DNA from: a virus
Direction: 5' to 3' (one strand)
IMG/VR virus record: IMGVR_UViG_3300036859_000361
Location: 1-32,436 of that record
Length of the DNA: 32,436 bases
Shown: positions 1 to 32,436 of the stretch, piece by piece
How the letters are laid out: every line of letters begins with the position of its first letter
Position numbering within the stretch: position 1 is the stretch's first letter
Notes under the pieces: model-generated
What the model was told of the DNA's origin: nothing
Database searches by the model: none
Seen by the model: only the letters and a program-made list of their open reading frames with translations
Translations under genes and position numbers: made by a program

Positions 1-3000
1 GTGTCGAACGGCATCAGGCCGCCCACGAGCGTGGAGCCGGGTTCGCTGCCGCCGGTGCCGTGCTTATAGGCCGACTGGATGCGCGCTTCGATCTGCGACG
101 ACATCAGCTTCTCGGCCTCGTCGATCCTCCCGGCGTCCAGCAGCTCCTCGGCGCGGTTGAGCGCGCGGGGGTTCGTGCCGGAGGCCCGCGAGCCAGCGCG
201 CCGTTCCCGGAGCTGCTTCGCGCCGCGCTCCTCCTCCAGGAGGTCGGCCGCCTGGTCCTCGCCGGCTTTCCGCAGGGCCTCGATACGCGCCTTCTTCCCG
301 AGCTTCGTCAGCTCGTCGACGTCGTAGCCGGCGGCCCGGAGCTTCGCCGCGTCCACCTCGACGCGCGGGACGTCGGCCGGTTTGAGCCCCGCCTGCTTCG
401 CCGCTTCGAGCCGGTGGGTGCCGGTCCAGGCCGTCCGCTTCTCCGCGTCCTTCACAACCAGGATCGGTCGCCCCTTCCACCCGACGCGCTTCATCGAGGC
501 GGAGATCTCGTTCGCCTTATCCGGGTTCCGCACCTCGTGGCGGGTCTGCAGCTCGTCGAGGCTCTGGAGCTCCGCCGGCAGATCCCCGTAGTCGCCGCGC
601 TGCACCTTGCGAGCGCCGGCGGCCGACTCCTCGGGCACCTCGAACACGGAGGCCTGGCGGCCGGCGGACGGCTCGTGACTGACTTCCTGGCCGAGCGAGA
701 ACGGCACCTCGTCGACGAGCGGCTTGTTCTCGACGTTGATGGTCTTGGCGAGCTGCTGCAGGATGCCGGGCACCTCCTCGGGGGTCGCCTGGGGCAGCTC
801 CGGGATCTCCGGGATTACCGGCGGCGGTGGCGGCGGTGCTTCTGGCTGTGCTGCTGCCGGTGCCGGTCCACGAGGTTCATCGTTTGCTGGAACAGCCGGT
901 GGTACTCCGGGCTTTGCAGCTCCGAGGTTCCCCCGTTCCCGCTCGACGGCTTCGAGGACCTGGTTGGCGGCGGCGGCGGGGGTGAGGTCGCCTTTCTGGA
1001 CGGCGGCTGCGACACGCTTCAACTCCTCTCGAACGGGCCCGGCGGTGTGGCCGTAAGTGTCCAGGAGACGGTCCAGGGCGCCGGCCTGCTCGAAGCCCGC
1101 CTGGTTCGCTTCCCGGTTCAGCACGTTGCCCTTCCCGGCCAGGCGCTCCTCGTTCCGCAGCGCGTTGCCGAGGGCCGACTTGTCGGACTGCAGGGTGCGG
1201 CGCGCGGCCGCCATGACGCGCGCGATCGGGTCCGCGAGGCTACTGGCCACCTCCTGCTCTCCGAACAGGTTGGTCTGCACGCCGCGCTCGAACCCGTCCG
1301 CGATGATGGCTTTGACGAACTGCTCCGCCTGGTAGGCGTTCTCGGGGGCGGCCTTGGCGAGCTGCTGCAGCGCAGCCGTCTGCTCTGCGTGGTCCGCGAT
1401 GTTGCGGCCGACGATGGCGCCGTAGGCCTCGTTGCGCGCGGGGTTCGGATGCACCTGGCCGTTCACGACGCGCAGGAACGCATCGTCCCCGAGCTTCGAC
1501 AGGTCCTCGCCCATACGGAGCTTCGCGCCCGAGGTCTGGTCCTTCGGGATGCGCGCCCGTTCGAGCGACGTCAGGGGGCTCTCGCGGAGCACCTTCGCCA
1601 CGTCGGTGGCCGTGCCGGTGCCCTGCTGCAGGTTGAGCATCGCGCCGATGCGACGGGCCTGCGGGACCGTGACGCCCTCGCTCTCGCGGAGGACGACCGA
1701 GCGCAGCTTGTCGGGGGCTCCGCTGCGGCCGGCGGCCTTCAGGCGCTTCGCCAGGCCGAGGCGCTGGTGGCCGTCGACGACGTACTGCTGGCCGTTCGCG
1801 CGCTCGTGGACGATAAGGGGCGACACCTCGCCGGCGATGGGGTCCCAGGACTCGACGCCCTTCAGCCGGTCAGTGACGCCCGCCGCGTCCCCCCCGCCCT
1901 TGAACTGGTAGGTCCTGGCGTCCACCCCGACCGCTTCGGGGTCCACTTCCTGCAGCGTCGGACCTGGCTTTCGTCCAGAAGGGGGCTCAGGGGCCGTTCG
2001 CACGGCCTCTACGGGCCTCGGGGCTTCCGGCGCGTGGTTCTGGTCCCAGGGTCCGGCGGGGCGCTCCGGTGGTGCAGACGGCTGTTCCGGGGCCAGGTGG
2101 CGGCCGCTCTGGTCGAGGATCGGGCCCTCCGTGCGCGCGGCGGCCCGGCGCTCGATCGTGCCCTCGGGGGGTCCGACGTTGGCCAGGCGGCGCTCCGCCT
2201 TCGCCAGCGGGGACTCCTCGATGCCGAACATCTTGCTGCGGATGGCCTCGTATTCCGCGTCGGGAACGTGGGCCTCGGGCAGCTTGAAGTGCCCCTCCCG
2301 ACCCGGCGGCGGGGGCTGGACACCGCCGCGGCTGCTCATCACCGGCGGCTCCGGTTCGGCGGCCGCCACGACCTCCGGTGGCAACTCAGACGTCTGCGGG
2401 GCGCCCTTGCGCGGATACGTGACGGCCTGGATCTCCTCCTCGCCGCGTCCGAGCGCCGCGGTCGCCCGGTGCGTGCCGCCGGCCAGATACCACTTCCCGT
2501 CCGGGCCCTGCACGACGTTGACTTCGGTGGCTTTCGGCCGACCGTGGACCCCGACCGGCAGCTGCTCGTGGCGCTGCGGCGGGTTCTGCAGGTACTCCTC
2601 GACCACGGACGGCGTGACGGTTTCCTGGGTGGCCAGCAGGTCCTTCAGCTTGTGGGACCGCAGCTCCGGGGCCGAGTAGTCGGGATTCTCGAGCAGCGCC
2701 CGCTGCGAGGCCTCGTCCGCCACCTGGAACGGCACCTTCGCGTAGCCGCGCTCGTCGACGGGGCCGAGGAAATCGAGCGGATGCGGCGCGCGGATCGCCG
2801 GCGGATTGGCGTCGAGGCCCGAAGGCACGAGCGGCCGCGTCATCGACGGAAACGGACCCGGCGGCCGCGACAGGTCGGCCGGGGGCTCCGGCTCGATCGG
2901 GAAAGACTCCGCAGGACCCGTTTGCTCGATCGCGGGTGCGGTGGCGTCAAGCTCCGAGGGGAGCAACGGCCGCGTGCGCGACGGCGCCGGCCCGCGTTCC

Positions 3001-3860
3001 GGCAGGTCCCAGGGACGCGGGACGTTGTGGTCCTCGCCGGCCAGGATGGCGTTCAGCTCGTCGAACCCTTCCGGCAGCGGGGGCAGCTCCGCCTGGTCGA
3101 ACCCACCCATGCGGCGGCCGCCGGCTTTCACGGCACCAGGGAGGTTCGGCTGGTAGGCCATCGCCATCTCGGCGGGGTCCGGGAACACCTCGGGCGGGGG
3201 CTCGAACGACTCGAAGCGCGGGGAGACGACAGACCGGAAGCGACTGCCGGGAGGAGGCGGTGTCGCCGGCGGCCGCTCCCCGCGCGCCGCTACTGCAGCC
3301 GTCTGCCCTGCACCCGCCGGGCGCGGCCGCGCAAACCGATTGACGATGCCCGCCGCGGCGCCGCCGAACACGCCGCCGTAGAGCGCCCCCTTACCGACGT
3401 CGCCCAGCTCCGGCAGCTCGCCCGTCTCGGCCAGGTTGCTGGCCACGGTCGCGCCGGCGCCGAGGCCCGCGCCCTTGATGGCGCCACTGGCGATGGTGCC
3501 GACCTTGCCGAGGGGGATCGCGCCGATAGCCGCCTGGGTGCCGATCTGCCAGGGGTTGACGTCCTTGCGCTGGTGCCGGCGGACCTCCAGCAGCTCCGCG
3601 AGGCCTTCGCCCAGGCCTGCGCCGAGTCCGCCGCCGATGGCTGCGCCCGCCGCGGTACCGGCGCCGGGGATGAAGGAGCCCGCCACGCCGCCGATGACAC
3701 CGCCGCCGATGCGAAGCGCGTTCGGGAGTGTGAACCAGCTGCTCGCGCTCTGGTCCTCCTCGGTGCCGTCAGGGAGCTGCGCGGGGTCCTGGTCGTCGTC
3801 CCACGGCCGCCGGGCCCGGCTCCCCGATGGCGGCGCGGGGGTCTGCCACGGATAGGGCAC
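1..3860 (-). CDS. Giant virion-associated polyvalent protein with three ParB-like modules (partial)
   Basis: The reading frame is open from a GTG at 3860 (its G is the last base of the previous TAG stop) to the window edge, at least 1286 residues, so the C-terminus is missing. Residues 51-87 and 109-172 are glycine-zipper-like, such as GGGVIGGVAG and GGGLGAGLGEG, as in membrane-penetrating ejected proteins. A proline-rich linker follows. Three ParB/sulfiredoxin-like modules can be seen: YLAGGTHRATAA near 456-467, YVVDGHQRLGLAKR near 693-706, and AWTGTHRLEAAK near 1144-1155. The middle one continues into a long helical region typical of DdrB-type ParB domains. Known: such modules are common in phage 'polyvalent proteins', thought to enter the host with the DNA and to act on host or invading DNA. 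Inferred: an ejected, DNA-acting protein at the end of the structural operon. The enzymatic activity of each module is untested. Confidence 0.75.
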   Translation of the reverse strand, partial: MPYPWQTPAPPSGSRARRPWDDDQDPAQLPDGTEEDQSASSWFTLPNALRIGGGVIGGVAGSFIPGAGTAAGAAIGGGLGAGLGEGLAELLEVRRHQRKDVNPWQIGTQAAIGAIPLGKVGTIASGAIKGAGLGAGATVASNLAETGELPELGDVGKGALYGGVFGGAAAGIVNRFARPRPAGAGQTAAVAARGERPPATPPPPGSRFRSVVSPRFESFEPPPEVFPDPAEMAMAYQPNLPGAVKAGGRRMGGFDQAELPPLPEGFDELNAILAGEDHNVPRPWDLPERGPAPSRTRPLLPSELDATAPAIEQTGPAESFPIEPEPPADLSRPPGPFPSMTRPLVPSGLDANPPAIRAPHPLDFLGPVDERGYAKVPFQVADEASQRALLENPDYSAPELRSHKLKDLLATQETVTPSVVEEYLQNPPQRHEQLPVGVHGRPKATEVNVVQGPDGKWYLAGGTHRATAALGRGEEEIQAVTYPRKGAPQTSELPPEVVAAAEPEPPVMSSRGGVQPPPPGREGHFKLPEAHVPDAEYEAIRSKMFGIEESPLAKAERRLANVGPPEGTIERRAAARTEGPILDQSGRHLAPEQPSAPPERPAGPWDQNHAPEAPRPVEAVRTAPEPPSGRKPGPTLQEVDPEAVGVDARTYQFKGGGDAAGVTDRLKGVESWDPIAGEVSPLIVHERANGQQYVVDGHQRLGLAKRLKAAGRSGAPDKLRSVVLRESEGVTVPQARRIGAMLNLQQGTGTATDVAKVLRESPLTSLERARIPKDQTSGAKLRMGEDLSKLGDDAFLRVVNGQVHPNPARNEAYGAIVGRNIADHAEQTAALQQLAKAAPENAYQAEQFVKAIIADGFERGVQTNLFGEQEVASSLADPIARVMAAARRTLQSDKSALGNALRNEERLAGKGNVLNREANQAGFEQAGALDRLLDTYGHTAGPVREELKRVAAAVQKGDLTPAAAANQVLEAVERERGNLGAAKPGVPPAVPANDEPRGPAPAAAQPEAPPPPPPVIPEIPELPQATPEEVPGILQQLAKTINVENKPLVDEVPFSLGQEVSHEPSAGRQASVFEVPEESAAGARKVQRGDYGDLPAELQSLDELQTRHEVRNPDKANEISASMKRVGWKGRPILVVKDAEKRTAWTGTHRLEAAKQAGLKPADVPRVEVDAAKLRAAGYDVDELTKLGKKARIEALRKAGEDQAADLLEEERGAKQLRERRAGSRASGTNPRALNRAEELLDAGRIDEAEKLMSSQIEARIQSAYKHGTGGSEPGSTLVGGLMPFD
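1371..1384. repeat. 14-mer copy 1
   Basis: CGCAGCCGTCTGCT, 12 of 14 positions of TGCAGMCGKCTGCA. In the giant ParB-like gene, codes QTAA. Confidence 0.6.
2073..2086. repeat. 14-mer copy 2
   Basis: TGCAGACGGCTGTT, 12 of 14. Giant gene, codes QPSA. Confidence 0.6.
2385..2398. repeat. 14-mer copy 3
   Basis: CTCAGACGTCTGCG, 11 of 14. Giant gene, codes QTS. Confidence 0.55.
3294..3307. repeat. 14-mer copy 4
   Basis: TGCAGCCGTCTGCC, 13 of 14. Giant gene, codes QTAA. Confidence 0.65.
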
Positions 3861-4876
3861 TACTGCCTCCCAAGGCGCTGCCGCACGACGGCCTGCTGTT
3901 CAGGGGTGAGCTGGTCCCAGTACTGCGCGAGCTGGTCCTGGCCGGCCTGGTTGCCACCGGCGGCGCCGGCGAGAAGCGCCTGGAACGACGGCTCGTCGAC
4001 GCCGGGCCGCGCCACCAGGTCGTTCTGGCCCATCGTCTCGCCCGGCTGCAGGCCTCGCCACAGCAGGTCCTCGACGTCCTGCATCTTCGAGGGGTCGAGC
4101 GTCTGCCCGCCGATGAGCCCCTGCAGCTCGCGGCTTTTGAGCAGCCCCTTGATGGCATCGCGCGTGACGCCGCCGCGGGCCGTGATGCTGGCCGCGCCGG
4201 TTTTGCCCTGCGCCGCGATCTCCGCCGCGCGGATCTTCGCCTCAGCGTCCGCCTGGCGACCGTAGCGCGACTCCAAGAGGCTTTCCTGCTCCGCGTTCGC
4301 CGTCTTGCGGGCGCCGCTGACCGTGGGGTCCATGAACGCGCCCGCTTCGGCCCGCGCGTTGTTCAGGCCCTCGCTGCGCTGGATGTCGCCCACCTTGCGC
4401 GCGGCATCGGCGGTGTAGCCCAGGTCGAGCGCCCGCCGACCACGCGGCTGGAGGCTGCCGGTGATCGCGTCCATCTCCCCGAGCTCGCGCATCGTGTCGG
4501 CGCCCTTCTGCCGCTGGATGTCGGGCTGGCTCTCGTTCTGCGCCCGAACGCGGTCCTGGTACTCGTCCTGCTGCGCGAACTGGTCCCCGCCGGTCAGCGA
4601 CATCGAGCCAACGCCCGGCCGCGACTGGCGAAGCCCCTGCGCGGGGTAGAACCCCATCGAGCGCGCGGGGCCCTTCCCGGCGTTCAGACTCTCGAGATTG
4701 GCCAGCTCCGAGTCCTCGTTGAGCGCGCTGATGTAGTCGTGCTCGTTCATAAAGCCCGAGCGCGGCGCCCCGAAGTGCGGCTCCTGGGTCAGCCGGAACT
4801 GTTCCTCCTGGCGCTGCCGCTGGCGGTTCCGCAGCTCCATCATCCGGTTCGTCTGGAAGCCCGTATCGAACGCCAT
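3860..4876 (-). CDS. Putative internal/ejection virion protein, 338 aa
   Basis: Family not recognised. The 338-residue product begins MAFDTGFQTNRMMELRNRQ, is very rich in Gln, Arg and Glu in its first 35 residues, and is mostly predicted helix with many polar repeats. The last 70 residues contain GAAGGNQAGQDQLAQYWDQL and end LGRQ. Its ATG overlaps the stop of the upstream gene (TGATG at 4874-4878), and its TAG shares one base with the GTG of the giant ParB-like protein. The place between fibre genes and a giant polyvalent protein, and the helical low-complexity composition, fit an internal core or injected protein of a podovirus-type particle. That role is inferred from position only. Confidence 0.55.
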   Translation of the reverse strand: MAFDTGFQTNRMMELRNRQRQRQEEQFRLTQEPHFGAPRSGFMNEHDYISALNEDSELANLESLNAGKGPARSMGFYPAQGLRQSRPGVGSMSLTGGDQFAQQDEYQDRVRAQNESQPDIQRQKGADTMRELGEMDAITGSLQPRGRRALDLGYTADAARKVGDIQRSEGLNNARAEAGAFMDPTVSGARKTANAEQESLLESRYGRQADAEAKIRAAEIAAQGKTGAASITARGGVTRDAIKGLLKSRELQGLIGGQTLDPSKMQDVEDLLWRGLQPGETMGQNDLVARPGVDEPSFQALLAGAAGGNQAGQDQLAQYWDQLTPEQQAVVRQRLGRQ

Positions 4877-5577
4877 CAGTAGAGCCCTCCTCCTGCGCGC
4901 GTGGCGCGAAGCTGCTGCATCGGGACCGACTGCCGCGACATGCCGAGGCCCTGGGGTCCGGCCGGGCGCGCGGCGAAATCAGCCCACCCGGTGCCGACGT
5001 CGGGCGACTGCGGCTGCGCCCCCGGCATCACCATCGTGGGACCCGCCGCGGCGGGCGCGGCCTCCGGTGTCTCGCCCGGCGCGATCGGGATCGGCATCGG
5101 CTGGTAGCCGCCACCCCCGCCGTAGTCGCCGCCGGACCCCTGCTGGCGCATCTGCGCCATCTGCAGGTCGAACTGCTGCTGCGCCATCGAGGCCTCGCGC
5201 TGCGCCTGCGAGCGGGCGTCCATCTGCGCCTGCATCTCCGCCTGGCGCTTCGCCTGGGACCCGTCGTCCGCGAACGGGTTGACGTAGGGGGACGTCGTGA
5301 GGCCGGTCGGTGCAGCCGTCTGCGGTCGAGCGGCCGGAGCCGGCGCGGGGGTGGGCGCGGGCCGACCATACGTCGACGCGGCTACTCCACCCACAGCACT
5401 GACTCCGGCCGTCCGGCCGCCGGCCACGCCGGTCGTCGGCGCCCCCACGCGCGTGGCGGTCGTCCCCGTCGTGATGGGCGCGGCGGTCGGCCGGGCAAAC
5501 GCGGTCGTCGGGGCGGTCGGGGGTTTCACCCCGTAGGTCGACGACGTGGCGAGGTACTGGGGAAGGACGCCCGCCAT
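4876..5577 (-). CDS. Low-complexity virion protein candidate, 233 aa
   Basis: Family not recognised. I start the gene at the ATG at 5577 (MAGVLPQYLATSSTYG), one base after the stop of the previous gene, and not at a non-overlapping codon further upstream. The product is dominated by Ala, Pro, Thr and Gly up to about residue 100, then a Gln/Met-rich helix (residues about 110-150, with QAEMQAQMDARSQAQREA), then a glycine-rich stretch GSGGDYGGGGGYQ. It shares the MAGV start with the next gene upstream. It is probably a structural or internal protein made with its neighbours; nothing shows a catalytic role. Confidence 0.5.
   Translation of the reverse strand: MAGVLPQYLATSSTYGVKPPTAPTTAFARPTAAPITTGTTATRVGAPTTGVAGGRTAGVSAVGGVAASTYGRPAPTPAPAPAARPQTAAPTGLTTSPYVNPFADDGSQAKRQAEMQAQMDARSQAQREASMAQQQFDLQMAQMRQQGSGGDYGGGGGYQPMPIPIAPGETPEAAPAAAGPTMVMPGAQPQSPDVGTGWADFAARPAGPQGLGMSRQSVPMQQLRATRAGGGLY
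5311..5324. repeat. 14-mer copy 5
   Basis: TGCAGCCGTCTGCG, 13 of 14. In the 233-aa gene, codes QTAA. Confidence 0.65.
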
Positions 5578-5578
5578 G

Positions 5579-6385
5579 TCAGTACAGGCGCCGCTTCCGG
5601 TTCGCCGCAATCAGCTGCAGGAGCGGGACCTGCATCTGCGCCCGCGACGTCTCGGCCCCGATGTCCTGGCCGCGCGTCGTGGTCGTGAAGCCGATATCCT
5701 GCCCCCGCTGGTTGATGTCGCCGGCGTAGTTGCGGTCCTCGACCTGGCGCTGCCGCACGAGGTTCTGGATCGCCTGGTCCCGAATGACCTCCCCTTCCTG
5801 CCCCTGCAGGTCGGACAGGAGGTTCTGCGTGGCGGAGGCCTCCATGTTCGAGCCCCCGAAGCCGCGCGCCGAAAACTCCTCGTTGAGGGCCGTCATCGAG
5901 CCGCGTCCGAGCTTGCCGATGCGGTCCTTGGCCCGGCCGAACTGGGCGGCCTCGGCCGCGGCGGAGTCGGCCGGCGAGGGGCCGGTGACACGCGCCGGCA
6001 GCTGCGCGGGCGCCGGGCGGTTCGGGAGCGCCGGTTGCACCTGGGCCAGGGCGCGCGTGAAGTCGAAGTCCTCCAGCTCGCCGCCGCCGGCCGCCGTCGC
6101 GCTGCCGCGTGCGCCGCCGCCGGGCCCGTACTGCAGCGAGAGCCCCGTCCGGGGGTCGGTGTACTGCGCCGAGACGTTCCGGTTGTTGTTGGCGAGGCTG
6201 TAGAAGTTGGCGGCGCCGCGGTCCAGGGCGTCGTTCCGCGCCCGCTCCGCCTGCTGCTGGTCGTACATCTGCTGCGTCAGCTTGACGACGGGCAGTCCGG
6301 TGTGTGGGTCGAGTGGACCCGTCTGCCGCGACGGAACGCCGCCGGTTGCGGGGCGTCCGAACGCACTGACAGCTACTCCCGCCAT
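5579..6385 (-). CDS. Putative internal virion protein, 268 aa
   Basis: Family not firmly recognised. It starts MAGVAVSAFGRPATGG at the ATG at 6385, preceded by an AAGGAG ribosome site at the usual distance. Residues about 40-85 form a polar segment (DQQQAERARNDALDRGAANFY) followed by a YTDPRTGLSLQYG segment; the second half is Gln/Arg-rich helix ending RKRRLY. The composition (Gln, Arg, Ala; no Cys) and position after the tail fibres fit a protein packed inside the head or ejected through the tail. It is separated from the spike gene upstream by about 60 bases. Confidence 0.5.
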   Translation of the reverse strand: MAGVAVSAFGRPATGGVPSRQTGPLDPHTGLPVVKLTQQMYDQQQAERARNDALDRGAANFYSLANNNRNVSAQYTDPRTGLSLQYGPGGGARGSATAAGGGELEDFDFTRALAQVQPALPNRPAPAQLPARVTGPSPADSAAAEAAQFGRAKDRIGKLGRGSMTALNEEFSARGFGGSNMEASATQNLLSDLQGQEGEVIRDQAIQNLVRQRQVEDRNYAGDINQRGQDIGFTTTTRGQDIGAETSRAQMQVPLLQLIAANRKRRLY

Positions 6386-6447
6386 GTCGGGCTCCTTCTG
6401 GATTGCTGCTGGGGTCGGTGGCGACAGGGTAACACGGCTGTTCCGTT

Positions 6448-8952
6448 TTACGACCAGTCATCCACGTAGACATCGCCGGCGGAGCCATCGCAATCCACGA
6501 AAAACTCCGCCACGCCGTTCTCGGTCGCGGCCGCCACGGTCCCGGAGAGCTGCTGCCACGTATCGGCGGCCGCCGAATGAGTGGCGATCACGGTGTCGAC
6601 GTTCACGCCGATCGCGGGGTTGGCCCGCTGCACGAGGCGCGGGGCGCTCCCGGTGTAGCCCGCGCTCTTGCGGACGTAGACGGAGATGGCCACCGTCGCG
6701 CCGTTGGCGATCCGCTTCCGCTTCGGGCCGCTCTCGAGCTTTTCGCCGGCGCCGGCGCCCGAGGGGGAGAGCTTCTGCGAGGGCGCCGCGGTGCGAAACG
6801 TCGTCGTCTCGTAGGCGATGGTCCCCAGGTTCGGATAGACCGTCTTGTGGACGTTCGTCACCTGGTCGGTGCGCTGGTACTTGATGAAGCTCTTGCCGGC
6901 CAGGGATGACTGGTTGGCGACCTCGGTGGCCGACGCCAGGTTCGTGTTCCGCAGGACGATCTCGACGTAGCGGGCGCTGTTCGACGTCGCGCAGTTGATG
7001 TCGTTCGTATGGGCCGCCTTGATACCGGAGACGACTCCAAACGTGCAGTTGTCCAGCTCCACCTGGAACGCCACCGCGCCCGCGCTGCCCATTGCGAGGC
7101 CGTTGGTGACAGCGAACGTCGTGTCGGCGCTGACGACGACCGAGCGCAGGACTAGACCGCGCGGCCCGTTGCCCGTCGCCATCGAGATGTTGTTGACCGC
7201 GTTCCCGAAGATCGCCCCCGTCTCGATGACGAGGCGGCAGCAGCACGAGCCGAGGAACAGCCCGGCGGCCGCCGACGCCAGGTTGCGCCAGATGTTCACG
7301 TTCGAGAGCTTGCCGAAGTTCAGGCCGTCGACGGAGAGCCCGGAGATGCCGTTGCTGTGCAGGTCGAACCCGCTCCAGGTCCTATGGATGCTCTGGCGGG
7401 ACGTGACGACCGCCGAGAGCGCCAGGCCGTCGCCGCCGCCGCTGTTGCACCGGATGTTCGTTAGCGTGCCGCCGTAGGAGGCCAACTGCACGCCCGCGCC
7501 CTGCGCGGTGTTGGCGCTCACGATGTCGATGTTCGTGAGGCTCCAGTTGATGCCGGTGGTCGCCACGACGTTGATGCCGACGTGGTTCGTGGCCTGGTGG
7601 CCGACCTTGTAGCCGGTGAGGTTGTCGATCGACCAGTTATCGCTCGCCGCGGCCGCCACGTAGATGCCGTGGTTGTCGAACTCGCGGATCGCGCAGTAGG
7701 ACATGGTGCAGCTGCCGGCGCTCGTCGTGTCGATCTCGACGCCGCGCTTGCCGGTGACGGTGTGGCCCAGGTAGCGAAACGCCGTCCAGTCGCAATCGAC
7801 CGTCGAGGCGCCCCCGAAATAGACGTAGGCCATCAGCGTCGTGCTGACCGACTGGATGCGGACGTTCCGCGTGAGCAGCAGCACTTCGGCCTGCGTGGGC
7901 GACGTCCCGCTGTGGGCGTTCGTCAGGCCGACCCCGACCGTGACGGAGCTCGCGCCGGCGTCGGCGCTCAGCGTCCGCGTCTCCGCCTGGCTCGCCGTCT
8001 GCGTCGTCGAGGCGAGGGCGATATCGTCCCCGTTCTTCCAGCCGGTGTCGGTGTCCACCCCGAGCACGGTCTGCGCCGCGGCCTCGTCGGTGTTCAGGAG
8101 GCAGCGAACGATGTCTTTGCCGGAGGTGCGCGAGAGCCCCTGGCAGTTCAGCGTGCCGTAGACCTGCATCCCGAAGTCGCCGTCCGCCACCGCGACGTCG
8201 AACTCCAGCTGCATCGAGCTGTCGCGCGGGCATTGCGTGCCCGTCGTGCCCATGTTCATCGTCCCGCCCCGGTAGATGAACAGCTTGGTCGAGAGCCGCA
8301 GCAGGTAGTTGGTCGCGGCCGTCGTGCCCCAGGTGAGGGTCCCACCCTTCCCGATGGTCATACCCGGCGGGTTCGCCGGCGTGTTGTCCCCGAAGTCGGT
8401 CGCGGCGGTGAGATCCTGCGTGACAGCGCGGTCGGTTTTCGTGGCGGCCGCCGTCCACTCGCCGCTGATGTGCATGGAGTCGCCGGCTGCCGGCGCGCCC
8501 GTCGTCGTCGTCCGCAGCAGACGGCTCCAGTTGCCAGCGGTCGCGTTGCGATACAGGTTGACCTGCGTGACGTTGGACGTCTTGGCGCTGACCGTGTAGG
8601 CGGTGGCCGCGACCAGGAGGACCGGCGCCGCGAACTTGAAGAAGTACCAGCCCTGCTCCGCCGCCCGCGAGTCGATGTCGGACACGTTGATCGTGACTTC
8701 GGTCCCGGCTACGAGCGCGCCGGCCTGCGCCAGGCGGATGCTGATGGTGCCGGTCGACCCCGGCCGCGAGGCGACCTTCACGGCGATCCCGTCGATGGTG
8801 ATGGCGCCGGGGGTGAAGGCCTGGCTTTCGACGTAGGCCGTCGTCAGGACCGTGTTGTTCGCTTCGGAGTCGAGGAGGGCCGTCGCATCGCAGACGCCCC
8901 AGGTGGCGGCCGCCGAGAGGTTGCCGTCCGCGCGTGCGTGGAGAACTGCCAT
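6448..8952 (-). CDS. Tail spike-like protein, beta-helix with C-terminal carbohydrate-binding-like domain
   Basis: 834 residues from the ATG at 8952, which overlaps the TAA stop of the fibre gene (TAATG). An open frame extends further upstream, but the overlap and the start MAVLHARADGNLSAAATWG fix this start. The N-terminal 150 residues look like a beta-sandwich virion-attachment part. From about residue 400 to 690 short repeating strands with Asn and Gly turns occur (NHGIYVAA, NHVGINVVATTGINWSL, GDGLALSAV), the hallmark of right-handed parallel beta-helices of tail spikes. The last 100 residues (from about 735: ATVAISVYVRKSAGY to DVYVDDWS) resemble a jelly-roll carbohydrate-binding module. 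Known: such spikes bind, and often cleave, host polysaccharides. No catalytic residues could be assigned, so depolymerase activity is only possible. Confidence 0.7.
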   Translation of the reverse strand: MAVLHARADGNLSAAATWGVCDATALLDSEANNTVLTTAYVESQAFTPGAITIDGIAVKVASRPGSTGTISIRLAQAGALVAGTEVTINVSDIDSRAAEQGWYFFKFAAPVLLVAATAYTVSAKTSNVTQVNLYRNATAGNWSRLLRTTTTGAPAAGDSMHISGEWTAAATKTDRAVTQDLTAATDFGDNTPANPPGMTIGKGGTLTWGTTAATNYLLRLSTKLFIYRGGTMNMGTTGTQCPRDSSMQLEFDVAVADGDFGMQVYGTLNCQGLSRTSGKDIVRCLLNTDEAAAQTVLGVDTDTGWKNGDDIALASTTQTASQAETRTLSADAGASSVTVGVGLTNAHSGTSPTQAEVLLLTRNVRIQSVSTTLMAYVYFGGASTVDCDWTAFRYLGHTVTGKRGVEIDTTSAGSCTMSYCAIREFDNHGIYVAAAASDNWSIDNLTGYKVGHQATNHVGINVVATTGINWSLTNIDIVSANTAQGAGVQLASYGGTLTNIRCNSGGGDGLALSAVVTSRQSIHRTWSGFDLHSNGISGLSVDGLNFGKLSNVNIWRNLASAAAGLFLGSCCCRLVIETGAIFGNAVNNISMATGNGPRGLVLRSVVVSADTTFAVTNGLAMGSAGAVAFQVELDNCTFGVVSGIKAAHTNDINCATSNSARYVEIVLRNTNLASATEVANQSSLAGKSFIKYQRTDQVTNVHKTVYPNLGTIAYETTTFRTAAPSQKLSPSGAGAGEKLESGPKRKRIANGATVAISVYVRKSAGYTGSAPRLVQRANPAIGVNVDTVIATHSAAADTWQQLSGTVAAATENGVAEFFVDCDGSAGDVYVDDWS

Positions 8953-10052
8953 TAGAACTTCACCATTTTGAGAAACGTGTTGGTCAGGCCGCCCTTCAGC
9001 GTGTAGGTGGGGCCGTGGCCGCCGCCGTAATCCCACGACACGACCAATTCCACGTAGTCGCCGGCCGCCAGGTTCTCGATCGAGCAGCACTGGACGTTGC
9101 CCGTCGCGCCGACGATCGACGTGAAGGCGTTGTCGTGGACGTGGGCCCGGGCGACCCCGTTCACGTAGATGTAAACGTGAAAGTCCCCGACGAACCCGTA
9201 GTCGATGGCGGCCGCCGCGACGATGGCGTAGCGCCCGGCCTGGCCGACCGGCACCGTGAGCCGCGACCCGGCCGTCCAGAAGCTGTCATTAAAAATTGAC
9301 GTGTCGAGACTGACCGTCGTCAGCGTGGCGGCCGCCATCGAGAGGTCCGCCGCCCGGTAGATCGCCGCACCGACCGCCGTGCTGGTCTGCGGCTGCCAAT
9401 CGGGCCCCGTCGCGCCGGCGGTCCACACGTAGCCCGCGGTCGGGCTGACCGCCTTGCGCTGCCACTTCACCTGGCCGGAAATCTCGAGCCCGGTGGCGGG
9501 CAGACCGTCCTCCCAATACACCTCGTCGCCGCCGTCCGTGACGTTCGGGATCTCCGGGTAGGGCAGGCCGTCCTCCCAGTACGCGTCGACGTCGACCGCC
9601 GCGGCCGCCTGCGCGACGATCATGTCCCCCAGGACCGCGCTCGCCGGCGTCGAGTCCTGATGCGGCACCGAGAGCATGTCGTGCAGGTAGCGCGAGGTGG
9701 GGAGCGTGCCCTGGTCGATGTTGTCGGCGTCGATCAGCAGCTCGTGGCCGTCGTTGCTCCACTCCGGGAGGCCCAGGACGCTGATGAGCGCCTGGCCGGC
9801 GATGCCGATGCCCAGGCGCTCCCACTTGCTCGCGTCCCGCCGAATCAGGTCCCCGTCGACGGCGGCCGCGACCACGGTGTCCTCGTGGGTGTCGCTCAGG
9901 ATGTCGTGGGTGCCGCCGCTCTCTGTAGCCGTCTGCAATCGGCGGAGCTGCGCGAAGATGATGTCGACCGTGTGCTGGAGCTTCTGCGCCAGCGCCGGGT
10001 CCGCGTTGTCCTCGAACGTCTCCGGGGGCCAGAGGAAATCGTCCTCTGACAC
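8952..10052 (-). CDS. Tail fibre protein with C1q/TNF-like C-terminal domain
   Basis: 366 residues from a GTG at 10052, three bases past the stop of the previous gene. Residues about 48-90 (HDILSDTHEDTV, GDLIRRDASKWERLGIG) match a segment often seen in phage fibre proteins, where one strand repeat reads 'HDLLSATHTDT... GDLI...WxRLxIG'. The C-terminal third (from about 240) has the alternating strand pattern of a C1q/TNF-like jelly roll: RYAIVAAAAIDYG, FHVYIYVNGVARAH, GDYVELVVSWDYG. Known: such domains form trimeric fibre tips that bind the host surface. Two near repeats, YWEDGLPYPEI and YWEDGLPATGL, occur in the middle. Probably acts with the spike downstream. Confidence 0.7.
   Translation of the reverse strand: MSEDDFLWPPETFEDNADPALAQKLQHTVDIIFAQLRRLQTATESGGTHDILSDTHEDTVVAAAVDGDLIRRDASKWERLGIGIAGQALISVLGLPEWSNDGHELLIDADNIDQGTLPTSRYLHDMLSVPHQDSTPASAVLGDMIVAQAAAAVDVDAYWEDGLPYPEIPNVTDGGDEVYWEDGLPATGLEISGQVKWQRKAVSPTAGYVWTAGATGPDWQPQTSTAVGAAIYRAADLSMAAATLTTVSLDTSIFNDSFWTAGSRLTVPVGQAGRYAIVAAAAIDYGFVGDFHVYIYVNGVARAHVHDNAFTSIVGATGNVQCCSIENLAAGDYVELVVSWDYGGGHGPTYTLKGGLTNTFLKMVKF
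9924..9937. repeat. 14-mer copy 6
   Basis: TGTAGCCGTCTGCA, 13 of 14. Fibre gene, codes QTAT. Confidence 0.65.
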
Positions 10053-10053
10053 G

Positions 10054-11652
10054 TCAGCGCCGCCCTTCCTCGAAGTAGGGGATCTCGTAGCCCCGCAGCT
10101 GGACGCCGCGGTTCAGTTCGTTGTTGCGGAAGCGGAGGGTCAGCATCCGGCCGGTCGGGTTATCGGCCGTCGAAATCCGGCGGACGCGCTGCCGGTCGAG
10201 CGTGAGGTTCCGGCTGATGGTCGCCTGCGCGCCGGCGTTCTCGGTCCCGAGCTGCGGGATGATGTCGAGCGTGCCGCCGGCCTCCGGGCGAACGTGCGCG
10301 GTCATCTCCAGAAACACCTTCTCGATGTCGGGCGTGTTGCCGGTGTGCCGCAGCTTGACGTCGAAGTCGATGGCGTTGCCGTCGTCCGCGTAGGTCGACT
10401 GGTTCTGCTTGTACAGGAACCCGGCCGACGAGCCGAGGACCGGGATGGTCAGCCCGTTGCTGTCCTGGATCTCGCTCGCGGCCGTGGGCGTGAACGCGGC
10501 CGTCTTGTGCGGGCCGTGCCAGCGGCCGGTGTCCAGCTCCAGGCCGACCCACCGATCGAGGTTCGTGCTGCCGGTCGCCGCGAGGAGCAGCTGATAGAGA
10601 TTGTGCTTCTCGTTGTAGTGGCCGATGGCGTTCGGGAACTGCGCGCGGTTGAAGTAGCGGTCGCTCTGGAACCAGCCGGCCACCTGGTTCGAGACGCACT
10701 CGACGCCCTTGGGCCCCCACGAGTAGACGCCATCGCCGCCGAGCCAGTAGCCGATGTCGTGAATCACCTGGCCGGAGTCCGACGCCACGCCGCCCTTGCC
10801 GTCCGCGAGCTGCACCCGCTCGAAGTTAGCGACCGTGCGGCCGATGATCTTGTGGCAGACGTCCTGGCGGATGATCCCGAGCTCGTCCCGCCGGGCCAGC
10901 AGCAGCACGACGCCCACCAGGTCCTTGCCCTGCGGCGGCACCGGGAAGGCCTGCGACACCGGCCAGCCGTAGGATTTGCGGCTGGCCGAGTAATACACCG
11001 TGTCGAAGTCGTCGACCGGCACGCCCCACAGCCGGTCCTTCCACTGGACGATCAGCTTGAACCGCACTGGCGGCTCCCCGAGGTCGGTCGGGATGCTCAG
11101 GGTCGACAACCCCTCGTCCGTCACGTTGTCCTCGAACGAGCTGCTGAAGTTGCCGTCGAGATCGAGCCAGTCGAAGTACTCGGTGCCGGGCCCGGAGGCG
11201 GTGCGCGCGATCCGGCGGAAGTTCACGCCAGGGTCCTGGGACCGCTGCACCGCGCTGACCGCGAGCGCCTGGTTGACCAGCGTGGCGCTTTCATCGGACG
11301 GCGGCCCGTAGGGGCTCAGCGAGACGACCTTGCCAGCCTCGTCCTTGATACCGAACGCGACCTTCGCCCGGTACTTGCCGTTGAGCGCGCCCGCGGCGCC
11401 GGCGGCCAGGATCGGCTTCGTCGCCGGCGGCCGCAGCGTGAGCTGGTAGGCCTGCGTCGTCGACGTCGAGTAGGGCCGAATGACCAGGTTGCGCGTCGGC
11501 CCGTTCACGGCGATGACGTCGCGCCCGAGGATGGCCCATCGCGTGCGGCGGTTCGCGTCGATGGCCACGCCCGAGGGTAGGGTCAGCGCCGAGATCACGC
11601 CGTCCGAGCCAACGAGGTAAAGAGTGGTGCCGGTGTGGGCGACGTAGAACAT
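10054..11652 (-). CDS. Probable tail nozzle/hub protein, beta-propeller-like, 532 aa
   Basis: Starts at the ATG at 11652, four bases after the stop of the upstream gene. The protein is almost all beta, with repeated strands: MFYVAHTGTTLYLVGSDG, WAILGRDVIAVNG, FKLIVQWKDRLWGVPVDD, YWLGGDGVYSWGPKG, LYQLLLAATGS. The Trp/Tyr-rich blade-like strands ending in tight turns suggest a propeller like podovirus nozzle or stabilisation proteins (T7 gp12 or P22 gp10 role). This is inference from fold pattern and from position next to the adaptor and fibres. No signal peptide or catalytic motif is seen. Confidence 0.55.
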   Translation of the reverse strand: MFYVAHTGTTLYLVGSDGVISALTLPSGVAIDANRRTRWAILGRDVIAVNGPTRNLVIRPYSTSTTQAYQLTLRPPATKPILAAGAAGALNGKYRAKVAFGIKDEAGKVVSLSPYGPPSDESATLVNQALAVSAVQRSQDPGVNFRRIARTASGPGTEYFDWLDLDGNFSSSFEDNVTDEGLSTLSIPTDLGEPPVRFKLIVQWKDRLWGVPVDDFDTVYYSASRKSYGWPVSQAFPVPPQGKDLVGVVLLLARRDELGIIRQDVCHKIIGRTVANFERVQLADGKGGVASDSGQVIHDIGYWLGGDGVYSWGPKGVECVSNQVAGWFQSDRYFNRAQFPNAIGHYNEKHNLYQLLLAATGSTNLDRWVGLELDTGRWHGPHKTAAFTPTAASEIQDSNGLTIPVLGSSAGFLYKQNQSTYADDGNAIDFDVKLRHTGNTPDIEKVFLEMTAHVRPEAGGTLDIIPQLGTENAGAQATISRNLTLDRQRVRRISTADNPTGRMLTLRFRNNELNRGVQLRGYEIPYFEEGRR

Positions 11653-11655
11653 GGC

Positions 11656-13101
11656 TTAGGTGTGGAAGTTGTTCAGGGCCACGTCGGATCGGATGAACCC
11701 GAGCGGCACGTCACCGCCCCCGAACGCGAGCACGCCCGAACCGTGCCAGGTCGCCGTCTCGAGCTGCACGGCGTTGCCGCCGAACGTGGCCGGCGAGTTC
11801 CCCCACGCGAAGATGAGCAGGTTCGGCAGCGAGAGCGCCGAGCTGCCCGAGGCCGTCTCCGCCGGCGCTCCGCCGAGTTCCGCCGTGGCGATCGTCACGA
11901 TGTCGGCCGCCGTCGACCAGGCCGTCCCGGTGTACTTCCGAATCACCCACTGGTTCGCGCCCGGCAGGAGGCCAGGGTTCCAGTAGTGGACGTAGAGGTT
12001 CCCTTCGTGCTCCTGGATGACGTCGTAGCGGTTGCGTGCACCCGTCTGCAATCCGGTGTCGCTCGTCGACCAGACGCCGGCGGGCGTGCGCTGCAGCACC
12101 AGGCCGGCCACGCCGCCGACGCCATCGGTGCCGACGTAGAGGCTCCCCGTCGTGCTGAAGCCCGTCATGCAGAGCGCGTTGCCCTGGCCGGCCGCGCAGG
12201 TATGGTCGAGGGTCCAGGTCGTGTCGACGCCGGGCCGAATCCAGTAGATCTTCCCGGCGGGCGCGGCCTCGGCGTTCGCGGTGCCCACCCACAGGCGGCC
12301 GTTCCAGCCGCACATCGAGAACGGCATGCCGCCGGTTTTCTCCCCGGCCTGGTTGCCGAACGCTTCCCCGATCTGCAGCAGGGTGCCGGTGTTGGGGTCG
12401 AGCCGGAACACGCGCCCCGCGAAGTTGGGGGTGGCGCCGCCGTCCCAGGTGGTGAGGTAGATGTAGCCGTTGAAGGCCATCAGCCGGATGATCGCGTTCG
12501 CCTGCGTGCGGACGCCGGCGTTGAACCACTCCGGGATGCGGGCAACCTCGAAGTCCTTGGTGCCGGTGAAACAGCGGATCGGCGGCGCGTCGGTGCCCTG
12601 CACGTAATCGTCGGCCGCGTAGAACAGCCGGTTGGTGTCCCGCGCCATCGACGTGCCGCGATAGTTCGTGGCGGCGGGGAACGCGGCCGCGAGCTTCGAG
12701 TCGTACTGCCGGGTGCCGGTGGGGGAAGGGAGGCCAGGTGCATTATCCGAGCCAGAGAGCAGCCCCGGCGAGTTCGTGACCCAGTAGTCGTAGGCGGCGC
12801 TCGAACAGAAGAACTGCACGCCGGAGCCCTTGTGCGGCGCGTAGATCCACTCACCGTAGCCGCTGACCGGATCTTCGAGCGGCACGTTCACGAGGCTCTG
12901 GACCGCGCCGGACATGGCCGACGAGTTGAGCTTCGACATCCCGCCGCGCTTCTCGAGCCCGCCCAGGCCTTCGTCGGGGTTGTTGGCGATCGCGTTCTGC
13001 GACTGCATCAGCTCCCCGTCGACGACGTGCAGCGGGTCCTTGGCGACGACGACGCCCTTCTCACCCAGGTTGAAGATGTTGATCTTCGACTCGTCGGCCA
13101 C
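11656..13101 (-). CDS. Probable tail nozzle/stabilisation protein, beta-propeller-like, 481 aa
   Basis: Starts at a GTG at 13101 just after the adaptor gene's stop. The N-terminus (GVVVAKDPLHVVDGELMQSQNA, shown here in part as VVVAKDPLHVVDGEL, then GGLEKRGGMSKLN) matches the pattern of short-tailed phage nozzle proteins, where a 'GGxN... L...QNA... GGLxKRPG' segment precedes a beta-propeller. Later blades include NGYIYLTTWDGGATPNFAG, NGRLWVGTANAEA, GSLYVGTDGVGGVAG and GNLYVHYWNPGLLPG. It lies directly after the adaptor, as expected for the tail part docking on it. Together with the next gene it may form a two-part nozzle. Confidence 0.6.
   Translation of the reverse strand: MADESKINIFNLGEKGVVVAKDPLHVVDGELMQSQNAIANNPDEGLGGLEKRGGMSKLNSSAMSGAVQSLVNVPLEDPVSGYGEWIYAPHKGSGVQFFCSSAAYDYWVTNSPGLLSGSDNAPGLPSPTGTRQYDSKLAAAFPAATNYRGTSMARDTNRLFYAADDYVQGTDAPPIRCFTGTKDFEVARIPEWFNAGVRTQANAIIRLMAFNGYIYLTTWDGGATPNFAGRVFRLDPNTGTLLQIGEAFGNQAGEKTGGMPFSMCGWNGRLWVGTANAEAAPAGKIYWIRPGVDTTWTLDHTCAAGQGNALCMTGFSTTGSLYVGTDGVGGVAGLVLQRTPAGVWSTSDTGLQTGARNRYDVIQEHEGNLYVHYWNPGLLPGANQWVIRKYTGTAWSTAADIVTIATAELGGAPAETASGSSALSLPNLLIFAWGNSPATFGGNAVQLETATWHGSGVLAFGGGDVPLGFIRSDVALNNFHT
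12037..12050. repeat. 14-mer copy 7
   Basis: TGCACCCGTCTGCA, 13 of 14. Nozzle candidate gene, codes QTGA. Confidence 0.65.
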
Positions 13102-13104
13102 CCG

Positions 13105-13815
13105 TCAGTCCTCCCACCCCTCGAACATGCCCTCGACGTACTCCGGGTCCTGGATGCTGCGCGGGGTCAGCGCGGTGCACAGGTTGTCCTTCTCGGTGCC
13201 GTAGATGGCGATCCAGCCGGGATCGGGCATCTTGTCGGGGCGCTCCTTCGCGCGGCACCAGGCGGTCGCGTAGGCGATGAGCGCGGCGTCCGACTCGCCA
13301 GGGATCGGGTTGTTCTGTGCAGACGTCTGATTCCCGATGGTGGGGACGTAGCCGAGCTCCAGGAGGATGGCCGCGTTCACCTGGGGCGCCACCTTGATGG
13401 TCGGGGCGCTGACCGGGCCGCCGGCGGCGATGATGTCGTAGAGGATGACGCCCGCCTGCGCGGAGTCCTGCGAGGACATCGCCAGCGCGCCTTCAAACTC
13501 CAGCGAGCCGTAGTCCGCTTTCACGAACCGCAGCGACGGGTAGTTCGCCGGCACGCGGGCGCGAATGAACGCGACGTCGTGCACGTCAGCCGGCACACCG
13601 GACAGCGCGTTGCTGCTGGCGGCCAGGCTGACGTTGGTCTGGTCGATCGTGTAGTGGTGCTTCTGGTAGAGGTCCTTGATGGCCTTCCAGAGGTCTTTCG
13701 ACCCCTGGTTCAGCCAGAAGATGATCTCCGTCGAGGACCAGAACAGATCGGTCGCGGCAGGGGCGTTCAGGTTGACCCGCACCTGCGTTTCGAGGGCCGA
13801 GAGGAGCGTGGCCAT
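13105..13815 (-). CDS. Head-tail adaptor protein
   Basis: 236 residues starting MATLLSALETQVRVNLN. The opening pattern, a helix followed by FWSSTEIIFWLNQGSKDLWKAI, is typical of phage adaptor proteins (the gp4/gp11 role and the DUF6682-like group): 'L...R..L.D... FWSD.EL..WLN.G..D'. The rest contains a long mixed region and ends with helices (AALIAYATAWCRAKERPD). Known: these proteins bind the portal ring and form the platform for the tail. It lies between the small structural genes and the nozzle candidates, with a two-base gap to the gene upstream, which agrees with the role. Confidence 0.65.
   Translation of the reverse strand: MATLLSALETQVRVNLNAPAATDLFWSSTEIIFWLNQGSKDLWKAIKDLYQKHHYTIDQTNVSLAASSNALSGVPADVHDVAFIRARVPANYPSLRFVKADYGSLEFEGALAMSSQDSAQAGVILYDIIAAGGPVSAPTIKVAPQVNAAILLELGYVPTIGNQTSAQNNPIPGESDAALIAYATAWCRAKERPDKMPDPGWIAIYGTEKDNLCTALTPRSIQDPEYVEGMFEGWED
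13318..13331. repeat. 14-mer copy 8
   Basis: TGCAGACGTCTGAT, 12 of 14. Adaptor gene, codes QTSA. Confidence 0.6.
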
Positions 13816-13816
13816 C

Positions 13817-14248
13817 TCAGTTCAGGTATTGCCCGCCGACCGAGAAGGACACCGCGTTCGTGGCCACCGTGACGGACAGCCGCCACACGAGTCCGAGCGG
13901 GCTGCTGACCGCGACGTTCGCGGCCGCCGTGAGGCCCGGATAGATCGTGAGCATCGTCGTGCCGACCGCGTTCAGCGCGGCCGTGACGGCGCCGGCCAGG
14001 TCGACCCAGTTGCCCGACACCGGGTCCTGGACCTGCACCTTGGCCGTGACGGTGCCCGGCCCCGCGCCCACGTTCGTGAGGTCGAAGAACAGGCGGAGTC
14101 CCTTGGCCTCGTAGTTGTGGATCGGGTCCGTGGTGTAGGTCGCGGCCGCCCGGCTCTGTGAATCGAGGATCGTGCCGAGCTTGTGCGACTTCGACGCCAG
14201 TTCCCCGAGCGCGAGCGCGGGGAGGGGCGTTTCAACTTGTCGGTTCAT
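13817..14248 (-). CDS. Small virion-associated protein candidate, 143 aa
   Basis: I choose the ATG at 14248 (MNRQVETPLPALALGEL) because AAGGGGGG lies just upstream, overlapping the stop of the previous gene; a longer open frame upstream is in conflict with that gene. The protein is beta-rich, with alternating strands (GLRLFFDLTNVGAGPGTVTAKVQVQDPVSG, here GTVTAKVQVQDPVSGNWVDL, and LVWRLSVTVATNAVSFSVG). The 'TAKVQVQDPVSGNWVDLAGA' pattern recurs in small phage structural proteins. It may be a decoration or neck protein; function not established. Confidence 0.55.
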   Translation of the reverse strand: MNRQVETPLPALALGELASKSHKLGTILDSQSRAAATYTTDPIHNYEAKGLRLFFDLTNVGAGPGTVTAKVQVQDPVSGNWVDLAGAVTAALNAVGTTMLTIYPGLTAAANVAVSSPLGLVWRLSVTVATNAVSFSVGGQYLN

Positions 14249-14258
14249 CGCGCCCCCC

Positions 14259-14657
14259 TTACAGGAGTTCCTGGCCGACCAGCGGACGCACGACGAGGAC
14301 GAGGTTCCCGATGAACGCATCGCCAACGCCGGTGGTGATGACAGCCTGCAGCTTCGCGCCGGCCGCGAAAGTGAGGGTCGTCGGCACCAGGTCGGTCATG
14401 GTGTCGGCCGTGACCGGATCGACCGTCGCGCCGAGCATCGACGTCCCGTCCTTCTTCAGGTCCGCGCGCACCGAGTCGTCGGCGTCGGTGATGGTCGCGC
14501 AGTAGACGTGCGCGGAGACGAGCTTCCCGGCGTAGGGCGCGCGCCAGGCCGCCTGGATGACGGCGGCAACACTCGCGCCGACGTTGATCGGAAGAATGAC
14601 CGTTTCCTGCGCGAACTCGTTGCCAGTGAGATTGTCGACGTTGCGGGAGCGAATCAT
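14259..14657 (-). CDS. Small structural protein candidate, 132 aa
   Basis: Family not recognised. 132 residues from MIRSRNVDNLTGNEFAQET, nearly all beta: ETVILPINVGASVAAVIQAA, KLVSAHVYCATITDADD, AGAKLQAVITTGVGDAF, NLVLVVRPLVG. Small all-beta proteins of this size near the capsid gene are often head decoration or neck proteins; that is inference from size, fold pattern and position. The gene starts after a 90-base gap that holds a strong hairpin. Confidence 0.5.
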   Translation of the reverse strand: MIRSRNVDNLTGNEFAQETVILPINVGASVAAVIQAAWRAPYAGKLVSAHVYCATITDADDSVRADLKKDGTSMLGATVDPVTADTMTDLVPTTLTFAAGAKLQAVITTGVGDAFIGNLVLVVRPLVGQELL

Positions 14658-14695
14658 CGGAAGGTTCCTTTCGGCGTTGAGGGCCCCTACTGCCC

Positions 14696-14723
14696 GGCCG
14701 GGCGGGAGGATCCCCGCCCGGCC
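14696..14723. terminator. Perfect 11-bp GC hairpin in an intergenic gap
   Basis: GGCCGGGCGGG (14696-14706), loop AGGATC, then CCCGCCCGGCC (14713-14723). It lies between two minus-strand structural genes (14657/14748). No T-run follows, so it may be a weak terminator, an RNA processing site or an mRNA-end stabiliser. It lies 15 bases from a copy of the dispersed 14-mer. Confidence 0.5.
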
Positions 14724-14738
14724 AGAGGTGAACGCGAG

Positions 14739-14752
14739 TGCAGACGTCTACG
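14739..14752. repeat. 14-mer copy 9 (gap)
   Basis: TGCAGACGTCTACG, 12 of 14. Overlaps the stop of the 154-aa gene, 15 bases from an 11-bp hairpin. Confidence 0.6.
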
Positions 14753-15212
14753 CGCCGACGATGGCGAAGCCAACCGGGGCGTCGGCCGAGTTGGACTTCG
14801 TGTTGCCGTTGACGGTGGTGTGCGACCCGAAGGTGATGCCGGTGCCGAAGATCATGCCGTTCGGGAACACCGCGCACAGCTCCTGGCCGCCGCCGCCGGT
14901 GCCGATGAACTTGAGCACGAAGTCGCCGTTCGCCGCGGCCACGGTGGCGTGGTCCGAGGCCTTCAGCCAGGCGTCGGTCGTCGACGCGGTGGGCTTCTTG
15001 AAGAACGCCACGTACAGCTTGCACGCGACGTCGGCCGCCACGCCGTCCGCAGCGTTCAGGCCGGAGATCGGGACGAACTGCAGGTCCGCGTTCCCCTTGT
15101 GCTGCGACCAGTACGAGTAGAACGTCCGCAGCAACGACTGCGTTGCGGCCGCCCGGGTGTCCGCCAGCGCCTTCTGTTTGACGCTGAGGGCAGAAGCGAG
15201 GGTCAGTGCCAT
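14748..15212 (-). CDS. Small structural protein candidate, 154 aa
   Basis: Family not recognised. It starts MALTLASALSVKQKALADTR at the ATG at 15212 with a GGAGG ribosome site upstream. The first 35 residues are helical, the rest mostly beta with an ending of FPNGMIFGTGITFGSHTTVNG and DAPVGFAIVGA. Conserved-looking segments such as KLYVAFFKKPTAS and FVLKFIGTGGGGQELC suggest a compact virion protein. A copy of the 14-mer motif overlaps the stop codon. Possible head decoration or neck component; not proven. Confidence 0.5.
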   Translation of the reverse strand: MALTLASALSVKQKALADTRAAATQSLLRTFYSYWSQHKGNADLQFVPISGLNAADGVAADVACKLYVAFFKKPTASTTDAWLKASDHATVAAANGDFVLKFIGTGGGGQELCAVFPNGMIFGTGITFGSHTTVNGNTKSNSADAPVGFAIVGA

Positions 15213-15261
15213 CGGTCTTGCCTCCTGCCGCTCCCGTAGGAGTCGGCCCTTTGCGAGTTGA

Positions 15262-15744
15262 CTACTTCGGCGCGGAGTATCCCGAGACGAAGGTGGTGCT
15301 TCCCTCGCGGAGTTTCAGCGCCGCGTAGGCCGAGACGCTGCGTTGTTCCGCCTCGTCGACGGTCAGCAGGTCTTGCTTCTGGCGCTTCTCCTCCTCGAGT
15401 CGTTCGAGCGCATCGCAGTGCTTGTCGGCACCGCCGCTGCGCCACATATCCATCCGCTGCAGGTCGCCCAGGAGCAGCGGGCCCCAATGTGCGCCTGGCA
15501 GGATGCCGGTGATCGACAACAGCCGATGGGTCATGCAGAAGGTGGCGTTCGGGTGCTTGTCCTTCAGCAGACTGACCGCGAGAGGGGCGCCGTGCTTCAC
15601 GCGCCGCGCGAGGCAGTAGGCCGCGTCCTCCATCGACGGGAAGATCACGAGATCCGGGTCGAACTCGTACAGGTCCTTCAGGAACCAGGCCGGCGGCTCC
15701 GCCAGGCCGTACGGGTTCGCGGTCGGCAGGTAGTTGCCGAACAT
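15262..15744 (-). CDS. Hypothetical phage protein, 160 aa
   Basis: Family not recognised. The ATG at 15744 overlaps the upstream stop as TGATG and gives MFGNYLPTANPYGLAEPPAW; longer open frame upstream would lie inside the previous gene. Readable segments: FLKDLYEFDPDLVIFPSMED, YCLARRVKHG, MTHRLLSITGILPGAHWG, and a charged helix LERLEEEKRQKQDLL. The pattern 'W...L..FDP.LVI.PS.....Y.LARR' recurs in small phage proteins found near capsid genes. No function can be read. Confidence 0.55.
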   Translation of the reverse strand: MFGNYLPTANPYGLAEPPAWFLKDLYEFDPDLVIFPSMEDAAYCLARRVKHGAPLAVSLLKDKHPNATFCMTHRLLSITGILPGAHWGPLLLGDLQRMDMWRSGGADKHCDALERLEEEKRQKQDLLTVDEAEQRSVSAYAALKLREGSTTFVSGYSAPK

Positions 15745-16151
15745 CAGTCCTTGGCTCCGACGAACCCGACGTCGACGAGCGGATGCCGCGCTGCGACGGC
15801 GCGCTCCTCGGCCACCCATCCCACCTTGACGCGCTCGACGTTCTGGCGGTCCTCGGGGAGCTTCGAGCGGTCGATCGACTCCACCGCATCACTCTGCTCG
15901 ATCGGGTCGCAGGGATACTGGTCCTCCATCTCCCGGATGCCGATGAGCGAGGTGTGCTGGAACTCGTAGGCCGGGTCGAAGGTCCCCATCACCGGATTCC
16001 GCCGCACGCCGTAGAGGGCATACGTCAGATTCATCGGCTTCTCCTGGTGGGGTTCGAGCCGGTAGGACACGCCGTTGAAGCGCCACTCCACGGGCTTGCT
16101 GGAGCGGTTGACGGCCGTGACGATTTCGCCGGGGTTGAACTCGTAGTCCAT
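15744..16151 (-). CDS. Hypothetical phage protein, 135 aa
   Basis: Family not recognised. MDYEFNPGEIVTAVNRSSKP opens with strands, followed by VEWRFNGVSYRLEPHQEKPM and a region rich in charged residues (IREMEDQYPCDPIEQSDAVE). The segment 'V..RS..P...R.NG..Y.L.P.....' looks like a small beta-barrel. It overlaps the next gene by TGATG and belongs to the structural operon; a scaffolding or neck role cannot be shown. Confidence 0.5.
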   Translation of the reverse strand: MDYEFNPGEIVTAVNRSSKPVEWRFNGVSYRLEPHQEKPMNLTYALYGVRRNPVMGTFDPAYEFQHTSLIGIREMEDQYPCDPIEQSDAVESIDRSKLPEDRQNVERVKVGWVAEERAVAARHPLVDVGFVGAKD

Positions 16152-16160
16152 AGGTGCCTC

Positions 16161-16826
16161 TCAGTACAGGGACGTGACCGCCGCGCCCTTGGCGCAGATG
16201 TCGTTCGCCGCCGCCGTCCCATTCGTGCCGGTCACTTTCAGGATGATGGCTGCGGTGCTGTCGGCCGTCATCGAGCGGGTGTCGGCTTTGATGGTGGCGT
16301 TACTCGACGCGTTCACGCCGATCCGGCTTTCGCTGTCGACCGTGACGGTGGTCGATCCCGTTCGGAGCAGGTTCCACGAGATCTTCCACGAGCCGTCGTT
16401 GGTCGCCTGCGCGCCGGTCGTGATCTGGCTCGTGCCGGCGACGTAGCCCTTCACGGTCTTGTTGTTCGCGGTCGCGCCGGTCGTCCCCCAGGCCACCACC
16501 TGCAGGCCTCGCCCGTCCGCGTTGAGCGTGTTCGCCGGCAGCGTGTAGGACCACAGGTCGGTTTCGTTCGTGTCCGCGATGGTGCACGTCGAGGTGGTCG
16601 ACGTCGTAAGCGTGGCGTTGACGCGGCCGGTCGCGCTCGCCCCCACGAGGAGCTGCAGCAGGCCGGTCGTCGTGAAGCTCGCCCGGGCGGTGCCGTCCTG
16701 GAGGATGTAGACGGGCCGGTTGTCGCCGCTCCCGAGGCAGACGGCGCCGGCGCAGGCGGGCTGGACCGCCGCGATGCCGACGACGGCCAGGAGGCTGGCG
16801 GCTACGAACATCAACACACGACGCAT
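16161..16826 (-). CDS. Signal-peptide-bearing beta-rich protein, 221 aa
   Basis: The protein starts with a textbook Sec signal peptide: MRR, hydrophobic core VLMFVAASLLAVVGIAA, then a likely cleavage after PACAGA (about residue 28). The mature part is all beta and low in charge (SYTLPANTLNADGRGLQVVA, NNKTVKGYVAGT, AAIILKVTGTNGTAAANDI). This 'YTLPANTL.A.G..L.V.AWG..A....KT....' domain is familiar from phage minor virion and fibre-like proteins, which normally lack a signal peptide. Mature Cys residues (CLG, CTIAD, CAKG) could form disulfides outside the cytoplasm. It lies in the structural operon after the capsid gene. Export during infection, or anchoring at the envelope, is inferred. Confidence 0.6.
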   Translation of the reverse strand: MRRVLMFVAASLLAVVGIAAVQPACAGAVCLGSGDNRPVYILQDGTARASFTTTGLLQLLVGASATGRVNATLTTSTTSTCTIADTNETDLWSYTLPANTLNADGRGLQVVAWGTTGATANNKTVKGYVAGTSQITTGAQATNDGSWKISWNLLRTGSTTVTVDSESRIGVNASSNATIKADTRSMTADSTAAIILKVTGTNGTAAANDICAKGAAVTSLY

Positions 16827-16995
16827 GTAGGTGCCCTTTCAAAAAATGAAGGCCTGACGGAGCTTGCTACGTTCCCCGCGCGGCGGCTCCGCGATTTACG
16901 TGCCCTTTCGGGACCTCACTACGCTGAAGCGCTCCGGCGTCACCGACGAACCGGGCGCTGCGGTCGGCGCCTTCCCCCGACTGCGGCGAAGAACG

Positions 16996-17030
16996 GGGCC
17001 GCAACCGCCCTTTGCAGACGGCTGCGGCCC
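16996..17030. terminator. Hairpin after the capsid gene
   Basis: GGGCCGCA (16996-17003) pairs with TGCGGCCC (17023-17030) around a 19-base loop that includes most of a 14-mer copy. It begins 44 bases beyond the capsid stop codon on the minus strand. No T-run follows, so a Rho-independent terminator is not certain. Confidence 0.4.
17013..17026. repeat. 14-mer copy 10 (gap)
   Basis: TGCAGACGGCTGCG, 13 of 14. In the gap after the capsid gene, in a hairpin loop and arm. Confidence 0.7.
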
Positions 17031-17073
17031 AGGTTTCGAGAACGGGTCCTTGGTTGTGTGAGCGGTCGAACCG

Positions 17074-18489
17074 TTACTCGGCGCGGACTACGATGAGCGA
17101 CTGGCCGGTCACACCGTCCAGGCGCGCGTTGTAGCCGGGATACCGGCAGTGGTTCTGATACCGCTTGCGGTACCACGCCTCGAAGCTGTCACGGCCCGAG
17201 CTGCCGGTGCCCACGCGCACCAGGACCGAACCGTCCTCCTGCACCCACTCACCCGGCGAGGCCTGATAGCGGACGAACCCGCTGTTCTCCTCGTCGATGA
17301 GCATCATCACGTCGAGCGGGAAGTCCCGGATCGGCGTGACGGGCACTTCGCCGGCGGTGACGTCGCCCTGTTTGAACGCCTTGGTCAGGACGTCGGGGTT
17401 GGCCAGCGTCGACTGGATCGAGTAGCGGCGGTCGGGCTGCGAGAGCTTGAGATACAGCCGACGCGTCGAGTGGTGCGCGAGGATGCGCGTGATCTTCGAC
17501 CCGAGCTTCTGGTCGAGCACGTCCGACACCTGCTGGAGCAGATCTTCGGAGAGCGAGCCGGTCGCCGCCTTGCAGTAGCTCTGGTAGGCGCCGTAGATCG
17601 AGCGGTCCACGTTGAAGTAGTTGTTGCGGATGCCGCCGTCGTCGACGAGCGCCATCATGCCCCACGCGGCCTTTTCCCACGAGGTGTCCACGATGTCCGT
17701 GACGGAGCTGTTCGCCGCCTGGACCACGTAGTCGTTGTCCGCCACGCCCGCCGCCGGCGCCGCGTCCAGCGTGATGCTGGCGCCCGAGCTCGCGCACGCC
17801 GTGACTTTGCGGATGCCCGAGCGGAGCACGCCGGTCGCGGGGTTCACGAACCCGATATACATGCCGGGCCGGATGAAGCGGTTGCCGAACGACGCCTGCG
17901 TGAGCCCGCCGGGGTTGTCCAGCGTCAGGGTGGTGTCGGTCGTCGGCGTGCCTTCGTTGATGAACGCCAGGATGCCCTTGCCATCGAGGGTCAGCGCGGC
18001 TTCTTCCATGCGCGCGATGTCCTTGATGATTTTGTTCATCTCGTTGGTGCGCGCCGCTTTGAACGCGCCCTTCGAGCTGCGGGAATCGTGGATCGCTTCC
18101 GACGTCAGCCGGACGCGCGCCATCAGCTTGCGCTGGCCGATACGCACCTGGACGTTGCCCTGGGCGCCGGCGTCCGCGAACGCGCCGTCCTCACCGACCC
18201 ACATCGGGGAAGTGTTGCGCGTCACGTCGGCCGTGTAGACGACCTCGCGGCCCGCGAACTCGGCCGTCTCAGGCTTGAGCAGGTCGGACAGCGGGTTCCG
18301 GTTGTTCGTCTGGTCCGCGACGAAATCTTCGTAGTAGTCCTTGTAGATTCCGTCGATCTGCTGCGTGTCGGCGCCGGCCATCCCGAGGGCGGCCAGGCCG
18401 GGGAGAAGGTGAACGAACGGGACGCCGATCAGGTAGAGCAGGACCAGCGCCGTGATGACGAACGGCTTGAAGTAGGGGTGTTTGGTCAT
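17074..18489 (-). CDS. Major capsid protein, HK97 fold, with hydrophobic N-terminal extension
   Basis: 471 residues from the ATG at 18489, eight bases after the scaffold stop; an alternative ATG at 18381 gives 435 residues (MAGADTQQIDGIYKDYYED). The core shows the order expected for HK97-type coats: N-arm, E-loop with strand QVRIGQRKLMARVRLTSEAI (113-133), spine helix GAFKAARTNEMNKIIKDIAR (141-160), then a P-domain and A-domain (DTSWEKAAWGMMALVDDGG, KITRILAHHSTRRLYLKLSQ) and a C-terminal DSFEAWYRKRYQNHCRYPGY. Residues 10-38 (FVITALVLLYLIGVPFVHLL) are hydrophobic enough to span a membrane, unusual for a coat protein. Portal and scaffold upstream support the call. The start choice decides whether this extension is made. 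Confidence 0.8.
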   Translation of the reverse strand: MTKHPYFKPFVITALVLLYLIGVPFVHLLPGLAALGMAGADTQQIDGIYKDYYEDFVADQTNNRNPLSDLLKPETAEFAGREVVYTADVTRNTSPMWVGEDGAFADAGAQGNVQVRIGQRKLMARVRLTSEAIHDSRSSKGAFKAARTNEMNKIIKDIARMEEAALTLDGKGILAFINEGTPTTDTTLTLDNPGGLTQASFGNRFIRPGMYIGFVNPATGVLRSGIRKVTACASSGASITLDAAPAAGVADNDYVVQAANSSVTDIVDTSWEKAAWGMMALVDDGGIRNNYFNVDRSIYGAYQSYCKAATGSLSEDLLQQVSDVLDQKLGSKITRILAHHSTRRLYLKLSQPDRRYSIQSTLANPDVLTKAFKQGDVTAGEVPVTPIRDFPLDVMMLIDEENSGFVRYQASPGEWVQEDGSVLVRVGTGSSGRDSFEAWYRKRYQNHCRYPGYNARLDGVTGQSLIVVRAE

Positions 18490-18497
18490 GGTTGTTG

Positions 18498-19487
18498 TCA
18501 GCCTCGCGCGGCGAAGTACGCGTCCGCTGCCGCATCGTGCAGCTGGTTCGCGTCTCGTACGTTGGGTTGACCTGGTTGCTGACCGACCGGGGGCGCTCCA
18601 GCGCCACCACGCGGCACGCGCGGCGGGGGCTGTTGGCCGGGACGTCGGGGGGCACCAGGCTGTTGTCCGGTTCCGGGGGCACCTGCCTGCTGCGCCGGGA
18701 CGATCACGCCGTTGCGGTACATCCGCATGAACTCCTTGGCCAGGCCGGTGTCGCCCATCCGGTACCGGGCCGCGGCGTTCTTGTCGGTTTCCAGCCAGGA
18801 GACGAAAGCCGCGTCGAGCGACTTCTGCGCGAACTCGTGGAGCTGCCGGTTGCCGAAGGCCTCTTTGACTGCGCCGTCGAAGGCCTCCCACATCCGGGTC
18901 CCGATGTCCTGCCATCGCGCCTGGTCCTGTGACTTGAACCCGTTGACCGTCTCGGGGAGCTGCAGGATGTCCTGCGCCTTCTCGAGGAGCGGCTTGAGCT
19001 GCGGGAACAAGCGGTAGACCGCCGCGATCGCCTTCTGGTCGGCTTCAGACAGCTGCGGCTGGCCCTCACCCGCGCCCGGCCCCCCGGCCGGCGGACGGAT
19101 GCCGGTCAGCGCGGCAACCTGGTTCTGAAGCATTTGCAACTGGCCCTGGAGCTGCTGGTTCTGCGCCAGCACCGTCCGATAGCCGTTTGCAACCTGGCCG
19201 TACTGCTCTGCTGTGAACGTCTGTGGCGTCCCGCCATCCTGCCCAGGGGCGCCAGCGACCGGCGGTTGGCCGGGCTGACGTGCGGGTGCCTGAGCGGGCT
19301 GCCGGCCGGCGGGGGCAGCAGGGGGTTGGCGGGACGGGTCATCGTCACCGCCGCCGGCGTCGTCGTTGAGATCGAGATCGTACTCGGGGTGCGCCGTGGG
19401 GTCGCCGCCGCCAGAGCCATCGTCAATGCCGTCGCAAAGGGGCTGCTGGACGTAAAACCACGGACTCCGGCGCCAAGATCCGAACAT
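18498..19487 (-). CDS. Candidate head scaffolding protein
   Basis: 329 residues starting MFGSWRRSPWFYVQQP with GAGG seven bases upstream. The N-terminal third is acidic and Pro/Gln/Gly-rich (DLDLNDDAGGGDDDPSRQP), residues about 95-128 form a Gln-rich coiled coil (NGYRTVLAQNQQLQGQLQML), and residues about 150-260 are helical (LPETVNGFKSQDQARWQDIG, MWEAFDGAVKEAFGN). A Pro/Gln-rich tail ends NQLHDAAADAYFAARG. Position between portal and capsid genes and the acidic, coiled-coil composition are typical of scaffolds, which direct coat assembly and then leave. No protease motif is seen. Confidence 0.65.
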   Translation of the reverse strand: MFGSWRRSPWFYVQQPLCDGIDDGSGGGDPTAHPEYDLDLNDDAGGGDDDPSRQPPAAPAGRQPAQAPARQPGQPPVAGAPGQDGGTPQTFTAEQYGQVANGYRTVLAQNQQLQGQLQMLQNQVAALTGIRPPAGGPGAGEGQPQLSEADQKAIAAVYRLFPQLKPLLEKAQDILQLPETVNGFKSQDQARWQDIGTRMWEAFDGAVKEAFGNRQLHEFAQKSLDAAFVSWLETDKNAAARYRMGDTGLAKEFMRMYRNGVIVPAQQAGAPGTGQQPGAPRRPGQQPPPRVPRGGAGAPPVGQQPGQPNVRDANQLHDAAADAYFAARG

Positions 19488-19510
19488 GGGCTACCTCGCT
19501 AGAACTAAAG

Positions 19511-19524
19511 TGGAGACGTCTGCA
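19511..19524. repeat. 14-mer copy 11 (gap)
   Basis: TGGAGACGTCTGCA, 13 of 14. In the portal-scaffold gap, directly next to a hairpin. Confidence 0.7.
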
Positions 19525-19543
19525 GGGAACCACAGCCGTTCCC
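19525..19543. other. Hairpin in the portal-scaffold gap
   Basis: GGGAAC (19525-19530), loop CACAGCC, GTTCCC (19538-19543). It directly abuts a copy of the 14-mer (19511-19524) in the 74-base gap between portal stop and scaffold start. A minus-strand TTGACA (plus 19547-19552) lies beside it, without a clear -10 element. Confidence 0.4.
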
Positions 19544-19561
19544 GTTCTGTCAATTTACGTT

Positions 19562-22090
19562 TCACATAATCGCGGTGGCTTGCGGGCTCTGCACCCCGCT
19601 GCCGGCCGCGTGCTGATGCGCGTGCGGATTGCCGTGGCCGCTGTTCTGGTTGCTGTTTTCGAGCGCCTTGGCCGCCCCCTGCGGCGGTGGGGCCCCGACG
19701 CCGGCGCCCGCGCCCGGCGCCGACAGCATCGCCTGCTGCATGGCCTCCTGCGCGGCCGCTTCGAGGTGCGCCTGGCGGTGCAGCCCCCACAGCTCCTCCA
19801 GCTCCGGGTATTCCTGGAAGATCATCAGGGCCTCGTCCGACTGGCAGAAGATGTCGTGCTGGACGATGTGCACCATGTGCTTGTCCCACGGCCGCACCTT
19901 CAGCGGGTTGCCGGGGAACAGGATGGCCTGCTGCGTGGCGGCCGGCTGCGGCACCATCTGCGTGACGGTCTGCATCGCCGGCTGGCCGTTCTCGTCGCCG
20001 CCGCCCTGGTCGTCGGGGCCGGTCGGCGCCGCCACCTGGACCTGCTGCGGCTGCGGCGCGGCCGCGAGACGTTGCTGGTCGGAGATGAGCGGCATGCCCG
20101 GCTGCGGGGGCGGTGGAATCGTCTGCACCCAGGCCGCGAACAACGTCTGCTCGCGCAGCGCGCCCTTCATGGAGGCGTCGAGCGACGGCGCCAGGTGGCT
20201 GATGCCGATCTCGCGCATGACCTCGTAGGCCTGTTCCGGGTCCATCACGTTCAGGACCCCGAGGTTCTTGCCGTGCTCGATCGCGGCGCGCTTCCCGAGC
20301 GCGGTCTTGGGGAGCTGCGAGCCGTCCTCGACGACGATATCGACCGCGCCGGTCAGGTCCGCCTTCTTGAACTTCTTGAACGTCCAGGAGCGGTTCGGCC
20401 GCATCGCCGCCCGGATGCGTTCCTCCGGGCCGAACTGCCGCTCGATTTCGATGGCCAGCTTGTACCACTCGCGGTAGACCTCGGCGCGCGCCATCATCGC
20501 GGGCCCGAAGCGCGACTCCGACAGCTCCTTCAGGAGGTTCAGCGCGGAGAAGGCCTCGATGCCACTCGGCTTGTTCCCCTTCAGGACGTCGTAGGTGCCG
20601 ACCAGCTCCTCGATGTCCGACTTGATTTGCTCGCGGCGGGTGAACAGCGAGTTGGGGATGTTGGCGCCGGGGATGCGCTCCGGCTTCGCGTTGCCGCCGG
20701 CGACGTTCGGGTTGTACTTCACGACCAGGCCGGGCTCGCCGGTGAAGGACTTGACCTCCGCGCCCTTCGGTTCGAGCCACACCGGGTTCGCCATGCGCTG
20801 CTCGCACAGGGCCGACATCGAGTCGAGCTGATTGAGCTGGTCCTGCTTCGGCAGCATCACGTCGAGCGCGCCGCGGCCGTTCATGCGGCCGCCCAGGTCC
20901 TCGTAGATGCCGTGGACGAACGGGAACAGCGGCGTGCCGTTCTGCGTGCGGTAGGGCAGCGGGCCCGGCAGGCCTTCCTCCTCGCGCTGCACCAGGACCG
21001 GGCTCGAGTCTCCGAGCACGCGCGCGACCAGGCCGTGCGGATACTGCGTCGTCGGCCGATGCCACAGCTCGTATTCCGCCACGCCCTCGCTGGAGCCCTC
21101 GTCGCCGCCGTAGGTGATGGGCGTCGAGGCGATGTCGGACTGCTGCGCGATCGCGCGGAGCAGCTGCAGGCTGCGCTCCTGCGGCATCTTCCCCCACACG
21201 ACGCCCTTGCACATCTCCGCGCCGTAGGTGTCGAGGCAGAACTTCTTGGTCCGCCACCGGAGCCGCACGATGAGCGGGGAGTCCTTCAGCTTCGTGTAGA
21301 CGGACGGCGTGGCGTATTCAAACGGCGAGAGGACGTCGGTGAACCCGGCGCCGCCCTTGATGGTGTCGCCCACCGGATAGCCGTGCTGGTCGACCGCGCC
21401 CTCGAACTCGGCGCCGCCGCAATCGGGGCACATCGGGTTCTCGCCCAGGTCCGCGAGCTCCGCCGACGTGTACTGACCGTGACAGCCGGTGCATTCCTGC
21501 CACTGGTCGATGCGCGTGTTGGCCTCGGGGTTCCAGCCGGTCTGCAGGACGCAGTTGCCGAGCGCGATGAACCAGAAGTCGAACTCCCGCATCACGGCTT
21601 TCATGCCGTGCTCCTCCGCGATGAGGGATTCGAGCTTGTCCACCGTTTCGGCCGTGGCCACGGCGTCGGCGTCCGACGTCAGGGGCTTCGCGGTGGTCGA
21701 GAGCTGGATCGCCTGGAACACGGTCTTGATGGTGTTGAGCGCCACCTGCACCACGTTCGTGACCGGGCGGGGGATCCATTTGGCCATCCGCTTGTCGAGC
21801 CACTGGCCCCGCTTCCGGTCGTAGTAGATCCACTGCCGGCTGAGGATGTAGAGAATCACCCGCCACCAGCTGCGCTCGTAGACCCACCGATTCTCCAGCG
21901 CCTCCTTCTTGCACTCCTCGACGAACTTCAGGATCGCCTTGGTGTCCGAATAGGGGTCGACGGGCGCGGCCGCGGCGCCGCCGGTCCCGCCGCCGAACAA
22001 CTGGCCGAGCCGGGCGAGCAGACCTGGCGGGGTCTGGTCACTGCCGAGCGCGGGCGGGAGGCCTCCGGGCTGATACTCGTTGGGCTGCAT
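19562..22090 (-). CDS. Portal protein, P22-like class, with zinc-ribbon insertion
   Basis: 842 residues from the ATG at 22090, with GAGG and the upstream TGA stop just before it. Typical portal features: Trp-rich helix ERSWWRVILYILSRQWIYYD (72-91), WIPRPVTNVVQVALNTIKTV (105-124), the clip/stem region GIYEDLGGRMNGRGALDVML, and a long helical C-terminal part with IKSDIEELVGTYDVLKGNKP. The length and the Gln/Ala/Pro-rich tail fit P22-like portals. Residues 200-224 hold CxxC...CxxC (C200, C203, C221, C224), a probable zinc ribbon not usual in this family. Known: twelve copies form the DNA entry channel at one capsid vertex and bind terminase and adaptor. Confidence 0.8.
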   Translation of the reverse strand: MQPNEYQPGGLPPALGSDQTPPGLLARLGQLFGGGTGGAAAAPVDPYSDTKAILKFVEECKKEALENRWVYERSWWRVILYILSRQWIYYDRKRGQWLDKRMAKWIPRPVTNVVQVALNTIKTVFQAIQLSTTAKPLTSDADAVATAETVDKLESLIAEEHGMKAVMREFDFWFIALGNCVLQTGWNPEANTRIDQWQECTGCHGQYTSAELADLGENPMCPDCGGAEFEGAVDQHGYPVGDTIKGGAGFTDVLSPFEYATPSVYTKLKDSPLIVRLRWRTKKFCLDTYGAEMCKGVVWGKMPQERSLQLLRAIAQQSDIASTPITYGGDEGSSEGVAEYELWHRPTTQYPHGLVARVLGDSSPVLVQREEEGLPGPLPYRTQNGTPLFPFVHGIYEDLGGRMNGRGALDVMLPKQDQLNQLDSMSALCEQRMANPVWLEPKGAEVKSFTGEPGLVVKYNPNVAGGNAKPERIPGANIPNSLFTRREQIKSDIEELVGTYDVLKGNKPSGIEAFSALNLLKELSESRFGPAMMARAEVYREWYKLAIEIERQFGPEERIRAAMRPNRSWTFKKFKKADLTGAVDIVVEDGSQLPKTALGKRAAIEHGKNLGVLNVMDPEQAYEVMREIGISHLAPSLDASMKGALREQTLFAAWVQTIPPPPQPGMPLISDQQRLAAAPQPQQVQVAAPTGPDDQGGGDENGQPAMQTVTQMVPQPAATQQAILFPGNPLKVRPWDKHMVHIVQHDIFCQSDEALMIFQEYPELEELWGLHRQAHLEAAAQEAMQQAMLSAPGAGAGVGAPPPQGAAKALENSNQNSGHGNPHAHQHAAGSGVQSPQATAIM

Positions 22091-22096
22091 AGGTCC

Positions 22097-22291
22097 TCAG
22101 CGGTAGGGACTGCGGTTCGCGCAGGAATTGCACCAGCGGGCCGTATCGGTGGGATTCTCGGCCCGCTTCCGGTGCTTGTGTTGACACTCCAGGATGACGA
22201 ACGGCCCGCGCGCATCGGCGCCGCGTGTGACGATCTTTCGGCGGAAGTCCTCGATGACGGCGGAGTGGCGGCCGCGAGCATCGCGCGTCAT
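22097..22291 (-). CDS. Small Cys/His protein, 64 aa
   Basis: Not assigned to a family. The ATG at 22291 overlaps the upstream stop as ATGA. The sequence (MTRDARGRHSAVIEDFRRKI... VILECQHKHRKRAEN... ARWCNSCANRS) has C-x-H then CxxC, a likely zinc-binding knuckle. This pattern is seen in many tiny phage proteins found between terminase and portal genes. Six bases separate its stop from the portal ATG, so the two are translated together. Confidence 0.6.
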   Translation of the reverse strand: MTRDARGRHSAVIEDFRRKIVTRGADARGPFVILECQHKHRKRAENPTDTARWCNSCANRSPYR

Positions 22292-22800
22292 TTGCGGCGA
22301 TACTCCACGGTGCCGTCCGCTTCGTTGTGGACGATGCCCTGGCGTTCGGCTTCCTCGTCGCCCACGTCCTCGAACCCGTTGACGTGGCCGGTGTAGGCCG
22401 CCATCGCCGCGTCCACGTCGTCGGCCGTCTCGATCGCGCGGCCGACCTCCACCGGGGCCCCGCCGCCGGCTTCTCGCGCCCGCGCGGCCGCCGTGGCCCG
22501 CGCCTCGACGTCTGCAGCCGTCTGCAGCTGCCCCTCGAAGCGCGGCGCCGGCAGGTCGAGGCCCTTCGCGGCCGCGAGGGATTGGCGGTCAGCACTGAGC
22601 GCGTTCGCGTAGTGCCGCATCCAGTCGACGTTCCCCTGGGAGACGGCCAGGGCCCGTTCGAGGCCGAGCACCTTCTGGCGCTCGACGATCAGTTCCTTCT
22701 GCAGGACGACAACCTGGGCCTGCAGCTGCGTGACGTGCTCCTGGTGCGCGGCCTTCAGGGCCTCCAACACCACGCGCACCGCTTTCGACACCCACCACAT
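22288..22800 (-). CDS. Coiled-coil protein, 170 aa
   Basis: Family not recognised. AAGGAGGG upstream marks the ATG at 22800. After MWWVSKAVRVVLEALKAAHQ (possible amphipathic anchor) there is a strong coiled coil, residues about 15-52 (THLQAQVV-like: QLQAQVVVLQKELIVERQKV). The C-terminal half is acidic (DDVDAAMAAYTGHVNGFEDV). A portal accessory or small structural role is possible from its position, but nothing is decisive. A perfect copy of the 14-mer lies inside it, coding for QTAA. Confidence 0.5.
   Translation of the reverse strand: MWWVSKAVRVVLEALKAAHQEHVTQLQAQVVVLQKELIVERQKVLGLERALAVSQGNVDWMRHYANALSADRQSLAAAKGLDLPAPRFEGQLQTAADVEARATAAARAREAGGGAPVEVGRAIETADDVDAAMAAYTGHVNGFEDVGDEEAERQGIVHNEADGTVEYRRK
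22513..22526. repeat. 14-mer copy 12, perfect
   Basis: TGCAGCCGTCTGCA, 14 of 14, preceded by a half-copy GACGTCTGCA sharing four bases (22507-22516). Coiled-coil gene, codes QTAAD. Confidence 0.75.
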
Positions 22801-22812
22801 AGCGGTCCCTCC

Positions 22813-23091
22813 TTACGCGGCCGCGCCGCGCTTCCGGGCCCGGCGCACCAGGTCCTTCAGGAAGCTACGGCGCCGTTTGAGATGTTTCCGCGTCGGGCCG
22901 ATTGGTGCGAGTACAAGCCCTGGGTGCGCCCCCCGGCGCCCACACCGCCGATGCACGACGCGGAAGTTGTAGCCGGCGATCGCCACGACGGTCCCGATGG
23001 GGACGGCCTGGAGCGCCGGCGGGAGCTGTTCTTCGGTCAAGGGGTCGCGCTGCATCGCGCGACGGCGAAAGAAGCGTTCGAGGAAATTCAC
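22813..23091 (-). CDS. Small basic protein, 92 aa
   Basis: Not recognised. I set the start at the GTG at 23091: it overlaps the upstream stop (GTGA) and has GGAGG six bases before it, while the open frame further upstream runs through another gene. MNFLERF-type start (VNFLERFFRRRAMQRDPLTE) is followed by VPIGTVVAIAGYNFRVVHRR and a strongly basic tail KHLKRRRSFLKDLVRRARKR. It could bind nucleic acid; no motif proves it. Confidence 0.5.
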   Translation of the reverse strand: MNFLERFFRRRAMQRDPLTEEQLPPALQAVPIGTVVAIAGYNFRVVHRRCGRRGAHPGLVLAPIGPTRKHLKRRRSFLKDLVRRARKRGAAA

Positions 23092-23279
23092 GAGGCACCT
23101 CCACCAGGGATGTCCGAGCCGGTGTCGCAGTACGACGGCTGGACGATCTGCGCCACGAACAACCGTCCGCACTGCGTGCAGCGAAGGACCGGCGAGCCCT
23201 GGAGCTTCGGGCCTTGCGCCACTTCGAGTACTCCGCCGCACTCGCACCGCACCGTCTGCAGCCGTGTCGCTTTAGGCAT
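23088..23279 (-). CDS. Zinc-ribbon mini-protein, 63 aa
   Basis: MPKATRLQTVRCECGGVLEV ... VLRCTQCGRLFVAQ has two Cys pairs (CEC and CTQC) about 20 residues apart, the spacing of a zinc ribbon. The ATG at 23279 lies inside the end of the large terminase gene, with its stop overlapping the next gene's GTG. Small zinc ribbons next to terminase genes are common in phages; some help DNA or protein contact. Role here unknown. Confidence 0.6.
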   Translation of the reverse strand: MPKATRLQTVRCECGGVLEVAQGPKLQGSPVLRCTQCGRLFVAQIVQPSYCDTGSDIPGGGAS

Positions 23280-24771
23280 AAAAGTCTCCCATCGGGTTCC
23301 CGCGCCACTCGCCCTCCTCGAGGCCGTGGTGCAACAGGGTCATTGGATCGTCGTCTCCGAACTCGTTGCTGACCGACAACGCGTTCCAGTCGAGGCCGGA
23401 ATCGCCTTCGCCCTTCTCGATGCGCTGCAGCCGCTCCCAGGCCCACCGCGCTTCCTCGGGGACCGACTCCGCCAGGCGGACCAGCGGGTTCTCGACGTGC
23501 TTCGGCAGCTCCGGGTAGAGCATGCAGGCGTAGCGCAGCGCGTCGGGCAGGTCGTCGTCCCGCTTGATGACGCGCTCGCGCTTCGCCACGCCGTCCTTGC
23601 CCCAGTTCTCGTCCCACCGATAGTTCTGGAGCTGCTCGATGAGCCGGGGCACGCGGCGCTTCACGAACCACAGTTGCTTGTTGCGGAGCCAGGTCGCCAC
23701 GCGCTGAATGCCGGCGACGACGTTGTTCTCGGCGGGGATGACGTAAAGGCCGTGGTTGGCGAGCTCCAGGGCGGCCTGCTTCTGCGAGCGGTCGTAGCCG
23801 CGGCGCTCGATGACGAACGGCGACTCCATCCGCCGGATCGCGTCGGCGTGTTCGCCGTAGGTCTTGTTGCGCTCCAAGTACTCGTTGATGCAGACCAGGC
23901 CTTTTTCGGTGACGACGATGAGGAGGCCGGCGAAGGGATGGTCGGCGCCGGGGTCGAGCGCGCTGAACGCGGGGCGCGAGGCCTCCAGGCGCGGCCACTC
24001 GGGGAGCACCTGGCGGATTTGCTCGTCGGTGTCGAGGATCTGCGTGCCGAGCAGCTGCCCGTAGACGCTGCCGGTGAAGCAGACGAAATCGCCCAGGTAT
24101 TCCTGCTGGAAGAACAGGTCGTCCAGGTCGAGTTTCGCTTCCGCGACTTCCTCGGCGGAGATCTTCGGGTTGTCGATCGTGCGGTACTTGACCGCCCAGT
24201 ACCCGGGCCGGCCGTTTTGCGCGGGGACGTAGAACTTGTGATAGCACCAGTCGTAGCCGTTGGGCGACGTGGTGATCCAGGCGATGCCCTGGTGGTCGGA
24301 GAGCGTGGGGCGGAGGACCTTCCACGCCATCTCCTGCGTTTTGCGCCCTTCGTCGATCCACAGCCAGTTCAGACCGGGGCCGCGGCCGCGTTCCGGGTCG
24401 TCCAGCGACCGGAAGCTGATTTTCGACTTGTTCTTGAGGATCAGTTCGTGGTGCGCGGCGCTCCAATCGTGAATCCAGCCGCGCGGGATGATGCCGAGGA
24501 CCGCCGGGAGCACGTAGTCGTGCAGTTCCGGGTAGGTCGGCGCGCAGGCCCACCCATGCGTGTTCGGGATCGTCGCTTCCTCGACGGCCGAGATGCCCCC
24601 GATGCGGGTTTTACCACCCCGGCGGCCGCTGAACAGCCCGAAGCGGCGGAAGGCGCGGGTGCCGTCCGCGAGGCGGGCGCGGCGGGCGTTCAAAAAGGCG
24701 GTCTGATAGGGGTGGTCGAGGAGGGCGACCTGGCCGGTGTCATTAACCGGCAGATTTCGCAGGTTCGCCAT
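23272..24771 (-). CDS. terL: Terminase large subunit (ATPase and nuclease)
   Basis: 499 residues, starting directly after the stop of the small-subunit candidate. The N-terminal ATPase has a Walker A, GLFSGRRGGKT (45-55), a Walker B with catalytic Glu, LNWLWIDE (134-141), and a coupling motif TTSP (167-170). The C-terminal RNase H-like nuclease shows its first acidic residue in ALDPGADHPF (D273), another in GYDRSQ (D327), and a third cluster RDDDLPDALRYA (404-415). Known: TerL docks on the portal, pumps DNA into the prohead and cuts the concatemer. All key motifs are present, so the enzyme looks intact. Confidence 0.92.
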   Translation of the reverse strand: MANLRNLPVNDTGQVALLDHPYQTAFLNARRARLADGTRAFRRFGLFSGRRGGKTRIGGISAVEEATIPNTHGWACAPTYPELHDYVLPAVLGIIPRGWIHDWSAAHHELILKNKSKISFRSLDDPERGRGPGLNWLWIDEGRKTQEMAWKVLRPTLSDHQGIAWITTSPNGYDWCYHKFYVPAQNGRPGYWAVKYRTIDNPKISAEEVAEAKLDLDDLFFQQEYLGDFVCFTGSVYGQLLGTQILDTDEQIRQVLPEWPRLEASRPAFSALDPGADHPFAGLLIVVTEKGLVCINEYLERNKTYGEHADAIRRMESPFVIERRGYDRSQKQAALELANHGLYVIPAENNVVAGIQRVATWLRNKQLWFVKRRVPRLIEQLQNYRWDENWGKDGVAKRERVIKRDDDLPDALRYACMLYPELPKHVENPLVRLAESVPEEARWAWERLQRIEKGEGDSGLDWNALSVSNEFGDDDPMTLLHHGLEEGEWRGNPMGDFYA

Positions 24772-25362
24772 CTACTCGGCGTCCACTGCAGACGTCTGCG
24801 GGGCGTCCAGGCTGCGCGCGACCCCCAGGACCGCCCCTTCGATGACGTCGGGCGCGGGTTTCGAGGCATCCGCGCGCTCGAACACGAACGTCAGCTTCAT
24901 GTCGCCCTGCGGGGTGGCGTCTTGCTTGATGGCCGAGTGGGCTTTCAGCTCCCCGAGGCCGTGCAGGACCTTCGTGCCGAGGACCGCCGCGAACTCCGTG
25001 TCCCCCTCGACGAGCCCTTCGAGCACGCGATCGACCGCGAGCTGCGCGACGTCGCCGCGGAGGCGATCCGCGATCTTCTGCAGCTCCTCTTTGCTGCGCT
25101 TCCGCGTCTCGTGGACCCACCAGCGCACCGTCGACGTCGCCACGTCGAACAGTTCCGCGACCTTGGCGTAGCTGCCGACCTCGGCGTAGAGGACCGCCAT
25201 CAGCGTGCCGCGCTGAATCAGCTTTTCCTGTTGTTCGGGGGTCGGGGGTTCTTTCGGCGGCGGAGGCGGAGGTGTAGGTTTTGCCCGCTCGATGGGCACA
25301 TTTCCACGCGAAATCGTCGTGGACGCACGGCGAGCCGGCGTTGTCGACCGGGATTTTGCCAT
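24772..25362 (-). CDS. Candidate terminase small subunit
   Basis: 196 residues, stop TAG adjoining the TerL ATG. After a basic, proline-rich arm (PIERAKPTPPPPPPKEPPTP) there is a helix-turn-helix-like segment, MAVLYAEVGSYAKVAELFDV then ATSTVRWWVHETRKRS (residues about 54-90), followed by an oligomerisation helix region and ending in a flexible tail. The pattern 'A.VGSY.KVAE.FDVATSTVR.WV' plus position directly before TerL are the usual marks of TerS, which recognises the phage packaging site. The residues are a reading of mine, not a family match. Confidence 0.7.
   Translation of the reverse strand: MAKSRSTTPARRASTTISRGNVPIERAKPTPPPPPPKEPPTPEQQEKLIQRGTLMAVLYAEVGSYAKVAELFDVATSTVRWWVHETRKRSKEELQKIADRLRGDVAQLAVDRVLEGLVEGDTEFAAVLGTKVLHGLGELKAHSAIKQDATPQGDMKLTFVFERADASKPAPDVIEGAVLGVARSLDAPQTSAVDAE
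24787..24800. repeat. 14-mer copy 13
   Basis: TGCAGACGTCTGCG, 13 of 14, nearly a perfect palindrome. Small-terminase gene end, codes QTSA. Confidence 0.7.
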
Positions 25363-25382
25363 CGCCAGGTTGTCGGGGAGAG

Positions 25383-25404
25383 CTGAGCCAAAATACAGGC
25401 TCAG
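25383..25404. promoter_or_regulatory. Inverted repeat overlapping the terminase promoter (operator candidate)
   Basis: CTGAGCC (25383-25389), eight-base spacer AAAATACA, GGCTCAG (25398-25404). The -10 box of the minus-strand promoter lies in the spacer, so a protein bound to the arms would block or shape initiation. As RNA the same arms could form a hairpin at the 5' end of the transcript. Confidence 0.5.
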
Positions 25405-25418
25405 GTCGCGCCCGTCAA
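25390..25418 (-). promoter_or_regulatory. Sigma70-type promoter upstream of the terminase-structural operon
   Basis: On the minus strand: TTGACG (plus 25413-25418), a 17-base spacer, then TATTTT (plus 25390-25395). This puts the start near 25383 and the small-terminase ATG about 20 bases further. It is the best promoter match on the minus strand and would drive the long head and tail transcript. Confidence 0.55.
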
Positions 25419-25422
25419 CGGG

Positions 25423-25554
25423 TTACTGGCGAGGCGGGGGGTCGGACGAGCGTAGTTGGCGCACCAGATCGGCCACGAGCAGCGCGCCGAGCAGGAACGG
25501 CACGAGGTGCAGAACCACGGTCACAGCGGTGACGGTTGCAACCGGCGTGCTCAC
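25423..25554 (-). CDS. Single-span membrane mini-protein, 43 aa
   Basis: GTG at 25554 overlaps the TGA of the gene upstream. The product, MSTPVATVTAVTVVLHLVPF then LLGALLVADLVRQLRSSDPP, has one hydrophobic span (residues about 8-30) with a positive, Pro-rich C-terminus. It could be a holin-like or membrane-anchoring peptide; no partner endolysin is visible in the window, so a lysis role is not supported by neighbours. Its length matches another single-span ORF on the plus strand at 28582-28713. Confidence 0.5.
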   Translation of the reverse strand: MSTPVATVTAVTVVLHLVPFLLGALLVADLVRQLRSSDPPPRQ

Positions 25555-25745
25555 TCGTCGCAGGCGTCCCGGAGCTGCTGCACGCGGGGGTCCTCGACGT
25601 AGGCGACGTAGCGGCGGTCGGCCGTCAGAAGCTGCGGAAGCGGGTGGCCGAGCGGCCCGAGAGGCGACGTCGGCCGGTCGACGGTCAGCGGGCCCGGTTC
25701 GAACCAGTCCGCGTGGTCGATGACGTACTCCTCGTCGCTCAGCAT
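25551..25745 (-). CDS. Hypothetical acidic protein, 64 aa
   Basis: Not recognised. MLSDEEYVIDHADWFEPGPL ... ADRRYVAYVEDPRVQQLRDA is acidic, with a proline-rich centre and a C-terminal helix. Its ATG (25745) overlaps the end of the capsid-like gene by seven bases, and its stop overlaps the next GTG. Coupled translation with both neighbours suggests a shared function. Confidence 0.5.
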   Translation of the reverse strand: MLSDEEYVIDHADWFEPGPLTVDRPTSPLGPLGHPLPQLLTADRRYVAYVEDPRVQQLRDACDE

Positions 25746-26233
25746 GTGGCACTCCGATTGCTCAGTCGGGGGGTGCCCCCCGGCAACCCACGTTTTCCGT
25801 CCGCTTCCGCTACACCACCTGTCAGCCGCCGGACTCTACGGGTCCGGCGACCTCCCCGCAGCAAATGCCGTTCCTCTTGGCGACGGAACCCCTCCGCGAT
25901 GGCGGCCAACTCGCGGTTCCAGGCGTCGACGAACGCGCCCGGCGTGTGCCGCGAGGCCTCGATGACGGGCCCGCTGATGCGGATGCGGGCGTAGAGCTGG
26001 CGGAACGGGACCTGGACCACCGTGAAGGGGTCCAGAGTCCCGTAATCCACGCCGGCCAAGACCGGCTGCGCCAACTCGATGGCGGGGGCGACGGCGAGGG
26101 TCAGGCCAGCCGCGGCGCCCAGGAACAGGAACCGCCGGCGCGAAATTGCATTTGTTTGGTGCAGTTTCGGGCAGTGTTCCATGTGGAACATCCCGCACCG
26201 GGCGCACGGCTCTACAGTGGGCCCATGACTCAC
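25739..26233 (-). CDS. Twin-arginine-like leader fused to a partial HK97 capsid module, 164 aa
   Basis: Start chosen at the GTG at 26233, which overlaps the upstream TGA (GTGA). Residues 10-25 hold CxxC and HxxHC (EPCARCGMFHMEHCPKLH). Residues 31-60 form a twin-arginine-like leader: SRRRFLFLG then AAAGLTLAVAPA, ending LAG. Residues 73-127 (VQVPFRQLYARIRISGPVIE, GAFVDAWNRELAAIAEGFRR) align with the capsid protein of this same phage: from R78/R120 to L124/L166, 18 of 47 columns are identical without a gap (my hand count). That is the E-loop strand and spine helix. Nothing of the P- or A-domain follows, only an Arg-rich tail. Inferred: a capsid-derived piece that may act at a membrane or in assembly; it may also be a decayed gene. 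Confidence 0.6.
   Translation of the reverse strand: MSHGPTVEPCARCGMFHMEHCPKLHQTNAISRRRFLFLGAAAGLTLAVAPAIELAQPVLAGVDYGTLDPFTVVQVPFRQLYARIRISGPVIEASRHTPGAFVDAWNRELAAIAEGFRRQEERHLLRGGRRTRRVRRLTGGVAEADGKRGLPGGTPRLSNRSATC
25767..25782. other. GC hairpin inside the 3' end of the capsid-like gene
   Basis: CGGGGGG (25767-25773), TG, CCCCCCG (25776-25782), in the region that encodes the Arg/Gly tail. It may mark a region that was once noncoding or a terminator within the small-gene operon. Confidence 0.35.
25827..25849. other. 8-bp stem hairpin in the capsid-like gene
   Basis: CGCCGGAC (25827-25834), seven-base loop TCTACGG, GTCCGGCG (25842-25849). It lies just after the last codons that align with the capsid protein, so it roughly marks where the similarity stops. 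Confidence 0.35.
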
Positions 26234-26772
26234 GGCAGAACCTCGAACGGGACCGTCACCGGGTGGAGCTCGTCCCAACCGTGGCGGTCGTCGTGACGCG
26301 AGATGCCGCAGGCCAGGACGCGCTGACCCTTGCGGGGCGGGGCGATTGGCAGCTGCGGAATCACCTCTGCCACGAGGAGTCGGCCGGCGCCATCGTCGAG
26401 CGTGATGTGCCAGTCGCCGTCCTCCTGGCGGCGGACGTAGGTGACACGGCCCTGGACGCAGCTATTGGCGTGCGTGCGGACCTTCGCAAACGCCGTGAGC
26501 GTGTAGTCGGCGGGGAGCTGCGGGCCTGCCGCCAGCAGGTGCGTCCCGAGCAGCCACCAGAAGGCGGCGACGGCCAGGAGCCCGAGGACGAGCAGGACGA
26601 GCAGCCGGCGGACGTTCGGCGGCACAGCTTCCGCCGGCGTTAGGGGTTCGTCCCGGACGAACACCATCGCGCAGGGGCCTGAGTGGTGGCGCGGCCGGAT
26701 GCAGGTGTAGCCGATCGCCCGGTCGTAGGGGGTCTGGTCGCGGCCGCACGCGCCCTCGGCCGGCAGTTTCAC
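26230..26772 (-). CDS. Membrane-anchored protein with OB-like domain, 180 aa
   Basis: Start set at the GTG at 26772, which overlaps the previous TGA. Order: Cys-rich N-terminus (GACGRDQTPYDRAIGYTC, HHSGPCAM), a single membrane span VRRLLVLLVLGLLAVAAFWW near residues 74-95, then a beta-barrel-like domain (NSCVQGRVTYVRRQEDGDWH, LVAEVIPQLP, KGQRVLACGISRHDDRHGW, ELHPVTVPFEVLP). The pattern 'G.VTYV....DGD.HI.L.D......AEIIPQ.P......G..V...G..R.D..H.W.E.HPV' is a recurring OB/SH3-like domain of unknown role found in bacterial and phage proteins. A Cys pair (NSC, LACG) would be outside if the N-terminus is inside. Confidence 0.55.
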   Translation of the reverse strand: MKLPAEGACGRDQTPYDRAIGYTCIRPRHHSGPCAMVFVRDEPLTPAEAVPPNVRRLLVLLVLGLLAVAAFWWLLGTHLLAAGPQLPADYTLTAFAKVRTHANSCVQGRVTYVRRQEDGDWHITLDDGAGRLLVAEVIPQLPIAPPRKGQRVLACGISRHDDRHGWDELHPVTVPFEVLP

Positions 26773-26930
26773 CGGCGCCCCCGCAACCACAGCCGCAGGC
26801 CGTTGACGCGCGGCGCCGGGTTCTCGAGCGTGGCGGCGGCTTCTCGGCGCTCGTGCCGGTTCCACACGCGCACGTTCCGGCGATAGAGCCGGCCCGGGCC
26901 GAACCGCTGGCGGAAGCTACGAAGCTGCAC
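26769..26930 (-). CDS. Small basic protein, 53 aa
   Basis: Not recognised. A GTG at 26930 gives MQLRSFRQRFGPGRLYRRNV then RVWNRHERREAAATLENPAP and a basic end RLWLRGRR. It overlaps the end of the zinc-ribbon gene by 14 bases and its stop by GTGA with the next gene. The strong positive charge could allow nucleic-acid binding. The ribosome site is weak, so the start is not certain. Confidence 0.4.
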   Translation of the reverse strand: MQLRSFRQRFGPGRLYRRNVRVWNRHERREAAATLENPAPRVNGLRLWLRGRR

Positions 26931-27117
26931 GGTCTGGAGACGGCTGCACGCAGCCACAGGTCCGGGTCCGGTGGAGCACGCCCGGTGTGGGGGTCTTGTC
27001 CCGCCAGCTGCGGCTGCAGTCCGGGCAGGTGTTCCAGGTGTCGTGGGGGGTTGCGCTGCGCGCCATGTCCTCGGACACGACGTCGCCAGCGCGCGAAAAG
27101 ACAGACGACTCAACCAC
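26917..27117 (-). CDS. Zinc-ribbon mini-protein, 66 aa
   Basis: GTG at 27117 with GAGGAGG six bases before it, one of the best ribosome sites in the window, and the first gene of the leftward unit. MVESSVFSRAGDVVSEDMAR is followed by NTCPDCSRSWRDKTPTPG and RTRTCGCVQPSP: CPDC plus CGC, a likely zinc ribbon. A 14-mer copy codes for QPSP near the end. Function unknown; regulatory or protein-binding roles are common for such proteins. Confidence 0.55.
   Translation of the reverse strand: MVESSVFSRAGDVVSEDMARSATPHDTWNTCPDCSRSWRDKTPTPGVLHRTRTCGCVQPSPDRAAS
26935..26948. repeat. 14-mer copy 14
   Basis: TGGAGACGGCTGCA, 13 of 14. Zinc-ribbon gene, codes QPSP, again starting with CAG. Confidence 0.6.
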
Positions 27118-27363
27118 CGAAAACCTCCTCAGGGGAAAGGAGTTACGAGGAACGGCCGGTCGGCACCCTGGCCGGGTTCAAGACGGGAGCCAAGAAACCC
27201 GACGCCCGCCCGACCGTCCCGCGCCGTGAGCTTACCGCATGGCCCACCTCCGCGCAACCGCCCAGCTGTTCCAGGAACGCGGGGGAGTCTACACCCAACC
27301 CGCCAGGCCCGCAAGGACCCGCCGCGGGGCCCACCCGCCGGCCTCACGCGCGCGCGCGTAGGG

Positions 27364-27375
27364 GTAAGTACTTAC
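27364..27375. promoter_or_regulatory. Perfect 12-bp palindrome GTAAGTACTTAC
   Basis: GTAAGTACTTAC reads the same on both strands and is AT-rich in a GC-rich phage. It is followed by the A/G-rich GAACA block. It suits a dimeric DNA-binding protein; the protein is unknown. Confidence 0.45.
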
Positions 27376-27392
27376 TACCGGGTAGATCCCCG

Positions 27393-27425
27393 GAACAAGA
27401 ACAAGAACAGAACACGAACAGAACA
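27393..27425. repeat. Six GAACA iterations
   Basis: GAACA begins at 27393, 27399, 27405, 27410, 27416 and 27421, at 5-6 base steps, giving a purine-rich plus strand. Short iterated words beside dyads are seen at origins and control regions, but no initiator gene lies nearby, so an origin is only possible. Confidence 0.4.
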
Positions 27426-27431
27426 GATCTG

Positions 27432-27474
27432 GGGGGATACTATCCCCCATCGAAGGGGCATGCTATCCCCCATC
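27432..27474. promoter_or_regulatory. Tandem related dyads (operator candidates)
   Basis: Dyad one is GGGGGATA-C-TATCCCCC (27432-27448), perfect 8-bp arms. Dyad two is AGGGGCATGCTATCCCCC (27454-27471). Both end CTATCCCCCATC, repeated 23 bases apart, about two helical turns. A third partial copy, CCATCCCCCATCC, lies at 27475-27487. This spacing fits cooperative binding of a repressor or activator. Confidence 0.5.
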
Positions 27475-27789
27475 CCATCCCCCATCCAATCTGACGGCCC
27501 AACGCTCATACCCACACGTCCACCCACGAACCCGAACGCACGGCCAGGAAAGACCCCGGAACGAGCTGAACCCAACGCCCGACTCCACACCACTCCACCT
27601 GAGCCCCTTTCCTCGTTTTCGGTAAGAAATTCGGGCTCGACGACCCCCCCTGCCCCCCGGCCGATGGGACCCGTGCCAAGCGCGGTGTCCCCCCCTGGCC
27701 GGGGCTGCTCGACGCCATGCCAACCGCCCGCAATCGAGCTGCCACTTGACCACGCGGGCCGATTGCGTGCCAAGTTCTAAGCCTCGACA

Positions 27790-27805
27790 CCCCAACATCT
27801 TGGGG
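27790..27805. other. Small hairpin
   Basis: CCCCAA (27790-27795), loop CATC, TTGGGG (27800-27805), flanked by two CTCGAC words (near 27784 and 27813). May be a weak terminator or protein-binding site in the control region. Confidence 0.3.
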
Positions 27806-28011
27806 GCGAAAGCTCGACGCATCGACCAGGGCGAAACGTGGCCAAATCCCTGGGGTTATGGGGTGGGTCTGATAATGGGTATTTCGTTAACTCGGGGCCG
27901 AGGCCGACCAGGTGGGCGCATCGCCTGGGCGGGGAGCAGGGGCACGAGCTGACCAACGGAGGCGAAGGCGCACACGCTGCACACCCCATGATTACGGGGG
28001 TTCGTCGGGGG

Positions 28012-28041
28012 TTGACTTGACCAAGCGAAAGCCTGTAGTCT
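28012..28041 (+). promoter_or_regulatory. Promoter candidate for the rightward genes
   Basis: TTGACT (28012-28017), 18-base spacer, TAGTCT (28036-28041), followed about 47 bases later by the first GTG of the rightward group. The -35 box is good and the -10 box moderate. It overlaps a TTGACCAAG word found again near 32350. Confidence 0.4.
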
Positions 28042-28068
28042 GCCGTTCCCCCGGCGTGTCAACCGGGC

Positions 28069-28080
28069 GGAGACGGGAGC
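28069..28080 (+). promoter_or_regulatory. Ribosome-binding leader GGAGACGGGAGC
   Basis: Seven bases separate it from the GTG at 28088. The same word (GAGACGGGAGC core) recurs before 28899, 29377 (one-base variant) and 30817. Confidence 0.6.
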
Positions 28081-28087
28081 GTGCAGC

Positions 28088-28585
28088 GTGAGCAACAACA
28101 ACGGGCGGGCGCGTGATGGGTCTGGACCGGGTTTGACGGGTTCTTCCGACCTGGTGGCGGAGCTGGTGAGGGTGGCCAGGACGGGCGCAGAGCTGCTGAG
28201 GGATGCGGGGGTAGGCTGCGAGTCGCCCGGCGTGGCGCTGCGCGCCTATGACCAACCAGGGGGCGCGGCGCGGGTGCTGCCGTTCGGGCCGGTCGTGGCG
28301 CGGCAGATGGCTGTCTCCCGGCTGAGCGCGGCCAGTGATGACGCGGCGGAGCTGGCGGCGGGGTTCGGGGAGGACGCGGCGCTGTGGGTCAACGTGTGGG
28401 CACCTGACCAGGCGGGCCGGTGCGCCCGGATGGCGGTCCGGTGCGCGGAGCAGTGCAGACGGCTGCGGGAGCTGGCCGAGGCCATCCAGGAGGCGACAGA
28501 CGCGCCGCTGTGCGGGCGCTGCGGCCAGGCGGAAGCGGAGGCGGGCGGGCTCTGCCTGCGCTGCGCGGCGGGGGGTGCGCTGTGA
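28088..28585 (+). CDS. Protein with C-terminal zinc ribbon, 165 aa
   Basis: GTG start, first gene of the rightward unit. An N-terminal low-complexity part precedes helices SSDLVAELVRVARTGAELLR and DAAELAAGFGEDAALWVNVW. A long helix (RCARMAVRCAEQCRRLRELA) leads into CGRCGQAEAEAGGLCLRC, a zinc ribbon with CxxC pairs 15 residues apart. The whole layout, helical bundle plus zinc tail, suggests a nucleic-acid or protein binder; no family recognised. The 14-mer at 28454-28467 lies in the helix (CRRL frame). Stop overlaps the next GTG. Confidence 0.6.
   Translation: MSNNNGRARDGSGPGLTGSSDLVAELVRVARTGAELLRDAGVGCESPGVALRAYDQPGGAARVLPFGPVVARQMAVSRLSAASDDAAELAAGFGEDAALWVNVWAPDQAGRCARMAVRCAEQCRRLRELAEAIQEATDAPLCGRCGQAEAEAGGLCLRCAAGGAL
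28454..28467. repeat. 14-mer copy 15
   Basis: TGCAGACGGCTGCG, 13 of 14. Plus-strand gene, read as CRRL, a different frame from the minus-strand copies. Confidence 0.65.
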
Positions 28586-28713
28586 CGCGGCGGGACGCGG
28601 TGCGGCGACGGCGGCGGGCGGCGACCCTGACCCCGGACGGCGGCGCGGGGCTGTGGCTGCTGGCCTTTATCGGGCTGGTCCTGCTGGCGCTGGCCTCGAT
28701 GGGGGGCCGGTGA
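28582..28713 (+). CDS. Single-span membrane mini-protein, 43 aa
   Basis: GTG at 28582 overlaps the previous TGA. MTRRDAVRRRRRAATLTPDG is followed by a span GLWLLAFIGLVLLALASM. The Arg-rich N-terminus and single helix would place the C-terminus outside (positive-inside rule). Holin-like or anchor functions are possible. Same length and coupling as the minus-strand protein at 25423-25554. Confidence 0.5.
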   Translation: MTRRDAVRRRRRAATLTPDGGAGLWLLAFIGLVLLALASMGGR

Positions 28714-28758
28714 TGGCGGCCAAGCGCCCCACCGATTGACACGGCGCCCGCGTCACCC

Positions 28759-28902
28759 TTGCGGGACCTGGCCGTGTTGCTCTCTCAGGACGGCGGCGCG
28801 CTGCGGGACGCGCTGCCGTTCACGCTCACACGCCAAGACGCCCGGCGGCGTGAACCTGAGCCCCAACAGCCGGGCCTATTTCGAGACGGGAGCACAGAGT
28901 GA
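28759..28902 (+). CDS. Short hypothetical protein, 47 aa (start uncertain)
   Basis: Reading resumes in the same frame as the membrane mini-protein after its stop. TTG at 28759 gives MRDLAVLLSQDGGALRDALP, GTG at 28774 gives a shorter 42-residue form; neither has a good ribosome site. The protein-like helix LRDLAVLLSQDGGALRDALP, then FTLTRQDARRREPEPQQPGL, and a stop that overlaps the next GTG (GTGA) argue for a real gene. An eight-codon ATG frame (28713-28739) between the two could regulate it. Confidence 0.4.
   Translation: MRDLAVLLSQDGGALRDALPFTLTRQDARRREPEPQQPGLFRDGSTE
28883..28893 (+). promoter_or_regulatory. Ribosome-binding leader GAGACGGGAGC
   Basis: Five bases before the GTG at 28899, inside the end of the short gene before it. 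Confidence 0.55.
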
Positions 28903-29237
28903 TTATCAAGATTCTGCCAAACGACAAGGGCAACCCTCCGGGCAAGCTGGCGGACGCGGAGCTGCACTTTACGGACGGGCCGCTGGCGGGCCTGAAGCTG
29001 ATCGGGTTCTCGATATGGGAGCGCAGGACGGGCGGCGGGCGCAACGTCACATTCCCCGCGCGCCAGTACAGCGTGAACGGGGAGCGCCGCTCATTCGCGC
29101 TGCTGCGGCCGCTGACCGACACCGCCGCGCAGAACGGCGTCCGCGATCTGATTCTCCAGGCCTACGACGCGCACGAGGCCGCCGCCGCGACCGTTGACCA
29201 GGGGAGCGCCGCTCATTCGCGCTGCTGCGGCCGCTGA
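28899..29237 (+). CDS. SpoVG-like small protein, 112 aa, with altered C-terminus
   Basis: GTG start. MIIKILPNDKGNPPGKLADA then ELHFTDGPLAGLKLIGFSIW, RNVTFPARQYSVNGERRSFA, and a C-terminal helix NGVRDLILQAYDAHEAAA. The order (strand, '-GLKLIGFSIW', '-FPARQ', then 'RDLILQAYD' helix) follows the SpoVG fold, an RNA/DNA-binding regulator family seen in bacteria and phages; this is my pattern comparison. The last 13 residues (DQGSAAHSRCCGR) are translated from a second copy of an upstream 45-base segment in another frame, so the natural C-terminus has been replaced. Confidence 0.6.
   Translation: MIIKILPNDKGNPPGKLADAELHFTDGPLAGLKLIGFSIWERRTGGGRNVTFPARQYSVNGERRSFALLRPLTDTAAQNGVRDLILQAYDAHEAAAATVDQGSAAHSRCCGR
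29079..29123 (+). repeat. 45-base direct repeat, copy 1
   Basis: Starts GGGGAGCGCCGCTC and ends GACCGACACC, inside the SpoVG-like gene, where it encodes ERRSFALLRPLTDT. An identical copy lies 122 bases downstream (29201-29245). Confidence 0.9.
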
Positions 29238-29245
29238 CCGACACC
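29201..29245 (+). repeat. 45-base direct repeat, copy 2
   Basis: Identical to 29079-29123. Because 122 is not a multiple of three, it is read in a different frame and ends the SpoVG-like protein early (TGA at 29235-29237). Only these 45 bases are shared; flanks differ. Confidence 0.9.
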
Positions 29246-29305
29246 AGGACGGCGGCCTGTTTGTGGAAGGAGGCACCAGCACAGCACACGCCAGCTAGAC
29301 AACCA

Positions 29306-29351
29306 GCGGCCGCCGGCGACACGGCCCGACCCTGAGCCCGCCGGCGGCCGC
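29306..29351. terminator. 13-bp GC inverted repeat before the 330-aa gene
   Basis: GCGGCCGCCGGCG (29306-29318) and CGCCGGCGGCCGC (29339-29351) around a 20-base loop, followed by GCCTTTC. It ends the first rightward group and lies just upstream of a strong ribosome leader. Terminator or attenuator; the short T-run makes termination uncertain. Confidence 0.45.
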
Positions 29352-29358
29352 GCCTTTC

Positions 29359-29369
29359 AAGATGGGAGC
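29359..29369 (+). promoter_or_regulatory. Ribosome-binding leader AAGATGGGAGC
   Basis: Seven bases before the GTG at 29377; one central base differs from the other leaders. Confidence 0.5.
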
Positions 29370-29376
29370 GTGAGAC

Positions 29377-30369
29377 GTGACGACATTCGATTACGCGGCC
29401 GCCTGGCGCAAGCTGGCCCGGCCCGCCTTCAACGAGCTGCCCCCCGAGGTTCACGCGCTGCTGGCGCGCGTGGCCACCGAAGCCCGCGAGCAACGCCAGC
29501 TCCCGGACCTACAGCTGCAGTGGCCCAACGACGGGGACGCGCTGCTGCATGCCTTCGACGCGCTGCCGGATGATGTCCTGGCCTGGGCGGCGCGCGTCGT
29601 CTACTTCACCGGCCACTGGTGGCCCGCCAACGGGCGCGGCGTCGAGCTGCCCGGCCGCGCGTGGGGCAATCACTGGACGTTCAGCGCCTACGCCGACCAG
29701 GTGCTACGCGAACGGCTGAAGCTCTCGACCAACCCGAGCGGCAGCGGCTATCCGGGGCTGTCCTTCCAGGTGCATGAGGGCGCGATCCGGCTGTGCTACT
29801 CGTCGCGGGATATGTGGACCTGGCACGAGGTAGCGCCCGCCACCCCCGAGGGGCGGAAGCTGGCCGAGGAGCTGCGCGAGAAGGTGCGCGCCGCGCTGCC
29901 GGGCGAGGCCTCGAACAAGCGCCGCACGTCCGAGGTAGACGCGGCCGCGTGGCGCGCGTTCGAGAACCTGAAAGGCAACCACGTTGCCCCAGGGGCCTGG
30001 CGTGAGTGGTTGGGCGGCGTGGCGGATCGCTTCATGGTCGCGGAGGGCGACCAGGAGCCCGACCCGGACGCGCCGCCGCGGGACGTGGAAGCCGAGAAGC
30101 GCGCCGCGATCGAGGCGGAGCGGGCGCGCGTGGCGAAGGCGATCGCCAAGCTCGAGACGGAGCGCGACGGCCGGATCTGGTGGATGGAGCGCGGCATACC
30201 CACGGACAACTTGATTTACTACGACCACAAGCCGCTATGGTGCTTCGGGTGGCGGCATCCAGTCGGGCCGGAGCTGCTGGCGCGCATCCTCGACGTGATC
30301 AGCGAGTTCGGCCAGCCCTACCAAATCAAGACGACGGACGGGCGCAGCCTCGAAGGGAACATCGGGTGA
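29377..30369 (+). CDS. Hypothetical protein, 330 aa
   Basis: Not recognised. GTG start, first gene of the second rightward group. The order: helical N-terminus (YAAAWRKLARPAFNELPPEV), a Trp-rich core (VLAWAARVVYFTGHWWPANG, AWGNHWTFSAYADQVLRERL), a beta part (GYPGLSFQVHEGAIRLCYSS, MWTWHEVAPATPEGRKLAEE), a long coiled helix (EAEKRAAIEAERARVAKAIA) and a C-terminal region with PLWCFGWRHPVGPELLARIL. Similar Trp-rich proteins with this order occur in accessory parts of environmental phages. No catalytic motif is clear. Confidence 0.55.
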   Translation: MTTFDYAAAWRKLARPAFNELPPEVHALLARVATEAREQRQLPDLQLQWPNDGDALLHAFDALPDDVLAWAARVVYFTGHWWPANGRGVELPGRAWGNHWTFSAYADQVLRERLKLSTNPSGSGYPGLSFQVHEGAIRLCYSSRDMWTWHEVAPATPEGRKLAEELREKVRAALPGEASNKRRTSEVDAAAWRAFENLKGNHVAPGAWREWLGGVADRFMVAEGDQEPDPDAPPRDVEAEKRAAIEAERARVAKAIAKLETERDGRIWWMERGIPTDNLIYYDHKPLWCFGWRHPVGPELLARILDVISEFGQPYQIKTTDGRSLEGNIG

Positions 30370-30668
30370 TGCGCTGCCCACAATGCGGCGGCGCGGTCGA
30401 GCGCGTGCTGGCCGTTGATGGCGGCTGCATCGAGGAAACCGTATGGACGAAGGGCGGACTACGGCGCAAGGTCCGCCCCGCGTCCTACTACGCCTGCACC
30501 GCGTGCGAGTGGTGCAGCGAGCTGGCCCCGCCTGAACCCGAGCCCCACCCGGACACCGACGAGCACAGGGCGGGCTGCGTCGAGTGCATGCGGGAGTGGG
30601 ACGCGCACGAGCAATCGGACGGCCGACGCTGCCCCGATTGCGGCGGGGAATCGTGCATCTGTTCTTGA
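30369..30668 (+). CDS. Multi-zinc-ribbon protein, 99 aa
   Basis: ATG at 30369 overlaps the previous TGA. Four Cys clusters: MRCPQCGGAVERV, YYACTACEWCSE, GCVECMREWD and RRCPDCGGESCIC. These are the spacings of two or more zinc ribbons, linked by an acidic Pro-rich stretch (PEPEPHPDTDEH). Such proteins in phages often bind nucleic acids or host polymerase; the target is unknown. Confidence 0.6.
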   Translation: MRCPQCGGAVERVLAVDGGCIEETVWTKGGLRRKVRPASYYACTACEWCSELAPPEPEPHPDTDEHRAGCVECMREWDAHEQSDGRRCPDCGGESCICS

Positions 30669-30820
30669 AGAATCTGCGGGTCCGGTGGCGCGAACGCCGG
30701 GCCCGCGAACGTCACGCGGGCGAAGTGGTGGCCGCCCTGGGCCGCCTGGTCGAGCCGCAGCGCGCCGCCCGCATTCGGCGGCTTTGGAGTCATCAACGGA
30801 GACGGGAGCGAACACGATGA
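30653..30820 (+). CDS. Small basic protein, 55 aa
   Basis: GTG at 30653 overlaps the zinc-ribbon gene's end; its own stop overlaps the next ATG (ATGA at 30817-30820). The product, HLFLKNLRVRWRERRARERH, AGEVVAALGRLVEPQRAARI, is very basic and helical. The leader for the next gene lies inside its 3' end. May bind nucleic acid; not recognised. Confidence 0.4.
   Translation: MHLFLKNLRVRWRERRARERHAGEVVAALGRLVEPQRAARIRRLWSHQRRRERTR
30798..30809 (+). promoter_or_regulatory. Ribosome-binding leader GGAGACGGGAGC
   Basis: Seven bases before the ATG at 30817, in the coding part of the 55-aa gene. Confidence 0.6.
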
Positions 30821-31617
30821 GACGAACAAGCTACATGCGGGGATTCGTCGCGGGCGAGCAGCTCGCGGCGCAGTTCATCCTCGAACGACTGCAACACGAC
30901 CCACCGACCAACCTGGACGAAGTGCAGCGCATGGTCGACGGCCTGGGCCCGGTGATGGCCGTCGCCGGGCTCGTAGGCAAGGGCATCGGCGGCCAGGACA
31001 TCGAGCCGCACGACTACGACGAGTGGGCGGAGGAGGAGCTGATGGACGAGCGCCGCCGCATCGAGTTCGCGCTGGAGTCGGCGCGCTACTTCGGCACGAC
31101 GAGCGGCATCGACGAGGACCAGGCCGACCGCGGCGAGGGCCGCGCCTGGGAGCGCGTGCCCGAGGGGTTGCGCGACGGGCTGCGGATGTATCTCGATGAG
31201 CATGTCCGCGTCGGGCACTTCCTGACGGCGGTGCTCTCGAACGACCTGGCCGAGGCCTTCGCGCGGGCCGATCTCAACTCGCGCGTCGGGCTGTTCGACA
31301 TCGTGAGCTACCTGCACAACTACGCGCCCGCGCCGGCCTGGGGTGGCAAGCGCCAGGTCGAGCTCTGGCTGACCCCGGCGATCCCCGAGCTGGAGGTCAA
31401 GAGCCTGGGCGACGAGCTGCAGCTGGTCGAGGGCAACAAGACGGCGTGTCCCGGCTGCGGCGGGTTCCACCTGGTGCATCACACGAAAGCAGCGTTCGGG
31501 CGTGTCTCGATTCCTGACGACCGGCAGATGAAAGCAGAACACGAGGTCGAGTTCGTGTACTGCCACCAGGTGCATCTCCACGTCGTCGGCGTCGAGGGAA
31601 GGGAGTTCGAGGCATGA
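30817..31617 (+). CDS. Hypothetical protein with C-terminal Cys/His motif, 266 aa
   Basis: Not recognised. ATG chosen because of the leader just before it; a longer frame upstream runs through two other genes. Helical N-terminus (SYMRGFVAGEQLAAQFILER), acidic centre (HDYDEWAEEELMDERRRIEF), then DEHVRVGHFLTAVLSNDLAE and a C-terminal zinc-like part CPGCGGFHLVHHTKAAFG with CHQVHLHVVGVEG. The pattern 'HV..GHFL.AVL.NDL..A..RAD' is reminiscent of small phage regulators, but I would not name it. Stop overlaps the next ATG. Confidence 0.55.
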   Translation: MRRTSYMRGFVAGEQLAAQFILERLQHDPPTNLDEVQRMVDGLGPVMAVAGLVGKGIGGQDIEPHDYDEWAEEELMDERRRIEFALESARYFGTTSGIDEDQADRGEGRAWERVPEGLRDGLRMYLDEHVRVGHFLTAVLSNDLAEAFARADLNSRVGLFDIVSYLHNYAPAPAWGGKRQVELWLTPAIPELEVKSLGDELQLVEGNKTACPGCGGFHLVHHTKAAFGRVSIPDDRQMKAEHEVEFVYCHQVHLHVVGVEGREFEA

Positions 31618-31895
31618 CGCGCGAGGAGAAGCTGGCGATCTGCGCCCAGGGCTGCACCGACGACTTCTACAACCGGCGGCCGCACACCGGCTGCTGGTCG
31701 CTGGAGACGGCGGAGATGGCCACGCGCTACACCATCGGGCACTGGACCCCTATGGACACGGCGAAGAACCTGAACGAGGTCCAGACGCTCAGCTGCTTTC
31801 ACGAGGCGGGCCCGAACCGGACGCACTACCTGAAGGCGGTCCCCGAGCACCTGCGCGCCGAGTGGAACGAGCTGAAGGCGAAGGGAGAGAAGTAG
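31614..31895 (+). CDS. Hypothetical protein, 93 aa
   Basis: Not recognised. ATGA overlap with the preceding gene. MTREEKLAICAQGCTDDFYN, RYTIGHWTPMDTAKNLNEVQ and SCFHEAGPNRTHYLKAVPEH make up a compact mixed protein with Cys at three places. Belongs to a string of small coupled genes. Confidence 0.5.
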   Translation: MTREEKLAICAQGCTDDFYNRRPHTGCWSLETAEMATRYTIGHWTPMDTAKNLNEVQTLSCFHEAGPNRTHYLKAVPEHLRAEWNELKAKGEK

Positions 31896-31897
31896 CG

Positions 31898-32089
31898 ATG
31901 GAGAAGCTGGAGAGCCTGCTGGTCGACGCCGTGAACGAGGCGGACAACCTGGCGGGCGAGACGGAGGTCCTGATTCACCGGGTGCGCCTGAGGAACATCC
32001 GCGACGAGCTGGACAACGTGTTGGGCCGCGTGCAGCGGATGCGCCGCGAGGCCGCCGAGGCCGCCGAGCGCGAAAGGAGCGGGGAATGA
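31898..32089 (+). CDS. Hypothetical helical protein, 63 aa
   Basis: ATG at 31898 just after the previous stop (TAGCGATG). MEKLESLLVDAVNEADNLAG then VLIHRVRLRNIRDELDNVLG and an acidic/basic helix end (REAAEAAERERSGE). Likely coiled coil. Stop overlaps the next ATG. Confidence 0.45.
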   Translation: MEKLESLLVDAVNEADNLAGETEVLIHRVRLRNIRDELDNVLGRVQRMRREAAEAAERERSGE

Positions 32090-32337
32090 ACGGACGTGTC
32101 GTGATTTTTGTCGGGCACCAGGACCAGCGCGAGGAGGTGGACGCCGGCGCGTTCATGTACTGCAGCGCGACGGGTTGGTGCTTCGGGCCGCTGTTCGACA
32201 GTGCAGACGACTGCAGGGAGTTCATGGACTGGGTGGACAAGGACAAGGGCACGAACGTCGAGCTGCGGCAGGTGCCGACGAAGGAGCTGTACGAGCTGCA
32301 CAGCCGGTGGCTCGTGGAGACAAGGAGGGCCACGTAA
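32086..32337 (+). CDS. Hypothetical protein, 83 aa
   Basis: Not recognised. MNGRVVIFVGHQDQREEVDA, FMYCSATGWCFGPLFDSADD, CREFMDWVDKDKGTNVELRQ. The 14-mer variant TGCAGACGACTGCA lies inside (ADDC frame). Last complete gene of the window. Confidence 0.5.
   Translation: MNGRVVIFVGHQDQREEVDAGAFMYCSATGWCFGPLFDSADDCREFMDWVDKDKGTNVELRQVPTKELYELHSRWLVETRRAT
32202..32215. repeat. 14-mer copy 16
   Basis: TGCAGACGACTGCA, 13 of 14 (one central base differs). Plus-strand gene, read as ADDC. Confidence 0.6.
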
Positions 32338-32349
32338 TTGCATCGTGTG

Positions 32350-32386
32350 TTGACCAAGGGAGGTTTGACCAATGGTGCGGTTGACA
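32350..32386 (+). promoter_or_regulatory. Three TTGAC words at about 15-base steps
   Basis: TTGACC (32350), TTGACC (32365), TTGACA (32381). The first two share TTGACCAA. Could be promoter -35 elements or a repeated binding site; the -10 region would lie beyond or at the window end. Confidence 0.35.
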
Positions 32387-32436
32387 TGGCCGTGGGGACC
32401 CGCGCAAACAAGCCCCGTAGCACCCCAAGCGCAAAG

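Follow-up and report, generated by a model that had tools for sequence, protein, structure and literature searches.

Capsid proteins are usually viewed as whole, soluble building blocks. Among described systems, prohead assembly of phage T4 begins on the inner membrane with the phage chaperone gp40 and the membrane-bound gp20 prohead initiator (PMC9958956), and small accessory proteins such as P4 Sid and PLE TcaP act as satellite-encoded remodellers of HK97-fold coats (PMC10945586). Major capsid proteins (MCPs) are also read by capsid-sensing immunity: the predicted contacts of CapRel-SJ46 are the P-domain β-sheet and the spine helix, the site of the escape mutations L114P and I115F (PMC9712102), and escape from Thoeris has been mapped to the E-loop (W84K) and the P-loop (PMC12578639).

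Here we describe P0001, a 164-aa gene in an IMG/VR virus record (IMGVR_UViG_3300036859_000361) that was analysed over its whole length of 32,436 bases, hereafter the window. Its product holds about 57 of the roughly 435 residues of an HK97-fold MCP (NF033394; phrog_14242), plus a twin-arginine-like (Tat-like) leader. The E-loop strand, short helix and spine helix align without gaps, whereas the N-arm, the first E-loop strand, the remaining P-domain and the A-domain are missing from P0001. With Tat signal domain proteins (TIGR01409, PF10518) it shares S-R-R-R-F-L, a hydrophobic stretch and a possible A-x-A-like exit, but those proteins carry folded cofactor enzymes and the cargo here is a piece of capsid. 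The idea in common with T4 would be a phage-coded factor that links head assembly to the inner membrane; gp40, however, acts on the portal and has no known homology to capsid protein, so that the likeness is functional only. Sid and TcaP are likewise comparable by kind, but they are satellite-encoded, whereas P0001 is phage-encoded, coat-derived and membrane-leadered. No earlier account of a capsid fragment behind a Tat leader turned up among the open-access papers searched. Related viruses have shell-fragment genes at the same spot, which may point to an undescribed shell-building helper or to an anti-immunity decoy.

P0001 is a gene of the late operon

The structural genes of the window all lie on the minus strand, together with P0001 and its neighbours:

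17074-18489, minus strand: MCP (P0002), the fold source of the module (phrog_14242 major head protein, E = 5.9e-20; NF033394, 69.8 bits; HK97 fold by Foldseek)
18498-19487, minus strand: scaffold-like gene
19562-22090, minus strand: portal
23272-24771, minus strand: large terminase, TerL (PF17289, phrog_2)
24772-25362, minus strand: small terminase, TerS (HTH; position before TerL), the fixed neighbour of capsid-module genes
25551-25745, minus strand: 64-aa gene, no family
25739-26233, minus strand: P0001, with a CxxC region, Tat-like leader, MCP E-loop/spine module and probable read-through tail
26230-26865, minus strand: 211-aa gene, no family, with one transmembrane segment by inspection

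The first-pass annotation had the frame and coordinates of P0001 right. The GTG with which it starts (26233) shares bases with the stop of the upstream 211-aa gene (GTGA), and its own stop overlaps the ATG of the downstream 64-aa gene, overlaps that resemble those of a translationally coupled operon. P0001 is a genuine late-operon gene. PHROG profiles gave it no significant match (the best, phrog_30497, is of unknown function at E = 0.21), PADLOC defence and counter-defence models no family at E ≤ 1, and PDB sequence searches and Rfam no match. A Foldseek search of its model in BFVD returned nothing useful, as expected from a low-confidence model.

A partial paralogue of the phage's own capsid protein

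The capsid similarity involves two segments:

25847-26017, minus strand: P0001 residues 73-129, module of E-loop strand, short helix and spine helix
17977-18147, minus strand: MCP residues 115-171, homologous to the module

BLASTP aligns these segments without gaps, with 20 of 57 residues identical (35.8 bits, E = 3e-7). The ungapped pairing of residues 78-124 with capsid residues 120-166 that had been proposed from the sequence lies inside this match, and its hand count of 18 of 47 is correct for that sub-stretch. Any relation to the HK97 fold had been staked beforehand on a profile search, and profiles find it: P0001 scores 27.1 bits with a profile of 7 MCPs (at most 3.8 in 2,000 shuffles) and 26.7 bits with a profile of 83 MCPs (at most 6.0 in 2,000 shuffles), and the independent NCBIfam model NF033394 (capsid_maj_Podo) aligns residues 62-129 with model positions 66-133 at E = 1.7e-4. 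The latter score, 20.9 bits, falls below the cut-off of 80 because the match is partial. More specifically, P0001 covers only positions 77-134 of the 433 in the 83-MCP profile and the match stops at the end of the spine helix (capsid DGRG), in agreement with the proposal that only the E-loop strand and spine helix are represented. Twelve of the 22 module columns that are conserved in at least 85% of MCPs are kept, and R83 (99% of MCPs), E108 (100%), the closing G128 (99%) and R129 (90%) are retained.

The structural models place these residues in the fold. A model of the MCP (45 sequences, pLDDT 73) is recognized by Foldseek as HK97 Head II (E = 3e-8, TM 0.69 on target), with the E-loop strand at 120-129, a helix at 130-138 and the spine helix at 140-167; their counterparts in P0001 are residues 78-87, 88-96 and 98-125. 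The AlphaFold model of P0001 has a pLDDT of 56 overall and leans on the supplied alignment; its confident part consists of helices 88-93 and 100-132 (pLDDT about 70-88). Apart from these it shows only the leader helix, and a complete HK97 fold is absent from P0001. The phage genome encodes a separate complete MCP, and no capsid match besides P0001 and the MCP was found in any frame of the window, so a frame-shifted full-length capsid was rejected. The origin of P0001 as a partial paralogue of the phage's own MCP is well supported, and we consider it very likely that the gene encodes an MCP-derived fragment with a hydrophobic, Tat-like leader.

Leader and N-terminal Cys/His region

Upstream of the module lie three further features:

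26195-26206, minus strand: CxxC, P0001 residues 10-13
26175-26190: 16-bp parS-like palindrome TGTTCCACATGGAACA, which encodes the HxxHC of P0001
26054-26146, minus strand: Tat-like leader, residues 30-60 (ISRRRFLFLGAAAGLTLAVAPAIELAQPVLA)

The leader ISRRRFLFLGAAAGLTLAVAP narrowly passes the NCBI cut-off for TIGR01409 (16.8 against 16.7 bits) but stays below that of Pfam TAT_signal, PF10518 (10.6 against 22.7 bits). Its RR-x-F and hydrophobic stretch are kept in both genes of a related phage, L005, described below. A hydrophobic and Tat-like character of the leader is thus well supported from its sequence, and it is weakly predicted to be a Tat signal; the Tat-type signal of the first-pass annotation holds by the one model and not by the other. 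The CxxC/HxxHC knuckle proposed there is not supported as a whole: CxxC is kept in the alignment with the L005 homologue, whereas HxxHC is absent there, is encoded by the palindrome and lies in a stretch of poor coding score. Single parS-like palindromes are found upstream of TerS in two related phages, at 26175-26190 of the window and at 7698-7711 of L005 (GTTTCACGTGGAAC).

Between leader and module, residues 60-72 (window 26015-26056) contain AGVDYGTLDPF, which is nearly identical to the start of the RNase H motif of some phage terminases (AGIDYGTLDPF in L002 and L003). A first scan of viral contigs returned only these terminases with AG[IV]DYGTLDPF, and the likeness is probably due to chance, having been selected by the search pattern.

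Capsid-module genes recur upstream of TerS

Relatives were collected by TerL and MCP searches, which gave L004 (TerL 92%), L005 (TerL 77%), L009 and L010 (MCP 66% and 60%), followed by about 80 MCP relatives. In the L010 record (locus L015, reverse strand), what looks like an intein (ALDTPIPTPRGWSKMGDL...IPTHNTK) splits the TerL frame within the Walker A region (GRRGGK/TKGG).

L005, which comes from another metagenome, has two adjacent Tat-leader genes 5' of TerS:

L005 8360-8725: g1, leader RLSRRRFLFLGATAAAGLIVAP followed by the MCP N-arm (SIDQILKEYYEPVVVEMCNNRNSLSL)
L005 8725-9072: g2, CxxC and leader ASRRRFFFGLAAAG followed by the E-loop/spine module

The g2 product is 45% identical to P0001 along leader and module. 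Because L005 too joins leader and module in a gene at the equivalent position, an assembly chimera is unlikely, and g2 is the counterpart in another phage for which a search had been suggested. Over the module alone, P0001 and g2 are 42% identical while the MCPs of both phages are about 91% identical. Two other phages carry related genes directly 5' of TerS. That of L009 encodes a single leaderless protein of 247 aa in a permuted order, with the spine-helix module before the N-arm module. That of L047 (104 aa) has an MNRRGFL leader and an N-arm-like stretch; it is a probable member of the class only, because its profile score (8.2-8.3 bits) barely exceeds the background (7.6) and its own shuffles (6.7). 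PHROG profiles gave no significant match to the genes of L005, L009 and L047.

Among 21,427 ORFs of the loci collected, the five best non-MCP matches to the 83-MCP profile are all capsid-module genes just 5' of TerS, four clear and one borderline, from four phages (the window, L005, L009 and L047). They score 25.7, 22.1, 16.3, 12.0 and 8.2 bits, and the next ORF 7.6. Of all the ORFs, 4.9% lie in the 2.6 kb 5' of TerL, which puts the chance of four clear matches there at about 6e-6, a figure that counts the two L005 genes separately and ignores kinship. The same procedure with profiles of the portal (842 aa), TerL and two tail proteins yielded no comparable fragments at the TerS-upstream site, and these controls rule out a fragment graveyard of all structural genes. 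By the 83-MCP profile, the capsid pieces retained come from the N-arm, the E-loop and the spine, and in no case from the A-domain.

Wider searches returned no further members: tblastn of P0001, L005 g1 and the L047 gene found no related place in 50,697 phage records; a DNA pattern scan for RR-x-F plus N-arm found 24 places and no open frame with Tat leader and N-arm, a negative of little weight because the strict pattern also missed L005 g1; a scan with the P0001 and L005 g2 alignment recovered L005 alone; bacterial and archaeal genomes scanned for the capsid family gave no prophage relative; and a second capsid scan starting from L047 added ten loci and no module genes. Comparison of the sequences confirms a small recurrent class of capsid-module genes beyond a single oddity. 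The arrangement called 'not a standard gene' in the first-pass annotation, in which part of an HK97 fold follows a Tat-like leader ahead of the terminase genes, is indeed present, and recurs in relatives. Because of the divergence of the module (42% against about 91%) and its presence in only 4 of the 41 distinct loci that have the region, we regard the capsid-module gene as accessory rather than core.

Coding signature and a probable read-through tail

Codon statistics were trained on the phage's own structural genes and are given in bits per codon. Residues 30-60, 61-72 and 73-129 of P0001 score +0.35, +0.18 and +0.31, compared with +0.30 for TerS, whereas residues 1-29 score −0.64 and residues 130-164 score −0.94; no 35-codon window of a structural gene falls below −0.61. 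The codon scores therefore indicate that leader and capsid module are coding and that the tail is probably intergenic. The tail and its repeats are:

25742-25846, minus strand: P0001 residues 130-164, probable read-through tail
25827-25849: perfect 8-bp inverted repeat with a 7-nt loop, at the start of the tail
25767-25782: perfect 7-bp inverted repeat with a 2-nt loop, within the tail

GC2 and GC3 of residues 130-164 are 0.75 and 0.58, and the L005 homologue stops exactly at the equivalent of residue 129. This stretch is probably intergenic DNA that came to be read through after the ancestral stop was lost.

Between the P0001 and L005 g2 modules, codon positions 1, 2 and 3 are identical at fractions of 0.54, 0.59 and 0.44, and where the two proteins have the same residue, the codons differ in half of the cases. 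The pattern suggests protein-level constraint on the module since the two genes split, at least until recently, and P0001 probably has a selected function of some kind.

These data also bear on a near-neutral origin, in which a roaming leader became joined to MCP pieces by recombination in the TerS-upstream region, giving copies that persist for a time and then decay. We still consider this explanation, since the architectures all differ (alone, split in two, permuted, weak), leaders are swapped freely, at MCP N-termini too, and the reading frame of the window copy, apparently after loss of its stop, runs into non-coding DNA past residue 129; the region itself is highly variable. On the other hand, only capsid pieces are found and none from the longer portal and TerL genes, every match lies 5' of TerS, genes overlap at both ends of P0001, and in both phages leader and module preserve their reading frame and their coding signature, with third positions the most diverged. 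On balance we judge a near-neutral chimera somewhat unlikely. The related suggestion of a captured and decaying second coat is weakened by the maintenance of the module between two phages and by the capsid-only fragments at the site, whereas the 3' end of the window copy, which looks degraded or read-through, speaks for it.

Hydrophobic leaders on the major capsid protein

The MCP itself begins with a leader:

18382-18489, minus strand: hydrophobic N-terminal MCP leader before MAGADT (Kyte-Doolittle 2.79)

In the window, L004, L005 and L009, the MCP has a hydrophobic leader of 17-36 residues ahead of the conserved MAGADT. A ribosome-site-like motif (in the window, the SD-like GAGG) precedes the leader start and is absent at the inner Met, the site at which leaderless MCPs do show it. 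Judged by a simple hydropathy threshold, such leaders occur in 10 of 76 distinct MCPs of the family, right before the MAGADT-type start (the window, L004, L005, L009, L042, L086/L087, L089, L091, L129 and L138), and they seem to be swapped between MCPs of the phage group. Capsid-module genes are present in 3 of 5 loci with a leader-bearing MCP and in 1 of 36 others (Fisher p = 0.004, kinship ignored; the three are close relatives). The MCP leader of L086/L087 resembles a classical signal peptide (SSVAHAAG). Other recurrent N-terminal extensions of the MCP are INTKVVIDM.TGD......Y..GPVA in L051, L052 and L084, and QSPDG.L(W/H) in L055, L151 and L152.

A tentative role in membrane-linked head assembly

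Our best explanation, held tentatively and at rather less than even confidence, is that P0001 is an MCP-derived, membrane-tethered accessory of head assembly. In P0001, the E-loop strand and the spine helix of the HK97 fold follow a twin-arginine-like hydrophobic leader, and this fragment has been retained next to TerS as an accessory gene where the late operon begins. We hypothesize that the leader holds P0001 at the cytoplasmic membrane, either anchored or Tat-targeted, and that the module docks on MCP subunits via the contacts of neighbouring subunits. The nascent capsid, whose own MCP bears a hydrophobic leader, could in this way be recruited or nucleated at the membrane.

Several results are consistent with a head-assembly role: the homology seen by BLASTP, MCP profiles and NF033394; the leader-plus-module architecture common to two phages over its whole length; the position of the top five non-MCP matches; the restriction to capsid fragments, with none comparable from portal, TerL or tail profiles; and the lower identity at third codon positions. 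The hydrophobic MCP leaders in the same phages, with their association with module genes, favour a membrane reading, for which the membrane-started prohead of T4 is a precedent with a different factor. Against a head-assembly role, a surface that docks on the MCP should be more conserved than the module is, the L009 gene is leaderless with its modules in reverse order, L042 and L138 have leader-bearing MCPs and no module gene, and the window copy carries a read-through tail. Presence in so few loci also makes the module gene dispensable.

A more far-reaching version, in which a tailed-phage lineage assembles its heads on the host membrane, with leader-bearing MCPs and Tat-leader N-arm and E-loop/spine accessories that tether or nucleate the shell by the terminase gene, is speculative and we think it unlikely. 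If true, it would define a previously undescribed class of assembly factors that derive from the capsid protein and are addressed to the membrane. Stand-alone pieces of capsid under export-type leaders, recurring beside TerS, together with leader-bearing MCPs, would open membrane-linked head assembly to testing in ordinary tailed phages.

The same elements could instead serve in the virion. As a minor component, the module would become part of the shell, for instance at special positions of the lattice, and the leader, inside or near a vertex, would act on the membrane at genome entry. The module does contain inter-subunit elements of the MCP, comparable leaders occur on the MCPs of several relatives, and relatives carry the annotation of podoviruses, phages that have to get across the envelope. 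Lacking the A-domain, however, it cannot replace a whole subunit, and a Tat-type RR motif is unexpected for such use; we consider this role improbable.

Capsid mimicry and interference

The strongest functional rival to a head-assembly role is a decoy for capsid-sensing immunity. The fragment would show the spine-helix/E-loop epitope without the full capsid and sequester or mis-trigger a sensor at the membrane, before the MCP is made, because P0001 occupies the 5' end of the late operon and precedes the MCP gene by about 7 kb. Known capsid sensors read this same region, in the predicted contacts and escape sites of CapRel-SJ46 on the spine-helix region (PMC9712102) and, in part, in Thoeris escape in the E-loop (PMC12578639), and this would make P0001 a concrete candidate for capsid-mimic counter-defence. 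The choice of retained pieces, without the A-domain, agrees with such a function, and patchy presence and fast divergence would suit an arms race. However, 35% identity to the phage's own MCP is a large divergence for mimicry of a specific epitope, a Tat or membrane leader is not expected on a cytosolic decoy, the intact MCP would still be sensed later, and PADLOC gave no defence-related family match. A decoy function therefore seems distinctly unlikely to us.

Patchy distribution among related phages, and descent from a self-assembling protein, would also fit an interference protein, which as a dominant-negative piece of capsid held at the membrane would poison head assembly when related phages co-infect. 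P0001, however, resembles its own MCP as much as those of others (35% against up to 39%), and self-harm would be expected because it is made together with an equally similar MCP, which renders interference very improbable.

Other genes of the region

A small Tat-leader protein of L081 (8166-8936, minus strand; NRRGFLATLGAAVVGLVLPKPPGW...), with no capsid similarity in the profile search, is encoded opposite the structural genes. Across about 40 loci, the TerS-upstream region is a highly variable cargo site that also contains, by inspection, putative cytosine methyltransferases (L029, L031) and a glycosyltransferase-like gene (L038), along with many small orphan genes.
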